From assembly GCF_003697345.1 (NCBI RefSeq), contig NZ_RFLY01000004.1, positions 124,001 through 188,000 of the forward strand: 64,000 nt of DNA, written 5' to 3'. The stretch's first letter is position 1. Each line of letters opens with the position of its first letter. Both the position numbers and the translations under genes were made by a program. The notes under the pieces are model-generated. The model had not been told where the DNA came from and ran no database searches. It worked only from the letters and a program-made list of their open reading frames with translations. This document shows positions 1 through 64,000 of the stretch, in pieces. The DNA comes from Solilutibacter pythonis (GTDB taxonomy: Bacteria > Pseudomonadota > Gammaproteobacteria > Xanthomonadales > Xanthomonadaceae).

Positions 1-8
1 GCGGCATC

Positions 9-320
9 GTGGTGGCTCGGGTCTGGCTCGCCAACCGCTGGTGGTCCCGCCTGCGCGGACTGCTACTGCGACCACACCAGGAAGCCTTGCTACTCACGCC
101 TTGCGCCAGTGTCCACACCTTCGGCATGCATTATCCGCTCGATTTGGTCTTTCTCGACCGGCAGGGACGCGTCTGCGGCTGGCAGTCCAACCTGCGGCCC
201 TGGCGCACGGCCACATGCCGTGGCGCCGCCGCCACCGTGGAGATGCATGCGGGGACACTGGGAACCCTGGCCCCGCGCATCGGCGAACACTGGGAGTGGC
301 AAGCCACTCGTTCCCAATAA
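9..320 (+). CDS. DUF192 family protein (probably 5'-partial)
   Basis: This looks like a DUF192 (COG1430) protein. The sequence shows the family core: a WSRLRGLLLRP segment, then a cysteine-containing SVHTFGM segment leading into PLDLVFLDRQGRV. Family members are small, often exported proteins of unknown function. The frame is open upstream of the GTG at 9, so the true start may lie before the window. The stop codon abuts the ATG of the TadE-like gene, which suggests co-transcription with a pilus-type cluster. DUF192 genes are often found beside Tad/Flp pilus genes, so the context fits, but no function can be assigned. The family call is fairly sure and the start is not. Confidence 0.7.
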   Translation: MVARVWLANRWWSRLRGLLLRPHQEALLLTPCASVHTFGMHYPLDLVFLDRQGRVCGWQSNLRPWRTATCRGAAATVEMHAGTLGTLAPRIGEHWEWQATRSQ

Positions 321-1484
321 ATGGAGAAGACGATCTTGCGCCCTCATCCCTCTGTTCGCGGCCGCCCGTCCGCCGCCCGCCGGAACATGGCGGGACAATC
401 GATCGTCGAGTTCATCATCGCCGTTCCCGTCTTGCTTTTCCTGGTCCTGGCCACGGTGCAGTTCGTTCTGTTTTACCGGGCTAAATCGACCCTCGATTAC
501 GCGGCATTGGAAGCCGCCCGCGCGGGAGCCGTCCATGGCGCGAAAATGTCCGAAATCAAGAAGGGCCTGGCTCAGGGATTGACACCGCTGTTCACCACCG
601 AAAGCTCCCTGGCCGGGATCAGCAAGGCCCGGGCGAAGGCTGGCTACGAAGTCAACCATCCGCTCTACACCAAGGTCGAGATCATCAGCCCGACCCGCGC
701 CATGTGGAACGAGCACAAGGAACGCCAATACAACGGCAGATACGCTCTGCCAAACGACAATCTGTCGTTTCGCGATGCCCGGGTCGGTCGCAGCGGCGTC
801 AACGTCCAGGACGCCAACATCCTCAAGGTGAAAGTGACCTATCAATATCCGTTGGTCGTGCCGTTCGTGGGCTGGGTGCTCCAGGGAAAGTCGCTCTTCG
901 TCAAATCGTCGAATGCGTTCGACAATGGCGGTCTCCATCGCCTCAGCGGGCGATTGCCGATCGAGAGCTACGCCATCGTTCGCATGCAATCGCCAATCTA
1001 CGATATCGATCGGCCTGTCCCTGCTGCTTTCGGGCGTCGGCGACGCCACCGCCGTGGAAGGAACGGCCGGCATCCTCACCAACGAGCTGGCCGGTTTCGC
1101 CGGTATCGCGCGGGACAAACTGATTCCGGCCGAATTACGCTTCAGTGGCGACCAATTGCGCATCGAGTTCACCGGCGAGGACGGGCGAGACTACACGTTG
1201 CTGCGAAACGCTCCGGCTCAGCCCATGCTGCTGCTGGATCGGGAGGCCGGCACCGGCTTGCCGGTGCCCGCAGGCCGGATCAACCTCTTCTACGACCCCG
1301 GCAACCCCTGCGCGGCCATGGGGATGATGAGCGATTGCCGGAAGCTGGCCTCGGGCATCCACAGCGGCAGGAATGCCGTGCACTGGAGATACCGTGGCAG
1401 CAACCGACGCGGACCGGGTGGCAGCAATGTCGGCGACATGTGGTTGGACCAGGCAACCGGTTTCGTGCTCGCGTACACCGGTGA
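321..1484 (+). CDS. TadE-like pilus assembly protein, 3' part frame-disrupted
   Basis: The first about 225 residues are a TadE/TadG-type pseudopilin-like protein. An N-terminal GQSIVEFIIAVP segment leads into one transmembrane helix (about residues 30-50), then AALEAARAGAVHGA typical of TadE proteins, then a periplasmic domain ending in VRMQSPIYD, which is where I expect this subfamily to stop. After about position 1005 the frame reads as arginine-rich low-complexity protein, while a neighbouring frame carries plausible coding sequence. A small indel near 985-1010 therefore probably removed the stop, and residues from about 230 on are likely spurious. An alternative start is the ATG at 387. 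TadE proteins help assemble Flp/Tad pili at the inner membrane. Confidence 0.6.
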   Translation: MEKTILRPHPSVRGRPSAARRNMAGQSIVEFIIAVPVLLFLVLATVQFVLFYRAKSTLDYAALEAARAGAVHGAKMSEIKKGLAQGLTPLFTTESSLAGISKARAKAGYEVNHPLYTKVEIISPTRAMWNEHKERQYNGRYALPNDNLSFRDARVGRSGVNVQDANILKVKVTYQYPLVVPFVGWVLQGKSLFVKSSNAFDNGGLHRLSGRLPIESYAIVRMQSPIYDIDRPVPAAFGRRRRHRRGRNGRHPHQRAGRFRRYRAGQTDSGRITLQWRPIAHRVHRRGRARLHVAAKRSGSAHAAAGSGGRHRLAGARRPDQPLLRPRQPLRGHGDDERLPEAGLGHPQRQECRALEIPWQQPTRTGWQQCRRHVVGPGNRFRARVHR

Positions 1485-1593
1485 AAGGAGCGGCTCTCGC
1501 CAAAAGCAGCTGTGGATCGTCATGCAGGTGCGCTATGCACCACAGGAAGAAGAGGCATTTCTACCCCCCAGGCAATCCTCCCGGCGGGACTGA
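913..1593 (+). CDS. Hypothetical exported protein downstream of tadE-like gene
   Basis: The product is not recognised. From about 1000 this frame has normal protein composition. A hydrophobic stretch (IGLSLLLSGVGDATA) could be a signal peptide, followed by a mixed alpha/beta-like region with two close cysteines (NPCAAMGMMSDC) and a WIVMQVRYAP segment near the C-terminus. The start is uncertain: ATGs at 913 and 925 lie inside the TadE-like gene, and no ATG or GTG occurs just before the signal-like segment. That fits loss of the original tadE stop/start junction by an indel. Position suggests a pilus-associated secreted protein, which is inference only. Confidence 0.45.
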   Translation: MRSTMAVSIASAGDCRSRATPSFACNRQSTISIGLSLLLSGVGDATAVEGTAGILTNELAGFAGIARDKLIPAELRFSGDQLRIEFTGEDGRDYTLLRNAPAQPMLLLDREAGTGLPVPAGRINLFYDPGNPCAAMGMMSDCRKLASGIHSGRNAVHWRYRGSNRRGPGGSNVGDMWLDQATGFVLAYTGERSGSRQKQLWIVMQVRYAPQEEEAFLPPRQSSRRD

Positions 1594-1640
1594 AGCTCCC
1601 TTTCCCGATGCCTGGCCGATGCGAGCACCGTCCCCTTGCA

Positions 1641-4600
1641 TCAGGCCCGGCCACCCGCCGCCCGCCCGCCGCGTCCGAGTTTCCGCGCAAACCAATCGCC
1701 CAGGTCGTGCATCACCGTATAAGTGGCCGGGATCACGATCAGGCTGAGCAAGGTGGAAGTGATCAAGCCGCCGATCACCGCCCAGGCCATCGGCGCGCGG
1801 AAGCTGGAATCGCCCGACAGGCCGAGCGCCAGCGGCAGCATGCCGGCGCCCATCGCGATGGTGGTCATGATCACCGGGCGGGCGCGCTTGCGGCAGGCAT
1901 CGATCAACGCATCGTGCTGGCTCATGCCGTGCTCGTCCTCGGCCATCACCGCGTAGTCGACCAGCAGGATCGAATTCTTGGTGGCGATGCCGATCAACAG
2001 CAGCAGGCCGATCAAGGCCGGCAGCGACAGCATGTTCTGGGTGACGAGCAGCGCGCCGAACGCGCCGCCGGCCGAGAGCGGCACGGCGGCCAGGATGGTC
2101 ACGGGCATCAGCGGGTGCTTGAACAGCAGCAGCAGCACCATGTAGATGCAGACGATGCCGGCCACCATCGCCGCGGCGAAGCCGACGAACAATTCGACGA
2201 ACACCTCGCTGTCGCCGGTATTGCCGAAGGCGATGCCCGGCGGCAGATTCTTGATTGAAGGCAGCGCCTGCACTTCGTTCATCGCCTCGCCCAGGGGCCG
2301 GCCGTTCAATTCGGCGGTGAGGGTGACGTTGCGCTGACGGTTGTAACGGCTGATGACCGACGGCCCGCTATCCGGCTGGATATCGGCCACCGCCTCCAGC
2401 GGCACCGGGCCGGCCTTGCCACGCACGCGCAACTGGGAAAGCGTGGCCGGGTCTTCCAGCGATTCTTGGGCGAAGCCGACCCGGATCGGAATCTGCCGGT
2501 CGGGCAGATTGAGCTTGGCCATGCGCTGGACGTAATCGCCGGCGGTGGCCACGCGCGCGGCTTCGGCGATGGCGGCGGTGGATACGCCCAGGTCGGCGGC
2601 GCGCGCCGGGTTGGGCACGATGCGGATTTCCGGGCGGAGCAACGAGGCCGAGGACGACACGCTACCCAGCCCCTTCAGGGTACGCAGGTCGCGCTGTACC
2701 GCCGCCGCCGCCTGATCCAACGCGCGCGGGTCGTCGCCGGAAAGCACCAGCGGCATGGTCTTGCCCGGCTCGCTGCTGATGTAGCTGACGCGCACGCCGG
2801 GCAGCGTTTGCAGACGCTTGCGCGCCTCGGCTTCCAGCACCTCCTGGTGGCGCTGGCGCGATTTGCGATCGCCCCATTCCAGTGTCATCACCGCGCGACG
2901 CACGTCGGCGCCACCGGATTTACCCGGGTCGCCCAAGTCGGGAACACTGCCGATCTGGCTGAAGACTTGTTTCAACTCGGGGATGTCGGCCAGCAGGGCG
3001 CGCGCGCGTTCGGTGGCGGCCCGGGTCTGCTCGATCCGGCTGCCCGGCGGCAATTCCATCGAAAGCATGCTGCGCCCGGGGTCGGAAGGCGGAATGAACG
3101 TGGTCGGGATGAACTTGATCATGCCGAGCGAAAGCACGAACAGGCCGAACGCGATCGCCAGGGTCTTCCAGCGGTTGCGCAGCGCGGTATCCACCCAGCC
3201 CAGGTAGCGGCGCATGAGCCGGCTCTCGCCTTCGTGCTCGGGTTCGGGCTTGAGCAGATAAGCCGCCATCATCGGTGTCAGCAGTCGCGCCACCAGCAGC
3301 GAGAACAGCACCGCCGTGGCCGCCGTCCAGCCGAATTCCTTGAAGAACTTGCCGGCGATGCCGGGCATGAAGGCTACCGGGACGAACACCGCCGCCAGGG
3401 TCATCGAGGTGGCGATCACCGCGATGCCGATCTCGTTGGCGGCATCGCGCGCGGCCACCAGCGGCGGCTTGCCCATGCCGAGATGGCGGACGATGTTCTC
3501 GATCTCGACGATGGCGTCGTCGACCAGGATGCCGATCACCACCGAAAGCGCCAGCAGCGTGATGATGTTGAGGCTGAAGCCCAGCGCCCAGATCACCGCG
3601 AAGGTGGGGATGATCGACAGCGGCAGCGCCAGTGCCGAAATCCAGGTCGCGCGCCAATTGCGCAGGAAGAAGAACACCACCACCAGCGCCAGCAACGCGC
3701 CCTCGATGAGCATCGTCATCGAGGACTTGTACGAAGTCTCGGCCTCGGTGGTCATGTCGTTGACCAGGCGGAAGGATACGCCGGGATGCGCCTTTTCCAG
3801 CGCCTTCAGCGCCGCCTGCACCCCCTCGCGCACCTTCAGCTCGTCGGCGCCGCGGGTGCGCGACATCGAGAAGCCGACCACCGGCCGTCCATCGAGCAGC
3901 GCCAACTGGCTGGGATCGGCCGCGCTATCGTGGACGCGCGCGATGCCCGACAGCCGCAACGCGCGGCCATCGGGCAGGGCGATGCTGTAATCGGCTAGCG
4001 CCTGCGCATCCGGCACGGTGCCGATGGTGCGAATGGTCTGGCGCTCGCCGCCGATCTCGGCGCGGCCGCCGGGCCGCTCCACCTGCATCTGCGCCAGTTG
4101 CTGCGACACCTCGCCGGCGGTGATGCCCCAGGCTTCCAACGCCCGCGGATCGAGATCGACCCGCACCTGGCGCTCGATGCCGCCGATGCGCCGCACCGCC
4201 GCCACGCCATCGACGCCGTACAGCGCGCGGCTGACTTCGCGGTCGACGAACCAGGACAGGCCGCCGGCATCCATGCGCGGCGCGGACACCGCATAAGTCA
4301 GCAGATCGCCGCCGATCTCCACCTTGGCGATGATCGGCTCCTGGATATCCTGCGGCAGATCCATGCGGATGCGCGTCACCGCATCCTTGCTGTCGTTGAG
4401 CGCTTCCATCACGTCGGTATCGAGATGGAACTCGACATAGGTGGTGCTGACGCCCTCCACCACCGTGGATATGATCCGCTTCACGCCTTTGAGCGTGGCG
4501 ACCGAATCCTCGACCCGGCGCGTCACCTCGGTTTCCAACTGCGAAGGCGAAGCGCCGGGCTGGGTGATGGTCACTACCGTCATCGGGAAGGCGATGTCGG

Positions 4601-4754
4601 GGAACATCGCCACCGGCAGCTTGTGGAAGCCCCAGAAGCCGGCCACGCACAGCACGAAGAACAACATGACCGAGGGCACCGGATTGTGGATGCCCCAGGT
4701 CGAAAGATTACCGCCGCTCTTCTTCGCCGCCGGCACGGGCGGATGCGCGCTCAT
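1641..4754 (-). CDS. RND multidrug efflux transporter, inner-membrane permease (AcrB/HAE1 family)
   Basis: This is the proton-driven pump subunit of a tripartite efflux system, moving hydrophobic or toxic compounds from the inner membrane or periplasm outward. At 1037 residues it has the usual RND length. One TM helix near residues 25-45 (PVPSVMLFFVLCVAGFWG) is followed by the large periplasmic porter domain. The proton-relay Asp pair is present in GILVDDAIVEIENI within TM4, and a second helical bundle carries IGIATKNSILLVDYA. The gene overlaps the upstream membrane-fusion protein gene by 4 bp (ATGA), so translation is coupled. No outer-membrane factor gene is adjacent, so the pump probably borrows a TolC-type channel from elsewhere. 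Substrate cannot be told from sequence. Confidence 0.93.
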   Translation of the reverse strand: MSAHPPVPAAKKSGGNLSTWGIHNPVPSVMLFFVLCVAGFWGFHKLPVAMFPDIAFPMTVVTITQPGASPSQLETEVTRRVEDSVATLKGVKRIISTVVEGVSTTYVEFHLDTDVMEALNDSKDAVTRIRMDLPQDIQEPIIAKVEIGGDLLTYAVSAPRMDAGGLSWFVDREVSRALYGVDGVAAVRRIGGIERQVRVDLDPRALEAWGITAGEVSQQLAQMQVERPGGRAEIGGERQTIRTIGTVPDAQALADYSIALPDGRALRLSGIARVHDSAADPSQLALLDGRPVVGFSMSRTRGADELKVREGVQAALKALEKAHPGVSFRLVNDMTTEAETSYKSSMTMLIEGALLALVVVFFFLRNWRATWISALALPLSIIPTFAVIWALGFSLNIITLLALSVVIGILVDDAIVEIENIVRHLGMGKPPLVAARDAANEIGIAVIATSMTLAAVFVPVAFMPGIAGKFFKEFGWTAATAVLFSLLVARLLTPMMAAYLLKPEPEHEGESRLMRRYLGWVDTALRNRWKTLAIAFGLFVLSLGMIKFIPTTFIPPSDPGRSMLSMELPPGSRIEQTRAATERARALLADIPELKQVFSQIGSVPDLGDPGKSGGADVRRAVMTLEWGDRKSRQRHQEVLEAEARKRLQTLPGVRVSYISSEPGKTMPLVLSGDDPRALDQAAAAVQRDLRTLKGLGSVSSSASLLRPEIRIVPNPARAADLGVSTAAIAEAARVATAGDYVQRMAKLNLPDRQIPIRVGFAQESLEDPATLSQLRVRGKAGPVPLEAVADIQPDSGPSVISRYNRQRNVTLTAELNGRPLGEAMNEVQALPSIKNLPPGIAFGNTGDSEVFVELFVGFAAAMVAGIVCIYMVLLLLFKHPLMPVTILAAVPLSAGGAFGALLVTQNMLSLPALIGLLLLIGIATKNSILLVDYAVMAEDEHGMSQHDALIDACRKRARPVIMTTIAMGAGMLPLALGLSGDSSFRAPMAWAVIGGLITSTLLSLIVIPATYTVMHDLGDWFARKLGRGGRAAGGRA

Positions 4755-5890
4755 GGCGCGGCGCCGCGCTTCGCCGGCGCGGCGGTGCTGGCCGGCGCCA
4801 CCCGCACGCGGTCGCCCTCGGCCAGGAAACCGGCGCCTTCGACCACCACTTGCGCGCCGGCTTCCACCCCGCCGCGCACTTCGACGAAGCCCCCCTCGCG
4901 CGTGCCGGTCTCGACCCGGTGGGCCTGCACGACCGCCTTGGCGCGATCGAGCACGAACACTGTTGGGAAGCCATCGCGCAACACCAGCGCATCGGCCGGC
5001 ACCGCCAGCACGCTGCCGCTGCCGGTATCGATGCGGCCCTCAAGATAGGCGCCCACCTGCATAGTGCCGGCCTCGAGCAGGTCGGGCGGCAGGTCGGCAA
5101 AAACCGTACCGGTACGGTTGGCCGCATCCACGCCCGGGCTGACCGCGCGCACCCGGCCTTCGACCGTCCCCCCCTCGCCACCGGTCAGGCGGATCACGTC
5201 ACCCGGCTTCACCCGCGCCAACTGCGTGGCCGGCAGTTCCGCGCGCCATTCCAGCCGACCATCACGGATCAGATAGATCAGCGGAGACCCCGCCGCCACC
5301 ACTTGGCCTGGCTGCACCGATCGTTTGGCGATAACGCCCGCCGCCGGCGCACGCAAATCGGCAAAACCCCGGCGCAGCGCGGCCGTGTCGCGGGCGGCGC
5401 GCGCCGTGCCGAGACGCGCCTCGCCCTGGGTGCGGGCGGCGCGCAGTTCATCCAACTGCGAGGTGCTGATGTATTGGCCGCGCGCCAGGTTCTCGCCACG
5501 GGCCAGATTCGCGCGGGCCAAATTCGCGCCAGCCTCGGCCTCGCGCAAGGAAGCATTGGCCTGGGCGAGATCGGCATCCAGCATGCGGTGGTCGAGCGTC
5601 AACAACACCTGGCCGCGACGCACCCGCTGCCCGACATCGACGTTCAACGCGGTCACTCTCAGCCCGGAGACCTCCACGCCCAGTTGCATTTCCTCGACCG
5701 CCGACACCGGGCCGGAAACGCTCAACCCGCTCGCCATCTCTCGACGCACCACCGGCGCGGTGGAGACGGTCTGCGCGGAATTCGCATCATCGGCGGCGGG
5801 CTCGTCTTCATTGCAGGCAACCAATGCCAGCGGCAGGCAGACGGCTAGGAACAACGCACGCGTGGCGCGCGGCGGTCGGGTGCGGGGCAT
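4751..5890 (-). CDS. RND efflux periplasmic adaptor (membrane fusion protein), lipoprotein
   Basis: This is the periplasmic adaptor that links the RND permease to an outer-membrane channel. The 379-residue protein starts with a signal peptide and lipobox (LPLALVAC, modified Cys about residue 26). A lipoyl/barrel-sandwich half follows (VDVGQRVRRGQVLLTLD), then a helical hairpin rich in Ala, Glu and Arg (ASLREAEAGANLARANL). A second lipoyl half reads LRAPAAGVIAKRSVQPGQVV, and the C-terminal part is beta-barrel and membrane-proximal. It is the first gene of the two-gene pump operon and overlaps the permease by 4 bp. An imperfect palindrome 28 bp upstream could be the operator of an unlinked repressor. 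Confidence 0.92.
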   Translation of the reverse strand: MPRTRPPRATRALFLAVCLPLALVACNEDEPAADDANSAQTVSTAPVVRREMASGLSVSGPVSAVEEMQLGVEVSGLRVTALNVDVGQRVRRGQVLLTLDHRMLDADLAQANASLREAEAGANLARANLARGENLARGQYISTSQLDELRAARTQGEARLGTARAARDTAALRRGFADLRAPAAGVIAKRSVQPGQVVAAGSPLIYLIRDGRLEWRAELPATQLARVKPGDVIRLTGGEGGTVEGRVRAVSPGVDAANRTGTVFADLPPDLLEAGTMQVGAYLEGRIDTGSGSVLAVPADALVLRDGFPTVFVLDRAKAVVQAHRVETGTREGGFVEVRGGVEAGAQVVVEGAGFLAEGDRVRVAPASTAAPAKRGAAP

Positions 5891-5917
5891 GAGACGTTTC
5901 GCTGAGTCGGTTTCGCC

Positions 5918-5931
5918 GCCAGTGTACTGGC
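5918..5931. promoter_or_regulatory. Inverted repeat upstream of RND operon, candidate operator
   Basis: GCCAGT-GT-ACTGGC is a 6-bp perfect inverted repeat with a 2-bp spacer, 28 bp upstream of the adaptor start. A partly overlapping TACTG...CAGTA inverted repeat follows. Efflux operons are commonly controlled by TetR- or MarR-type repressors binding such sites. No regulator gene is adjacent, so this is only a candidate. Confidence 0.3.
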
Positions 5932-5972
5932 AGGTACAGTAATGCGGTTAACCAGGTTTCACGCCGCTTGCC

Positions 5973-6764
5973 TCACGCCGGCAAGCGAAAGAAGGCCGTC
6001 GCGGTGGCGGTGGTGGCATGGCGCACGGCTTCCACGCTTTCGCCCCGGTCGCGCGCCAATTCCTCGGCGATGTGCGGCAGAAAGGCCGGCTCGTTGCGCC
6101 GATCCTTCGGCATCGGTTTCAGCGTGCGCGGCAACAGGTAGGGCGCATCGGTCTCGATCATCAGCCGGTCGGCGGGGATGTGCCTCACCAGCGCGCGCAG
6201 ATGCTCGCCACGGCGCTCGTCGCACAGCCAGCCGGTGATGCCGACGTGCCAGTCGCGGTCGAGGTAATCGAACAGCTCCTCGCGCGTGCCGGTGAAGCAA
6301 TGCACCACCGCCGGGCCAAGACGGCCATCGAAGTTCTTCATCATCGCCATGAAATCGGCATGCGCATCGCGCTGATGCAGGAACAAGGGCTTGCCGGTGT
6401 CCGCGCCGATCTGCAACTGCCGCTCGAACGCCTTGCGCTGCATTGGCCGCGGCGAGAAATCGCGGAAGTAATCCAGCCCGCATTCGCCCACCGCCACCAC
6501 CTCCGGCTGCGCATGCAGGGCGCGCATCTCGGCGTCGCATTCGGCGGTGTATTCCGCTGCGTGATGCGGATGCACCCCGGCGGTGGCGAACAATTCGCCC
6601 CGATGCCGCCGCGCCAGCGCCAGCGCTTCCGGCGAATGCTCGCGCGACGCGCCAGTGACGATCATCCGCCCCACCCCCGCCGCGCGCGCGCGTTCGAGCA
6701 CCGCCTCGCGATCATGATCGAAGCTGTCGTGGGTGAGGTTGGCGCCGATATCGATGAGTTGCAT
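5973..6764 (-). CDS. tatD: TatD family metal-dependent hydrolase / 3'-5' exonuclease
   Basis: This is a TIM-barrel metal-dependent deoxyribonuclease of the TatD family, acting in the cytoplasm on DNA ends and implicated in repair of oxidative damage. The 263-residue length is normal. Visible motifs are the N-terminal LIDIGANLTHDSF (the TatD-type start, without the HxH of the YcfH/YjjV branch), AGVHPHHAAEY, VAVGECGLDYFRD, LFLHQRDAH, VVHCFTGTREEL and the metal-binding Asp in MIETDAPYLLP. It is a single gene divergent from the TonB-dependent receptor gene across about 157 bp of AT-rich DNA. Confidence 0.9.
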   Translation of the reverse strand: MQLIDIGANLTHDSFDHDREAVLERARAAGVGRMIVTGASREHSPEALALARRHRGELFATAGVHPHHAAEYTAECDAEMRALHAQPEVVAVGECGLDYFRDFSPRPMQRKAFERQLQIGADTGKPLFLHQRDAHADFMAMMKNFDGRLGPAVVHCFTGTREELFDYLDRDWHVGITGWLCDERRGEHLRALVRHIPADRLMIETDAPYLLPRTLKPMPKDRRNEPAFLPHIAEELARDRGESVEAVRHATTATATAFFRLPA

Positions 6765-6921
6765 TGAATATTAAGAATCTGTAAAAAGGCAGAGTGATGA
6801 TAGGCATTCAAATTTTATTCAGCCAGATCAAACTTGCACTCACAAGTTGAGTTGAATTGTCCCATGACTTAGAAATTTGGCCATTCATTCACAGCTTTCT
6901 TACATACGGAGAAACGTCATC

Positions 6922-9900
6922 GTGAACAAGAACTTCGGAAAAATCTTCCGACATCCGCTAGCCTGTGCCGTGTTTGCTGCCTTGGTCGCCCCGGGTGTTG
7001 CCTTGGCCCAGAGTACTACGCAACCACCATCCGACGCTGATGGCCAAACTTCCAAGCAAACACCCAGGTCATTGGACACCATAACCGTGACCGGTTCGCG
7101 CATTTTGAGGGCGGGCTTTGACACCTTGGAACCGGCTCAGGTTATCTCCCGTGAAGAAATCACTCAGCTCGGCATCACTAATGTAGCCGAATCACTGTTC
7201 CGTCAGCCAGGCTTCAGCGCTGGTGCCAGCTATCGTGGCGATCAATCTGGCTTTGGTGCTGGTGTGAACTTCATTAGCCGTTTCGGTTTGGGTTCCAACC
7301 GAGAACTGACCCTGGTCAATGGTCGTCGTTTCGTCAGTTCTAATCCACCGACTCAGTTCGGCCCCGCAAGCGGTGGTCTCCAAGTCGATCTCAGCGCCAT
7401 TCCAACGGCGTTGATCGAGCGTGTGGAAAGCATCGGAATCGGCGGCGCACCCACGTATGGCTCTGATGCGATCACCGGTGTTACCAACCTCATCCTGCGT
7501 AAGGACTTCGAGGGCGTGGAAACCACAATGGGCTTTGGCTCCACGACATATGGAGACAACATCCGTTTCAACTTTTCCTCAACTTTCGGTAAGAATTTCT
7601 CGGACAACCGCGGAAACTTCACTATTACGGCTTCACATGACCGCAATAATGGCGTTCTGGCGAACAGTCGTGAATTCTATCGACAAAACATAGCGATTGT
7701 TCCAAACCCGAATGCGGACATGATAAAGAAATTCATGCCCGGCCGTGACCCGGCTACTGATGGTCGACTAAGCCCCGGGGTAGGCTTCGACACCAGTTCA
7801 GCCGATGGGATTCCGGGAAGCGTATACATTCGCAATCGCACCCTTTCCGCTATAACCTTTGGTGGCATGTTGCTACCGGCAACCGGTAACTTGATCAAGA
7901 ATGGCGCTGGCCAGTTGCTGGGTTTTGGTCCGGGCAGTGACCAGTACTTCCAATTCAATTCTTCCGGACGTTTGGCAACGTTCGATCCGGGCATGCCATT
8001 TGGCACCAGAATGCAGTCTTCAGGCGGCGATGGCATGCGTCTCAATGACACCATCCAGCTGATCTCCGATCTCGACCGTTCAAATGTCTTTGCAACGGGC
8101 CGTTACGACTTCACCGATAGTATCCGGGCCTTTGCCGAGCTAAGCTGGTTCAAATCCAAGGCACTGGAAATTGCCGACCAGAGTATTTACAACGGCCCCT
8201 ATTTTAGTAATTTAAGCTTGCCACTGACTTTCAGCATCGATAATCCATTCATCAATCCGGAAGACCGTGCCACCTTGGCAGCATTGGGAGTTACCAGTTT
8301 CCGGCTTTCTCGTGCTTCCCGAGATATCGTCGAAAACAATTCATCTTCCACAAGCACTATCAAGCGCATCGTGTTTGGACTGGATGGCATATTCGATATT
8401 GGCTCCCGTCAGGCTCAGTGGGAAGTCAGCATCAATCACGGCCGGGGCAACTTCGAATACGGTGGCTACGCACTTAATCAGCAAAAATTCATCAATGCGA
8501 TCAATGTGCGTCGTGACACCAACGGCAACATCGTCTGCGACAGCAGCGTAACCGGTACGGTAGCCGATCCAGCCTGCGTGCCTCTCAACTTGTTTGGCCT
8601 GAACTCACCTTCTGCTGAAGCCAAGGCTTATGTCACTACTCCAACCCTAGCCCACGCAGCTAACCAGCAAACAGTATTCAATGCCAACATGACCGTGGGG
8701 CTATTTGATTTGCCGGGCGGTGAGTTCAAGGTGAATGGTGGTTACGAGCAACGCCACGAAAAAGGTAGCTTCACTCCCGACGCCTTCCAGCAGGCCGGTC
8801 TTGGTCGTTCCGTACCGATCCAGGCGATCAGTGGCAGCTTCAAGACACGGGAAATATTTGTAGAGGCATTGGCCCCGATTTTTGGTGGTGACCGCAGCTA
8901 CCCGGGATTGAATCGTCTTGAAGTGACACTGAAAGGCCGCCGGGTGAACAATTCACTTGCCGGTCTTTTTGATGCCTACACTTATGGTCTGCAATATGAA
9001 CCATTTGCTGGCCTGCAACTCCGTGGCAACAAGACTCGCTCCTTCCGCGCGCCTGCCATTGTAGAGTTGTTCCAACCGGTTTCGACCGCATTTTTTTCGA
9101 TTCCAGAAGCATGTACTCCTTCTAACATTGGCGGAGGCCAGACTCCCGACATTCGCCGACGCAATTGCCAGGCATTCTTTGCCGCTTATCCCGGAGTAGA
9201 TCCTTCCACGTTTGCCGCCAATTCCGGAACTCAGCAAGGCACAAGCGGTGGTAATCTCAACTTGCGCAACGAGCAGGCTGAGTCCTGGACTGCCGGAATC
9301 GTTTTCCAGCCAACTTTCGTGAAAGGCCTAACGATGGCTGTCGATTACTACAAGATCAACATGACCGAAGCCATTACTTCGCTAAGGGCAGCCCAAATTG
9401 TCAGTGCCTGTTTTGACAATCCAAACTTCAACGCCAATGACCCCAAAAATGGCAACGAGTTCTGCAAGATGATTTCTCGTGATCCTTCCACGGGTGTTGC
9501 AAATAGCATCCGTACGCAACGGGTCAATGGACAATTATTGAACTTCAAAGGCTGGACGGGCGAAGTACGCTACTCGTTGAATCTTGCGGATTACGGTTGG
9601 GGTGAAGGGCGTATTAACTTGGGATTTTTCGGTTACTTCCCGAAATCTCTCCAATCGCAAGTCACTCCCGTCGTGCCCCCGGCGGAGAGCATCGGTTCAT
9701 ATGGTTACTCCAGGCGTCAATACCAGTGGTCAGCCGGGTTTGTTGGCAAACACTGGATGTACGGGCTAGCAGCCAACTACAACAGCAGTACTATTTTGGA
9801 CGTACAGGCAAGTAATCTTCCTGAACAACGTGATATCTACACTCGCCCATCGTTTACCAAGTGGGACGGATATCTCGGTTATAAATTCAATGAAAAAGTT

Positions 9901-10008
9901 CGGGTGAATCTGTCGATCATCAATTTACGTAATAAGATTGGCCCGTACCCGTTTGTAGATGATTCACTGGGCCGTCGTTATATGTTGACCAGTACCTACA
10001 AATTTTGA
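6922..10008 (+). CDS. TonB-dependent outer-membrane receptor
   Basis: This is a large (1028 aa) gated outer-membrane transporter that takes up a ligand using TonB-ExbBD energy. The GTG at 6922 is preferred over the TTG at 6877. A GGAGA ribosome-binding site lies 9 bp upstream, and the protein then starts with a clean signal peptide ending GVALA-QS. A TonB-box-like segment (LDTITVTGSRI) follows, then the plug domain (ISREEITQLGITNVAESL...RELTLVNGRRF) and a long beta-barrel ending in Phe (STYKF). Base composition is clearly richer in A/T than the neighbours, which may mean transfer or different selection. The ligand is unknown and no dedicated transporter genes are adjacent. It ends at a strong intrinsic terminator. 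Confidence 0.92.
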   Translation: MNKNFGKIFRHPLACAVFAALVAPGVALAQSTTQPPSDADGQTSKQTPRSLDTITVTGSRILRAGFDTLEPAQVISREEITQLGITNVAESLFRQPGFSAGASYRGDQSGFGAGVNFISRFGLGSNRELTLVNGRRFVSSNPPTQFGPASGGLQVDLSAIPTALIERVESIGIGGAPTYGSDAITGVTNLILRKDFEGVETTMGFGSTTYGDNIRFNFSSTFGKNFSDNRGNFTITASHDRNNGVLANSREFYRQNIAIVPNPNADMIKKFMPGRDPATDGRLSPGVGFDTSSADGIPGSVYIRNRTLSAITFGGMLLPATGNLIKNGAGQLLGFGPGSDQYFQFNSSGRLATFDPGMPFGTRMQSSGGDGMRLNDTIQLISDLDRSNVFATGRYDFTDSIRAFAELSWFKSKALEIADQSIYNGPYFSNLSLPLTFSIDNPFINPEDRATLAALGVTSFRLSRASRDIVENNSSSTSTIKRIVFGLDGIFDIGSRQAQWEVSINHGRGNFEYGGYALNQQKFINAINVRRDTNGNIVCDSSVTGTVADPACVPLNLFGLNSPSAEAKAYVTTPTLAHAANQQTVFNANMTVGLFDLPGGEFKVNGGYEQRHEKGSFTPDAFQQAGLGRSVPIQAISGSFKTREIFVEALAPIFGGDRSYPGLNRLEVTLKGRRVNNSLAGLFDAYTYGLQYEPFAGLQLRGNKTRSFRAPAIVELFQPVSTAFFSIPEACTPSNIGGGQTPDIRRRNCQAFFAAYPGVDPSTFAANSGTQQGTSGGNLNLRNEQAESWTAGIVFQPTFVKGLTMAVDYYKINMTEAITSLRAAQIVSACFDNPNFNANDPKNGNEFCKMISRDPSTGVANSIRTQRVNGQLLNFKGWTGEVRYSLNLADYGWGEGRINLGFFGYFPKSLQSQVTPVVPPAESIGSYGYSRRQYQWSAGFVGKHWMYGLAANYNSSTILDVQASNLPEQRDIYTRPSFTKWDGYLGYKFNEKVRVNLSIINLRNKIGPYPFVDDSLGRRYMLTSTYKF

Positions 10009-10036
10009 TCCATTTGATCATTTTCTGGTACTGAAA

Positions 10037-10071
10037 GAAGGCCGACAGCAAGCTGTCGGCCTTCTCCTTTT
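10037..10071 (+). terminator. Rho-independent terminator of TonB-dependent receptor gene
   Basis: A perfect 13-bp inverted repeat (GAAGGCCGACAGC / GCTGTCGGCCTTC) separated by AA is followed by TCCTTTT. It starts 28 bp after the receptor stop codon. Confidence 0.9.
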
Positions 10072-12705
<2,634 letters not shown>

Positions 12706-12728
12706 CGTTGCCGGATTTCCCGCCCGAT

Positions 12729-12757
12729 GGGCAGGCCGGCCGCACATCGGCCTGCCC
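12729..12757 (+). terminator. Hairpin downstream of hrpB, possible terminator
   Basis: A perfect 10-bp stem, GGGCAGGCCG / CGGCCTGCCC, with a 9-base loop begins 24 bp after the hrpB stop. There is no real U-tract (TTACAG follows), so it may stabilise the 3' end rather than terminate. Confidence 0.45.
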
Positions 12758-12801
12758 TTACAGAGTGACGGCGCCGGCCGGGCACGGCCCTACATGGCCC
12801 G

Positions 12802-12860
12802 CACGACACGACACGACCCGACACGACACGACCCGACACGACCCGACACGACCCGACACG
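12802..12860. repeat. Pentanucleotide tandem repeat (CACGA/CCCGA)
   Basis: About 11.8 copies of a 5-bp unit, a mix of CACGA and CCCGA, lie in the 295-bp space between the convergent hrpB and gspC/N-like genes. The order is three CACGA, one CCCGA, two CACGA, then alternating units. The rest of this intergenic stretch (12861-13000) shows no gene or clear signal. Unit and copy number suit slipped-strand length variation. Confidence 0.9.
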
Positions 12861-13000
12861 GCGCGAGGCCTTGGATGCCGGAACACGAAGCTCAACGGCG
12901 GCGGCGCGGGACAACGCCGCGCTGAGAAACGTCTGGCCGCAAAAACGCGGGGCCGCAACGGAAGCGCACGGCGGCGCGATACCTGGGGCGGCATGGCGCG

Positions 13001-13699
13001 TTACCGCTTCCGGGCCTGTTCCGACATGCGGGACATGTGGCGGCGCGCGGCTTCGATCCTGCGACGCACCTCCTCGACCTGATCCGGCTGCCGCATCGGC
13101 CCGGCGCCAGACGGCGCGCCCTGGCCGGCAGTGGATGCCGCCGCCCCGGCCAAGGGCAACGATCCGCCCGCGCCCACCATCGCCACGGGCGCGGGCAGGG
13201 CGGCGCGCGGGTCGATCTTCACGACCCGGCTGTCATCGCCCGAGCGGAACGTGGCGCTCCGTCCGGCGAGGTGAACCAGACGCCAGCCGGGATATCCCGG
13301 CACCTCCTGCCCCAGCTTGACCCGCACTTGCCGACCACCGGCGGGCGGCGCCAAGGTGACGAGACCTGTGCGCGCGGCGCGAACGATGCCGGTCAGTCTG
13401 ACTTCGAACGCCGGGGGCGCGGCGGCTTCTCCCCCGCCATCCGGCGACAAGTCCGCCACACGCGGCGCGCGCGACGAAAAAAACAAAGGCCGCGCCCATG
13501 CCGGGTTGGCCGGGCCCGGCAAGGCGACCTCCAGACTGGCCGCTTCCCCGAATTCCAGCCGGTGAGCGGAAGCGGGCGGAAGCGCGGCGCGCCTGGGAAG
13601 GCTTCCCGCCAGCCCCCAGAGGCAGAAGGCGAGGCTTCCCGCGAACACGGCCATCGATGGCAGCATCGTGCCCGGGAGCCGTTCGAGCCGGGTCATCAC
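13001..13699 (-). CDS. Type II secretion GspC/GspN-like (XpsN-type) protein
   Basis: This 232-residue protein has one N-terminal TM helix (about residues 15-33) and a small beta domain like the GspC homology region. That domain runs PLFFSSRAPRVADL, then FEVRLTGIVRAARTGLVTL, then VRVKLGQEVPGYPGWRLVHL. The tail is Ala/Gly/Pro-rich and ends in a charged helix. In Xanthomonas-type systems the gene after gspM encodes such a protein (XpsN), which bridges the inner-membrane platform to the secretin GspD. It overlaps gspM by 4 bp and is last in a gspL-gspM-gspN order. The GspC/N assignment rests on domain style and context. Confidence 0.65.
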   Translation of the reverse strand: MMTRLERLPGTMLPSMAVFAGSLAFCLWGLAGSLPRRAALPPASAHRLEFGEAASLEVALPGPANPAWARPLFFSSRAPRVADLSPDGGGEAAAPPAFEVRLTGIVRAARTGLVTLAPPAGGRQVRVKLGQEVPGYPGWRLVHLAGRSATFRSGDDSRVVKIDPRAALPAPVAMVGAGGSLPLAGAAASTAGQGAPSGAGPMRQPDQVEEVRRRIEAARRHMSRMSEQARKR

Positions 13700-14343
13700 A
13701 TCGCTCCCTGTCCAGGCTCGGCCCTTGCGCTCCCGGCCGGCGAAAGACCGCCGATCACCACAAAACCGACATCCAACACACCCGCCTGCCGGGCCAGGGG
13801 CGTGCCGCCATGCGCCGGCATCCCTGAAATATTCAGGCTATCGATGCGCAGGCGGGGCGCTTGCAGTTCCAGCGCCGCCAATACCCGCAGCATTTCGGCA
13901 TTGCCGCAGCGCAACCGCACCGACAGCCCGGCCCGTCCGGGCCGATCGCTCGCCGGGGCCGGTTCGAGGCGGACCGGGGCCCGGCTCTCCATCCGGCAGG
14001 ATTTCCCGTTGCGGCGCACGCGCGTCACCACCTCGTCGATGCGCCGCGCCAATTCGACTTCGCCTTGTTGCACGGTGGATTCCGTCAACCACAACCGTTG
14101 CCGCTGGGCTTCCGCTTCCACCCGCAGCGACAGCCCGGCCACGCTTTCTTTCTGGGCCAACAAGGATCGCGCGCGCGATAGCGCTTCATCCGCCTTGAGA
14201 AGCCGCCCGCGCTCCGCCTGCCAAGGCACCCACCAGGCCCGATGGAAGACACCGGACACCAGGCAAAGCAACACGGCCAGCAGCGCCACGGCAAGCCAGG
14301 CATGCCGGCGCGCCGAATCGGCGGGCGCGGGCGTCGTGCTCAT
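13696..14343 (-). CDS. gspM: Type II secretion system protein GspM (GspMb type)
   Basis: This is an inner-membrane platform component of a type II secretion system. The 215-residue protein has a short cytoplasmic N-terminus and one TM helix (HAWLAVALLAVLLCLVSGV, about residues 14-32). A periplasmic coiled-coil segment follows (LLKADEALSRARSLLAQKESVAGL), then a ferredoxin-like C-terminal domain (LSVRLRCGNAEMLRVLAALELQAPRLRIDSLNI), the layout of GspM/PilO-like proteins. It overlaps both neighbours by 4 bp, so all three genes are translationally coupled. Confidence 0.72.
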   Translation of the reverse strand: MSTTPAPADSARRHAWLAVALLAVLLCLVSGVFHRAWWVPWQAERGRLLKADEALSRARSLLAQKESVAGLSLRVEAEAQRQRLWLTESTVQQGEVELARRIDEVVTRVRRNGKSCRMESRAPVRLEPAPASDRPGRAGLSVRLRCGNAEMLRVLAALELQAPRLRIDSLNISGMPAHGGTPLARQAGVLDVGFVVIGGLSPAGSARAEPGQGAM

Positions 14344-15416
14344 TCGGGCTCCCCCTGCTTCAACTTGAGCCTGAGATCGAAGCGCTCACGGCGCGACCGG
14401 GGCTCGCCAACCGCGTGGGTGCTCATGCCGACCGCCCGCCACCTCGCGCTGTCTTGCAGGCGCGCAGGCAATCCGCTGGCCCGCGTGGTCAACCCCTGGA
14501 TTTGCAGATGGCCGGCTTGCAACGTCAGCCGCTCCACGTGGGTGTCGTCCGGCAGCCGCTCGGCAAGCGCGTCCAGCACCGTCACCACGGGCACCTGCCG
14601 CGCCTGTGCCGAGCGCGCCTGGCCGATGGCATGCGCCAGCCGCCGGGCGCGTTCCAACTGAAGGGCAACCTGTCGCGCCTGGACGCGTTCTCGCGCCAGT
14701 TCGGCTTCCGCCCGATCCGCCGCCGCGCGGGTGGCGGCCAACGACGCCCAGCAACCGACCACGATCAATGCCACCGACGCGCCCAGCAGCGGCGCATTCC
14801 AGCGCCAGCGGCCAACGGGTTTCCGGCGCAGGCCGGGCGGCAGCAGGTTCACCCCCAGGGGCTGGCCCGCCTCGTCGGCCACGTCCACGCCCTGCAAGCA
14901 CACGCCCGCCTCCCGAGCCCGGGTCAGGAGCGGCGCAAGCCGGCCACGGGGCGAGACCACCAGTTCCGCCTCGATCGTTCCGCTCAACGGATCGACGCCG
15001 CGGATCAGCGCGTCCCAGGCCACGTCGGCCTCGGCGAACGGTGTCCGCCTGTCGATCTCGAACCGCATCGCCCGACGCAAATGGCCCGATGCCGCCCACG
15101 GCAAAAATACCCTCGCCCGTACCGCACTGGCGGCGGGCACCAGCCACCAACGCGGCAACCGCGCATGGTTGGCGAGAATCTCGACACCCCTCACCTCCCC
15201 GGGCGCCGCCCCCTCCAAATCCGCGATCCAAACTTGCAGGCGGTCTTCTTCCAGCCGAAGCCATGCCCTGGGCGGAGCGGCAAACCAGCGCCGCCGCAGC
15301 CCGGTCGGCAATGCCAGCCGCAGCCCCCGTCCCCACCAATCCAGCAGGCGATGCCACTTGAAAACCATTGCGCCCGCGAACCCGCGTGGCGGGCCGGCGC
15401 CGACGATCGCCTCCAT
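14340..15416 (-). CDS. gspL: Type II secretion system protein GspL (PilM/PilN-like)
   Basis: GspL links the cytoplasmic secretion ATPase to the inner-membrane platform. The N-terminal half is a degenerate actin-like (PilM-like) domain (LRRAMRFEIDRRTPFAEADVAWDA). A PilN-like part follows, with PLGVNLLPPGLRR, a TM helix (about residues 215-235, GASVALIVVGCWASLAA), a coiled coil, and VVTVLDALAERLPDDTHVERL. The ATG at 15416 (358 aa) has a GGGAG site 8 bp upstream; the ATG at 15368 is an alternative. The frame stays open far upstream, but that part is low-quality sequence overlapping the divergent hydrolase gene. No gspD-K or gspC is nearby, so this operon is detached from the rest of the secretion genes. 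Confidence 0.75.
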   Translation of the reverse strand: MEAIVGAGPPRGFAGAMVFKWHRLLDWWGRGLRLALPTGLRRRWFAAPPRAWLRLEEDRLQVWIADLEGAAPGEVRGVEILANHARLPRWWLVPAASAVRARVFLPWAASGHLRRAMRFEIDRRTPFAEADVAWDALIRGVDPLSGTIEAELVVSPRGRLAPLLTRAREAGVCLQGVDVADEAGQPLGVNLLPPGLRRKPVGRWRWNAPLLGASVALIVVGCWASLAATRAAADRAEAELARERVQARQVALQLERARRLAHAIGQARSAQARQVPVVTVLDALAERLPDDTHVERLTLQAGHLQIQGLTTRASGLPARLQDSARWRAVGMSTHAVGEPRSRRERFDLRLKLKQGEPE

Positions 15417-15975
15417 CCACGGTGCTCCCATGCAAGCCATGCCGATGCCATCCCCCTCCGTCCGGAAAGCCCCGCTTCCGGCATTTCCCCGTCCCGCTGA
15501 TACTGCCGGGAATTCAGCCATCGATTCTATAGTGCCGCCGCCAGGGCCGGGCCAAGTGCCCGCCGCCGCCGCCGATACGAACGGATTCGCCTTTCGCCCG
15601 GGTATTCCCGCCGGGAGCCGCAGCCAACGCGATACGACGACGCCCGCCGGCGGAACGCCCGGCCAATCGATGGCATCGCCGGCACCCCCCAATGCCCAGC
15701 GATCCCACCAACCTCCATCAGGCCCTTGACACGAAAAACGGTAACCTCTGAATTGAACGCGGGCAGCGCCACTCAAACGGATGGAAATCCCGCCGCGGAC
15801 CATCCACGCACCGGCGACCGGCATGCACGCCCCTCGCCGCCATTGGCCTTCCACACCGCCTGGCCATTTGGCGAACCCATCGAATACATTCTCATCCACC
15901 AGAAATGACCATGCGCACATACGTGTCCACTGCCGCTGCCGCCACAATCGCGGTATCCATCCGGGGAAGCCATCG
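15417..15975. other. Divergent intergenic region, no gene seen
   Basis: These 559 bp lie between the gspL start and the start of the lipoprotein hydrolase. Several frames are open on both strands, but their translations are compositionally poor (Arg, Gly, Trp and Pro runs) and none shows a domain or ribosome-binding site. The only signal noted is a promoter-like TTGACA at 15725. Confidence 0.5.
15725..15753 (+). promoter_or_regulatory. Candidate sigma-70 promoter for hydrolase-natAB operon
   Basis: A perfect -35 TTGACA (15725-15730) is followed after 17 bp by TGAATT (15748-15753), a weak -10 with 3 of 6 matches. It lies about 220 bp upstream of the hydrolase start, leaving a long leader. Tentative. 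Confidence 0.3.
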
Positions 15976-17468
15976 ATGAAATCCACCTCACTGCCACCGC
16001 TGGCGGCAGCGCTGACCTTGGCCCTGTCGGCCTGCGGCGGCGGCCACCCACCCACCGCCAAACCCGGCGCGCGTCTGTTCGGCACGCTGGAATTCCAGCC
16101 GTGCGCACTGTCCACGGCGAACAGCCGCAAGGCATTGGAAGCGCAATGCGCCACGCTCCAGGTGCCGGAAAACCCGGCCCGGCCGCAAGGCCGCAAGATC
16201 GGCCTGAAGATCGCCTGGCTGACGCCGGAGAACGAAGCCGGCGCAATGCCCGATCCGGTCTTCATGCTGGCCGGCGGGCCGGGGCAGTCCGCGTTGCAAA
16301 GCTATCCCCAGCTCGATCCCGCCTTCGCCGACGTGCGCAAGCAGCGCCACGTGATCCTGGTCGACCAGCGCGGCACCGGCGGCTCCAATCCGCTGACCTG
16401 CCAGCAGGATGACGAGGAAACACCGAATTTCTCCCCCGAGCGCGCCGCCGCCTACGCCCGCCAATGCCTGAGCGCGCTGGAAAAACGCGCCGACCCGCGC
16501 TTCTACACCACCACCGACGCCGTGCGCGACCTCGATGCCGTGCGCCAGGCGCTGGGCGTGGAGAAGATCAACCTGATGGGCGTGTCCTACGGCACCCGCG
16601 TTGCCCAGCAATACGCGCTGCGTCATCCACAACACACCCGCACCGTGCTGCTGGATTCGGTGGTGCCCAACACCCTGCCACTCGGCAATATCTTCGCCCG
16701 CAACCTCGACGACGCCCTCGCCCTGCAATTCGGTCAATGCGCGAAGGACACCGCCTGCCGCGAGAAACTGGGCGACCCGCGCGCCCAGCTCGACACCCTG
16801 CTGGCGAAATTGAAAGCCGACCCGCCGCTGGTGCGATACCGCGACGCCAACACCCACGCGCCGAAGGAGGCGCGCCTCACCGCCGAATCGGTCGCCGGAC
16901 TGGTGCGGATGTACGCCTACATGCCGGCCGCGGCATCACTGCTGCCGGTCTTGATCCACGAAGCCAACCAAGGCCGCTACGAGGGCCTGATGGCGCTGAC
17001 GAAAATGCTCACCGGCGAAATGCGCGACGCCATGGCGCTGGGCATGCAGATGTCGGTGATATGCAGCGAGGACGCCGGCAGCTTCGACGCCCGCGAGGAA
17101 GACAAGGACACCGTGCTCGGACAGGACATGGCCCGGGCGATGGGCGCGATGTGCGAAGTCTGGCCGGTCGCCACACAGGTGCCGAAGGATTTCCGCGCCC
17201 CGCTCACCGGCGGCATCCCGGTGCTGGCGATCTCCGGCGAGTTCGACCCGGTCACGCCGCCGCGCTATGGCGACGTGGCCATCGCCAAGCTCTCCAATGC
17301 CCGCCACCTGGTGCTGAAAGGCCAGGGCCACAGCGTACTTGGCACCGGCTGCATGCCGAAACTCTTCGCGCAGTTCGTCGATAAAGCCGAGCCCAAGGCG
17401 CTCGACGCGAAATGCCTCGACACCCTCGGCCCCGTGCCGCCGTTCACTTCCTTCAACGGATGGAATCC

Positions 17469-17472
<4 letters not shown>
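15976..17472 (+). CDS. Alpha/beta hydrolase lipoprotein (S33 peptidase, TAP-like C-terminus)
   Basis: This is a secreted or membrane-anchored alpha/beta hydrolase resembling proline iminopeptidase and tripeptidyl aminopeptidase (498 aa). The ATG at 15976 follows a GGGGAAG site and gives a lipoprotein signal with lipobox LSAC-GGG (Cys about residue 20). Visible features are the oxyanion segment FMLAGGPGQS, the nucleophile elbow GVSYGTRVAQQ, the acid Asp in SGEFDPVTPPRYG, the catalytic His in GQGHSVLGTGC, and the cysteine-bearing cap of TAP-like enzymes. Its stop codon overlaps the NatA-type ATPase start (ATGA), so all three genes probably form one operon. The natural substrate is unknown. Confidence 0.85.
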
Positions 17473-18220
<748 letters not shown>

Positions 18221-18224
<4 letters not shown>

Positions 18225-19429
18225 ACAACGCCCGTCGAACCGGCTTCCTCGCCGCGCTGCTGACCGTGATGAGGAAGGAACTACGCGACTTCACCCGCGA
18301 CCGCAAAACCCTCCTGCTCACCCTGCTGATGGGCCCGCTGGTCTATCCGATCATGATGCTCGGCATGGGCAAGCTGAGCGAAATGCGCCGCAGCACACAG
18401 TTGGAAAAGCCACTGGCGATCGCCATCGTCGGGCACCAGCGCGTGCCCAATCTCACCGCCTTCCTGGCCAGCCAGGGCATCACCGCGATGAACTCGCCGC
18501 CCGGCGACGTCGAGGCGGCCATCCGCGCGCAGGATCAGGACGTCGCCCTGGTCATCGACGAGAAATTCGACGACGACTGGGCGGCCGGACGGCCGGCGCG
18601 CGTCACCATCGTCGCGGATTCCACTAGACGCAATGCCGATATACCGGTCGCCCGCGTGAACGCCGCGCTGGATGCCTACAGCCAGACCACCGGCGCGACG
18701 CGCCTCCTGGCCCGCGGCATCAACCCCGGCATCACCCGGGCGCTCGGCGTCGACCGCAAGGACATGGCGACACCGGAGGCCAAGCGCGGCGTATTGCTCT
18801 CGGTGGTCATGCCGCTGATCCTGCTGATCCTGGCCTTCATCGGCGGCGCGCACCTGTCGATGGACACCACCGCCGGCGAGCGCGAGCGTCAATCGCTGGA
18901 ACCCTTGCTCGCCACCCCGGCGTCGCGCGCGGCCCTGGTCAGCGGCAAGATGCTGGCCGCGGCCCTGGTCGGCATCACCAGCCTGGTGCTGACCCTGCTG
19001 GCGTTCAAGCTCAGCGCCAACCTGGCCGGCACCGGCATGGCGCGGATGATGGACGTCAGCCTGCCGGCCATCGCCGGGATGCTGCTGATCCTGCTGCCGC
19101 TGGTGCTGATTGGCACCGCGCTGCTGACCTTCCTTTCGGCCAACTCCAAGAGCATGAAAGAAGCGCAAGCGCAGATGACCTGGCTGCTGTTCCTACCGAT
19201 GGTCCCGGCCTACGCGCTGATGGCCTACCCGCTGAAGGACACCGAACTGTGGCAGTACGCGGTGCCGTTCCTGTCGCAGAACCAGATGCTGGCGAAAGTA
19301 TCGCGCGGCGAAATGCCGGGGCCGGAGCAATGGGCGGTGTACCTGGCGGCGGCCCTGGCGCTGGCCACCGCATTGTGGGCGGCGGCGGTGTGGCGCTACA
19401 AGCAGGAAAAACTGGCGATCGCCTCCTGA
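18221..19429 (+). CDS. ABC transporter permease (NatB / ABC-2 type)
   Basis: This is the membrane subunit paired with the NatA-like ATPase (402 aa). The first TM helix (LLLTLLMGPLVYPIMMLGM, about residues 28-46) precedes a large extracytoplasmic loop of about 150 residues, as in NatB. A cluster of five or six helices follows from about residue 190, including LLSVVMPLILLILAFIGG and AIAGMLLILLPLVLIGTALL. ERERQSLEPLLATPASRAAL between helices is a conserved ABC-2 cytoplasmic motif. The operon ends at a bidirectional-looking hairpin. Confidence 0.88.
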
Positions 19430-19453
19430 TCGCTCATGACCGCATCAAAACGA

Positions 19454-19479
19454 AAACGCCCGGCCAATGCCGGGCGTTT
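19454..19479. terminator. Terminator between convergent natB-like and TonB-domain genes
   Basis: A perfect 11-bp stem AAACGCCCGGC / GCCGGGCGTTT with loop CAAT is flanked by A-rich and T-rich sides, so it can act on both strands. It sits between the permease stop at 19429 and the stop of the opposing gene at 19497. Confidence 0.85.
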
Positions 19480-19496
19480 CGTCTTCGTCCTTCGCC

Positions 19497-20519
19497 TCAT
19501 TCCTGTGGATTGAAGGTGAAAGTACGGCGCGTCGTCACCGGCGCGTCCACCGCCTGGAAACGCCAGCGCCTGACCGCATTCAGCACTTCGTTGTTGAACA
19601 CCCGCGGGGGGTTGGCGCTGACCACCCGCGCCGAGGTCACGCTGCCATCCAGGCCAACCGTGAATTCCACCTGCACGCTGCCGGACTGCCCATTGCGCAA
19701 GGCGGCGCCTGGATAGCGCGGTTGCGGCGTGCTGAGCGCGCGCAGCTCGGTACTGGCCGCGCGCGGCGGCGCCGCGGGCGCGGGCGGCGGCGGCGCTGGA
19801 TTCGCGGCCTGGCGCTGGGCGGCCGCGCGCAATTCGGCCTGTCGACGTTCCTCCGCCGCCTGCGCTTCCTGCTGTTGGCGCTCTTCCTCCGCCTGCCGGG
19901 CGGCAGCTAGGCGATTGGCCTCGGCCTGTTTGGCGGCCAGTTGCTGCGCCGCCTGCTGCTGCATACGCTGCTGCTGCTCCCGGCGCTGCTTCTCCAGTTC
20001 GAGCCGGCGGGTTTCATCGGCAGCGGCGTTTTCCTTGCGCCGGTCGAAGGTGGCCTCGGCATCGGCGATACCGATCTTCAAACGTGGCAACGCCGGCGCA
20101 TTGGGGTCGGTCTTTTCCAGCAGCGAGAACAGGCGCTTGGCTTCGGCAAAATCGTCACGACCAATCGCCTGCTCGATGGCGATCAGCGCGTAGGGCTGCA
20201 AATCGGTCAGCGCGCTGGCGACCGCCGCGTCGCCCGGAATCTTGTCGCGCAGGGCGAGATAGTATTCCATCGCATTCTCGCCCGCCGGCGCATACAGACG
20301 TTGCTCGCTCACCGCCTTGCCGGCGGCCGCGCGCAACTGGTCCGCCCCCATCACCGATACCTGCGCGGACACCGCCGGCGCGGCGGCGTCGGTCGTCGGC
20401 GCCGTGCGGGTCTCGGCCGCCGTCTCGTCTTTTCCGCCACAGGCGGCCAAGGCGCAAGCCAGTGCCATCAACAGCACGGGGCGTTCGAAGAGGCACCCTC
20501 CCAAATCCATCCGCTTCAT
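19497..20519 (-). CDS. TonB C-terminal-domain lipoprotein
   Basis: This is a 340-residue protein with a lipoprotein signal (lipobox LAAC-GG, Cys about residue 27) instead of the usual TonB membrane anchor. The middle region looks like a small TPR-type helical repeat (IAIEQAIGRDDFAEAKRLFSLL). A long Gln/Glu/Ala/Arg-rich coiled coil (about residues 165-240) and a short Pro linker follow. The last about 85 residues are a TonB C-terminal domain with PQPRYPGAALRNGQSGSVQV, a DGSV turn and a WRF motif. Such a domain normally touches TonB-dependent receptors. With lipid anchoring and no ExbB-binding helix, it may be structural or part of a different envelope machine, which is inference. It is a single gene downstream of fnr. 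Confidence 0.8.
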   Translation of the reverse strand: MKRMDLGGCLFERPVLLMALACALAACGGKDETAAETRTAPTTDAAAPAVSAQVSVMGADQLRAAAGKAVSEQRLYAPAGENAMEYYLALRDKIPGDAAVASALTDLQPYALIAIEQAIGRDDFAEAKRLFSLLEKTDPNAPALPRLKIGIADAEATFDRRKENAAADETRRLELEKQRREQQQRMQQQAAQQLAAKQAEANRLAAARQAEEERQQQEAQAAEERRQAELRAAAQRQAANPAPPPPAPAAPPRAASTELRALSTPQPRYPGAALRNGQSGSVQVEFTVGLDGSVTSARVVSANPPRVFNNEVLNAVRRWRFQAVDAPVTTRRTFTFNPQE

Positions 20520-20628
20520 GCTTCGTCCCCCGTTGGAACGGCCGGCACGGCCACTCGAAGTCCGAAGTCTTTGCGCCGGAAGACCGGTTTGTCAACCGTG
20601 CGCGCCGGCGGGACGGCCGCGCCGCCGC

Positions 20629-21399
20629 TCAGTTCGCGCGTTTACGCCGTGGCAATGGCGGCGCCTCGGCCACCCCGTGGGCCAGACGGGTCAACGCGCC
20701 GGTATCGAGGATTTCCACTTGACGGCCGTGCACACTGATGAAGCCGTCCTCCTCCAGCCTGCTGAAACCGCGGCTGACGGTTTCCAGTGCCAGGCCCAGA
20801 TAGTTGGCGATATCGATCCGGCTCATCGGCAGGCGCAGGCGCAGCTCGTCGCGACCGATCGCCTTCAGCCGTTCCGACAGGCCGTGCAGGAACAGCGCGA
20901 TGCGCTCGTTGGCCTGCCGCCGCACCAGGATTTCCTTATGGTCCTGGTCGCGGTCGAGGCTCATGCCGATCACCCGCATCAGTTGCTGCTGCAACCCGGG
21001 TATCTGCGCGGCAATGCCGCCAAGCTGATCGAACGGGATCTCGCACAGACTGGCGGCGGTAAGCGCGATGGCATCGCAACGATGCTGGCCGCTGGAGAGC
21101 GCATCCAGGCCGATCAATTCGCCGGGCAAGTGGAAACCGACCACCTGCTCGTCGCCGCTTTCGCTGTAAGTGACGGTCTTGACCGCGCCATCGCGGGTGA
21201 TGAAGACCGAGCCCATCGTATCGCCCATACGGAACAGGTGAACGCCCGCCGCCAAGGGGCGGCGGCTGCGGATGATCTCATCGAGCCGCTCCATGTCGAC
21301 GTGGCTCATCCCGCCACCTGCCAGACATAGCTGCTGTAGGGAACAGTTCGCGCAACTGCGTCGCAGCCCTGGAAGATCAACGGCGGTGGACGTATCCAT
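20629..21399 (-). CDS. fnr: FNR/Anr-type oxygen-sensing transcriptional regulator
   Basis: This is a Crp/Fnr-family regulator of 256 residues. It has the cysteine pattern needed for an oxygen-labile [4Fe-4S] cluster: C16-x2-C19-x5-C25 at the N-terminus and C119 in ALTAASLCEIPF. The cyclic-nucleotide-type beta barrel follows, then a dimer helix and a C-terminal helix-turn-helix (SRIDIANYLGLALETVSRGFSRLEEDG) with the ExxSR recognition residues of FNR. FNR proteins activate genes under low oxygen. The gene lies just beyond the cbb3 oxidase cluster, whose promoter carries an FNR-type box, so it very probably controls that cluster. Confidence 0.93.
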   Translation of the reverse strand: MDTSTAVDLPGLRRSCANCSLQQLCLAGGGMSHVDMERLDEIIRSRRPLAAGVHLFRMGDTMGSVFITRDGAVKTVTYSESGDEQVVGFHLPGELIGLDALSSGQHRCDAIALTAASLCEIPFDQLGGIAAQIPGLQQQLMRVIGMSLDRDQDHKEILVRRQANERIALFLHGLSERLKAIGRDELRLRLPMSRIDIANYLGLALETVSRGFSRLEEDGFISVHGRQVEILDTGALTRLAHGVAEAPPLPRRKRAN

Positions 21400-21455
21400 A
21401 GGTGAACATTATGCCAGCCGTGCATAGCCGCATGGCGACACCGGGTTTCTACGCC

Positions 21456-22178
21456 TCAAGGCATGCTGCGGCAGCCCAGCGCCGAGAGCAAGCCATGCAT
21501 CGCGGGCACTTGCATGAGCCACGGCGCGGCCAGGGTCAACAGACCGGCGAGCAGCACCAGCAGGCCGAGCGCGAGTCGCAGGCCATGCCGATTCATCCAG
21601 CCGGCCATGCGCGCGCCCGACCAGGTCAGCGGCACCATCAGCGGCAAGGTGCCCAGGCCGAAGGCCAGCATGGTCAAGCCGCCATGAAAAGCCGATGCCT
21701 GCAACCAGGCGGCGGCCAGCAAGGTGGTGCTGAGCCCGCATGGCAGCCAGCCCCACAGCATTCCCAACGCAAAGCGTTTGGGCGCGGAATCGGCCGGCAG
21801 CAGGGCGCGCTGCACGGGTTGCAGGCGTCGCCACATGCCTTGGCCGGGACGAGCCAGAAAACCCAGCGACCCCGCCGGCAGCAGCAATCGCAGCGCGGCG
21901 ACGACCAGCACCAGGCCGACCAGCATGCGCGAGCCCGTGGCCAGCCAGTCGATCCTGGCCGCGGCGAGAATGCCACCGCCGATGCCGCCGGCGATCGCAC
22001 CGGCCAGCACGTAGCCGGAAACCCGGCCGAGGTTCACCAGCGCGGCATCGAACCAACCCTTGCGCCGCGCGCTGGTCCCGAGCCCGGTGGCGATACCGCC
22101 GCACATCGCCACGCAATGCACGCCGCCAAGCAGCCCGGTCAGCCAGGCCGAACCGATCACCAGCCAGTCAATCGGCAT
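21456..22178 (-). CDS. Sulfite exporter TauE/SafE family membrane protein of the cco cluster
   Basis: This is a polytopic inner-membrane protein of the SafE/DUF2189-like type that often ends cco clusters. The 240 residues from the ATG at 22178 hold about six TM helices. A GGVHCVAMCGG motif near the N-terminus and LWGWLPCGLSTT in the middle provide Cys/His residues that could bind metal. Homologues beside ccoS are thought to take part in copper handling for cbb3 oxidase assembly. The start overlaps the ccoS stop by 11 bp; an ATG at 22238 is an alternative. Confidence 0.75.
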   Translation of the reverse strand: MPIDWLVIGSAWLTGLLGGVHCVAMCGGIATGLGTSARRKGWFDAALVNLGRVSGYVLAGAIAGGIGGGILAAARIDWLATGSRMLVGLVLVVAALRLLLPAGSLGFLARPGQGMWRRLQPVQRALLPADSAPKRFALGMLWGWLPCGLSTTLLAAAWLQASAFHGGLTMLAFGLGTLPLMVPLTWSGARMAGWMNRHGLRLALGLLVLLAGLLTLAAPWLMQVPAMHGLLSALGCRSMP

Positions 22179-22392
22179 GGGATTTCGGGTCGGCTTGGTG
22201 TCCGCCGCGCCCGGGGTCGGCGGCTTCGGCACGTTCACGGGCGATGCGCTCGTTCGGGTCCTCGCGCAGGATGTCCAGCGCCGGCGTATCCATGTCGTCG
22301 AACTGGCCGCGCTTGACCGCCCAAACGAAGGCGGCGACGGCGATGCCGAGCAGGATCAGACTGATCGGGATGAGCGCGAGCAGGATGTTCAT
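22168..22392 (-). CDS. ccoS: cbb3-type cytochrome oxidase assembly protein CcoS
   Basis: This is a 74-residue protein with one N-terminal TM helix (about residues 5-27, ending FVWAVKRGQFDDMD). The QFDDMDTPALDIL segment is diagnostic for CcoS/FixS. CcoS is needed to insert redox cofactors into cbb3 oxidase. The start overlaps the ccoI stop by 4 bp (ATGA). The Asp/Arg/Gly-rich tail after residue 45 is variable in the family. Confidence 0.9.
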   Translation of the reverse strand: MNILLALIPISLILLGIAVAAFVWAVKRGQFDDMDTPALDILREDPNERIARERAEAADPGRGGHQADPKSHAD

Positions 22393-24785
22393 GTCGATGG
22401 CGTTCTCGTCAGCCGCAGCGCATTGAGCGTCACCAACAACGACGAGGCGGCCATGCCCAACGCCGCCATCCACGGGGTGACGTGGCCGGTCGCCGCCAGC
22501 GGCAGCGCGACGACATTGTAGAACGTGGCCCAACCGAGGTTCTGCCGGATCACCGCGCGGCTGCGGCGCGCAATGGCGATGGCCTGCGGGACGCGGGCGA
22601 GGCTTTCGGCGGTGACGACGAAATCCGCCGCGCGCTGCGCCAGCGCCGCGCCTTCGCCCATCGCCAACGACACGTCGGCGCCGGCCAGCACCGGCGCATC
22701 GTTGATGCCATCGCCGACCATCGCCACGCGGTGGCCGCGCGATTGCAATTCGCGCACGCGTTCGAGCTTGCGTTCCGGCGTCTGCCGCGCGGCATGGCGT
22801 TCGATGCCCACCTCGCCCGCCAGCTTCGCCACCGCGGCCTGGCCATCGCCGCTCAATAGTTCCACCGCGATGCCCTCCTCGCCAAGCGCGCGCACCGCCG
22901 CGCGGGCATCGTGGCGCAGGGTTTCGGCCAGTTGGAAACGGGCATACGGCGTTTCGCCATTGCCGAGCCACAGCGCGGGATCGTCCTCGGCCACACGGCG
23001 CGCGGCGAACGCGGCCTGGCCGAGCTTCCACCGGCGTTCGTGAACCATGCCTTCGATCCCCCGCCCCGGCGCTTGCCGCACTTCATCGGCCTCGGGCGGG
23101 TCCTCGGGCGCGATCGCGGCGAACGCGCGCGCCAGCGGATGGCGGCTGTCGCGCTCCAGCGCGGCGGCGATCGCCAGCGCGTCGTCGCGGCCAAGGCCGT
23201 TCATGGTCTCGATGGCGGCAATCGCCGGCTGGCCGTCGGTGAGGGTGCCGGTCTTGTCGAAGACCAGCGCGTCGATCCCGGCCAGGCGGTCGAGCGCGTC
23301 GCCGCGTACGCCGAGCACGCCGATCTTCGACAACGCGCCGTGCGCGGCGGCCAGCGCGGATGGAATCGCCAGCGACAGCGCACAAGGACAGCTCACTACC
23401 AGCACCGCCAGCGTCACCTCGAAGGCGCGCGCCGGATCGTACCAACGCCAGAACAACCAGACGACGAGCGCCGATACCAGCAGCGTGGCGACGAAACGGT
23501 GGGCAATGCGGTCGGCGACCTGGGCCAGCCGCGGTCGCGCGGCCTGCGCTTCTTCGACCAGTCGCGCCAGCTCGGACAGACGGGTATCGGCACCGATCCG
23601 GCGCACCTCGACTCGCGCCGGCGCATCCACGCACAGGCTGCCGGCATAGACCGCGTCGCCCGGAGTCTTCTGCACCGGGGTCGATTCGCCGGACAACAGG
23701 GCTTCGTCGAAGGCGGCGGTTTCATCCAGCAACACGCCATCGGCCGGCGCCGGCTCGCCCGGCGCAATCCGCACGATGTCACCGGCCGTCACCTGCGCCA
23801 CCGGCACCTGTTCGCGGCCGTTCTCGGCGGCCGCGTTCTCGCGCGTCGCCAGCACCGGCCGGGCGCGCGCGAGCGCGTCCACCTGCGCGCTGGCGGCCTT
23901 GCGCGCGCCCTGCTCGATCATCCGCGCCGCCAGCAGCAGAAACACGAACATCACCGCGGCGTCGTACCAGACGTGAACGCCGCGCACGAGCGTCTCGTAC
24001 ACGCTGGCGAACCAGGCCAGAAGGGTCGAGGTGGCGATCAGCGTATCCATGCCCAGGCGACGGTGGCGCAGTTCGCGCCACATGCCTTCGAGGAAGGGCC
24101 AGCCGGAATAGAACACCACCGGCGCCGAGACCAGCATGGTGATCCAGCGGAAGAAGTCGCGGGTGGCTGGCGGCATTTCGCCGGCGGTATCGAGGTAGAG
24201 CGCCTCGGCGAACATCATCGCCTGCATCGCGCCCAGCCCGGCGATGCCCATGCGCAGAATCCAGCGGTTGCGCTCGCGCCGGCGCGCCTCCTCGCGTTCG
24301 AGACCGGTGGCGAGATAGGGCCGGTAGCCAAGCGAGGCCATGCGCTCGAGCAGCCGCGAAAGCAAGGTGGAGCCGGGCCGCCAACGGATGCGCACGCGGC
24401 CGGTGACCGCATTGGCGATGATTTCCTCCACGCCATCCTCGCGCCGCAATGCTTTATCGATCAGCCAAGCGCAGGCGGCGCAGCGCATGCCATCGGTAAG
24501 CACGGTGATTTCGCGGGCACCGCCGGGCAGGCCGCGCACGTGGCCGGCGACGATATCCTCGCGGTCCCAGATCGCGTAATCGACGCGATCGGTGCCGACG
24601 CGATCGGCGGCCTCGCTGCGCAGCTTGTAGTAATCGTCGAGGTGCGCGTCGCGAATCCATTCGGCGGCGGCACGGCAACCATCGCAGCAGAACAGTTGCA
24701 GATCGCCCGCCATCTCGGCGCGGACCGCATCACGCGGCAAGGTTTCACCGCAATGGAAACAGCGCGTGGCCGGTTTAGACATCAC
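22389..24785 (-). CDS. ccoI: Copper-transporting P1B-type ATPase CcoI/FixI
   Basis: This ATPase exports copper to the periplasm for assembly of the CuB centre of cbb3 oxidase (798 aa). The N-terminal Cys-rich segment (CFHCGETL ... FCCDGCRAAAEWI) is typical of FixI. A heavy-metal-associated domain follows with GMRCAACAW, then TM helices, the ion-path motif SCPCALS (about residue 465), the phosphorylation site DKTGTLTDG (about 511), the HP locus in DSRHPLARAF, and GDGINDAPVL (about 690). ATG-ATG at the start gives two equivalent starts (24785, 24782). It ends in a 4-bp overlap with ccoS. Confidence 0.94.
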   Translation of the reverse strand: MMSKPATRCFHCGETLPRDAVRAEMAGDLQLFCCDGCRAAAEWIRDAHLDDYYKLRSEAADRVGTDRVDYAIWDREDIVAGHVRGLPGGAREITVLTDGMRCAACAWLIDKALRREDGVEEIIANAVTGRVRIRWRPGSTLLSRLLERMASLGYRPYLATGLEREEARRRERNRWILRMGIAGLGAMQAMMFAEALYLDTAGEMPPATRDFFRWITMLVSAPVVFYSGWPFLEGMWRELRHRRLGMDTLIATSTLLAWFASVYETLVRGVHVWYDAAVMFVFLLLAARMIEQGARKAASAQVDALARARPVLATRENAAAENGREQVPVAQVTAGDIVRIAPGEPAPADGVLLDETAAFDEALLSGESTPVQKTPGDAVYAGSLCVDAPARVEVRRIGADTRLSELARLVEEAQAARPRLAQVADRIAHRFVATLLVSALVVWLFWRWYDPARAFEVTLAVLVVSCPCALSLAIPSALAAAHGALSKIGVLGVRGDALDRLAGIDALVFDKTGTLTDGQPAIAAIETMNGLGRDDALAIAAALERDSRHPLARAFAAIAPEDPPEADEVRQAPGRGIEGMVHERRWKLGQAAFAARRVAEDDPALWLGNGETPYARFQLAETLRHDARAAVRALGEEGIAVELLSGDGQAAVAKLAGEVGIERHAARQTPERKLERVRELQSRGHRVAMVGDGINDAPVLAGADVSLAMGEGAALAQRAADFVVTAESLARVPQAIAIARRSRAVIRQNLGWATFYNVVALPLAATGHVTPWMAALGMAASSLLVTLNALRLTRTPST

Positions 24786-24827
24786 GCATCGCCCGAGCCA
24801 TGCCGCGAGGCGCGCGGCTGAACTTTC

Positions 24828-25235
24828 TCAGCCCGTCGCCGCGACATGGCGTCGCTCCGAAGTCGGGGGACCATGGCGATACCGGTTTTTCCAACCCATC
24901 GGCGAATCCCGCCAAGGTGCCGCCCGCCAGGTGGAACGGTTGCCGACCCGCTTCAATTGGCAGGCAGCCAGATATGTGCCCGCCGCGATGCGGCCATGTT
25001 CGGCACAGTCACCACGAAGCGCCGAGGCGTGGCGCCGCTCAAGTGCATCCAACAATGCGCAGACACGGGCGTATCTGTTGCCGGACACGCCGACCTCGCA
25101 AGCATCGCCATCCGTCATCCGGCCGGGATTTTCGCGCGATGCTCCGAACTCCGCCCGGTGGAAGATCGCCGCGCGCGCGGTCAACCGCCGCGCCACGGAC
25201 GCCATCGGCTCGCATTCGGGATCAGCGGGTTTCAT
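24828..25235 (-). CDS. DUF4440/SnoaL-like small protein within the cco cluster, possibly degenerate
   Basis: This 135-residue ORF sits between ccoH and ccoI on the same strand. It resembles NTF2-fold DUF4440 proteins: RLTARAAIFHRAEFGASRE near the N-terminus, then EVGVSGNRYARVCALLDALERRH, then a beta-rich tail with TWRAAPWRDSPMGWKNRYRHG, where family members usually have xLWRxxxxGWxIxYHQGT. Several conserved positions look eroded, so it may be decaying. An internal ATG at 25205 is a possible start. Such proteins are not part of the standard cbb3 maturation set. Confidence 0.5.
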   Translation of the reverse strand: MKPADPECEPMASVARRLTARAAIFHRAEFGASRENPGRMTDGDACEVGVSGNRYARVCALLDALERRHASALRGDCAEHGRIAAGTYLAACQLKRVGNRSTWRAAPWRDSPMGWKNRYRHGPPTSERRHVAATG

Positions 25236-25256
25236 GCAGACCGTCCGCCGCCGTCC

Positions 25257-25769
25257 TCATTCGCCAAGGGCGGGCGTCAGCACCGCCGACATCTGGTCCC
25301 TCGGCATCCGCGCGCGCAGGCGCCAGCTATCGCCACGGTCGCTCAGCACGAACTTCCAATCGTGGCTGCGTTCGTCCTCGAACGGCACGCTCGACAGCCA
25401 GTTGCCGCCGGGTTGCGGAGTCAATTCCAACATGCGGTCGCGGGCGCTGTCGGTCGGGTGTTCGGCCAGCAGCTTGAGCGGGTCCTGGCGTTGCCACTGC
25501 CCGGCCATCGGCACGACCTCCACCCGGCCATCGCGTTCGCGCAGCAGCGCGGTCAGCCCCAGCTTTCGCGCCTGTTCGTCGGGGCCAAGGTCGGTTTCCT
25601 GAAGCACCCGGCCCATGCGCGAAACCTCGTCGCGCACCTCGCCGCCATCCCGATGCTTGATCGATATTCCCAGCGTGACCAGGCCCGCCACCACCACCGC
25701 CGCCGGCAAGGCCACGACCAACCACACCATCGGCTCGCGATGGGCTTTTTTCTGCTGTTGTTCGGTCAT
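25257..25769 (-). CDS. ccoH: FixH/CcoH family protein
   Basis: This is a 170-residue membrane protein with one TM helix (about residues 14-34, MVWLVVALPAAVVVAGLVTL) and a periplasmic immunoglobulin-like part ending WRLRARMPRDQM. FixH/CcoH proteins help assemble the cbb3 oxidase. The start directly abuts the ccoG stop. The central region (about residues 50-90) is less typical, so the call leans on size, topology and position. Confidence 0.8.
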   Translation of the reverse strand: MTEQQQKKAHREPMVWLVVALPAAVVVAGLVTLGISIKHRDGGEVRDEVSRMGRVLQETDLGPDEQARKLGLTALLRERDGRVEVVPMAGQWQRQDPLKLLAEHPTDSARDRMLELTPQPGGNWLSSVPFEDERSHDWKFVLSDRGDSWRLRARMPRDQMSAVLTPALGE

Positions 25770-27329
25770 CTACATCGGCCCGAAGAAATTGCTGTCCACC
25801 GTCTTGCTCACCGAGCCGTCATCGGCCTTGACCTCGAAGGTTACCGGTTTTTGTCCGCGCACTTCGGCCGGTGCGCGCAAATTGACCGGCAGAGTCAGCA
25901 CTTCCTCGCCATCGGCCTTCACCTTCAGCGGGCCGCCAACCAGCGCGATGCCGTCGCTGGCCTTGATGTCGATGGTATAGCTGCGTTCACGGCTGTCCTT
26001 GTTGACCACGCGCAGCGTGTAGCCGTTTTCGGTCTGGCCATCCTCGACCACGCGGTAAAGCGCGTTGCGGTCGCGGATCGCCTCGACGATCAACGGCGTG
26101 CGGTGGGTCACGCCCCACAGCCAGGCGGCGAAGATGCCGCCAAGCAGCAGACCATACAGGATCACCCGCGGGCGCAGCACATGCGTCATCTTGCTGTCGA
26201 TCGCGTTCTGGGTGGAATAACGGATCAAGCCATGCGGGTAGCCCATCTTGTCCATCACATCGTCGCAGGCATCGATGCACGCGCCACAGGCGATGCACTC
26301 GTATTGCAGGCCATTGCGGATATCGATGCCGGTCGGGCAGACCTGCACGCAGATGGTGCAGTCGATGCAGTCGCCCAGTTCGTCCGGTGGGAATTTCGGC
26401 AGCGGCTCGCGCTCGGGATGGAACGCGGCCATGCCTTCATGGCCCCGCGCCTGGGCGGCGGCATCGGCGGCCACCGCATGGCCGGAGGCGCGGAAGACGA
26501 AATCGTAGGCCGCCACTTTGTCGATCAGACCGCGGCCGCGTTCCAGCACGCTGCCCAGGCCGCGCTTACGCGGGCCGCGTGGCTCGCCGCGCATCGGGTC
26601 GTAGGCGATGATCAGCGTATTGCGGTCGAACATCGCGCTCTGGAAGCGCGCGTAAGGGCACATGTATTTGCAGACCTGCTCGCGCATGAAGCCGGCAAAG
26701 CCCCAGGTCGCCAACGCATAGAAGAACACCCAGAAACTTTCCCAGCCACCCCACTGCCAGCCGCTGGCGACAAACGGCGCGCGCGCGGCCAGGTCGCGGA
26801 TCGGGGTGAAGAAGCCGACGAAAGTGAAGCCCGTCCACAGCGCGAATACCAGCCAGACAAAATGCTTGCCGCCCTTTTTGAGGATCTTCTCGCGATTCCA
26901 CGGCATCCTATCGAGCTTCATGCGCTTGCCGCGATCGCCTTCGATGACGTTCTCGATCCACATGAAAATCTCGGTCCACACCGTCTGCGGACAGGCGTAA
27001 CCGCACCAGAGCCGACCGGCCAGCGCGGTGAAGAAGAACAGCGCCAAGCCCGCCATCACCAGCAGCAAGGCCAGGAAGATGAAGTCCTGCGGCCAGAAGG
27101 TCAGGCCAAGCACGTAGAACTTGCGTGCGGGCAGATCGAACAGCACCGACTGGCGCGCATCCCAGTTGATCCACGGGAATACGTAGAACATGCCCAGCAA
27201 CACCCAGACCGCGACTTTGCGCAGGCGATCGAAGCGGCCACTCACTTCACGAGCGTAGATCTTGCGCTCGCTGACGTAATAAGAGTTGCCGGCGTCGTCG
27301 ACGACGTCCAACGGAATCTTCTTGCTCAT
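25770..27329 (-). CDS. ccoG: Cytochrome c oxidase accessory protein CcoG (FixG/RdxA)
   Basis: This is a membrane ferredoxin-like protein of 519 residues involved in cbb3 oxidase biogenesis (Cu(II) reduction has been proposed for the family). About five TM helices are present. CGYACPQTVW follows the second helix, a CKYMCPYARFQ motif comes after it, and a double 4Fe-4S motif reads CIDCTICVQVCPTGIDIR and CIACGACIDACDD. The C-terminus is an immunoglobulin-like periplasmic domain. It begins 7 bp after the small membrane ORF. Confidence 0.95.
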   Translation of the reverse strand: MSKKIPLDVVDDAGNSYYVSERKIYAREVSGRFDRLRKVAVWVLLGMFYVFPWINWDARQSVLFDLPARKFYVLGLTFWPQDFIFLALLLVMAGLALFFFTALAGRLWCGYACPQTVWTEIFMWIENVIEGDRGKRMKLDRMPWNREKILKKGGKHFVWLVFALWTGFTFVGFFTPIRDLAARAPFVASGWQWGGWESFWVFFYALATWGFAGFMREQVCKYMCPYARFQSAMFDRNTLIIAYDPMRGEPRGPRKRGLGSVLERGRGLIDKVAAYDFVFRASGHAVAADAAAQARGHEGMAAFHPEREPLPKFPPDELGDCIDCTICVQVCPTGIDIRNGLQYECIACGACIDACDDVMDKMGYPHGLIRYSTQNAIDSKMTHVLRPRVILYGLLLGGIFAAWLWGVTHRTPLIVEAIRDRNALYRVVEDGQTENGYTLRVVNKDSRERSYTIDIKASDGIALVGGPLKVKADGEEVLTLPVNLRAPAEVRGQKPVTFEVKADDGSVSKTVDSNFFGPM

Positions 27330-27336
27330 CGCGATC

Positions 27337-27633
27337 TCACTCCGGCGGGAGCGCTCGGTTGAAGCGGCTGGCCGGTCTCAGCAGTATCCAGGTGAACAGA
27401 CTGGAAGACGCGGTCGCCAGCCAGAACATGAAAAAGCCGATGCTGTAGCCGGTCACTCGGCTCATCGGCAGATCGGGAAAGGTCATGTCGCGCAAGGCGA
27501 TTGGATCGACGAATGCGAAGAACACCATCGTCGCCACGCAGGCCGCGAAGAAACTCGGCCAGAGAATCGCCCCGACCCGCTGCGAGAGCGGGCGGGGAGG
27601 ATGATCAAACTGCGGATCGGCGGAATCGGTCAT
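27337..27633 (-). CDS. Small membrane protein between ccoP and ccoG
   Basis: This 98-residue protein has two TM helices (about 23-42 and 60-85) and a short conserved-looking loop. Its ATG at 27633 overlaps the ccoP stop as TAATG, which fixes the start. Proteins of this size occur at this place in cco operons of related bacteria, but no function is established. Translational coupling implies a role in oxidase assembly or stability (inference). Confidence 0.75.
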   Translation of the reverse strand: MTDSADPQFDHPPRPLSQRVGAILWPSFFAACVATMVFFAFVDPIALRDMTFPDLPMSRVTGYSIGFFMFWLATASSSLFTWILLRPASRFNRALPPE

Positions 27634-28604
27634 TACCGGGCGCTGGCATTGGCTGGCTTGGCCGCCATGTTGCCACCACCGTGTGAAAGCGACCAAACAT
27701 AAGCACCAACCAGACGAGTCCGGGTGTCGCCCAGCAGTTCCAGGTGCGCCGGCATCACGCCGTGGCGACCATTGCTAATGGTCTCGCGCAGGGACTCGGT
27801 GCTGCTGCCATACAGCCAGTAGTTATCGGTCAGGTCAGGCGCGCCCAGCATGGCATTGCCCTTGCCGTCGGGGCCATGACAAGCCACGCAGACGCCGTCG
27901 TACAGTTTCTTGCCCTGGCTGGCCAGAAAGTCGTTCTGCAAGCTGGCGTTCGGCTGCGACAGCGTGCGCACGTAGGCAATCACCTGCTCCACGGCCTGTT
28001 CGCCGCCGGTGCCTTTCAATACGTCGCCCCACGGGGCCATCACGCCCTGGCGGCCCTGCTGGATCGAAGTCAGCACGTCCTGCGGCGTACCACCCCAGTG
28101 CCAGATGCTGTCGGTCAGGTTGGGATAGCCGACCGCGCCCTGGGCCGTGGAGCCGTGACAGACCGCGCAGGTGTTGTTGAAGATGCCGCGCCCGATCTTG
28201 ACCGCGGCCGGATCGCTGGCCAGCACGTCGACCGGCTTACCGGCAAATGGGGCGAAAGCGGCCTCGAGCTTCTTGTTCTCGACCACCTGTTCCTTCTTCA
28301 TTTCGTCGGCCGAGGTCCACTTCGAGGTACCGGCGAAGGCGCCGAAGCCCGGGTAGTACACCAGATAGCCGGCCGCGAAGACGATGGTGATCCAAAACAG
28401 GTTGATCCACCATTTCGGCATCGGCTTGTTGTATTCGGTCAGGTCGCCATCCCACACGTGGCTGGTTTCATCCGGCGCAGGATCGCCCGGACGCCGTTTG
28501 GAATTGCTCACCAGCAGCCAGATGCAGCCAAAGACGTTGATGATGACCAGCGCGATGATCCACAACGACCAGCCGCTGGTAAGGGAAGAGGTCCAGTCGC
28601 TCAC
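27633..28604 (-). CDS. ccoP: cbb3-type cytochrome c oxidase subunit III (CcoP)
   Basis: This is the membrane-anchored dihaem cytochrome c that feeds electrons into cbb3 oxidase (323 aa). Two N-terminal TM helices are present (about 13-32 and 62-82), and DETSHVWDGDLTEYNKPMPKWW between them is a CcoP signature. Two haem-binding motifs follow, CAVCHGS and CVACHGPDG, each with a downstream Met ligand region. It overlaps ccoQ by 4 bp (ATGA) upstream and the small membrane ORF downstream (TAATG). Confidence 0.96.
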   Translation of the reverse strand: MSDWTSSLTSGWSLWIIALVIINVFGCIWLLVSNSKRRPGDPAPDETSHVWDGDLTEYNKPMPKWWINLFWITIVFAAGYLVYYPGFGAFAGTSKWTSADEMKKEQVVENKKLEAAFAPFAGKPVDVLASDPAAVKIGRGIFNNTCAVCHGSTAQGAVGYPNLTDSIWHWGGTPQDVLTSIQQGRQGVMAPWGDVLKGTGGEQAVEQVIAYVRTLSQPNASLQNDFLASQGKKLYDGVCVACHGPDGKGNAMLGAPDLTDNYWLYGSSTESLRETISNGRHGVMPAHLELLGDTRTRLVGAYVWSLSHGGGNMAAKPANASAR

Positions 28605-28777
28605 GGCGATTGCTCCTTGTTGCGGTTGCCGGCGGCTTCGCCGGCAACGGGTTCTTGGTCATCCAGCGGAAGGCGGGCGGCGGCATCGAAGGCTTGCTTG
28701 CGCTTCGGGTTCCAGGCCCATATCCAGCCGCCCACGAACAACACCAGCAAAATGGCGGTGACGATCCCGGAAAGCAT
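28601..28777 (-). CDS. ccoQ: cbb3-type oxidase subunit IV (CcoQ/FixQ)
   Basis: This 58-residue single-TM protein (helix about residues 5-22) is followed by WNPKRKQAFDAAARLPLDD, the CcoQ hallmark. CcoQ stabilises the assembled oxidase. The ATG at 28777 lies one base after the ccoO stop, and the stop overlaps the ccoP start. Confidence 0.93.
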   Translation of the reverse strand: MLSGIVTAILLVLFVGGWIWAWNPKRKQAFDAAARLPLDDQEPVAGEAAGNRNKEQSP

Positions 28778-28778
28778 G

Positions 28779-29411
28779 TCAGCCCCCCTTCGGCGCGGCC
28801 TTGCCGAGGCCCTGTAGATAGGCGACGACCGCGTCCATCTCGGTCTTGCCGTCCACCGCGGCGCCGGCGCCATCGATATCGGCCTGGGTATAAGGCACGC
28901 CGATCTTCCGCAGGCCGCGCATGTTGGCCTGCAACTGTCCGGCATCGATGGTGCCCTTGTTGAGCCACGGGAAGGCCGGCATGTTCGATTCCGGCACCAC
29001 GTCGCGCGGGTTGTTCAGGTGGACCCGGTGCCAATCATCCGAGTAGCGGCCGCCGACGCGCGCCAGATCGGGCCCAGTGCGCTTGGAACCCCACTGGAAC
29101 GGATGGTCGTAGACCGATTCGCCGGCCAACGAATAGTGGCCGTAGCGCTCAGTCTCGAAGCGCAGCGTGCGTACCATCTGCGAGTGGCAGTTGTAGCAGC
29201 CTTCGCGGATGTAGACGTCACGGCCGGCCAGTTCCAGTGCCGGGTAGGGCTTGACGCCCGGCAGCGGCTTGACCGCTTCGGCCTGGAACATCAGCGGCAC
29301 GATCTGCGCCAAGCCGCCGAACGACACCGCGATGGTCACTAGAATCGCCATCAGCGCGACGTTCTTCTCGATCTTCTCGTGGGTGAAACCCGTGTTGTTG
29401 TCGTTGCTCAT
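28779..29411 (-). CDS. ccoO: cbb3-type cytochrome c oxidase subunit II (CcoO)
   Basis: This is the monohaem cytochrome c subunit of cbb3 oxidase (210 aa). One N-terminal TM helix (about 18-40) is followed by [18 protein letters not shown] containing the single CxxCH haem site. [21 protein letters not shown] and [20 protein letters not shown] are strongly conserved segments. The gene starts 10 bp downstream of the ccoN stop. Confidence 0.96.
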
Positions 29412-29421
29412 GTCGGGGTCC

Positions 29422-30864
29422 TCAGGCGCGGGCTTCGGAAACGTCCGGCGGCAGCACCGGATTGGGGGCCACGTTCTTGGCGGCCTGCATCGTCTTCACC
29501 ACGTTCCAAGCCATCACGAACATGCCGGAGAGCACCAGCACGCCGCCAAGCAGACGCACCAGGAAGTACGGGTAGGTAGCGTTCAGCGATTCGACGAAGC
29601 TGTAGGTCAGCGTGCCGTCGGCGTTGGTGGCGCGCCACATCAAGCCCTGCATCACCCCGGCGATCCACATCGAGGCGATGTAGAACACCACGCCGATGGT
29701 GTGCATCCAGAAGTGCAGATCGACCGCCTTCACCGAGTACATCGACTTCTGCCCGGTCAGCCAGGGGATCAGCGCGTAGGTCGCGCCCAGCGAGATCATC
29801 GCCACCCAGCCCAGCGCGCCGGCATGGACGTGGCCGACGGTCCAGTCGGTGTAGTGCGAGAGGGAGTTGACCGTCTTGATCGACATCATCGGGCCCTCGA
29901 AGGTCGACATCATGTAGAAGCTGATGGAGACGATGAGGAACTTCAGGATCGGGTCGGTGCGCAGCTTGTGCCAGGCGCCCGACAGCGTCATCACGCCGTT
30001 GATCGCGCCGCCCCAGCTCGGGGCCAGGAGGATGAGCGAGAACACCATGCCGAGCGACTGCGCCCAGTCCGGCAGCGCGGTGTATTGCAGGTGGTGCGGA
30101 CCGGCCCACATGTAGATGGAGATCAGCGCCCAGAAGTGCACGATCGACAGGCGGTAGGAATAGACCGGCCGGCCGGCGACCTTGGGCACGAAGTAGTACA
30201 TCATGCCGAGGAAGCCCGCGGTCAGGAAGAAGCCCACCGCGTTGTGGCCGTACCACCACTGCACCATGGCGTCGACCGCGCCGGAGTACAGCGAATAGGA
30301 GTGGATCGGGCTGGTCGGAATGGCCAGGCTGTTGACGATGTGCAGCAGCGCCACCGCGAGGATGAAGCCGCCGTAGAACCAGTTGGCCACGTAGATGTGC
30401 TTGACCTTGCGGATGGCGATGGTGCCGAAGAACAGCACCGCGTAGGCCACCCAGACCACGGCGATGGCGATGTCGATCGGCCAGATCAGCTCGGCGTATT
30501 CCTTACCCTGGGTCAGCCCCAGCGGCAAGGTGACGGCGGCGGCCACGATGATCAATTGCCAGCCCCAGAACACGAAGGCCGCGAGCTTGTCCGAGATCAG
30601 TCGCACATGGCTGGTGCGCTGGACGCACCACAGGCTGGTGGCGAAGAGTGCCGAGCCGCCGAAGGCGAAGATCACCGCGTTGGTGTGCAATGGGCGCAAC
30701 CGGCCGTATTGCAGGAACGGAATGCCGTCGGTCAGTTGGGGCCAGTAGAGCTGCGCGGCGATGATCACGCCGACCAGCATGCCCACGATGCCCCAGAGCA
30801 CTGTCGCCAGCGCGAATTGGAGCACCACCTTGTCGTTGTAGTAGCCCTTGGTTTCGGTAGTCAT
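29422..30864 (-). CDS. ccoN: cbb3-type cytochrome c oxidase catalytic subunit I (CcoN)
   Basis: This is the catalytic haem-copper subunit that reduces oxygen with high affinity (480 aa from the ATG at 30864, with a GAGGA site upstream). About 12 TM helices are present. Likely haem and CuB histidines are seen in [42 protein letters not shown] and [12 protein letters not shown]. It is the first gene of the cco cluster, with an FNR-type box centred about 60 bp upstream. Confidence 0.96.
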
Positions 30865-30917
30865 TGCAGAGTCCTCGATGACGCCACGCATTGTTAGATA
30901 GGCGTTAAGACACGCAC

Positions 30918-30931
30918 TTGATTGAAGTCAA
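30918..30931 (-). promoter_or_regulatory. FNR/Anr box upstream of ccoN
   Basis: On the minus strand the site reads TTGAC-TTCA-ATCAA, an exact match to the TTGAY-N4-RTCAA consensus. A plausible -10 (TAACAAT, about 30890-30896) lies at a distance that would place the box near -41.5, the class II activator position. It is 54 bp from the ccoN start codon. Confidence 0.8.
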
Positions 30932-31035
30932 GAAAGCGTGACGCACATGAACGGTGTGCGCATAGTTTACGCACCCGTTTCCACTTGTCCGCGATTCATT
31001 CTCATTTGGGCGAATTTTCACCGGACGCGGCGAAA

Positions 31036-32394
31036 TCACTTGCCGATGCAGAACGTGCCGAAGATCTCCCCGAGCAGATCGTCGGGCAAGCACCTGCCAG
31101 TGATTTCGCCCAACGCGTCCCGCGCCAGCCGAAGCGATTCGGCGGCCAATTCAGGCCGGCCAGCCAGCCACTCGCCACCGACGCCGGCCAGCCAACCGGC
31201 GCAGTTGGCCAGAGCGCGGACATGCCGCGCGCGCGCGCTGAATGCGCCCTCGCCCGCCTCCAACCCGGCGTTTGCGATGGCGGCGATCGCCGCTTCCAGA
31301 CGTTCGAGGCCCGCGCCGGTGGTCGCGGAAATCCACAGGGCTTCGCCTTCGTTCGCCCGCGCGTCGGGCGTTTCGTCGAGTAGATCGGCCTTGTTGTGCA
31401 GGACGATGCGATGCGGTAGGCCGGCCCATTCGGATTCGAGCATCACCGCGGCTGCCGGGTCGCGGGCATCGACCACGATCAGAGCGAGATCGGCCTGTGC
31501 CAATTCGGCGCGCGCACGGCGGATACCCTCGCGCTCAATGGCGTCATCGCTCTCGCGCAGGCCGGCGGTATCGACCAGCAATAGTTCCACGCCACCGATG
31601 TTGACCGCTTCGCGCAACACGTCACGGGTAGTGCCAGCGACATCGGTGACGATCGCGCGATCGCTGCGCGCCAGGGCGTTCAACAGCGAGCTTTTACCCG
31701 CATTCGGCGGCCCGACGATCACCGCGTGCAGGCCGTCGCGCAGACGTTGGCCGGCCTCGGCGCGGCCAAGCAGCACGGCAAGATCGACGCGGATGCCCTC
31801 AAGCGTGGCGGACAGGCGCGTGTCCGATAGCGTTTCCAGTGGCTCGTCGGCGAAATCGATCGCCGCTTCAGCCTGCACTCTCAACGCCATGAGGCGGGCG
31901 GACAGCGCCTCGACTTCATGGGAAAAGGCGCCATCGAGCGAACGGCGCGCGGCGCGCGCGGCCTGCTCGCTGCCAGCGCCGATCAGATCGGCGATGGCTT
32001 CGGCCTGGGTGAGATCGAGCTTGCCTTCGAGGAAGGCGCGTTCGCTGAATTCACCGGCGCGGGCTTGTCGCGCGCCAGCGGCGATCGCGGCATCGGTCAA
32101 CTGGCGCAGCAACACCGGACTGCCGTGCGCTTGCAGCTCGGCGACGTCCTCGCCGGTGAAACTGCCCGGCGCGGGGAAAGCAATGGCGATGCCGTCATCG
32201 ATCAATTCGCCGCCGCCATCGTGAAAACGCGAATAACGGGCGCGGCGCGGCGACAGTGGCCCGCCGCAAATCGTTTCCGCGATGGCGATCGCCCGCGGCC
32301 CGGACAGCCGGACGATTCCGACGCCGGCCGCGCCATGGGCGGTGGCGAGCGCGACGATGGTGTCACGCGGGGCTGGGGCTTCGGTCATCGTCAT
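31036..32394 (-). CDS. mnmE: tRNA-modifying GTPase MnmE (TrmE)
   Basis: MnmE, with MnmG, installs the aminomethyl or carboxymethylaminomethyl group on U34 of certain tRNAs. The protein has 452 residues from the ATG at 32394 (32388 also possible). The N-terminal folate-binding domain starts [22 protein letters not shown]. The helical domain is interrupted by a G domain with [14 protein letters not shown] (about residue 228), a DVAGTTRD switch, DTAGLRES and NKAD. The C-terminus ends in the diagnostic FCIGK. The gene lies 45 bp downstream of yidC, in the usual rpmH-rnpA-yidC-mnmE order. Confidence 0.97.
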
Positions 32395-32439
32395 CGGCAC
32401 GGACGAGCCGGCCCGCATCGAGCGGGCCGGTCGGGTAGC

Positions 32440-34128
32440 TTATTTGGCCTTGGCCGGGGCATCGCCGTATTTCTTCAGCATGTACCACTGCTGGATCAGC
32501 CCCAGGCCGCCGTTCGCCACCTGGTAAAGCACCAGACCCGCGGGCAGGAAAGCCAGCAGCACGCCGAAGATCACCGGCATCAACTTCATCATCTTCTGCT
32601 GCATCGGGTCCATGCCCGGTGCCATCGGCGTCAGATGCTGGGTGGCGATCATGATGGCGGCGTTGAGCACCGGCAGGATGAAATAAGGATCGCGCGCGGT
32701 GAGGTCCTGAATCCAGCCGATCCACGGCGCATGGCGCAGTTCGACCGCTTCGGACAGCACCCAGTAAAGCGTCATGAAGATCAGGATCTGCGGGATGATC
32801 GGCAGACAGCCGCCCATCGGGTTGATCTTCTCGGTCTTGTAGAGTTCCATCATCGCCTGCTGGAACTTCTGCTTGTCGTCCCCGTAACGCTCCTTGAGCT
32901 GCTGCAAGCGCGGTTGGAACTTGCGCATCTTCGCCGCCGACTTGTACTGCGCGTTCGACAACGGGAACAAGGCGATCTTCAAAAGCACCACCAGGCCGAT
33001 GATCGCCCAACCCCAGTTGCCGATCAGCTCATGCAGCTTGGACAGCACCCAGAACAGGCCCTGGCCGAGCACGGCGAAGATCGAGAAACGGCTGTAATCG
33101 ACCGCGCGGTCGAGGCCCGGCACATGCGCGGCGTTGATCCGGTCCACCAGCTTGGGGCCGACCCACAGCCGCGCCCGGGTTTCCGCCTTCTGTCCCGGCG
33201 CTAGGTTGAACTGCGGGCCGGTCGCGGCGATCGAAGCCAGCGGACCACGCTGGTCGAGCGCGTACAAGGCCGGTTGATCGGCCTGGGGAATCCAGGCGGT
33301 GAAGAAATGATGCTGCAACATCGCCAGCCAACCGCCGCCGATGGTCTGGTTGAGCTGACCGTCGTCGAGGTAATCCTTGAACGCGCGGCGCTGGTAGCCA
33401 CCGGCCTTGCTCCACCACGTCGCGCCATTGAAGCTGTAGGACTCGGGGTGGAACATGCTCGCTTCGATGGTCGGCGGCACCCGTACCAGTTGGCGGTAGA
33501 CGTAACCGTTCCACGGCTTGCCGCCGACATTGACGACCTCGTCGCGCACCTCGACCGCGTAATCGCCCCGTTTCAATGCGTAAGTGCGCTGGATGGTCAC
33601 GCCATCGGCGCCGCGCCAGATGAAAGGCACCTCGATACTCGCCTGGCCATCACTCAACGCATAGGTCTTTTCAGGCGCCACTGGCACGAAGCCGGACTGA
33701 TGGCTCGGTGCCGGGCTACCGTTCTGGCCGACCCAGCCACTTTGAGCGGCATAGAAACGCGCCGCCTCCGCATCGAACAGCCTCACCGGCGCGCTACCGG
33801 ATGCGCGGCTTTGCGGATACTTCAGCAATTCCGCTTGGCGCACGCCGCCGCCATCCAGAGTCAATCGCAGCACATCGGTGCTCACCACCACCGGGGCACG
33901 GGCACTCCCCGGCGTGGCGCCCGTGGCCGCGCTCGCGGCGGGCGTCGCCACCGGCGCCACGCCGGGGATGGCCGGCGCCTGCCCCGGCACCATGTCGGGC
34001 ACCGTCATTTGGGCGGGTACCGGCTTGGCCGGCTCGCGTGCCGCCTGCTGCTCTTTGCCCCACTCCATCCACAAAAGCATGGCCACCATCAACCAGGCGA
34101 TAAGCAGGAAAATACGGGACTGGTTCAT
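32440..34128 (-). CDS. yidC: Membrane protein insertase YidC
   Basis: YidC inserts proteins into the inner membrane, alone or with SecYEG (562 aa). The N-terminal TM helix reads [20 protein letters not shown] large periplasmic beta domain (about residues 60-340) follows, then the conserved five-helix core from about residue 350 with [39 protein letters not shown] and the last helix [20 protein letters not shown]. Its start overlaps the rnpA stop by 4 bp. Confidence 0.97.
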
Positions 34129-34589
34129 TCGGGCGTGCTCATATCAGGCCGACCGCTCGGGGCGGCCTCGGAATTCGGGGGAGAAGGAAGAAAAGCGGCA
34201 TGCATTGTGCAGGTCGCATCCGATGCCGGCAACGCACCGGCCCGGCGCAGGGTTTCGATCAATGCGGCGGCAAGCGCGGCATTGTCCATCGTCGCGGCCA
34301 CCGGCTTCACCACGATTACCCAATCGAACGCCGGCATTCGCGCATGAAGGCGGCGAAATGTCTCGCGCAATACACGCTTGATGCGATTGCGCCCCACCGC
34401 GCGCGGATCGACCTTACGCGAGACGGCAAGCCCGAGCCGAGAAACTCCGATACCCGCTTCGACCGGGGCGCGATGCAGGGTAAAGGCGGAATGGTGGAAG
34501 CGCCTGGCCGACTCGAAGACGCGCGCATACTGCGTACGTGAACGCACCCGCGCCGTTTTGCAGAAACGGGCGGGTGCGGGCTCGTTCAT
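34125..34589 (-). CDS. rnpA: Ribonuclease P protein component
   Basis: This is the protein subunit of RNase P, which matures the 5' ends of tRNAs. It is 154 residues from the ATG at 34589; an upstream in-frame ATG at 34604 is less likely. The RNA-binding motif [13 protein letters not shown] is present, preceded by [16 protein letters not shown], and FVIVVKP is seen as WVIVVKP. A C-terminal extension of about 30 residues (after [11 protein letters not shown]) is longer than in E. coli. It overlaps yidC directly, so yidD, often found between them, is not present at this locus. Confidence 0.95.
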
Positions 34590-34648
34590 CGCGACAGACA
34601 GCACGCGAGTGGGCTGTCCATGAACCGCCGGCCAGCCGGCGGCGGCGC

Positions 34649-34789
34649 TCAGGCCGAGAGGACCTTACGGCCCTTGGCGCGACGACGCGCCAGAATCTTG
34701 CGGCCGTCGGCGGTCTTCATGCGGGCACGAAAGCCGTGATCGCGCTTGCGCTTGAGGTTGCTGGGCTGGTAGGTACGCTTGGTGGCCAT
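34649..34789 (-). CDS. rpmH: 50S ribosomal protein L34
   Basis: The product is 46 residues, starts [20 protein letters not shown] and contains [19 protein letters not shown], both diagnostic for L34. The gene is read leftwards from the ATG at 34789 to the TGA at 34649. It lies divergent to dnaA as in most bacteria, and 60 bp upstream of rnpA. A good promoter lies 36 bp upstream. Confidence 0.98.
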
Positions 34790-34824
34790 GGCAATGCCGT
34801 CATAAGTAAAAAACTGAACCCGAA

Positions 34825-34853
34825 ATCCTAACCCGGAAAGCCTATGACGTCAA
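34825..34853 (-). promoter_or_regulatory. Sigma-70-type promoter for rpmH-rnpA-yidC-mnmE
   Basis: On the minus strand TTGACG (34853-34848) is separated by 17 bp from TAGGAT (34830-34825). The matches are 5/6 and 4/6 with ideal spacing. The implied start site near 34818 leaves a leader of about 29 bases before the rpmH ATG. Confidence 0.65.
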
Positions 34854-34894
34854 GCGGTAATCCCGCTCAAACCCCGCTTGGTCACGGGTGGGAA

Positions 34895-34903
34895 TGGTAA
34901 TCT
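34895..34903 (+). promoter_or_regulatory. Candidate extended -10 promoter for dnaA
   Basis: TGGTAATCT provides a TGn extension plus a -10 of TAATCT (34898-34903), about 48 bp upstream of the dnaA ATG. No convincing -35 is spaced at 17 bp. Confidence 0.35.
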
Positions 34904-34950
34904 GGCAAGTTCGCGCGATCCTGCCACCCGCACTTCTGGAAGCTTTTTCG

Positions 34951-36312
34951 ATGAACCAGCCCTTGCACCCCGCCCCTTCCTCCACCATGGACGTCTGGGG
35001 ATTGTGCATGGAGCGGCTATCGGCCGAACTGCCACAGGAAGAAGTCCATACCTGGCTGAAGCCGCTGCATGCGCGCATGCACGAGGACAACCTGCGCCTG
35101 TACGCGCCCAACGCCTTCGTGCTGGAGGAAGTGCGCGATCACCACCTGCCGCGCATCCGGGAACTGGCCCGCCATTTCGGCGGCATCTCCGGGGTCGATC
35201 TCGCGATTGGCGCGGGGCCGGTCGCACCGCGCCCGGATGCAATCGCCAAGCCTGCCACGACCACGCCCTCAGGCGTGGCCGCGGAACCGTTCCAGAGCAA
35301 CCTCGACCCCTATTACCACTTCGAGAACTTCGTCGAGGGCCGCAGCAATCAACTGGCCCGCGCCGCCGCGTTGATGTCCGCCCGGGCGCCCGGCGCGCGC
35401 GAGCACAACCCGCTGCTGCTCTACGGCGGCACGGGCCTTGGCAAGACCCATCTGATGCTGGCCGCCGGCAACGAGATTCACCGCGTGAACCCGGCCGCGC
35501 GGGTGCTCTACATGCGCTCCAACGAGTTCTACAGCGAATTCGTCGCGGCGCTCAAGGAAAGCCGCGTGGATCGGTTCAAACGTCGCTTCCAGCAAGTCGA
35601 TACCTTGCTGATCGACGATATCCAGTTCTTTGCCGGCAAGGACCGCACCCAGGAGGAGTTCTTCCACACCTTCAACATGCTGCTGGCCGGCAAGCAACAA
35701 CTCATCCTGACCAGCGACCGCTACCCCAAGGAGGTCGAAGGTCTGGAACCCAGACTGAAATCGCGACTCAACTCCGGCCTGTCGGTGGCGATCGACCCGC
35801 CGGATTTCGAGACCCGCGCGCTGATCGTCCTAGCCAAGGCCCGCGAACGCGGCGCGGAAGTGCCAGAAGAAGTGGCGATGCTGATCGCCAAGCGGATGCA
35901 CTCCAACGTCCGCGAACTGGAAGGCGCGCTCAATTCCCTGGTGGCGCGCGCCAACCTGCTGGCGCAACCGATCACCACCGAGTTCGCTTTCGACACCCTG
36001 CGCGACCTGTTCCGCTCACAGCAGGCGGTCATCAGCATCCCGAACATCCAGAAAGTAGTGACCGACTACTACGATCTGCCGCTGCGGATGATGCTTTCCG
36101 ACACCAAGAAACGCACCATCACCCGTGCCCGGCAGATGGCGATGGCGATGGCGCGCGAGTTGACCGACCGCAGCCTGCCCGAAATCGGCGAAGCCTTCGG
36201 CCGCGACCACACCACGGTGATCAATGCCTGCAAGGTGATTCGCAAGCTGGTGGAGAGCGACGCCAAGATCCACGAGGACTGGGAGAAGCTGATGCGCAAG
36301 CTCACCGAATGA
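34951..36312 (+). CDS. dnaA: Chromosomal replication initiator DnaA
   Basis: DnaA is an AAA+ ATPase that binds DnaA boxes and opens oriC (453 aa from the ATG at 34951). The N-terminal domain I ([20 protein letters not shown]) interacts with helicase loaders, and a short variable linker follows. The AAA+ core has [17 protein letters not shown] (Walker A, about residue 160) and [13 protein letters not shown] (Walker B, about 219). The C-terminal DNA-binding domain has the DnaA signature [14 protein letters not shown] (about 417-430). An alternative start at 34987 begins at MDVWG but has no visible ribosome-binding site. Confidence 0.97.
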
Positions 36313-36557
36313 TTCTGCGCACAACCCGTCTGGCAAGCTGTGGAAAAAGTGTCGATTAAATTTTCACCCAAAATCATCCACAACCTGTACCCAACCAGAG
36401 CCTCCGGCTGTACACCCATTTGAAACCCGAAAATTCTTTTTTGAAATCAATTAGATAAGGCGTTTTCCAGCGAAATCGCCGCTACCACCGCCACCTCGTT
36501 TATAGTTTATACACCTTAGAAAAGCCGTCTCAGGCAACTGTCAAGGAACTACCGACC
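36313..36557. other. Probable oriC region between dnaA and dnaN
   Basis: This 245-bp gap holds TCATCCACA at 36374-36382 (8 of 9 to the DnaA box TTATCCACA) and TGTGGAAAA at 36339-36347 (8 of 9 to the reverse box). An AT-rich stretch around 36409-36460, with CTTTTTTG and ATCAATTAGATAA, could serve as the unwinding element. TATAGT (36501-36506) and TATACA (36508-36513) near the right end could be -10 elements for dnaN. No convincing DnaA boxes were seen between rpmH and dnaA. Confidence 0.65.
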
Positions 36558-37655
36558 ATGCGTTTCTCCCTGCAACGCGAGGCATTACTGAAGCCCCTCG
36601 CCCAAGTCGTCAACGTGGTCGAACGCCGGCAAACTTTGCCGGTACTCGCCAACCTCCTGGTCCAGGTGGAAGACGGTCGTCTATCCATGACCGGCACCGA
36701 TCTAGAAGTGGAAATGATCGCGCGTAGCGAAGCCCAGGACACCGAACCCGGAGAAGTCACGATCCCGGCGCGCAAGTTCTTCGATATCGTTCGTGCCCTG
36801 CCCGACGGTAGCAAGATCACCGTCAGCCAGGCCGGTGACAAGATCAGCGTGCAAGCGGGGAGAAGCCGCTTCAGCCTGGCCAGCTTGCCGGTGACTGATT
36901 TCCCCTCGATCGACGAAGTCGACGCCACGGAACACGTGCAAGTGCCGGAATCGGCGTTGAAGGAATTGATCGACCGCACCGCTTTCGCCATGGCTCAGCA
37001 GGACGTGCGTTACTACCTCAATGGCCTGTTGTTCGACTTGCGTGATCAGACCTTACGCTGCGTGGCGACGGATGGTCATCGTCTCGCACTTTGCGAAGCG
37101 GCATTGGAACAGGACGGCCAGAAACGTCAGATCATCGTTCCACGCAAGGGCGTGCAAGAGCTACAAAGGCTTTTGGAAGGCGGTGATCGCGTGCTGGACC
37201 TGGAGCTGGGACGCAGTCATATCCGCGTCAAGCGTGATGATGTGACATTCACTTCGAAATTGATCGATGGTCGCTTCCCGGATTACGAAGCGGTCATTCC
37301 GATTGGCGCAGACAAACAGGTTACGGTCGATCGTGAGGCGCTACGGGCGGCTTTGCAGCGTGCGGCGATCCTGTCGAACGAGAAATATCGCGGCGTTCGC
37401 GTGGAAGTTTCGCCCAACCAATTACGCATCCAGACCAACAATCCCGAACAGGAAGAGGCTCAAGAAGACGTCGAAGCCGATACGCGCGTGGATGGATTGG
37501 CGATCGGCTTCAACGTGACTTATTTGCTGGAAGCGCTCAGTGCCTTGCGCGACGAGCATGTGGTGATTTCCATGCGCGATGCCAATTCTTCCGCGTTGGT
37601 GCAAGAAGCGGGTAACGAACGTAGCCGCCACGTCGTGATGCCTTTGAGGCTTTGA
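36558..37655 (+). CDS. dnaN: DNA polymerase III beta sliding clamp
   Basis: DnaN is the ring-shaped processivity clamp of the replicative polymerase (365 aa, normal length). It starts MRFSLQREALLKPLAQV and contains RRQTLPVLANLLV, FPSIDE and VATDGHRLAL of domain II, GRFPDYEAVIP of domain III, and the C-terminal VMPLRL. The gene begins after a GTCAAGGAACT leader. It is followed by a parS-like palindrome and a terminator-like hairpin before recF. Confidence 0.97.
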   Translation: MRFSLQREALLKPLAQVVNVVERRQTLPVLANLLVQVEDGRLSMTGTDLEVEMIARSEAQDTEPGEVTIPARKFFDIVRALPDGSKITVSQAGDKISVQAGRSRFSLASLPVTDFPSIDEVDATEHVQVPESALKELIDRTAFAMAQQDVRYYLNGLLFDLRDQTLRCVATDGHRLALCEAALEQDGQKRQIIVPRKGVQELQRLLEGGDRVLDLELGRSHIRVKRDDVTFTSKLIDGRFPDYEAVIPIGADKQVTVDREALRAALQRAAILSNEKYRGVRVEVSPNQLRIQTNNPEQEEAQEDVEADTRVDGLAIGFNVTYLLEALSALRDEHVVISMRDANSSALVQEAGNERSRHVVMPLRL

Positions 37656-37669
37656 CGTGTCGGAACTTC

Positions 37670-37685
37670 TGTTCCACGTGAAACA
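37670..37685. promoter_or_regulatory. parS-like ParB-binding site 1
   Basis: TGTTCCACGTGAAACA matches the bacterial parS consensus TGTTnCACGTGAAACA. It lies between dnaN and recF, 15 bp after the dnaN stop. Sites of this kind near oriC load ParB for chromosome segregation. Confidence 0.85.
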
Positions 37686-37687
37686 TC

Positions 37688-37715
37688 ACCGCCCGGCCAA
37701 GCCGGGCGGTTCTGT
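37688..37715 (+). terminator. Terminator-like hairpin after dnaN
   Basis: A perfect 10-bp stem ACCGCCCGGC / GCCGGGCGGT with loop CAA is followed by TCTGT, a weak U-tract. It lies between dnaN and recF, immediately after the parS-like site, and could attenuate read-through into recF. Confidence 0.6.
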
Positions 37716-37738
37716 ATCCGCGCACCCAAAAAACTGAA

Positions 37739-38827
37739 ATGCGCATCACCCGTTTAGATCTGCAAGACATCCGTTCGATTACCGAAGCTCGGTTGGAACC
37801 AGGCCCCGGTTTGAATTTGTTGTTTGGCGAAAACGGTGCCGGAAAGACCAGCGTGCTTGAGGCATTGCATTTGCTGGGATACGGGCGAAGTTTTCGAGGA
37901 CGAGTGCGCGATGGGCTGATCCGTACTGGTGCGGAAGCTTTGCAAATCTATGCCGAATGGCAAGACACGGGCGCCTCCAAACATCGCGCGGGATTACGAC
38001 ATGAAGGAGCCAACTGGAGCGCACGCCGGGATGGGACTGACGTTGCCCAATTGGGTGATCTGTGCGCCACTTTTGCTGTTTCCACCTTCGAGCCGGGTAG
38101 TTATGGCTTGGTTGCGGGTGGCGGGGAGCCGAGAAGACGTTTTCTCGATTGGGGCTTGTTCCACGTGGAACAAGACTATCTTCATGCGTGGCGGCGCTAT
38201 GTCAGGGCCCTCAAGCAGCGAAATGCCTTGCTAAAAGTGCGGCGTACCGGTACTCAGCTGGACGCCTGGGATCATGAATTGGTGGAAGCCGCATTGCCGC
38301 TGCAACGACAACGCGAAGCTTATGTCGCCGCGTTGTTGCCGCATTTGCAGGCGGTGGCTGAGCAATTGTTGCCGGCGTTTGGCATCGTCGCATTGAACCT
38401 TCAGGCGGGCTGGAAAAAAGAATCGATGTCGCTGGCCGATGCTTTGCTGCTTGGCCGTGATCGTGATCTGGCATTGGGCCATACGGGCGTTGGGCCGCAT
38501 CGGGCCGATTGGCGGGTAGATTTCGTGGCCCGGCCGGAAAGAGAACCTTATTCGAGAGGCCAGGCGAAATTGGTGGCATTGGCCTGCCTGTTGGCCCAGG
38601 CTCGGCACCTGAACCAAGTGCGCGGCGCTTGGCCGTTGATGTTGTTGGACGATTTCGCTTCTGAACTCGATGCCAAGCATCGTCGCCGCGTGCTCGACGA
38701 ACTTTTGGCGGGGGGAGCGCAGGTATTCATGACCGGAGTCGAATCACCGCCTGAGCTGATGGATGCTCCTGTTGCCTTGTTCCACGTGGAACAAGGTGTC
38801 GTGCGCCGACAGTTATCGGCGAGCTGA
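37739..38827 (+). CDS. recF: DNA replication and repair protein RecF
   Basis: RecF is an SMC-like ATPase that helps load RecA at gapped DNA (362 aa). The start MRITRLDLQDIRSI is typical. Walker A is FGENGAGKTSVLEAL, the signature region is PYSRGQAKLVALACLL, and Walker B is WPLMLLDDFASELD. Two parS-like palindromes are embedded in the gene. Both encode LFHVEQ, once in the middle and once near the C-terminus, so two unrelated places in the protein carry the same hexapeptide because of the DNA site. Confidence 0.96.
   Translation: MRITRLDLQDIRSITEARLEPGPGLNLLFGENGAGKTSVLEALHLLGYGRSFRGRVRDGLIRTGAEALQIYAEWQDTGASKHRAGLRHEGANWSARRDGTDVAQLGDLCATFAVSTFEPGSYGLVAGGGEPRRRFLDWGLFHVEQDYLHAWRRYVRALKQRNALLKVRRTGTQLDAWDHELVEAALPLQRQREAYVAALLPHLQAVAEQLLPAFGIVALNLQAGWKKESMSLADALLLGRDRDLALGHTGVGPHRADWRVDFVARPEREPYSRGQAKLVALACLLAQARHLNQVRGAWPLMLLDDFASELDAKHRRRVLDELLAGGAQVFMTGVESPPELMDAPVALFHVEQGVVRRQLSAS
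38157..38172. promoter_or_regulatory. parS-like ParB-binding site 2 (inside recF)
   Basis: TGTTCCACGTGGAACA is a perfect 16-bp palindrome of the Pseudomonas-type parS form. It extends to 18 bp of dyad symmetry with the flanking T and A. It lies in frame within recF. Confidence 0.85.
38778..38793. promoter_or_regulatory. parS-like ParB-binding site 3 (inside recF)
   Basis: A second exact copy of TGTTCCACGTGGAACA lies near the 3' end of recF, again read in the frame that gives LFHVEQ. It is 621 bp from site 2. Confidence 0.85.
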
Positions 38828-38900
38828 GCTTCTCGTTCGCGCTCAAGGATTCGTTTCTGGGCTTGAATGAAGTCCAATCGGATATCCGCCCTGGCAGTGA

Positions 38901-41459
<2,559 letters not shown>

Positions 41460-41493
41460 TGCCGGTGGCGACGGAGATGGGCACAATGCGGTG

Positions 41494-42312
41494 ATGAATC
41501 CCGTGCCGTCCGCCGTTGTTCCACCGGCCTCCCCGCCGCCAGCCCGCTGGTCGGAACGTCATCCTTTGATGGCGATGCTGCTGGATTTCGCCCTTGCCGC
41601 GCTGATCCTGTTCGCGGTGGTGTTCCTGGCCTCGTTTGGCTGGGGACTCTGGCAAACGGTTCAGGCCATGAGACATTCCGGCGGCATGGCCGCCGGGATT
41701 GCCCAACCCGGGCTGGCCTTCCTGCTGCTGGCCAGTAGCTTGGCGACGCTGATGGCGGCATTGGCGCTGTATTTCCTGCGCCGTCGCGCCAGCGTGGCCG
41801 AGAGAATCCACTCGCGGGCGGCGATTCGCCAGCCACGCACCTGGCTCGAAGCCATCGCCTTCGGCGTTGTCCTGTTCATCGCCGGCAGTGTTCTGATGTA
41901 CGGGCTGGAAGTCACCAACCAGGCACCTGAACCGAGCAATTTGCCGATGGTCCAGGCGTTGTTCGCCTACGACCCCGTTCTGCTTTGGCTGCTGGTGGTG
42001 GTGGTCGCGCCTTTCGCCGAGGAACTCTTGTTTCGCCGTGTGTTGTTCGGCCGGCTGTGGGCGGCCGGCAAACCTGGGGTGGGTATGGTGGCGAGCGGCC
42101 TGTTGTTCGCACTGATGCACGAATTACCCGGGTTCAGCGCCGCGCCATGGCCAGGCGTGCTCTGGCTGCTGTCGTTCTATACCGCGATGGGTATGGCTTT
42201 CGCGGCGATTTACCGCCGAACCGGCACGCTGTGGGCCGCGGTGATCGCGCATGCGGTCAACAATGCCCTGGGATGCGCGATGCTGATGATGGACGGCTTT
42301 AACGCCGGATGA
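41494..42312 (+). CDS. CPBP family intramembrane protease
   Basis: This is a membrane-embedded protease of the CPBP (CAAX/Rce1-like) family (272 aa). There are about seven TM helices. The three family motifs are present: EELLFRR (E166, E167, R171), FALMHE (FxxxH) and HAVNNAL (HxxxN). Bacterial members are often linked to peptide maturation or immunity, but many are of unknown role. A GTG at 41491 directly precedes the chosen ATG. It follows gyrB by 34 bp and its end overlaps the long upstream frame of the M48 gene. Confidence 0.88.
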   Translation: MNPVPSAVVPPASPPPARWSERHPLMAMLLDFALAALILFAVVFLASFGWGLWQTVQAMRHSGGMAAGIAQPGLAFLLLASSLATLMAALALYFLRRRASVAERIHSRAAIRQPRTWLEAIAFGVVLFIAGSVLMYGLEVTNQAPEPSNLPMVQALFAYDPVLLWLLVVVVAPFAEELLFRRVLFGRLWAAGKPGVGMVASGLLFALMHELPGFSAAPWPGVLWLLSFYTAMGMAFAAIYRRTGTLWAAVIAHAVNNALGCAMLMMDGFNAG

Positions 42313-42410
42313 AGCGGTACCCTCGCGTCGTCACGGCATGCAACTGTGTTGACGTGGCTTTCAGGCAAGCCGGATTACAACAAGCCCCCCTGGTTTTACG
42401 GATAACCCTC

Positions 42411-43223
42411 ATGCGCATCCATCGCCCCGTGCTGCTCGCCGCCATCGTCATTGGCATGGCGGCCTGCGCCACCACCACCTCACCCACCGGACGTACGCAG
42501 CGGGTCGGCGCGCAATCGCAACAAGAACTCGACCGAATGGGCGAGGAAGCGTTCGCCAAGGTGAAAGCCCAGAAGCCGCTGTCCCCGGATGCCCGTCAGC
42601 GCGCCTACGTCAACTGCGTGGTGAACGCCGTGGTGCGCCAGCTACCGACCGATTGGCAGCAATACCGCTGGGAAAATGCCCTGTTCAAAGACGATTCGCC
42701 CAATGCCTTTGCCCTGCCCGGCGGCAAGGTCGGCCTGTATACCGGCATCTTCAAGGTCGCCCGCAACCAGGATCAACTCGCGGCGGTGGTGGCGCACGAG
42801 ATCGGACACGTAGTGTCCAAGCATCATGATGAACGCATCACCCGGCAGACGGGCACACAGGTTGGGCTCGGCATTCTTGGCGCGCTGGTCGGTTCGGCCT
42901 ACGGCCAGGGCATGGGCGAACTGGTCGCTCAGGGCGGTGGTTTGGCCGCTCAAAGCCTGATTCTGTTGCCCAACAACCGCACTCAGGAAAGCGAGGCCGA
43001 TGTGGTCGGCCAGCAACTCATGGCGCGTGCCGGCTTTGACCCCCGCCAGGCCGAGGATCTCTGGCGGAATATGATTTCTGCCGGCGGTAACAGCGGCCCG
43101 CGATGGCTCTCCACGCACCCCGACCCGGAATCCCGCCTACGCGAGATGAGCCAGCGCGCGGCTGGCCTGATGCCGGAATACGAACGGGCTCGCAACGCCG
43201 GCCGTCGCCCGAACTGCGGTTGA
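42411..43223 (+). CDS. M48 family metalloprotease lipoprotein (LoiP/BepA-like)
   Basis: This is a periplasmic, lipid-anchored zinc protease (270 aa from the ATG at 42411). The lipobox is MAAC with Cys 19. The zinc site is VVAHEIGHVVSKHH (H129, E130, H133), with a third ligand in QESEADVVGQQLM. THPDPESRLREM near the C-terminus is conserved in the family. Relatives act in outer-membrane protein quality control. The open frame extends to 42309 but lacks a signal peptide there, so the internal ATG is preferred. Confidence 0.9.
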   Translation: MRIHRPVLLAAIVIGMAACATTTSPTGRTQRVGAQSQQELDRMGEEAFAKVKAQKPLSPDARQRAYVNCVVNAVVRQLPTDWQQYRWENALFKDDSPNAFALPGGKVGLYTGIFKVARNQDQLAAVVAHEIGHVVSKHHDERITRQTGTQVGLGILGALVGSAYGQGMGELVAQGGGLAAQSLILLPNNRTQESEADVVGQQLMARAGFDPRQAEDLWRNMISAGGNSGPRWLSTHPDPESRLREMSQRAAGLMPEYERARNAGRRPNCG

Positions 43224-43339
43224 CCTCGGTACCTGAACGCCTGGAGAAATGGCATGGGCTGACGCGCGCCGGCTTCATCTGCTAGTTTTATCCGCCTGCC
43301 ACGCCCCCAGTGGCCGCCCATTCATCAGGAGCCATGCTC

Positions 43340-44437
43340 ATGTCCAGCCTCCGTCGCGCACTCACCGTTTCCGTCGCGCTTGCGCTTTCCACGGCCATCG
43401 CCGCGCCCGCCGCCGCCCAACTGGCCGGTAAGCGTCACGAGCGGCGCGGCCAGCAACAGCAGCAGCAGCAGAAGGCGCCTGCCGCCACCTATCCCAACGC
43501 GACGCGCCAGGACCCCAAAGAGCGTGCGTCGCAGAAAGGCGTGAAGGAACTGCAAACCCTGAGCAAGCTCAACGAGGAAGGGAAGAACGCCGAACTCCTC
43601 GCCCGGGCGGTGCCGTTCGCCGAATCGACGAGCAATGCCTACGAAAAATCGTTCTCCTGGCTGCTGTCAGGCTCGGCCGCGATCGAAAGCGATGACCTGG
43701 CCAAGGCCGCGCAGTACTTCAAGGCCGCGATCGATGCCAACGGCCTGGACAACAACAACCACTACAACGCGATGTACAACCTGGCCGTGGTGTATTCGCA
43801 ACTGGAGCAGAACGAGGCGGCATTGGCCATGCTGGAGCGGTTCTTGAGCGAAACCCGGACCGACGACCCGAAGTACCTGAATACCAAGGCGCAGCTCCTT
43901 GCCGCTGCCGGGCGTCATGAGGAAGCCGCGAAGCTCTTCCTCGACTCTTACGGCAAAGACCCGAGCGACAAACGGCTCCTGATGAATGCGGTGGCTTCGT
44001 TGCAACAGGCCGAAAAATTCGCCGAGGCCGGCAAGCTGATGCAGGAGGCCCGGTCCAAGGGGCTGTTGACCGAAGCGCGCGAATACCGGGCGCTGTATTC
44101 CGGTTTGCTCAACGAAGAAAAATGGCGCGAGGCCGCGACCGTGATCGAGGAGGGTGTGGCCAAGGGCATCCTCGCGCAGGACGCCGATCTGGGCAAAGCC
44201 TGGGGTTACGTGGCGCAAGGCGCGTATTTCAGCGAGCCGCAGGATCTCGATGCCGCCGCCAAGTACTACACCCTTGCGGCGCCCTTGTCGGCCAATGGAG
44301 AGGCTTGGTTGAATCTGGCCAAGATCTACCAGCAGCAAGGCAAGTCCGCGCAGATGCGCGAGGCCGCCAAGCAGGCCCAGGCCAAAGGTGGCCTGAAAAA
44401 TCCCGGCGAAGCCTCGCGTTTGGCGAACCAGAAATAG
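43340..44437 (+). CDS. Exported tetratricopeptide-repeat protein upstream of tonB
   Basis: This is a 365-residue secreted protein. The ATG at 43340 lies 8 bp after an AGGAG site and gives a signal peptide ending APAAAQ. A Gln-rich basic stretch follows, then helical TPR-like repeats over about residues 75-355. Examples are YNAMYNLAVVYSQLEQNEAALAMLERFL and LNLAKIYQQQGKSAQMREAAKQA. It lies just upstream of tonB-exbB-exbD, as in related genomes, and may assist the TonB system in the periplasm (inference). Enzymatic motifs are absent. Confidence 0.8.
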   Translation: MSSLRRALTVSVALALSTAIAAPAAAQLAGKRHERRGQQQQQQQKAPAATYPNATRQDPKERASQKGVKELQTLSKLNEEGKNAELLARAVPFAESTSNAYEKSFSWLLSGSAAIESDDLAKAAQYFKAAIDANGLDNNNHYNAMYNLAVVYSQLEQNEAALAMLERFLSETRTDDPKYLNTKAQLLAAAGRHEEAAKLFLDSYGKDPSDKRLLMNAVASLQQAEKFAEAGKLMQEARSKGLLTEAREYRALYSGLLNEEKWREAATVIEEGVAKGILAQDADLGKAWGYVAQGAYFSEPQDLDAAAKYYTLAAPLSANGEAWLNLAKIYQQQGKSAQMREAAKQAQAKGGLKNPGEASRLANQK

Positions 44438-44493
44438 TTTTTCAGGGATAAAAGTTGCTCCAGCAAGCGCATGGTGCGCTGTCAGGAGATTGG

Positions 44494-44534
44494 TATAAGC
44501 TAGGGGGTTCCTGCCGACGAAAGGTGGGAACTCC
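44494..44534 (+). promoter_or_regulatory. Possible tonB promoter and leader hairpin
   Basis: A -10-like TATAAG (44494-44499) is followed by an inverted repeat GGGGTTCC (44504-44511) / GGAACTCC (44527-44534) forming an 8-bp stem with one G-U pair. They sit in the 127-bp gap before tonB. No matching -35 was found, and no Fur-box-like sequence was recognised. Confidence 0.3.
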
Positions 44535-44564
44535 TTCCATCCCGGCGCCAAGCGCCGAGCCACA

Positions 44565-45278
44565 ATGACGAGTCAGCGCATGACGGAAAGCACCGCCCGC
44601 TACGTGTACATCCCGGTAAACGATGAAGAGCAGGGGCTCAGCTGGGCCCGTATCGCCGGAATCTCGGTGGCTATCGCCGTCCACGTCGGCGCGTTGTTGT
44701 TGATGCTGGCCCCGGTGTCGCCACCGGCCAAGGCGGTAGCCGAGAAAGATCGCGTGGTCGTGAACTTCATCGAACCGCCGCCGCCCCCACCGCCGCCGCC
44801 GCCGCCGCCGAAGGAGCCGCCCAAGGAAATCAAGCTGACGCCGCAACCGCAGCCCCCGCAGCCGCGTCCGCAGCCCCTTCCTCCCCCGCCGGAACAGCCG
44901 CCGATCATCGCCGACACCCCGCGCGCGGTCGATACTCCGGCGCCACCGCCCACGCCGCCCGCGCCACCCGTGCATGTGCCGCCCGCGGCGCCGGCCCGCA
45001 ACAACGAGGATCTGCGTCAAGGCGCTTGCTTCGTGCCGCCGGTGGGGCCGCTCAACACGGCATTGAGCCGGGCGTTGTCCAGAGGCGCTTCGGTATCGGC
45101 GTCGATGAGCCTCACCCTGCGTTACGAGACCAGCGGCGAAGTGAGCAGCGTCTCGGTGCGCCAGAGCAGCCGCGACCGTGATCTCGATCGTGCCGCCATG
45201 CAGTGGGCGCGGCGCATCAAGCTCTGTCCAGGCAGCGCGGGCGAAGGCATCCTGCCGCTCGATCTGCGTCAAGAATAA
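44565..45278 (+). CDS. tonB: TonB energy-transducing protein
   Basis: TonB spans the periplasm and passes inner-membrane proton-motive energy to outer-membrane receptors (237 aa; a second ATG at 44580 is possible). An N-terminal TM anchor is present (about residues 28-50, RIAGISVAIAVHVGALLLML) with the SxxxH pattern needed to couple to ExbB. A long Pro-rich linker includes a run of 12 prolines, encoded in part by seven CCG units (44790-44810). A shortened C-terminal domain contains LTLRYETSGEVSSVSVRQSS. The C-terminal domain lacks the usual YP motif, which makes it a divergent Xanthomonas-style TonB. Confidence 0.88.
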   Translation: MTSQRMTESTARYVYIPVNDEEQGLSWARIAGISVAIAVHVGALLLMLAPVSPPAKAVAEKDRVVVNFIEPPPPPPPPPPPPKEPPKEIKLTPQPQPPQPRPQPLPPPPEQPPIIADTPRAVDTPAPPPTPPAPPVHVPPAAPARNNEDLRQGACFVPPVGPLNTALSRALSRGASVSASMSLTLRYETSGEVSSVSVRQSSRDRDLDRAAMQWARRIKLCPGSAGEGILPLDLRQE

Positions 45279-45338
45279 GTTCCGGTTTTACCCGCTTCTC
45301 CCCAGCGGCTTTTCATCCACTCAACAAAGGTAAGCGTC

Positions 45339-46088
45339 ATGCTGCAGATACTCTCCGCGCCGGCCGCCGGCGGCAACAATGCCAATGCCGAGGCATTCAA
45401 GTCCATGGGTTTCCAGGATCTGATCCAGCAGTTCGACATCCTGCTCTGGGTCGTGTTCCTGTCCCTGGTCCTGTTCTCGGTACTCTCCATCTACTATCTC
45501 GTTGTCAAGTCGGTGAAGTACGCGCAACTGCGCGGCAGCGCCGATCGCGTGGTCGGCACCTTCTGGCAGACCCCGAACGCGCAGGATGCCATCCGCTACA
45601 TGGAAGAGCAGCCGGCGGGCGAGCCCTTCTCCAAGATCGCGCTGGACGCCGCCAAGGCCGCCGCGCACCACCAGCGTCAGGATGGTTCGCGCCTGACCGA
45701 GAGCATGACCCGCTCCGAGCTGGTGGATCGCGCGCTGCGCCAGGCCGTGGTGCGTGAAAGCTCCAAACTGGAAAACGGCATGACCCTGCTGGCCACCGTT
45801 GGCGCGACCGCGCCGTTCATCGGCCTGCTGGGCACCGTGTGGGGTATCTATCACGCCCTGATCGCGATGGGCGCTTCGGGCGACGCTTCCATCTCGGCCG
45901 TGGCCGGTCCGGTGGGCGAGGCGCTCATCATGACCGCGATCGGTCTGTTCGTGGCCATCCCGGCGGTGATCATCTTCAACTTCTTCAACCGCCAGAACCG
46001 CGACATCGTGGCGAGGTTCGATGCCTTCGCGCACGACCTGCACGATTTCTTTGCTACTGGTTCGCGCATGGGCGAGGTGGGTCGCTGA
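45339..46088 (+). CDS. exbB: ExbB / TolQ-family proton channel subunit
   Basis: ExbB forms the pentameric proton-conducting core that drives TonB (249 aa). TM1 is at about residues 28-50. A cytoplasmic domain follows, then TM2 and TM3 with the conserved VGATAPFIGLLGTVWGIYHAL and AVAGPVGEALIMTAIGLFVAIPAV. AAAGG and MGFQDLIQQFD at the N-terminus resemble the Xanthomonas subgroup. A Shine-Dalgarno-like AAAGG lies 10 bp upstream. It is followed by two exbD genes in an operon. Confidence 0.95.
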   Translation: MLQILSAPAAGGNNANAEAFKSMGFQDLIQQFDILLWVVFLSLVLFSVLSIYYLVVKSVKYAQLRGSADRVVGTFWQTPNAQDAIRYMEEQPAGEPFSKIALDAAKAAAHHQRQDGSRLTESMTRSELVDRALRQAVVRESSKLENGMTLLATVGATAPFIGLLGTVWGIYHALIAMGASGDASISAVAGPVGEALIMTAIGLFVAIPAVIIFNFFNRQNRDIVARFDAFAHDLHDFFATGSRMGEVGR

Positions 46089-46138
46089 TCGCGACCCCTC
46101 CCCGGCAACGTTGAAGTTCGATCCCGAGGATTTAGACA

Positions 46139-46561
46139 ATGGCAATGACTGGCGGAGATTCAGGCGGCGGCCCGATGGCCGACATCAACGTCACGCCCCT
46201 GGTGGACGTGATGCTGGTGCTGCTGATCATCTTCATGGTGACCACGCCGCTGATGAACCATAAGACCCAGGTCGAACTGCCGCGGGCCGACTTGGCGAAG
46301 AAAGACAAGCCCGGCCCCGGTCCCAGCCCGATCACGGTTTCGGTGACGGATAACGGTGACTTGTTCTGGAACGATCAGCCGATCACCCGTGAATTGCTGG
46401 AGAGCCGGCTTTCCAGCACCGCGCAGTTGCAGCCGCAGCCGAAGTTGAACCTTCGCGGCGACCGCACCACCAAGCTGCGCGTGATCAACGAGGTGACTCG
46501 CATGGCCCAGGCCCAGGGCATGTTGGATATCGGTTACGTGGCGATTGCCGAACGGCATTAA
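46139..46561 (+). CDS. exbD: ExbD biopolymer transport protein, first copy
   Basis: ExbD is the partner of ExbB in the TonB motor (140 aa). One TM helix carries the essential Asp in [15 protein letters not shown] periplasmic domain follows with [16 protein letters not shown] and a C-terminal helix ending [14 protein letters not shown]. The start is ATG at 46139, with a second in-frame ATG at 46145. The region around the catalytic Asp shares a 44-bp exact DNA block with the second exbD. Confidence 0.94.
46182..46225 (+). repeat. 44-bp exact direct repeat, copy in exbD-1
   Basis: This block is identical to 46615-46658 in the second exbD. Similarity extends on both sides with few mismatches (GGCCCGATGGCC upstream, ATCTTCATGGT downstream). 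It codes the membrane segment with the proton-binding Asp. Synonymous sites are also identical, which suggests gene conversion or strong local constraint. Confidence 0.9.
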
Positions 46562-46577
46562 TTCCGGAGAACAATCC

Positions 46578-46994
46578 ATGGCATTCGCATCGCAAAACAG
46601 TGGCCCGATGGCCAACATCAACGTCACGCCCCTGGTGGACGTGATGCTGGTGCTGCTGGTGATCTTCATGGTCACCATGCCGATCGAGTCGTATCCGATC
46701 AAGATCGACCTGCCGCAGAAGGTGGAGAACCCACCGGATCCGCCGCCGAACCCGCCGGAGCCGATCAGCCTGCGCATCGACTCGTCGGGCCAGGTGTTCT
46801 GGAACGACACGTTGACCCCGGTCAGTGCGCTGCGGAACATGATGACGACGGAAGTGCAACGGGATCCGGCCAATCAGCCGCAGTTGCAGATCCAGACCAG
46901 CCAGAGCGCCGAGTATGAAGTGTTGGCCAAGGTGTTGGCCGCGGCGAAGAACGCCGACATGCAGAAGATCGGCTTCATGGAGCCGACCGAGTAG
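46578..46994 (+). CDS. exbD2: ExbD biopolymer transport protein, second copy
   Basis: This is a second ExbD-family protein (138 aa from the ATG at 46578, with GGAGA 7 bp upstream). The TM segment has [17 protein letters not shown] with the conserved Asp. The periplasmic part differs from copy 1, with a Pro-rich [11 protein letters not shown] stretch, then [15 protein letters not shown] and a C-terminal MQKIGFMEP. Xanthomonas carries a paired exbD1/exbD2, the second being needed only for some functions. The operon ends at a strong terminator. Confidence 0.92.
46615..46658 (+). repeat. 44-bp exact direct repeat, copy in exbD-2
   Basis: This is the partner of the block at 46182-46225; the two are 433 bp apart. 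Recombination between them would fuse the two exbD genes in frame. Confidence 0.9.
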
Positions 46995-47057
46995 GGACGT
47001 GACGATGGCGCTGAGTGGCGGCATGACCCACTCAGTTGCCGGAAGTCGAGTGGAAAC

Positions 47058-47088
47058 GCGCCGTCCGGTTTTCGGGCGGCGCTTTTTA
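47058..47088 (+). terminator. Rho-independent terminator of tonB-exbBD cluster
   Basis: A 10-bp stem GCGCCGTCCG / CGGGCGGCGC (one G-U pair) with loop GTTTT is followed by TTTTTATT. It lies 63 bp after the exbD2 stop and before the convergent pdxJ. Confidence 0.9.
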
Positions 47089-47136
47089 TTGCGTGGAAGA
47101 TGAGTGCCGGAGCCGGAAGTGAAGCTGCGAAGCGCT

Positions 47137-47892
47137 TCAGCCCTGGGCGCTGGCGATACAGTCGAGATAGGCGCGGACGGTGTCGGTGAGGCCGGCGTAG
47201 AGTGCTTCACCGATGAGCGCGTGGCCGATGGAAACTTCCTCCACCCCTGGCACCATGCGGAGGAAATCGCCGAGATTGTCTTGCGACAGATCGTGCCCGG
47301 CGTTGATGGCAAGGCCGGCGGCCCGGGCACGACGCGCGGCGTCGGTGCAGATGGCGAGTGGGCCGGAATCGCCACGGGCATGGCCCTCGGCGAACGGGCC
47401 GGTGTACAGCTCGATGCGCTCGGCGCCGCATTCGCCCGCGCGGGCGATGGCGGGGTGCCCGGCGTCGGCGAACAGGCTGATCCGGCAGCCCAGTGATTTG
47501 AGTTCGGCGACCAGGGGCGTCAACGCGGGGATGTCGTTGTCGAAATCGAAGCCGTGGTCGGAGGTGATCTGGCCATCGTCGTCGGGTACCAGGGTGGCCT
47601 GAGCCGGACGCACGGCGCGGCAAAGCGCGATGAATCCAGGATAGTCGGGACGGGGCGGGGCGAAGGGATTGCCTTCTAGGTTGAATTCGACCTCGTACTC
47701 GCCGCACAGCGCCGCGAGCGCGTGGACATCGTCCTCGCGGATGTGACGGGCATCCGGGCGTGGATGCACGGTGATGCCGTGAGCGCCGGCATCCAGGCAG
47801 GTACGCGCGGCACGCACCACATCCGGCTCGTGGCCGCCACGCGAATTGCGTAGTACCGCGATCTTGTTGACGTTGACGCTCAGGCGAGTCAT
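47137..47892 (-). CDS. pdxJ: Pyridoxine 5'-phosphate synthase PdxJ
   Basis: PdxJ condenses 1-deoxyxylulose 5-phosphate with 3-amino-2-oxopropyl phosphate to pyridoxine 5'-phosphate, in vitamin B6 synthesis (251 aa). Visible motifs are [78 protein letters not shown] and [10 protein letters not shown]. The ATG at 47892 overlaps the stop of the upstream proline-rich protein (ATGA). A long open extension upstream is in the wrong composition and was rejected. Confidence 0.96.
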
Positions 47893-48386
47893 TTGGACAG
47901 ACCGTCGCGTGGGCCGGCCGGCAGGGGTGGGTCGTCGGGCAGGACGAACACGGCGCGGCCGCTGACTGGCGTGCGGGCGGGTGCCGCTGATGGTGCGGGC
48001 GGCGGGTCGTCGGGCGCCGGCGATGGTGCCGGTGGGGGTGCCGGTGGGGGTGCCGCACGGGGGGCGGGTGCGGGCACGCTGGCCGTTGGCTGTTGCGATG
48101 TGGGGAGTCCGGTCGCGGTTGGCGGCTCGGCGGAGGCGTCGGTATCGGCTTCGTCCTGGCGGTTGGCCAGCATCTGTTGGCGCAGGTGTGCGAGTTGCCG
48201 GCGGTCGAGCGGGGTCAGTTCGACGCCGGTATTTCGCGTGGGAAACAGCATCTGGTAGCGCAGCCAGACCCACAGGCCAAGGCAAATGACGGTGAGCAGC
48301 AGCCATAGCGTCATCGCCAGTGACGAGGTGGTGCGCATGGCGAGCAAAAGGGTGATCGCGGCGGCGGGCAGCAGCAACCAGTTCAT
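47889..48386 (-). CDS. Hypothetical membrane protein with proline-rich tail
   Basis: The product is not recognised. The 165-residue protein has two hydrophobic helices near the N-terminus (about 3-16 and 22-42). A short basic segment with [21 protein letters not shown] follows, then an Ala/Pro-rich low-complexity tail (about residues 88-145) ending [18 protein letters not shown]. It is translationally coupled to pdxJ. The tail is probably cytoplasmic or periplasmic linker sequence. No function inferred. Confidence 0.65.
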
Positions 48387-48484
48387 CGGGAAAACTTCTG
48401 GGAGAGGGTTCCGAGTGTAGTCATTTGCCTTGCGCCGTGGCGACCGTTCGCGACCGCAAAGCTACCGTAGGACGGCGTGGGGTT

Positions 48485-49954
48485 TCAGAGCAGCGGTGAC
48501 ATCAGGCGGGCGATCGCTTCCGGCAAGCGCGCGCTGAAGAGCGAGGCGCGACGGCCATCGGGTTCGCGCACTCGGGGGGCATGGGCGAATTCGCTTTCGA
48601 TCTGTTGTTCCAGATGCGTAGCGAGATCGGCATTGTCGATGAGAGCCTGCACTTCGAAATTCAGGCGAAAGCTGCGGTGGTCGAAGTTGGCGGTGCCAAT
48701 CAGCGTCAGCGTGTCGTCGACCAGCAGGGCCTTGCTGTGCAGCAGGCGCGGGCCGTATTCGTAGACTTTTACCCCGGCTCGTACCAGGTCCTCGTAGTAG
48801 GAGCGGGCGGCGTAAGTGACCAGCCGGTTGTCGCTCATCTTCGGTACCAGGAGGCGCACGTCGATGCCACCGAGCGCGGCGGAGGTCAGGGCCATCATCG
48901 CGGCTTCGCCGGGGACGAAATACGGCGTGGTCATCCAGACCCGTCGCTTGGCCGCGTGGATGGCGCCGACGTGGGTGCGGTGGATGGCTTCCCAGCGCGA
49001 ATCCGGGCCGGAGCTGACGATCTGTACCGGGATGGTTCCCTCCACTTGCGGCGGCAGGTTGCGTATCACCTCGGCGATGATCGAGCGCTCGCCGCCGGCG
49101 TAGATCCAGTCCTCGAGGAACACTTGCTGTAGCTCGCGCACCACGTTGCCTTCCAGGCGAAGGTGCAGGTCGCGGTAGGCGACGGGGGTGATGCGTTCGT
49201 CCTGGGCGTCGGTGATGTTGATGCCGCCGGTGTAGCCGATGCGGCCATCGATCACCACGATCTTGCGATGGGTACGCAGGTTGAGCCATGGCCGCTTCCA
49301 GAATTTCAGCAGGCGACCGTAGCGCATCGGATGGAACCATTGCAGCTCGCCGCCGGCTTCGAGCAAGGGTTGGAAGAAGCGCCGCGAGGTTTTCGACGAA
49401 CCCACCGCGTCCAGGAGCACGCGCACCTTGATCCCGCGCCGGGCCGCCGCCGCCAGTGCTTCGCACAGCGCCTCGCCGCTGCGGTCGGGTTGGTAGATGT
49501 AGTACTCGAGGTGGATCTCGCGTTCGGCGGCGGCGATGTCTTCCAATAGGCGCGGATATTTGTGGCCGCCATCGACCAGCATCTCAAGCGAAGTCGCCGA
49601 GCTTGGCGGAAAGCCGGTGGTGGCGTGCACCATCCGTTGCAGTTCGGCGTATTCGGGATTGCTGCTTTCGTCGGCGATCGTGCTGAATTCCACCTGCCGA
49701 CGGGCGCGGCGCAGGCGGTAGCGTTCGATCTTCTGCGGGCCCAGCAGGTAGTAGATGACGAAGCCGAGATAGGGCAGCAGGGCGAGGCTGAGCAGCCAGC
49801 TCAGCGTGGCCGCCGGTTCGCGTTTTTGCAGCACGATCCAGCCGCCCAGCCAGAGCAGGTAGGTCAGCCAGGCGAGGGTGATCCACGACCCGATGTTCGG
49901 AATCGACCAGAACGCCGTCCATGTCTCGCCGATGGCGGTGAACAGTCCTTGCAT
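48485..49954 (-). CDS. cls: Cardiolipin synthase (phospholipase D superfamily)
   Basis: This enzyme makes cardiolipin by transphosphatidylation (489 aa). Two N-terminal TM helices are present (about 17-36 and 47-68). Two HKD motifs follow: HRKIVVIDGRIGYTGG (about residue 225) and HSKALLVDDTLTLIGTANFDHRS (about 400). The spacing and N-terminal layout fit the ClsA group. The ATG at 49954 follows GGGAG. It appears to be a single-gene unit. Confidence 0.93.
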   Translation of the reverse strand: MQGLFTAIGETWTAFWSIPNIGSWITLAWLTYLLWLGGWIVLQKREPAATLSWLLSLALLPYLGFVIYYLLGPQKIERYRLRRARRQVEFSTIADESSNPEYAELQRMVHATTGFPPSSATSLEMLVDGGHKYPRLLEDIAAAEREIHLEYYIYQPDRSGEALCEALAAAARRGIKVRVLLDAVGSSKTSRRFFQPLLEAGGELQWFHPMRYGRLLKFWKRPWLNLRTHRKIVVIDGRIGYTGGINITDAQDERITPVAYRDLHLRLEGNVVRELQQVFLEDWIYAGGERSIIAEVIRNLPPQVEGTIPVQIVSSGPDSRWEAIHRTHVGAIHAAKRRVWMTTPYFVPGEAAMMALTSAALGGIDVRLLVPKMSDNRLVTYAARSYYEDLVRAGVKVYEYGPRLLHSKALLVDDTLTLIGTANFDHRSFRLNFEVQALIDNADLATHLEQQIESEFAHAPRVREPDGRRASLFSARLPEAIARLMSPLL

Positions 49955-50097
49955 GAGAGGCTCCCGTTTCGATGCCGGAGACCGACCGGCGATAGGCTAA
50001 CCGGATGTGGTGTCAGGACAAAATTTCCACGCGGCTGGCCGGTGCTGGAGGGGGGCGCTTCGTGTCGCCGTGAAATTTCGGTGCATGCGCGGGTTCA

Positions 50098-51897
50098 TCA
50101 ACCGCCGAAGTGCGGCCACAGCGGCCCGTCCAGCCACAGCCAGCGCGCCATCCAGGCGCTGACGAGGGCGATCAGAATCGTCAGCGGCAGGCCGATTTTC
50201 AGGAAATCGCCAAAGGTGTAACGGCCGGGGCCGAGGATCAGCAGGTTGCCGTGATGGCCGATCGGGGTGAGAAAGGCGACCACCGCACCGAGTGCGGTGC
50301 AGACCACGAAGGGGGTGATCGGCATGCCGAGCGCCTGCGCCAGCGAGATGGCGACCGGGCCGAGCAGGGCGGTGGTGGCGGCATCCGACATCACCTGGGT
50401 GAGGAAGGCGGCCACGGTGAACATCACCAGCAGGATGGGCAGCGGCGGCCAGTTCTCGACCACTTGCATCAAGCCCTTTGCAAGCAGATCGGCGGTGCCG
50501 GTCTGTTCCATCGCGATGCCGAGCGGGATCACCCCGGCGATCATCACGAAGATGCGCACGTCGATCTCGCGGTAGGCGCGCTCGATGTCCACGCAGCGGG
50601 TCACCACCATCGCCACCGCGCCCAGCAGGAAAGCCAGCGGCGCCGGCAGCCATTCGGTGGCGGCCGCGAAGATGGTGGCGACGAGGATGGCTAGCGCCAG
50701 CGGCGCCCGGCGCCGGCGCCGGGTTTCGCCGGAGAACGGTACCAGCATCAGAAAGCCGTGGTGCTGCGCCAGCTCGGCGAAGCGCGAGGGCTTGCCCCAC
50801 AACACCAGCAGGTCGCCTTCGCGCAGACGGGCGTCGCTCAGGCGTGGGGCGATGGCGCCATCGCGCCGCCACAGGCCGGCGATCACCGCGTTGAACTGGC
50901 GGGAAAAATCCAGTTCCCGTATCGAGCGGCCGATGAATTCCGAACCCGGCGCCACCACCGCCTGCACGAATTGGGCCTCGCCCTCGCCGGTAAGCACGCC
51001 ATTGAATTTGTGCAAGGCATGCAGTGTCAGGCCGGGGTCGGCATGTAGCGATTGCAGTTCGTCGGCCGGGGTTTCCAATAGCAGGATGTCGCCGGAAAGC
51101 AGCGGGCTTTCCGGCTTCAGGTCGTCGCGGCGGTGGCCGTCGCGCAGCCAGCCCAGCACGCGCACGTTGTAAGCCTTGTGCAGTTCTGCCAGGGTACGGG
51201 TGGCCCAGGGTGAATCCTTCAGCACCAATAGCTCGGTGCGATAGCGCTCGATACGCAGATAGTCGTCGTCGGTCTGCTCGCCGCTGCGCTTGGGCAGCAG
51301 CCAGCGCGCCAGCAGCATGTAGAGCACGCCGACCACCACCAACGCGATGCCGATCGGGGTAATCGAGAAGATGCCCAGGCCATCGCCGCCCTGGGCGCGC
51401 GAAATCATGTTGTCGGCCAGCAGGAAGGCCGGTGCGCTGACCAGGGTGAGGGTGGTGCCGAGCGATGCCGCCAGCGACATCGGCATGAGCAGACGGGAGG
51501 CCGGCAACTTGTACTCGCGCGCGTGGCGCAGCAGGATCGGCAGCATCATCGCCGTCACCATCACGTGGTGGGTGAAGGCCGAAAGCGCCGCTACCGCGGG
51601 CATCGTCACCGCGATCGTGCGCGCTTCGCCGCGTCCGGCCGCGCGGCCGATCCACTGGCCCAGTTTCTCGGTGATGCCGGTGGCGGCGAGGCCGCCGGAA
51701 ATCACGAATACGGCCGCGACGATGATCGCCGGCTCGCTAGCGAAGCCCGAAAGGGCCTGCTTGGGGTCGAGCACGCCGGTCAGCACCAGTGTCAGCAGGA
51801 TGAGCATGGCGGTCACGTCCACCCGTAGCTTCTCGTTGACGAACAGGTACAGGCCCCCGGCCAGGATGAGCAGGAACAGGATTTGTTGGGTGTCCAT
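50098..51897 (-). CDS. SLC13/ArsB-type permease with two TrkA-C domains (YfbS-like)
   Basis: This is a polytopic membrane transporter (599 aa from the ATG at 51897) of the ion-transporter superfamily. The N-terminal helical half has VDVTAMLILLTLVLTGVLDP, SGFASEPAIIVAAVFVISGG and AALSAFTHHVMVTAMMLPIL. A central cytoplasmic part with two TrkA-C (RCK-C) domains follows (about residues 200-370; PGSEFIGRSIREL, LREGDLLVLWG). The C-terminal helical half has LTQVMSDAATTALLGPVAISLA and LTPIGHHGNLLILGPGRY. Substrate is unknown; relatives carry sulfate, dicarboxylates or other anions. It is divergent from a histidine kinase gene across 87 bp. Confidence 0.88.
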   Translation of the reverse strand: MDTQQILFLLILAGGLYLFVNEKLRVDVTAMLILLTLVLTGVLDPKQALSGFASEPAIIVAAVFVISGGLAATGITEKLGQWIGRAAGRGEARTIAVTMPAVAALSAFTHHVMVTAMMLPILLRHAREYKLPASRLLMPMSLAASLGTTLTLVSAPAFLLADNMISRAQGGDGLGIFSITPIGIALVVVGVLYMLLARWLLPKRSGEQTDDDYLRIERYRTELLVLKDSPWATRTLAELHKAYNVRVLGWLRDGHRRDDLKPESPLLSGDILLLETPADELQSLHADPGLTLHALHKFNGVLTGEGEAQFVQAVVAPGSEFIGRSIRELDFSRQFNAVIAGLWRRDGAIAPRLSDARLREGDLLVLWGKPSRFAELAQHHGFLMLVPFSGETRRRRRAPLALAILVATIFAAATEWLPAPLAFLLGAVAMVVTRCVDIERAYREIDVRIFVMIAGVIPLGIAMEQTGTADLLAKGLMQVVENWPPLPILLVMFTVAAFLTQVMSDAATTALLGPVAISLAQALGMPITPFVVCTALGAVVAFLTPIGHHGNLLILGPGRYTFGDFLKIGLPLTILIALVSAWMARWLWLDGPLWPHFGG

Positions 51898-51984
51898 CGC
51901 GTGATTTTGCCAGCGCCGGCTTTCACGTGGTTTAGACCCGGATGTCGGCATTTGCGGTTGACTTGCCAGCAGGTCGTGTCCAGC

Positions 51985-52767
51985 ATGAACAAGATGAACG
52001 ATTCCAGCGCCTCCAATGACAGGGAAGCTGCCCTGCGCGCACGCATCGCCGAACTGGAGCGGGCGTTGGCTCGGCTGCATCGGCAGCAGGAGGCGTTCGC
52101 TTTCGGCATCTCCCACGACCTGCGCGCGCCGATGCGGGCGATCGATGGCTTCGCGGTGCAATTGGGTCGCCGGCTTGGGGCCGATATCGCGCCCGGGGTG
52201 GCTGATTATTTACAGCGTATCCGCGAGAACGTGGCGCGAACGGGCGGGTTGATCGATTCGCTGCTGGAATACGCGCGCATCGGGCGTGCCGAATTGCAAC
52301 GGCGGCCGGTCGACCTGAGCTTCCTGGCCGAATGGGTGTTGATGGATTTGCAAACCCTGCATCCGGAGGTGGCGGTGGAAGCCGAGGTGCAACCCGATCT
52401 GTGGGTGCGGGGTGACGAGCGCCTGCTGCGTCTGTTGCTGTGCAAGCTGTTGGAAAACGCTTGGCGTTTCCGTGTGCCGGGCGAGGCCGTGCGGGTGCGG
52501 GTCAGCGCTATCCAGGCTGACGACGGCTTGCATCTAGAAGTGGCCGATCGCGGTATCGGCATGGAGATCAAGCAGCCATCGCAGCCGTTCGAGCCGTTCC
52601 AGCGCCTGCATTCGGCGGGTCAGGGCAGCGGCGATGGGCTGGGGCTGACGATCGCGCAGGCGGTGGTGGAGCAGCATGGCGGCCGTATCCGGGCCGAATC
52701 CGAGCCGGGCGCGGGCAGCACGCTGCATATCTGGCTGCCATCGGGCGGCGATGAAGCGGCGGGATGA
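51985..52767 (+). CDS. Soluble sensor histidine kinase without sensor domain
   Basis: This 260-residue cytoplasmic histidine kinase has a short N-terminal coiled coil (ALRARIAELERALARLHRQ). The H-box reads FGISHDLRAPMRAIDGF (H44), and the ATPase domain shows an N-box in CKLLENAWRF, a G1 box in VADRGIGME and a G2 box in GSGDGLGLTIAQAVVEQHGG. No TM or PAS domain is present, so the input must come from a partner protein. It most resembles phytochrome-type and CheY-coupled kinases. No intact response regulator lies nearby. Confidence 0.88.
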   Translation: MNKMNDSSASNDREAALRARIAELERALARLHRQQEAFAFGISHDLRAPMRAIDGFAVQLGRRLGADIAPGVADYLQRIRENVARTGGLIDSLLEYARIGRAELQRRPVDLSFLAEWVLMDLQTLHPEVAVEAEVQPDLWVRGDERLLRLLLCKLLENAWRFRVPGEAVRVRVSAIQADDGLHLEVADRGIGMEIKQPSQPFEPFQRLHSAGQGSGDGLGLTIAQAVVEQHGGRIRAESEPGAGSTLHIWLPSGGDEAAG

Positions 52768-52815
52768 TCCGAAGCCGCCGGGTTCGCAATGTGAATCGCG
52801 AAGCCGGCGGCGGCA

Positions 52816-53520
52816 TCAGCCAGCGCCGCTGAGTTCGCGCGCGGGCCGGAACAGCACCCAACTGGTGGCGATGAACTTGTCGCTCCCTTCCGGCCGGTTG
52901 CCGCGATGGGTATGGGTGAAGCCGGCCGGGGCGATCAGCAGGCTGCCGGTCTTCGGCGCCACTTTGCGTTGCTGGAACAGGAATTCGGTTTCGCCGGCGG
53001 TGAAGTCATCGTTGAGATAGAGCGTCCACAACAGGAGGCGATGCAGGCTGTCACCGCCGTCGTCGCGCGGGTAGTGCTCGCAGTGCCAGTAGGGATAGCC
53101 GCCTTCGCCGGCCTTGTACCACTGGAGATTGATGCCGCCGGGGCGGAGGCAGCGGGTGATCAGCGCGGTCAGCATGTCGTCGGGCAGGTCGGCGAAGTCC
53201 TCGGCGGCGAGCCGCCGCAACTGGCCGTCTTCGCCAGGGATTTGCAGCATGAGCGGGGCGATCAGCGCTTGTGGCCAGTGCCGTAGGTAGTGCCGCAGGC
53301 AGGCGAGCATCGCCAGGTTGAGCTGCTGCTTGACCGGCGCCCAGTCGGCGCGTTGTTCGATGTCGAGGTCGCGGCTGTGCTTCAGCTCGGGGAACAGGCC
53401 GCCGCCGACGTGGCCGGGTTTCAGGTCATCGGCCGTGCGCATCCGCGCGAGGATTTCCCCGCACAGCGCGGCCGGTACCGCCTCGGGATATATCCCGATG
53501 AGATCGGTGTGCATGTTCAT
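52816..53520 (-). CDS. 2-oxoglutarate/Fe(II)-dependent oxygenase (prolyl 4-hydroxylase-like)
   Basis: This 234-residue protein has a jelly-roll oxygenase core. [20 protein letters not shown] supplies an HxE iron motif. [14 protein letters not shown] and [20 protein letters not shown] follow, then the distal His in [13 protein letters not shown]. The family hydroxylates amino acids, proteins or small molecules; the substrate here is unknown. The start overlaps the fbp stop by 4 bp, so it is co-translated with fructose-1,6-bisphosphatase, an unusual pairing. Confidence 0.85.
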
Positions 53521-54545
53521 TCCGGCAGGGCGTCATGGTGGCGGTGGTAACGGGTGGCTTCTTCGACTTCCCGTTTCGAGCCGAGGAACACCGGCACGCG
53601 TTGATGCAGTTGGCCGGGCTGGATGTCCATGATCCGCCCACGGCCGTCGGTCGCCGCGCCGCCAGCTTGTTCAATGAGGAAACTCATCGGATTGGCCTCG
53701 TACATCAGGCGCAGCTTGCCGGGCTTGTTCGGGTCCTTGCGGTCCCACGGGTAGATGAAGATGCCGCCACGGGTCAGGATGCGGTGTACGTCGGCGACCA
53801 TCGAGGCGATCCAGCGCATGTTGAAATCTTTACCGCGCGGGCCTTCCTTGCCGATCAACAGGTCGTCGACATACTGCTGCATCGGCGTTTCCCAGTGCCG
53901 CTTGTTGGACATGTTGATGGCGAATTCCCGGGTTTCCTCCGGCACGCGCATGCCGCGCTGGGTGAGGACGAAACTGCCTTGCTCGCGGTCGAGGGTGAAT
54001 TGGTGGACGCCGTGGCCGACGGTCAGGATCAGCGTGGTCGAGGGGCCGTAGACGCAATAGCCGGCGGCCACTTGTTCGCGGCCGGGCTGGAGAAAGGCCG
54101 CGGTATCGACGCAGGCGGTGTCGCCCGGGCACTTCAGCACGGAGAAGATGGTGCCCACCGACACGTTGACATCGATGTTGGAGGAGCCGTCCAGGGGGTC
54201 GAACAGCAACAGGAAGTTGCCGCGCGGGAAGGCATCCGGGATCGGATGGGGCTCGTCCATCTCCTCGGAGGCGCAGGCGGCCAGGTGGCCGCCCCAGGCG
54301 TTGGCTTCCAGCAGCACGTCGTTGGCGATGACGTCGAGCTTCTTCTGCGCCTCGCCCTGGACGTTGCCGGTGCCGGCATCGCCCAGCACGCCGCCCAGCG
54401 CACCCTTGCCGACCGCGACGGAGATGGTCTTGCAGGCGCGCGCCACCACCTCGATCAAGAGGCGCAGTTCGGCGTTGACGTGGCCGGCGCGCTCTTCTTC
54501 GATGAGGAAGCGGGTGAGGGAAACGGACTTGCGTTTGTGCGGCAT
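53517..54545 (-). CDS. fbp: Fructose-1,6-bisphosphatase class 1
   Basis: This enzyme hydrolyses fructose 1,6-bisphosphate to fructose 6-phosphate in gluconeogenesis (342 aa). The metal-site signature [21 protein letters not shown] is present (D116, D119), preceded by SEEMDEP with the catalytic Glu residues. Further class 1 segments are [29 protein letters not shown] and [21 protein letters not shown]. It lies upstream of, and overlaps, the oxygenase gene. Confidence 0.96.
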
Positions 54546-54596
54546 GGGGCGGCTCCCGGTGACAAGGACGTCATTGTAAATCGCGTGCCGGCGCGT

Positions 54597-56198
54597 TCAG
54601 CCCGGCGGCAGGCGCAGCCAGACGGCGTTTTCCACGTCATCGGCGGCGCGCCGGTCTCCAGCGTTGGCCGCGCGCGAGGTCTGCACGGGAATCCCCTCGC
54701 CACGGATCAGCATGGCGACTTCCGCGGCGCGTTCACGGGCGGTCTCCTCGGCGCGGGCGAAGCCGATGCTGTCGATCGCCGTCACCTGCCAGCGTTGCAG
54801 CGCCCAGATCTGCGCGGCCAGCATTTGGCGGGCGGCGGTATCGAGGCGGCCTTCGTCATCCAGCCGCCACGGCACCGGCGGCAGCGCCTGCAAGGGTGGC
54901 ACCACGCGGATGTTGGCGCGGGTCTCGTCGAGGCTGGCCGCCAGTTGGGTTTCCAGCGCCCGCGCCTCGGCCAGCGACAGGCCGAGGCGTGGGGACAGGC
55001 GCAGTGTCATCTGCGGGTTGCCCGCGGTCTGCTCCAGCGTGCCGAAACGCGCCGCCAGCGCCTCGACCACGGTGTGGCGCGCCTCGGTTTCGGCGGCGCG
55101 CGCGGCATCGCGGCCGGCCTCGGCCTGCTTCAGTGCGGCGATCGACTGCGAGAGCTCCGACAATGTGGCTTGCTGGCGGGCCAGGCCGGCTTCGTCGGCG
55201 GTCAGCACTTCGCGCAGTTGCACGTCGATACGGCGACCGAGTTGCTGGCCCAGTTGCTGTGAGAGTTGTGTTTCCAGCCCTTGGACGTGGCGCGGCGTCA
55301 TCAGCACCGCATCGACGATCATCGCGCCGCTGGCATTGTCGACCCGCAACGCGGAGATGCGCCCGCCGAATTTGCCGGCCTCGGCGTCCAGCGTGTTGCG
55401 GATGGCGACTTCGGCCTGGGTCTTCTGGGCGATCCGCTGCAAGGACAGGCCCAATGGAATCGACAGCAGGACGAAGGTGCCGACGATCAGGCCGGCCTGC
55501 CATGCCGATTGTTTGGGGGAATCGTATGCGCCGAATCCATACAGCCGGGCGATGATCGTGGCCGAGAGCGCGATCGCCAGCAGGTTGGTCATCAGCAGCA
55601 TGGCGGCGCCGCCGGCGATGCTCCAGTTCATCAGTACCAGGCCGTAGGCGACCACGGCCAGCGGCGGCATCAGCGCGGTGGCGATGGCCACGCCGACGAT
55701 GGTCTCGCCCTTGCGGGTAATCGTGGCGTAGGCGCCGGCCAGGCCGGAGAAGACGGCGACCAGCAGGTCGAAGAAGGTCGGCTCGGTGCGGGCGAGGATT
55801 TCCGCCGTGGCCTGCTTCAGGGGCGATAGCCAGACGATCAGCATCGCCATCGACAATGCCAGCGCCACGCCGACCGCGATGGTCTTCAGCGCCGAGCGCA
55901 CGGTGCGGAAATCGAAGGTGGCAAGGCCCATGCCCAATTCGATGATCGGTCCCATCAAGGGGGCGATCAGCATGGCGCCGATGATCACCGCCGCTGAGTT
56001 CTGCAATAGCCCGAGCATGGCGATGCCGACCGACATCAAGGTCATGAAGGCGAAACGCGGGCCGAGCGCGCCGGCTTCGTCCACGTGCGTCAGCACGGCG
56101 ACGCGGTCGACGGAATCGACCAGGTGGGTCTTGCGCCATTGGCGCAGCCAGCGCCACAGGGCGCGCGGCGAGGGCAGATCGTGCAGGGCGGTGCTCAT
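54597..56198 (-). CDS. DUF389 family membrane protein with C-terminal periplasmic-like extension
   Basis: DUF389 proteins are bacterial membrane proteins of unknown function with about eight helices. The family core is clear: FAFMTLMSVGIAMLGLLQNS, AVIIGAMLIAPLMGPIIELG and ATALMPPLAVVAYGLVL. This protein (533 aa from the ATG at 56198) carries an extra region of about 280 residues after the last helix. That region has a helical coiled coil (TLSELSQSIAALKQAEAGRDA) and a C-terminal part (ARAEETARERAAEVAMLIRGEG) reminiscent of OmpA-like repeats. The extension is longer than the bare DUF389 core and may bind something at the envelope (inference). Confidence 0.85.
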   Translation of the reverse strand: MSTALHDLPSPRALWRWLRQWRKTHLVDSVDRVAVLTHVDEAGALGPRFAFMTLMSVGIAMLGLLQNSAAVIIGAMLIAPLMGPIIELGMGLATFDFRTVRSALKTIAVGVALALSMAMLIVWLSPLKQATAEILARTEPTFFDLLVAVFSGLAGAYATITRKGETIVGVAIATALMPPLAVVAYGLVLMNWSIAGGAAMLLMTNLLAIALSATIIARLYGFGAYDSPKQSAWQAGLIVGTFVLLSIPLGLSLQRIAQKTQAEVAIRNTLDAEAGKFGGRISALRVDNASGAMIVDAVLMTPRHVQGLETQLSQQLGQQLGRRIDVQLREVLTADEAGLARQQATLSELSQSIAALKQAEAGRDAARAAETEARHTVVEALAARFGTLEQTAGNPQMTLRLSPRLGLSLAEARALETQLAASLDETRANIRVVPPLQALPPVPWRLDDEGRLDTAARQMLAAQIWALQRWQVTAIDSIGFARAEETARERAAEVAMLIRGEGIPVQTSRAANAGDRRAADDVENAVWLRLPPG

Positions 56199-56336
56199 GC
56201 GGGGCGGGTCGAGGCGCGTGGATTCCACGACATTATCCGCATGGGGCGGTGTGCGCGTGGCGATTGCTTGCCGGGCTTCGGGGAAAGCGATGCCGGCATC
56301 GCTTCGTGGCGGAAGTATCCGTCCGCCGGCGTGCGG

Positions 56337-56745
56337 CTAGATGATCCGCAGCGTGATCGCTTTCAGGCCGGCGCGGGTACGGGTCGCGGGTATCGAGTTT
56401 TTCCAGGATGGCCGAGACATGGTTCTTCACCGTGAAACAGATCAAGGGCGATTTCCTCGTTGCTGTAACCGCCGACGATGAGCCGCAGGATGGCGACCTC
56501 GCGCGCGGTGAATAGCACGCCAGGGGCGTTGTCGTCGTGGCAGCGCCAGTGTGTGCGTATCGCATCGTGCTGACCGGTTGCGGCAGCGATTCGCCACGGA
56601 TGACGCGGGTGATGGCTCCGTGCAGGTCGTCCGGCGCGGCGTCCTTCAGCACCGGGCTTGCGCCAGCGCACGGGCAAGTCAGATCGGCACCGGGGCCGCC
56701 GCCTGGATCAGCCGGAACAGCCATTGCCGGTGTTTTGTCCGGTTG
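56337..56745 (-). pseudogene. Frameshifted LuxR/NarL-type response regulator relic
   Basis: Pieces of a response regulator lie in order in different minus-strand frames. The receiver end QWLFRLIQAAA (about 56700-56726) is followed by GASPVLKDAAPDDLHGAITRV (about 56585-56660), then the HTH start LFTAREVAILRLIVGGYSN (about 56450-56520). TVKNHVSAILEKLDTRD (about 56385-56435) comes next, and finally RAGLKAITLRII and a TAG at 56339. At least three frame changes are needed. Removing one C from GACCCG near 56387 restores RDRTRAGLKAITLRII. The N-terminal receiver with the phospho-Asp was not found. Confidence 0.8.
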
Positions 56746-56921
56746 CCGGCCAGTGCAATACCGCTGCTGCGCAACCTGGGCTGTTTTTCCTTCAGTACGC
56801 ATTGCATGTCGCGGTGGCGGTGTCCGCACCGGCGTCGCTGCGCTGAATGTTGGTCTCGGCGTGGGTCTCGGGCGTGAGTGTGGCGGGTGGGGGTGTCGCT
56901 CGTGCGCCGGGGCCGGCTCAT

Positions 56922-56950
56922 GCCCGCCTTGGCCTAGTGGCAAGGCGGGC
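56922..56950 (-). terminator. Hairpin downstream of phhA, possible terminator
   Basis: A perfect 10-bp stem GCCCGCCTTG / CAAGGCGGGC with a 9-base loop starts 27 bp after the phhA stop. There is no U-tract on either side, so termination is uncertain. Confidence 0.45.
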
Positions 56951-56976
56951 GTGCGGATGGATATGGCGAAGGGCGA

Positions 56977-57867
56977 TCAGATGTCGCCGTCGATGGTCCA
57001 GCCTTCGCCCGTGCCGCGATGGATCACCTCGTCGCTGTCCAGCACGGTGCCGGCGGGGAAGGAATCCCGCCCGGCCAGGCGTTGGTAGATCGGGGTGAAG
57101 TCGGGGCGGGTCGCTTCGATCAGTTGCTCGAAGCTGTCGATGACGAAATAGCTCTTCTGGTAGCTGTCGATGCGGTAGCGGGTGCGCATGATGCGCTCCA
57201 GATCGAAACCGATGCGGTTGGGCGCATCCGATTCCAGCGAATGCAGCGATTCGCCCTTCGAGGAGACGATGCCACTGCCGTAGATGCGTAGGCCGTCCTT
57301 TTGCCGGATCAGGCCGAATTCCACCGTGTACCAGTAGAGGCGGGTGAGGTGCACCAGCGCATCGGGCGCGATACCGTGCGCCTTGACGCCGCCGCGGCCG
57401 TAGGCGGCCATGTAGTCGGCGAAGACCGGCAGCATAAGCAGTGGGACGTGGCCGAACAGGTCGTGGAAGAGGTCGGGTTCCTCGATGTAGTCGATCTGCT
57501 CCGGGCGTCGGATCCACCAAGTCACCGGAAAGCGCCGGTTGGCGAGATGGTCGAAGAAATCGAACTCGGGCAGCAGCCCCTCGACGCCGATGATTTCCCA
57601 GCCGGTGGCGGCCTTCAGCACCGGGTTGATGTCGGAGAACTTCGGGATGCGCTCGGACGACATGCCCATCGCGTCCTGCGCGGCGAGGAATTCGTCCGCG
57701 GCGCGGCCGACGAGCAATTCGCGCTGGCGCCGGTAGAGCCGGTGCCAGACCTCGTGATCGGCCTGGCTGTAATCGTCCCAGGGCTGCTCGACCACGCCGG
57801 TGGCGTAGACCGGCACCTTGCCTTTGTCGGTGACGATGTTTTCGACGCGTCGCGGAGGACTGTTCAT
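56977..57867 (-). CDS. phhA: Phenylalanine 4-monooxygenase
   Basis: PhhA hydroxylates phenylalanine to tyrosine using tetrahydropterin, iron and oxygen (296 aa). The iron-binding triad is visible as H135 and H140 in PDLFHDLFGHVPLLM and E183 in YWYTVEFGLI. The conserved SDINPVLKAATGWEI and RTRYRIDSYQKSYFVIDSF are present. No regulatory ACT domain precedes the catalytic domain, as usual in bacteria. No phhB-type carbinolamine dehydratase gene is adjacent; the closest regulatory gene is the decayed response regulator. Confidence 0.96.
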   Translation of the reverse strand: MNSPPRRVENIVTDKGKVPVYATGVVEQPWDDYSQADHEVWHRLYRRQRELLVGRAADEFLAAQDAMGMSSERIPKFSDINPVLKAATGWEIIGVEGLLPEFDFFDHLANRRFPVTWWIRRPEQIDYIEEPDLFHDLFGHVPLLMLPVFADYMAAYGRGGVKAHGIAPDALVHLTRLYWYTVEFGLIRQKDGLRIYGSGIVSSKGESLHSLESDAPNRIGFDLERIMRTRYRIDSYQKSYFVIDSFEQLIEATRPDFTPIYQRLAGRDSFPAGTVLDSDEVIHRGTGEGWTIDGDI

Positions 57868-57931
57868 GCCCGGATTCTACGCCGCCGCCGCGTCCTGATC
57901 TCAAACGGGCGTTGGCCGCCGCGGGCAGGAA

Positions 57932-57953
57932 AATGGCCGCGCGAGGCGGCCAT
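57932..57953 (-). terminator. Terminator of the outer-membrane barrel gene
   Basis: On the minus strand the stem ATGGCCGC / GCGGCCAT with loop CTCGC is followed by TTTTCC. It lies 34 bp after the stop of the beta-barrel gene at 57987. Confidence 0.75.
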
Positions 57954-57986
57954 CTTCCATATCCTTCCTTCTCGCGGATAAGGCGA

Positions 57987-58613
57987 TCAGAAGCGGTATT
58001 CGAAGCCCGCCGACAGCGTCTTGGCGTTGTAGCGCAGCTTGTCGTTGATCGGCGAGGACGGAATGCGCACGTTGCCGCGGAAATAGTCGTAGTTCACGCT
58101 GACACCCATGTTGGGGGTGAAGTCGTAACCCACGCCCACGCCCACGTACGGCTGGTTGCTGTTGGTGGTGCGCGAATAGCTGATGTCCACGCCGTTGACG
58201 GTGCCGGTGCTCTTGGCCTCGTAGCTGGAGCGCATGATGCCGGCGCGGCCCATGCCGTACCAACCGGTATCGGCGGCGGTGTCGCCGAAACGCACCTTGC
58301 CGATGGCGCCGATGCCGTAGCCATCGACGTTGCTGTCGTTGTCGAAGCCGGCGACCTTGTTGGTCTTGCCGTAGTAACGGCCGTAGAAACCTTCCAGGCC
58401 GAAGTTCTGGTTGAACATGTAACCGCCACGGAGGACGAAAGCGTTGTCCTTGAGGCTGCCGGCGCCATCACGGTTGCTGAGCGTGGTGCGGCCGATTTCG
58501 CCGCGGACGAAGGGCTGGCCGGTGGCGGACTGGGCGAACGCGCCCGAGGAGGCGAAAGCCGCCGCCAAAGCGGTGAAGGCCAGCGCGGTGGTGATCTTCT
58601 TGTTCTTGAACAT
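57987..58613 (-). CDS. Small outer-membrane beta-barrel protein
   Basis: This is an opacity/OmpW-like barrel of 208 residues. The ATG at 58613 gives a signal peptide ending ASSGAFA-QS and has GAGAGAG upstream. Alternating strands are seen (FVLRGGYMFNQNFGLEGFYG, YGMGRAGIMRSSYEA, VGVGVGYDFTPNMGVSVNYDYF). The C-terminus is aromatic (GFEYRF), the signal for BAM-dependent insertion. Eight strands are likely. Function unknown. It is monocistronic with its own terminator. Confidence 0.82.
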   Translation of the reverse strand: MFKNKKITTALAFTALAAAFASSGAFAQSATGQPFVRGEIGRTTLSNRDGAGSLKDNAFVLRGGYMFNQNFGLEGFYGRYYGKTNKVAGFDNDSNVDGYGIGAIGKVRFGDTAADTGWYGMGRAGIMRSSYEAKSTGTVNGVDISYSRTTNSNQPYVGVGVGYDFTPNMGVSVNYDYFRGNVRIPSSPINDKLRYNAKTLSAGFEYRF

Positions 58614-59052
58614 CGAAATTACTCTCTCTTTTCGCTCCCGGTTGGAGCGGGCCGGTGCATGGTGCGCGCCTTGCCCGGAGCTTGAGAACCTTTTCGCGTA
58701 TTTTGTAAATATGAGGTTAAACAACCTGCCCGGAAGCTGACCGAAAGCCCAGGGAAGCGCTGGGGAGCGGGCCGTATTCAGCCCTCATTACGAAAATGAA
58801 TGGGCGAAACCGGCATCGAAACAGCCACCTCACTCATCTCGGTCAGTGCGGAAGCACTCGCGGTTGCCTATCCGGCGTGGAGGTGCGCGGGCCAGTCGCG
58901 TGGCCATGCGTCGCGGCCCGGCGGCCATCTCGGGCGGCCAGTCGGGCCGGGCCCGGTGCCGGCATGCGCATGCCGCGACCGTGACGCCATCCACCTGGGC
59001 AGTGCGCAGAGCATCGGATGGCGATCGTCCTGGCGGGGCTGGCCGTGGCCGG
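58614..59052. other. Intergenic region upstream of the barrel gene, no gene seen
   Basis: These 439 bp lie between the barrel gene start and the patatin gene stop. The part next to the barrel gene has an AT-rich patch (about 58695-58730, with GTATTTTGTAAATATGAGGTT) that probably contains its promoter. Beyond that, open frames give only Arg/Gly-rich translations without domains. Confidence 0.5.
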
Positions 59053-60066
59053 TCAATCGGTCGCGGCGCAACTGCCTTCGCGGCCGATCCAGCGGCCCAA
59101 CCTGTCGAGCAGGCCGGGTTCGCAGGTTGGCGGCGGTGGCGGCGCGTGGCGCGCGGCCCAGTCGGCGGCGCGTTGGCGCTGCATGGCGGCCAGTTTCGTC
59201 TTGATCTGGGGCATCGCCGCCTGCGCGGCCTTCTCGCCTTCGAGGATGGCGACGTTCTTCTGCTCGAAATCGGCCGCGCCGATCTTGCCAACTTGCGGGC
59301 GGATCACGATGTCGGCGCGCGCCAGCTCCTGTTCGCCCAGCTTCTGGCCCATGATGGTGATCGATTGGTTGACGATTCCCACCATGTTGCCCGGGCGGTT
59401 TCCCGCCGCCTTGCTGGAAATGTCCACGGCGATGACGAAATCCGCGCCCAGCTCGCGCGCGGCATCCACCGGCACCGGGCTGACCACGCCGCCATCGACG
59501 TAGCGGCCGCCGCCGATCGGAGTCGGCTCGAACACGCCCGGGATGCTGCTGGAAGCGCGTACCGCCTGCCCGGCGTTGCCGCGCACGAAGGCGGTGCGCC
59601 TGCCGGTCGAAAGCTCGGTCGCCACCGCTGCGAAGGGCTTGGCGAAGGACTGCATCGGCCGGTTCTTGAGCAGCGTGTTGACGTAATCCTGCAATTTCTG
59701 TCCCTTCACCAGCCCACCGGAAAACAGGCTGACGTCGCGAATCTTCGATTCGTCCAGCGCGAAGGCCTGGGTCTGCAACCGGTAGGGGTCCATGCCGCTG
59801 GCGTAGAGCGCGCCGACCACGCTGCCGGCGCTGGTGCCGGCAACGACGTCGGCATGGATGCCGTTGGCTTCCAGCATCTTGATGACGCCAATGTGGGCGA
59901 AGCCCTTGGCCGCGCCGCCGCCCAGTGCGAGGCCCACTTTCATTTGCGGGGCCGGAGCGATGGATACGGGCGCCGGTGGCGCCGGCTTGACCGCCGCGCC
60001 GCCGCAGGCGGTGAGTGTGGCGCAAAGGATGGCGAACGCGAGCGTGCGCGGTATTGGGATGTCCAT
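59053..60066 (-). CDS. Patatin-like phospholipase, lipoprotein
   Basis: This is a patatin/RssA-type serine hydrolase of 337 residues from the ATG at 60066. The lipobox is LTAC-GG (Cys about residue 21). The oxyanion loop is LALGGGAAKGFAHIGVI, the nucleophile lies in VAGTSAGSVVGAL, and the Asp of the Ser-Asp dyad is in YVDGGVVSPVPV. A C-terminal charged helix and Pro-rich stretch follow. The lipid anchor places it in the periplasm or outer membrane. The phospholipid or ester substrate is not known. Confidence 0.9.
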   Translation of the reverse strand: MDIPIPRTLAFAILCATLTACGGAAVKPAPPAPVSIAPAPQMKVGLALGGGAAKGFAHIGVIKMLEANGIHADVVAGTSAGSVVGALYASGMDPYRLQTQAFALDESKIRDVSLFSGGLVKGQKLQDYVNTLLKNRPMQSFAKPFAAVATELSTGRRTAFVRGNAGQAVRASSSIPGVFEPTPIGGGRYVDGGVVSPVPVDAARELGADFVIAVDISSKAAGNRPGNMVGIVNQSITIMGQKLGEQELARADIVIRPQVGKIGAADFEQKNVAILEGEKAAQAAMPQIKTKLAAMQRQRAADWAARHAPPPPPTCEPGLLDRLGRWIGREGSCAATD

Positions 60067-60145
60067 CGCGGCATTTTCGTCGATTTCGATGAGGTTTCGG
60101 CGAAACGTCCTGGCCGCGTTCATCCGTCATCGGGGCGGCGGCCCG

Positions 60146-60175
60146 GAAAAACGAAAGGCCGCGCTGGGCGGCCTT
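60146..60175 (-). terminator. Terminator of the second beta-barrel gene
   Basis: On the minus strand the stem AAGGCCGC / GCGGCCTT with loop CCAGC is followed by TCGTTTTTCC. It lies 34 bp after the stop of the barrel gene at 60209. Confidence 0.85.
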
Positions 60176-60208
60176 CCGAGGATGCGAATACGAACCCGTG
60201 ATGCCGGA

Positions 60209-60808
60209 TCAGAAGCGCATTTCCAGACCAACGGTGAAGTTCACCATCACCACGTTCGTACCGGAAATAATCGAGTTGGCTTTGGCGGTGCTGGAATCGA
60301 TGTTGGCGTTGACGTTGAAGTGGGGGGTGATGTCGTAACCCACGCCGAAGCCGAGATAGCCGGAGGTCTTGGACTCGGTTTCGCTGAAGCGCTTCGAGTT
60401 CGGGATGAGGCGATACGACAGGATCAGGTCATTGCGGGTGATGCCGCCGCGACCGCGAATGAACCAGCCGGTATCGCCCTCGCCAAAGCTCTTGCGACCG
60501 ACCACGCCGACGCCAACGCCCTTCAATTTCGCGGTGATGTCGAAATAGTCGCTAATGTCTTTTTTGCCGTAGTGCGTGTATTGCATTTCCATGCCCCAGT
60601 TCGGGTGCAGCATGTAGCCGCCGCGCACGCTCCAGGTGAAAGCGGAAACGGTATCGTAATCGTGATCGCTGGATTTGAAGTTCTTGCCGCTGATTGCGGA
60701 GCTATTCCGGCCAATCTGGCCGCCAAAGAAGAGACCAGTGCGGTCTTCCGCCGCGAACGCAGGTGACACGGAGGCCGCCAGCATGGCGGCCAGAACGATT
60801 TTCTTCAT
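60209..60808 (-). CDS. Outer-membrane beta-barrel protein (opacity-like)
   Basis: This 199-residue barrel has a signal peptide MKKIVLAAMLAASVSPAFA, with GGGGAAA upstream of the ATG at 60808. Strand-like segments include GLFFGGQIGRNSS, TWSVRGGYMLHPNWGMEMQY and TSGYLGFGVGYDITPHFNV, and the C-terminus GLEMRF ends in Phe. It is similar in size and design to the barrel at 57987-58613, though sequence similarity is low. Both have their own terminator and flank the patatin gene. Function unknown. Confidence 0.82.
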   Translation of the reverse strand: MKKIVLAAMLAASVSPAFAAEDRTGLFFGGQIGRNSSAISGKNFKSSDHDYDTVSAFTWSVRGGYMLHPNWGMEMQYTHYGKKDISDYFDITAKLKGVGVGVVGRKSFGEGDTGWFIRGRGGITRNDLILSYRLIPNSKRFSETESKTSGYLGFGVGYDITPHFNVNANIDSSTAKANSIISGTNVVMVNFTVGLEMRF

Positions 60809-60843
60809 TTGAATTTCCCCAAGTTGAACTGAGCCGGTACGGC

Positions 60844-60849
60844 ATTCTA
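60844..60849 (-). promoter_or_regulatory. Candidate -10 element for the barrel gene at 60209
   Basis: TAGAAT on the minus strand (5 of 6 to TATAAT), 35 bp upstream of the start codon. No strong -35 at 17 bp. Confidence 0.35.
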
Positions 60850-60891
60850 ACCCAGGGAATGATCGGCGTCGGATATTTTCCGCGACGGGGA

Positions 60892-61677
60892 TCATCGCGG
60901 GCCTCGCCCATCGTCGGGGCGACGGAAAGGCAGCACTTTGTTTTCGTCCCCGCCGGATTGGGGGCGATGCCAGATCACCGGTACTTCATCCGGGCGCGGC
61001 GGCTCCAGCATGGCGCGTTCCGCTTCCAGCCGGGCTTGTTCTTCTTCAATCTCCCAACTGTATTTCCGCCGTGGCGGCAGCGGGTCGGCGCGGCGAAACA
61101 ACAGCGCGCCGAGAATGCCCCCGAGCGCCCCGCCCAAGTGTGATTGCCAACTCACGCCGGGTTCCTGCGGCAGGACTGTCAGCACCATGCCGCCGTAGAA
61201 CAGGAAGGCCAGCATGCCGGCTGCCACCGCGGCGCGGTCGCGGCGTAGCAGGCCCAGCACGAAGAGGAGGAAACCGAGGCCGTGGGTCACGCCGCTCGCG
61301 CCGAGGTGGCGTTGGCCGGCTTCGCCCAATAACCACGCGCCCAATCCCGAGCCGATCCAAAGCAGTGGCAGCGCGCGCAGGGTGGCCTTGGGATAAACGC
61401 TGCCGGCCAGGGTGCCGAGCATGAGGATGGCGATGCCGTTCGTCGTCAGATGTTTGAAGCCGCCATGCAGAAGCGGGGCGCTCAGCAGGCCGATCAGGCC
61501 CCGGGCTTCATGCGGCGCGACGGCGAATGCGGCTGCATCGAACGCATTTTGCGAGAAGAAGACCACGGTGAGCAGAAGCACCGCCGCCAGACTCGCGTTG
61601 AATGCCCGCAGTACCCGCCCGCGATCCCGCGCGCGCTGTGCCGGGGTGTCGGGAATGTCGTGCTGGGGAAGATCCAT
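60892..61677 (-). CDS. Rhomboid family intramembrane serine protease
   Basis: This is an intramembrane serine protease of 261 residues from the ATG at 61677. About six TM helices are present. LLSAPLLHGGFKHLTTNGIAILMLG contains the conserved His and Asn positions of helix 2. The catalytic Ser lies in HLGASGVTHGLGFLL, and the catalytic His in SWQSHLGGALGGILGALLF. A cytoplasmic tail of about 60 charged residues follows. It is divergent from the methyltransferase gene with 90 bp between starts. Substrates are unknown. Confidence 0.9.
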   Translation of the reverse strand: MDLPQHDIPDTPAQRARDRGRVLRAFNASLAAVLLLTVVFFSQNAFDAAAFAVAPHEARGLIGLLSAPLLHGGFKHLTTNGIAILMLGTLAGSVYPKATLRALPLLWIGSGLGAWLLGEAGQRHLGASGVTHGLGFLLFVLGLLRRDRAAVAAGMLAFLFYGGMVLTVLPQEPGVSWQSHLGGALGGILGALLFRRADPLPPRRKYSWEIEEEQARLEAERAMLEPPRPDEVPVIWHRPQSGGDENKVLPFRRPDDGRGPR

Positions 61678-61767
61678 GCGGGCGAGATGGCGCCACATGG
61701 CCGGCATTGCAACCTGCGAGCGGGGGCTTCCCGTTCAACCTCCGCACGCAGCCAATACAATGTCGCG

Positions 61768-62937
61768 ATGAACGCATCGCTTCCCGTCGTCAGGCTCAAG
61801 AACGCGTGGAAATCCACGCATCCGTGGATCTTCCAGCGGCTGGTGGAAAAGCCCGCCGAACGGCCCAGGCCGGGCAGTCTGGTGGAAGTGCGCGGTGTCG
61901 ATGGCGGCTTCATCGGCACCGGTTTCTACAATGGTCATTCGCGCATCGCGTTGCGCATTCTCGAAACCGATCCGTCGGTACGGATCGATGAAGCCTGGTT
62001 CGCGGGCAAGATCGCCGAGGCGGTGTGGTTGCGCCGCGACATCCTCAAGCTGGACGACATCGGCAACGCCTGGCGCGTGTTCCACAGCGAGGGCGATGGC
62101 ATTTCGGGGCTGGTGGTCGACCGCTACGACGACCTGATCGTGGTCGGCTTCTTCAGCGCCGGCGCCTGGCGTCACCGCGAGATCGTCTTCGGGGTCTTGC
62201 GGGCCGAGTTCCCCGGTTGCCGCTTCCACAGCTTTGCCGACGAGCACGTGCAGAAGCAGGAAAGTTTCGATTACCGGGATACCCAGGGCACGGCGCCGGC
62301 GGTGATCACCGAGCACGGCATCCGCTTCCGTGCCGATCCGGCCGGCGCGCACAAGACCGGGTTCTTCGCCGATCAGCGCGAGAACCGCGAATGGCTTTCC
62401 CACCACTGCGCCGGCAAGCGCGTGCTCGATCTGTGCTGTAACACCGGCGGCTTCGGCGTCTATGCGGCGGTGCGCGGGGCCGAGGAGGTGGTCGGTATCG
62501 ACATCGATCCGGCGGTGCTCGACATCGCCCGGGGCAATGCGAAATTGAATGGCGTTCGCCCGCGTTTCGTGCAGGCCGACATCTTCCCCTGGCTGCGCGA
62601 CGCGGCGGCCAACGGGGAGCGTTTCGACGTGGTCATCCTCGATCCGGCCAAGATGACCCGCGACCGTGAGCAGGTGATCCCGGCGTTGAAGAAGTATCTC
62701 GACATGAACAAGCTGGCGCTGGGCGTGGTGAAGCCGGGTGGCCTGTTCGCCACGTTCTCCTGCACCGGGCTGGTTGGCGAAGAGCCGTTCCTCGACATGC
62801 TGCGCCGGGCCGCGTTCTATGCGGGGCGCAGCGTGCAGGTGCTCAAGGTGGCCGGTGCCGGGCCGGATCATCCATGGCTGGCGCAGGTGCCGGAATCGCG
62901 TTATCTCAAGGCCGTGTTCTGCCGCGTGGTGGATTGA
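61768..62937 (+). CDS. rlmI: Class I SAM-dependent 23S rRNA (cytosine-C5) methyltransferase, RlmI type
   Basis: RlmI methylates C1962 of 23S rRNA (389 aa from the ATG at 61768). The N-terminal PUA domain (VVRLKNAWKSTHPWIFQRLV, GSLVEVRG) is followed by a central domain with HKTGFFADQRENREWL. The Rossmann methyltransferase domain has the SAM motif RVLDLCCNTGGFGVYA, then VVGIDIDPAVLDIARGNA and DVVILDPAKM. The C-terminal FSCTGLVGEEPFLDML aligns with the family motif for the catalytic Cys region. The open frame continues upstream to 61450, but that part overlaps the divergent rhomboid gene and is not coding. Confidence 0.92.
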   Translation: MNASLPVVRLKNAWKSTHPWIFQRLVEKPAERPRPGSLVEVRGVDGGFIGTGFYNGHSRIALRILETDPSVRIDEAWFAGKIAEAVWLRRDILKLDDIGNAWRVFHSEGDGISGLVVDRYDDLIVVGFFSAGAWRHREIVFGVLRAEFPGCRFHSFADEHVQKQESFDYRDTQGTAPAVITEHGIRFRADPAGAHKTGFFADQRENREWLSHHCAGKRVLDLCCNTGGFGVYAAVRGAEEVVGIDIDPAVLDIARGNAKLNGVRPRFVQADIFPWLRDAAANGERFDVVILDPAKMTRDREQVIPALKKYLDMNKLALGVVKPGGLFATFSCTGLVGEEPFLDMLRRAAFYAGRSVQVLKVAGAGPDHPWLAQVPESRYLKAVFCRVVD

Positions 62938-63089
62938 GCAGGCCCCCTCTCAAGCCACTCGCAGCCCATGCCGCTTGGACGAAGAGGAATGCGAACCCGG
63001 ACGAACCATCCGGAAATTCCGAATAGTTCAGTCCGATTTCCAGGAGGCATGAACAGGAGGGCGGCGACGCGCGCCTGCCTTGGCCGGCT

Positions 63090-63212
63090 TCAACGCCGAA
63101 GCTCGGCTTGCAGGAAGACCGCCCAGAGCAGCAGCAGGATCAGCGTCGGCCACCGCCAGGCGCCGATGCCATGCCAGGCCCGCGCCCATATCTTCCATGC
63201 GCGCGTTTTCAT
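63090..63212 (-). CDS. 40-residue single-pass membrane peptide coupled to PepSY gene
   Basis: This small ORF encodes a basic N-terminus (MKTRAWKIWARAWHGIGAWR) and one TM helix (WPTLILLLLWAVFLQAEL). Its ATG overlaps the PepSY gene stop (ATGA), as in coupled operons. Too short to classify by motif; a role with the PepSY membrane protein is inference. Confidence 0.6.
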   Translation of the reverse strand: MKTRAWKIWARAWHGIGAWRWPTLILLLLWAVFLQAELRR

Positions 63213-64000
63213 CGGGCCGCCGCCCGTGGCGGGTGCAGGGTGCGCATGCCGTAGAGATAGACGCCGGTGAAGGAAAGCAGAGTCATCAGACCGCCGAAGA
63301 AGCACCAGACCAGTTTGAGCGCGAGACCCGCGAAGTTGCCGAAATGCAGCGGGTCGGCCATTTCCGAAACCCGTTGGTGGAAGCTGAGCGTGGTTCCATC
63401 GATGCGCGCGTGCGGTAGGGCGTCGCCCACCCGGTAACGCAACTGGTTGACGCGATCGCGTACCAGGATGGCTGCCGCCTGGCCTTCCAGCGTGACCGTG
63501 CCGGTCTTTTCGTCGAGTGCCACCGAGGCGATGCGCAGTTGTGGCCATACGCGTTTCGCCGATGCGATGATTCGGTCGAGTGCGCGTCCATCGATCACCG
63601 TGCCGGGGGGCGGGGCTGGGTTTGCCGGCGCATCGGCCAGGGGACGTGCGTGCGCGTGCGGCGCGGCCCCGCCCAGCGATTCCACCAGATACCACAGCCC
63701 GGTCAGTGCGATCAGCAGCACGAACCCCAGACTCCATACGCCGGCCAGGCGATGGATGTCGCCCCAGAAGCGGCGTGGCTGGGGGCCTCGGGGGCGGCTC
63801 AGAAAACCCTTCCACCACTTTTTGTAGATCACCAGACTGCTGGCGAACGAGAGCAGCAGCGCGATGCTCAGCGAGGAAACCAGCGGCACCCCGTAGCGCG
63901 TGGGCATCATCAGATGGCGATGGGTATTGCGTAGCAGGCGGTGCGCGTTGAACCAGCCGGTGTCGCCAGTGACATGCGCCCGCCACGGGTCCACCCAGAC
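63209..64000 (-). CDS. PepSY-associated membrane protein (5'-partial)
   Basis: The C-terminal 261 or more residues of a PepSY_TM-family membrane protein are present. TM helices occur at YGVPLVSSLSIALLLSFASS, WSLGFVLLIALTGLWYLVES and LKLVWCFFGGLMTLLSFTGV. A periplasmic PepSY-like domain lies between them (RIASVALDEKTGTVTLEGQ) together with ADPLHFGNFAGLALKLVW. Relatives act in iron or siderophore reduction and sit near TonB receptors. The GTG at 63994 is not a convincing start and the frame runs off the window, so the N-terminus is missing. Confidence 0.8.
   Translation of the reverse strand, partial: VWVDPWRAHVTGDTGWFNAHRLLRNTHRHLMMPTRYGVPLVSSLSIALLLSFASSLVIYKKWWKGFLSRPRGPQPRRFWGDIHRLAGVWSLGFVLLIALTGLWYLVESLGGAAPHAHARPLADAPANPAPPPGTVIDGRALDRIIASAKRVWPQLRIASVALDEKTGTVTLEGQAAAILVRDRVNQLRYRVGDALPHARIDGTTLSFHQRVSEMADPLHFGNFAGLALKLVWCFFGGLMTLLSFTGVYLYGMRTLHPPRAAAR

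Follow-up and report, generated by a model that had tools for sequence, protein, structure and literature searches.

The chromosome of Solilutibacter pythonis carries, close to its probable origin, three copies of a 16-bp palindrome, one of them just before recF and two inside the gene, and this raises the question of whether they are the sites from which the chromosome is partitioned and, if so, how one stretch of DNA can serve both a centromere and a protein. We addressed it in a stretch of 64,000 nucleotides (hereafter the window; Table 1), in the draft genome to which it belongs (2,929,486 bases in 74 contigs, scored 100% complete), in 99 genomes of the family, the window's own included, and in a sample of the class Gammaproteobacteria. 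The initial annotation had reported parS-like sites at positions 37670, 38157 and 38778, and all three are there, without a mismatch to the parS consensus TGTTNCACGTGNAACA. It was equally right that the two recF copies (sites A and B, spaced 621 bp apart) are read in a common frame, xTG TTC CAC GTG GAA CAx, which gives LFHVEQ twice. Its description of the sites as lying beside dnaN and within recF is accurate for A and B, the first site being situated in the dnaN-recF gap.

Table 1. Features of the origin region of S. pythonis, in window coordinates
Feature	Position	Strand	Description
dnaA, replication initiator	34888..36312	+	ORF; named from gene order and motifs assumed to be diagnostic; true start codon may be downstream of 34888
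dnaA-dnaN gap, probable oriC	36313..36557		245 bp, 54% AT
dnaN, beta clamp	36558..37655	+	ORF of 365 aa; named from gene order dnaA-dnaN-recF-gyrB and features assumed to be diagnostic
parS-like site 1	37670..37685		TGTTCCACGTGAAACA; dnaN-recF gap; 0 mismatches to TGTTNCACGTGNAACA
recF	37739..38827	+	ORF of 362 aa; TIGR00611 above cut-off, 318.9 bits; matches solved RecF structures
parS-like site 2 (site A)	38157..38172		TGTTCCACGTGGAACA; inside recF; encodes LFHVEQ, residues 140-145; exact match
parS-like site 3 (site B)	38778..38793		TGTTCCACGTGGAACA; 3' end of recF; encodes LFHVEQ, residues 347-352; exact match
gyrB	38934..41459	+	ORF; named from gene order and sequence features assumed to be diagnostic

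Exact matches to TGTTNCACGTGNAACA number three in the entire draft genome, all in a single 1.1-kb stretch of the window, against a chance expectation of 0.003 for a genome of this size (window base composition, independent bases), and copies with one mismatch are absent from all of its 2,929,486 bases. At two mismatches there are five matches genome-wide, while the same pattern read backwards as a control gives two at two mismatches or fewer. Hence the genome-wide search that the initial annotation had proposed finds no palindromes scattered over the genome, every exact or one-mismatch site lying near the origin beside dnaA-dnaN. The origin itself is probably located 1.2 to 2.4 kb from the sites, as indicated by gene order, by the cumulative GC-skew minimum at 36828 near the dnaA-dnaN gap and by that gap itself; the names dnaA, dnaN and gyrB depend on gene order and, in part, on sequence features that we take to be characteristic of these genes. 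The strict DnaA box TTTTCCACA matches the window once, in the gap (36339-36347), with a chance expectation of about one per window. Measured from the midpoint of the gap (36435), the three sites lie at 1.2, 1.7 and 2.4 kb; the 1.1 kb earlier given as their distance from the origin is correct as the span of the three sites instead.

The genome also encodes a cognate ParA and ParB. Its single ParB (TIGR00180 match, 3.2e-58) is specified at 18704-19204 of the contig that bears the parS-like sites (C44), outside the window, and follows a ParA-like ORF with the stretch KGGVGKTT and gidB, both identified by eye, in the order gidB-parA-parB about 143 kb from the sites. The ParB protein aligns to solved ParB and Noc structures and contains a GERRWRA stretch, which we take to be the CTP-binding motif; a full-length SMC protein is encoded as well. 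The absence of a parABS locus, which the initial annotation had regarded as potentially fatal to its proposal, is therefore not what we observe.

The family is taken to be Lysobacteraceae, to which the named genomes closest in recF belong (70% and 65% identity), and conservation within it follows the same pattern. A site with at most one mismatch is present in all 99 genomes and an exact one in 70, whereas the backwards control has an exact match in none. Counting the window's three, sites with no more than one mismatch total 276, and 268 of them fall inside regions of about 5 kb around recF; the remaining eight are fewer than the 13 control matches and hence no more than expected by chance. 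The even spread of palindromes that had been named as contrary evidence is thus not seen in the family either. At aligned places and with at most one mismatch, site A occurs in 96 of the 99 recF genes and site B in 92, both being kept in 89 genomes, A only in seven and B only in three. The position of site 1 is less conserved, as just 42 of 98 fetched family genomes have a site between -130 and 0 before recF; 26 of the 98 have one further upstream in the fetched stretch and seven have one downstream of recF. Two family loci (L198 and L199, from genomes G050 and G005) encode a RecF of about 415 aa; parS-like sites number four in this region, including one downstream of the gene.

Across the class, RecF scored above the cut-off in 155 of 187 genomes, and we examined 130 of these 155 genes, namely 30 loci from the class search and 100 fetched loci that were picked by hand, approximately by RecF score and with some congeners skipped, before their sites were viewed. 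Aligned sites with at most one mismatch are found at A in 107 of the 130 genes and at B in 101; 91 genes have both, 16 only A, 10 only B and 13 neither, so that at least one is present in 117. A ParB match was recovered in 179 of the 187 genomes, including 12 of the 13 without either recF site, and the 15-mer TGTTYCACGTGRAAC is present in 157 of the 187.

A simple rival account treats FHVE as a peptide conserved in RecF for its own sake, from which the palindromes arise as a by-product without any role as DNA. Selection on the protein alone would leave the codons for FHVE to match the general codon use of each gene, and for genes encoding FHV[EK] we therefore set the core codons CAC GTG (G/A)AA against that use. 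In the family these codons are used in 98 of 98 genes at A (10.9 expected) and 96 of 97 at B (10.8 expected), and in the class in 106 of 110 at A (7.8 expected) and 103 of 107 at B (8.1 expected); a near-invariance of synonymous codons of this kind is left unexplained by the by-product account. The lowest-entropy 14-nt stretches of the family recF genes are precisely the two sites, and the codon test and the entropy profile together point to constraint at the level of DNA. Consistently, the 110 FHV[EK] peptides at site A in the class correspond to 107 sites with at most one mismatch and three with two mismatches, and at site B 101 of 107 such peptides go with a site of at most one mismatch; none of the 20 other peptides at A or the 23 at B does so, which is largely forced by the genetic code. 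Where a single mismatch occurs it is nearly always in an outer base: in the family all 53 such A sites have it at position 16, and 44 of 45 such B sites at position 1 or 16, while in the class it is outer in 49 of 50 cases for A and 23 of 25 for B. This outer base follows the encoded amino acid; in the family, 48 of 96 A sites have E followed by proline, and in 31 of 92 B sites arginine precedes F.

A comparison of named RecF loci bears on the same account from the protein side; it used 29 of 32 loci (L010-L038), three partial matches (L039-L041) being left out. Among the 27 further named RecF rows L012-L038, FHV is absent from site A in 24, many of which show LDRLVLALEP or a similar stretch there, and in the three that have it (L012, L013 and L017) the DNA is within one mismatch of parS, both of which speak against a by-product. 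Outside the class site B is variable, and L014, L015 and L021 have FHVE or FHVQ there without parS DNA, which favours one. Escherichia coli K-12, the sole named ParABS-free control, belongs to the Enterobacteriaceae, described as being without chromosomal par genes (PMC4368675); its RecF has CFHNEP and MFTVEK at sites A and B, with six and three mismatches to parS. In class recF genes from which parS is gone, F and H or Y likewise often remain at site A. In a RecF model (mean pLDDT 91.8; 29-sequence alignment) residues 140-145 of site A form the end of one helix and the start of the next, and residues 347-352 of site B lie in a C-terminal beta hairpin. Persisting as they often do without parS, the F and the H or Y of site A, like the F-x-V of site B, seem to be partly under protein constraint as well.

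Genomes that have lost ParB offer another view of the same constraint. In one family of the class (f22), of which we examined 30 recF loci (28 new and two earlier ones), 8 of 36 genomes are without a ParB match. One genus in it (g67) has a usable recF in 7 of 10 genomes, G296, G299 and G300 being excluded as recF is absent, partial or broken. Its four single-contig ParB-less genomes (0.6-1.0 Mb) have 5, 3, 3 and 3 mismatches at site A and 4, 1, 1 and 2 at site B, as against 1, 1 and 3 at A and none at any B in three ParB-bearing congeners. The CACGTG core is intact in one of eight sites in the former and five of six in the latter (Fisher p 0.026, on a small set of related sequences from one genus), although site A is worn in one of the ParB-bearing congeners (G294) too, and drift in these shrunken genomes confounds the link between ParB loss and site decay. 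FHV is retained at site B in all four ParB-less single-contig genomes, as would be expected of a by-product. Against a dependence on ParB, recF sites are kept in three drafts from other genera that lack a ParB match, namely G290 (85% complete), G305 (110 contigs, 98% complete) and, for site A, G293 (360 contigs), and G198, again with no ParB match, keeps site B; intact sites in ParB-less drafts are perhaps explained by parB missing from fragmented or incomplete assemblies. In four further loci of this family (L337, L348, L350 and L354) site A has been lost, the peptide reading FHTN, and a parS-like site occurs at recF +698 or +710 in another frame, while in a genome of the S. pythonis family (L192) site A is worn to four mismatches and a one-mismatch site occurs at recF +13. 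These replacement sites suggest that parS can move within recF and that the FHVE frame is not the sole solution.

Taken with the lack of any other site in the S. pythonis genome and the presence of the third in non-coding DNA, neither of which a conserved peptide would explain, these observations make it very improbable that the recF palindromes are a by-product. The related idea that FHVE was a pre-existing RecF motif which parS hit by chance was rejected for most of the motif on account of the outgroup residues at site A, the E. coli RecF and the codon test, the three outgroup rows with FHVE or FHVQ at site B but no parS DNA being the counterpoint. What emerges instead is likely to be two layers of selection, in which the DNA signal fixes the codons (at A probably V and E/K as well) while the protein holds on to F and H/Y. 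The suggestion in the initial annotation that the protein accommodates the DNA signal gains support from the codon invariance, from the association of FHV[EK] with parS in the class and from an E. coli RecF that has neither, and further from site decay in the single-contig ParB-less genomes of one genus. The comparison of RecF homologues with and without LFHVEQ, which it had recommended, bears this out as regards the codons, which go with parS, and less so as regards the residues, some of which persist without parS, with FHVE or FHVQ also found outside the class.

Bacillus subtilis parS sites differ from those described here in number and placement. The sites nevertheless resemble the B. subtilis Spo0J sites in being 16-bp palindromes with a CACGTG core clustered near oriC, and differ from them beside the core, where mostly C..G is found here versus T..A in B. 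subtilis and canonical parS (consensus as given in PMC4368675). The closest precedent is Pseudomonas aeruginosa, in which parS1 and parS2 are placed in recF (PMC5521831), where PMC3909081 likewise puts the closest parS sites, and have the same 16-mers in recF near oriC as found here, parS1 being listed as TGTTCCACGTGGAACC and parS2 as TGTTCCACGTGGAACA (PMC4368675). In that organism parS1-4 are reported as bound by ParB in vivo, with a ChIP-seq consensus of TGTTCCACGTGGAACM that tolerates C at the outer base (PMC5098823). Its intragenic parS sites have been recoded with the protein unchanged, and the substitutions tabulated along with the sequences (PMC4368675) are synonymous in the frame that we find here. 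P. aeruginosa differs in having two more strong sites, parS3 and parS4, described as intergenic (PMC5521831), whereas S. pythonis has its third site in the dnaN-recF gap and no others in the draft, and in having parAB about 7 kb from oriC (PMC3909081) as opposed to about 143 kb from the sites. In Xanthomonas citri the parS TGTTCCACGTGGAACG is given at the 3' end of dnaN (c2753..2768), about the same place as our site 1; that organism is credited with "at least one" parS site, and recF is not mentioned in the main text of the paper (PMC3937727). In Caulobacter, parS insertions are listed as having two hot spots, of which recF-gyrB is one (PMC5815017). A search of a 2020 review of chromosomal ParB (PMC7022226) turned up nothing on parS inside genes, and a class-wide conservation of recF parS was not found described in the literature searched, a set to which the parS survey of Livny et al. 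2007 does not belong. Thus a parS nested in recF is already known in one species, P. aeruginosa, and its conservation is wider than reported in the literature searched. Both this breadth and the constraint that a centromere places on the codons, and partly the residues, of RecF may be new.

Two rivals remain that accept a function of the palindromes as DNA. Many DNA-binding proteins recognise palindromes built around CACGTG, and the sites might accordingly bind a regulator or Noc in place of ParB. The Noc-binding site has CCCGGG as its core palindrome, whereas CACGTG is the core in all three sites. That another factor is responsible seems to us extremely unlikely, as two of the three copies lie inside a gene body, site decay accompanies ParB loss in one genus, and the two recF 16-mers are identical to the parS2/parS3 sequence bound by ParB in P. 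aeruginosa (PMC4368675, PMC5098823). Scarcely any likelihood attaches, too, to the view that ParB binds here while a diverged sequence at another place serves as the main centromere: a site in a gap of the 74-contig draft would be missed and five two-mismatch sites do occur at other places, but their number is not far above the two of the backwards control, such sites are reported as unbound in vivo in P. aeruginosa (PMC5098823), and the family sites are concentrated at recF.

The uniqueness of the palindromes, their clustering at the origin, the presence of parAB and SMC, their conservation, the codon constraint and some decay in ParB-less genomes together indicate that they are very probably the sites of ParB nucleation, or parS, of this chromosome. 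We accordingly hold with high confidence, from comparative sequence evidence, that they belong to the chromosomal ParABS system and together form its origin-proximal centromere, two of the three sites being written in recF under selection for ParB binding. By analogy with other bacteria, the three would act as the working centromere of this chromosome: ParB dimers would load at each site and close into CTP-dependent clamps, spreading over the flanking dnaN-recF-gyrB DNA, after which ParA would move the ParB-DNA complex and ParB would load SMC, with the outcome that the two new origins separate first. Read in the shared frame, the palindrome would yield FHVE, a peptide that RecF presumably tolerates, and selection for ParB binding would then hold fixed the choice among synonymous codons and some of the residues at the recF sites.

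A broader scenario is conceivable, though we advance it tentatively and would not be surprised to see it fail. In it the two-site recF centromere is ancient and class-wide in Gammaproteobacteria, the codons of the two peptides and some of their residues are set by the centromere and not by the work of RecF, and carriage of the centromere is one reason why recF stays next to oriC; loss of ParB would be followed by drift, and loss of a recF site by the reappearance of parS in or near recF. If the sites are indeed parS, the same nucleotides would do duty as centromere and as protein code in much of a bacterial class, with both sites found in 91 of the 130 recF genes examined, and one could then test whether a signal in DNA dictates the sequence of a protein. 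A RecF motif that looks conserved would in part be centromere and not enzyme, and in many genomes not yet characterised recF would show where ParB is likely to bind.

In G076 (L197), G299 and G300 the recF reading frame is apparently broken, either by stop codons or by a shift from one frame to another. Five class genomes (G161, G179, G275, G143 and G252) have a weak best RecF match (2.2e-8 or worse) yet carry parS copies elsewhere, G275 having several of them within about 9 kb.
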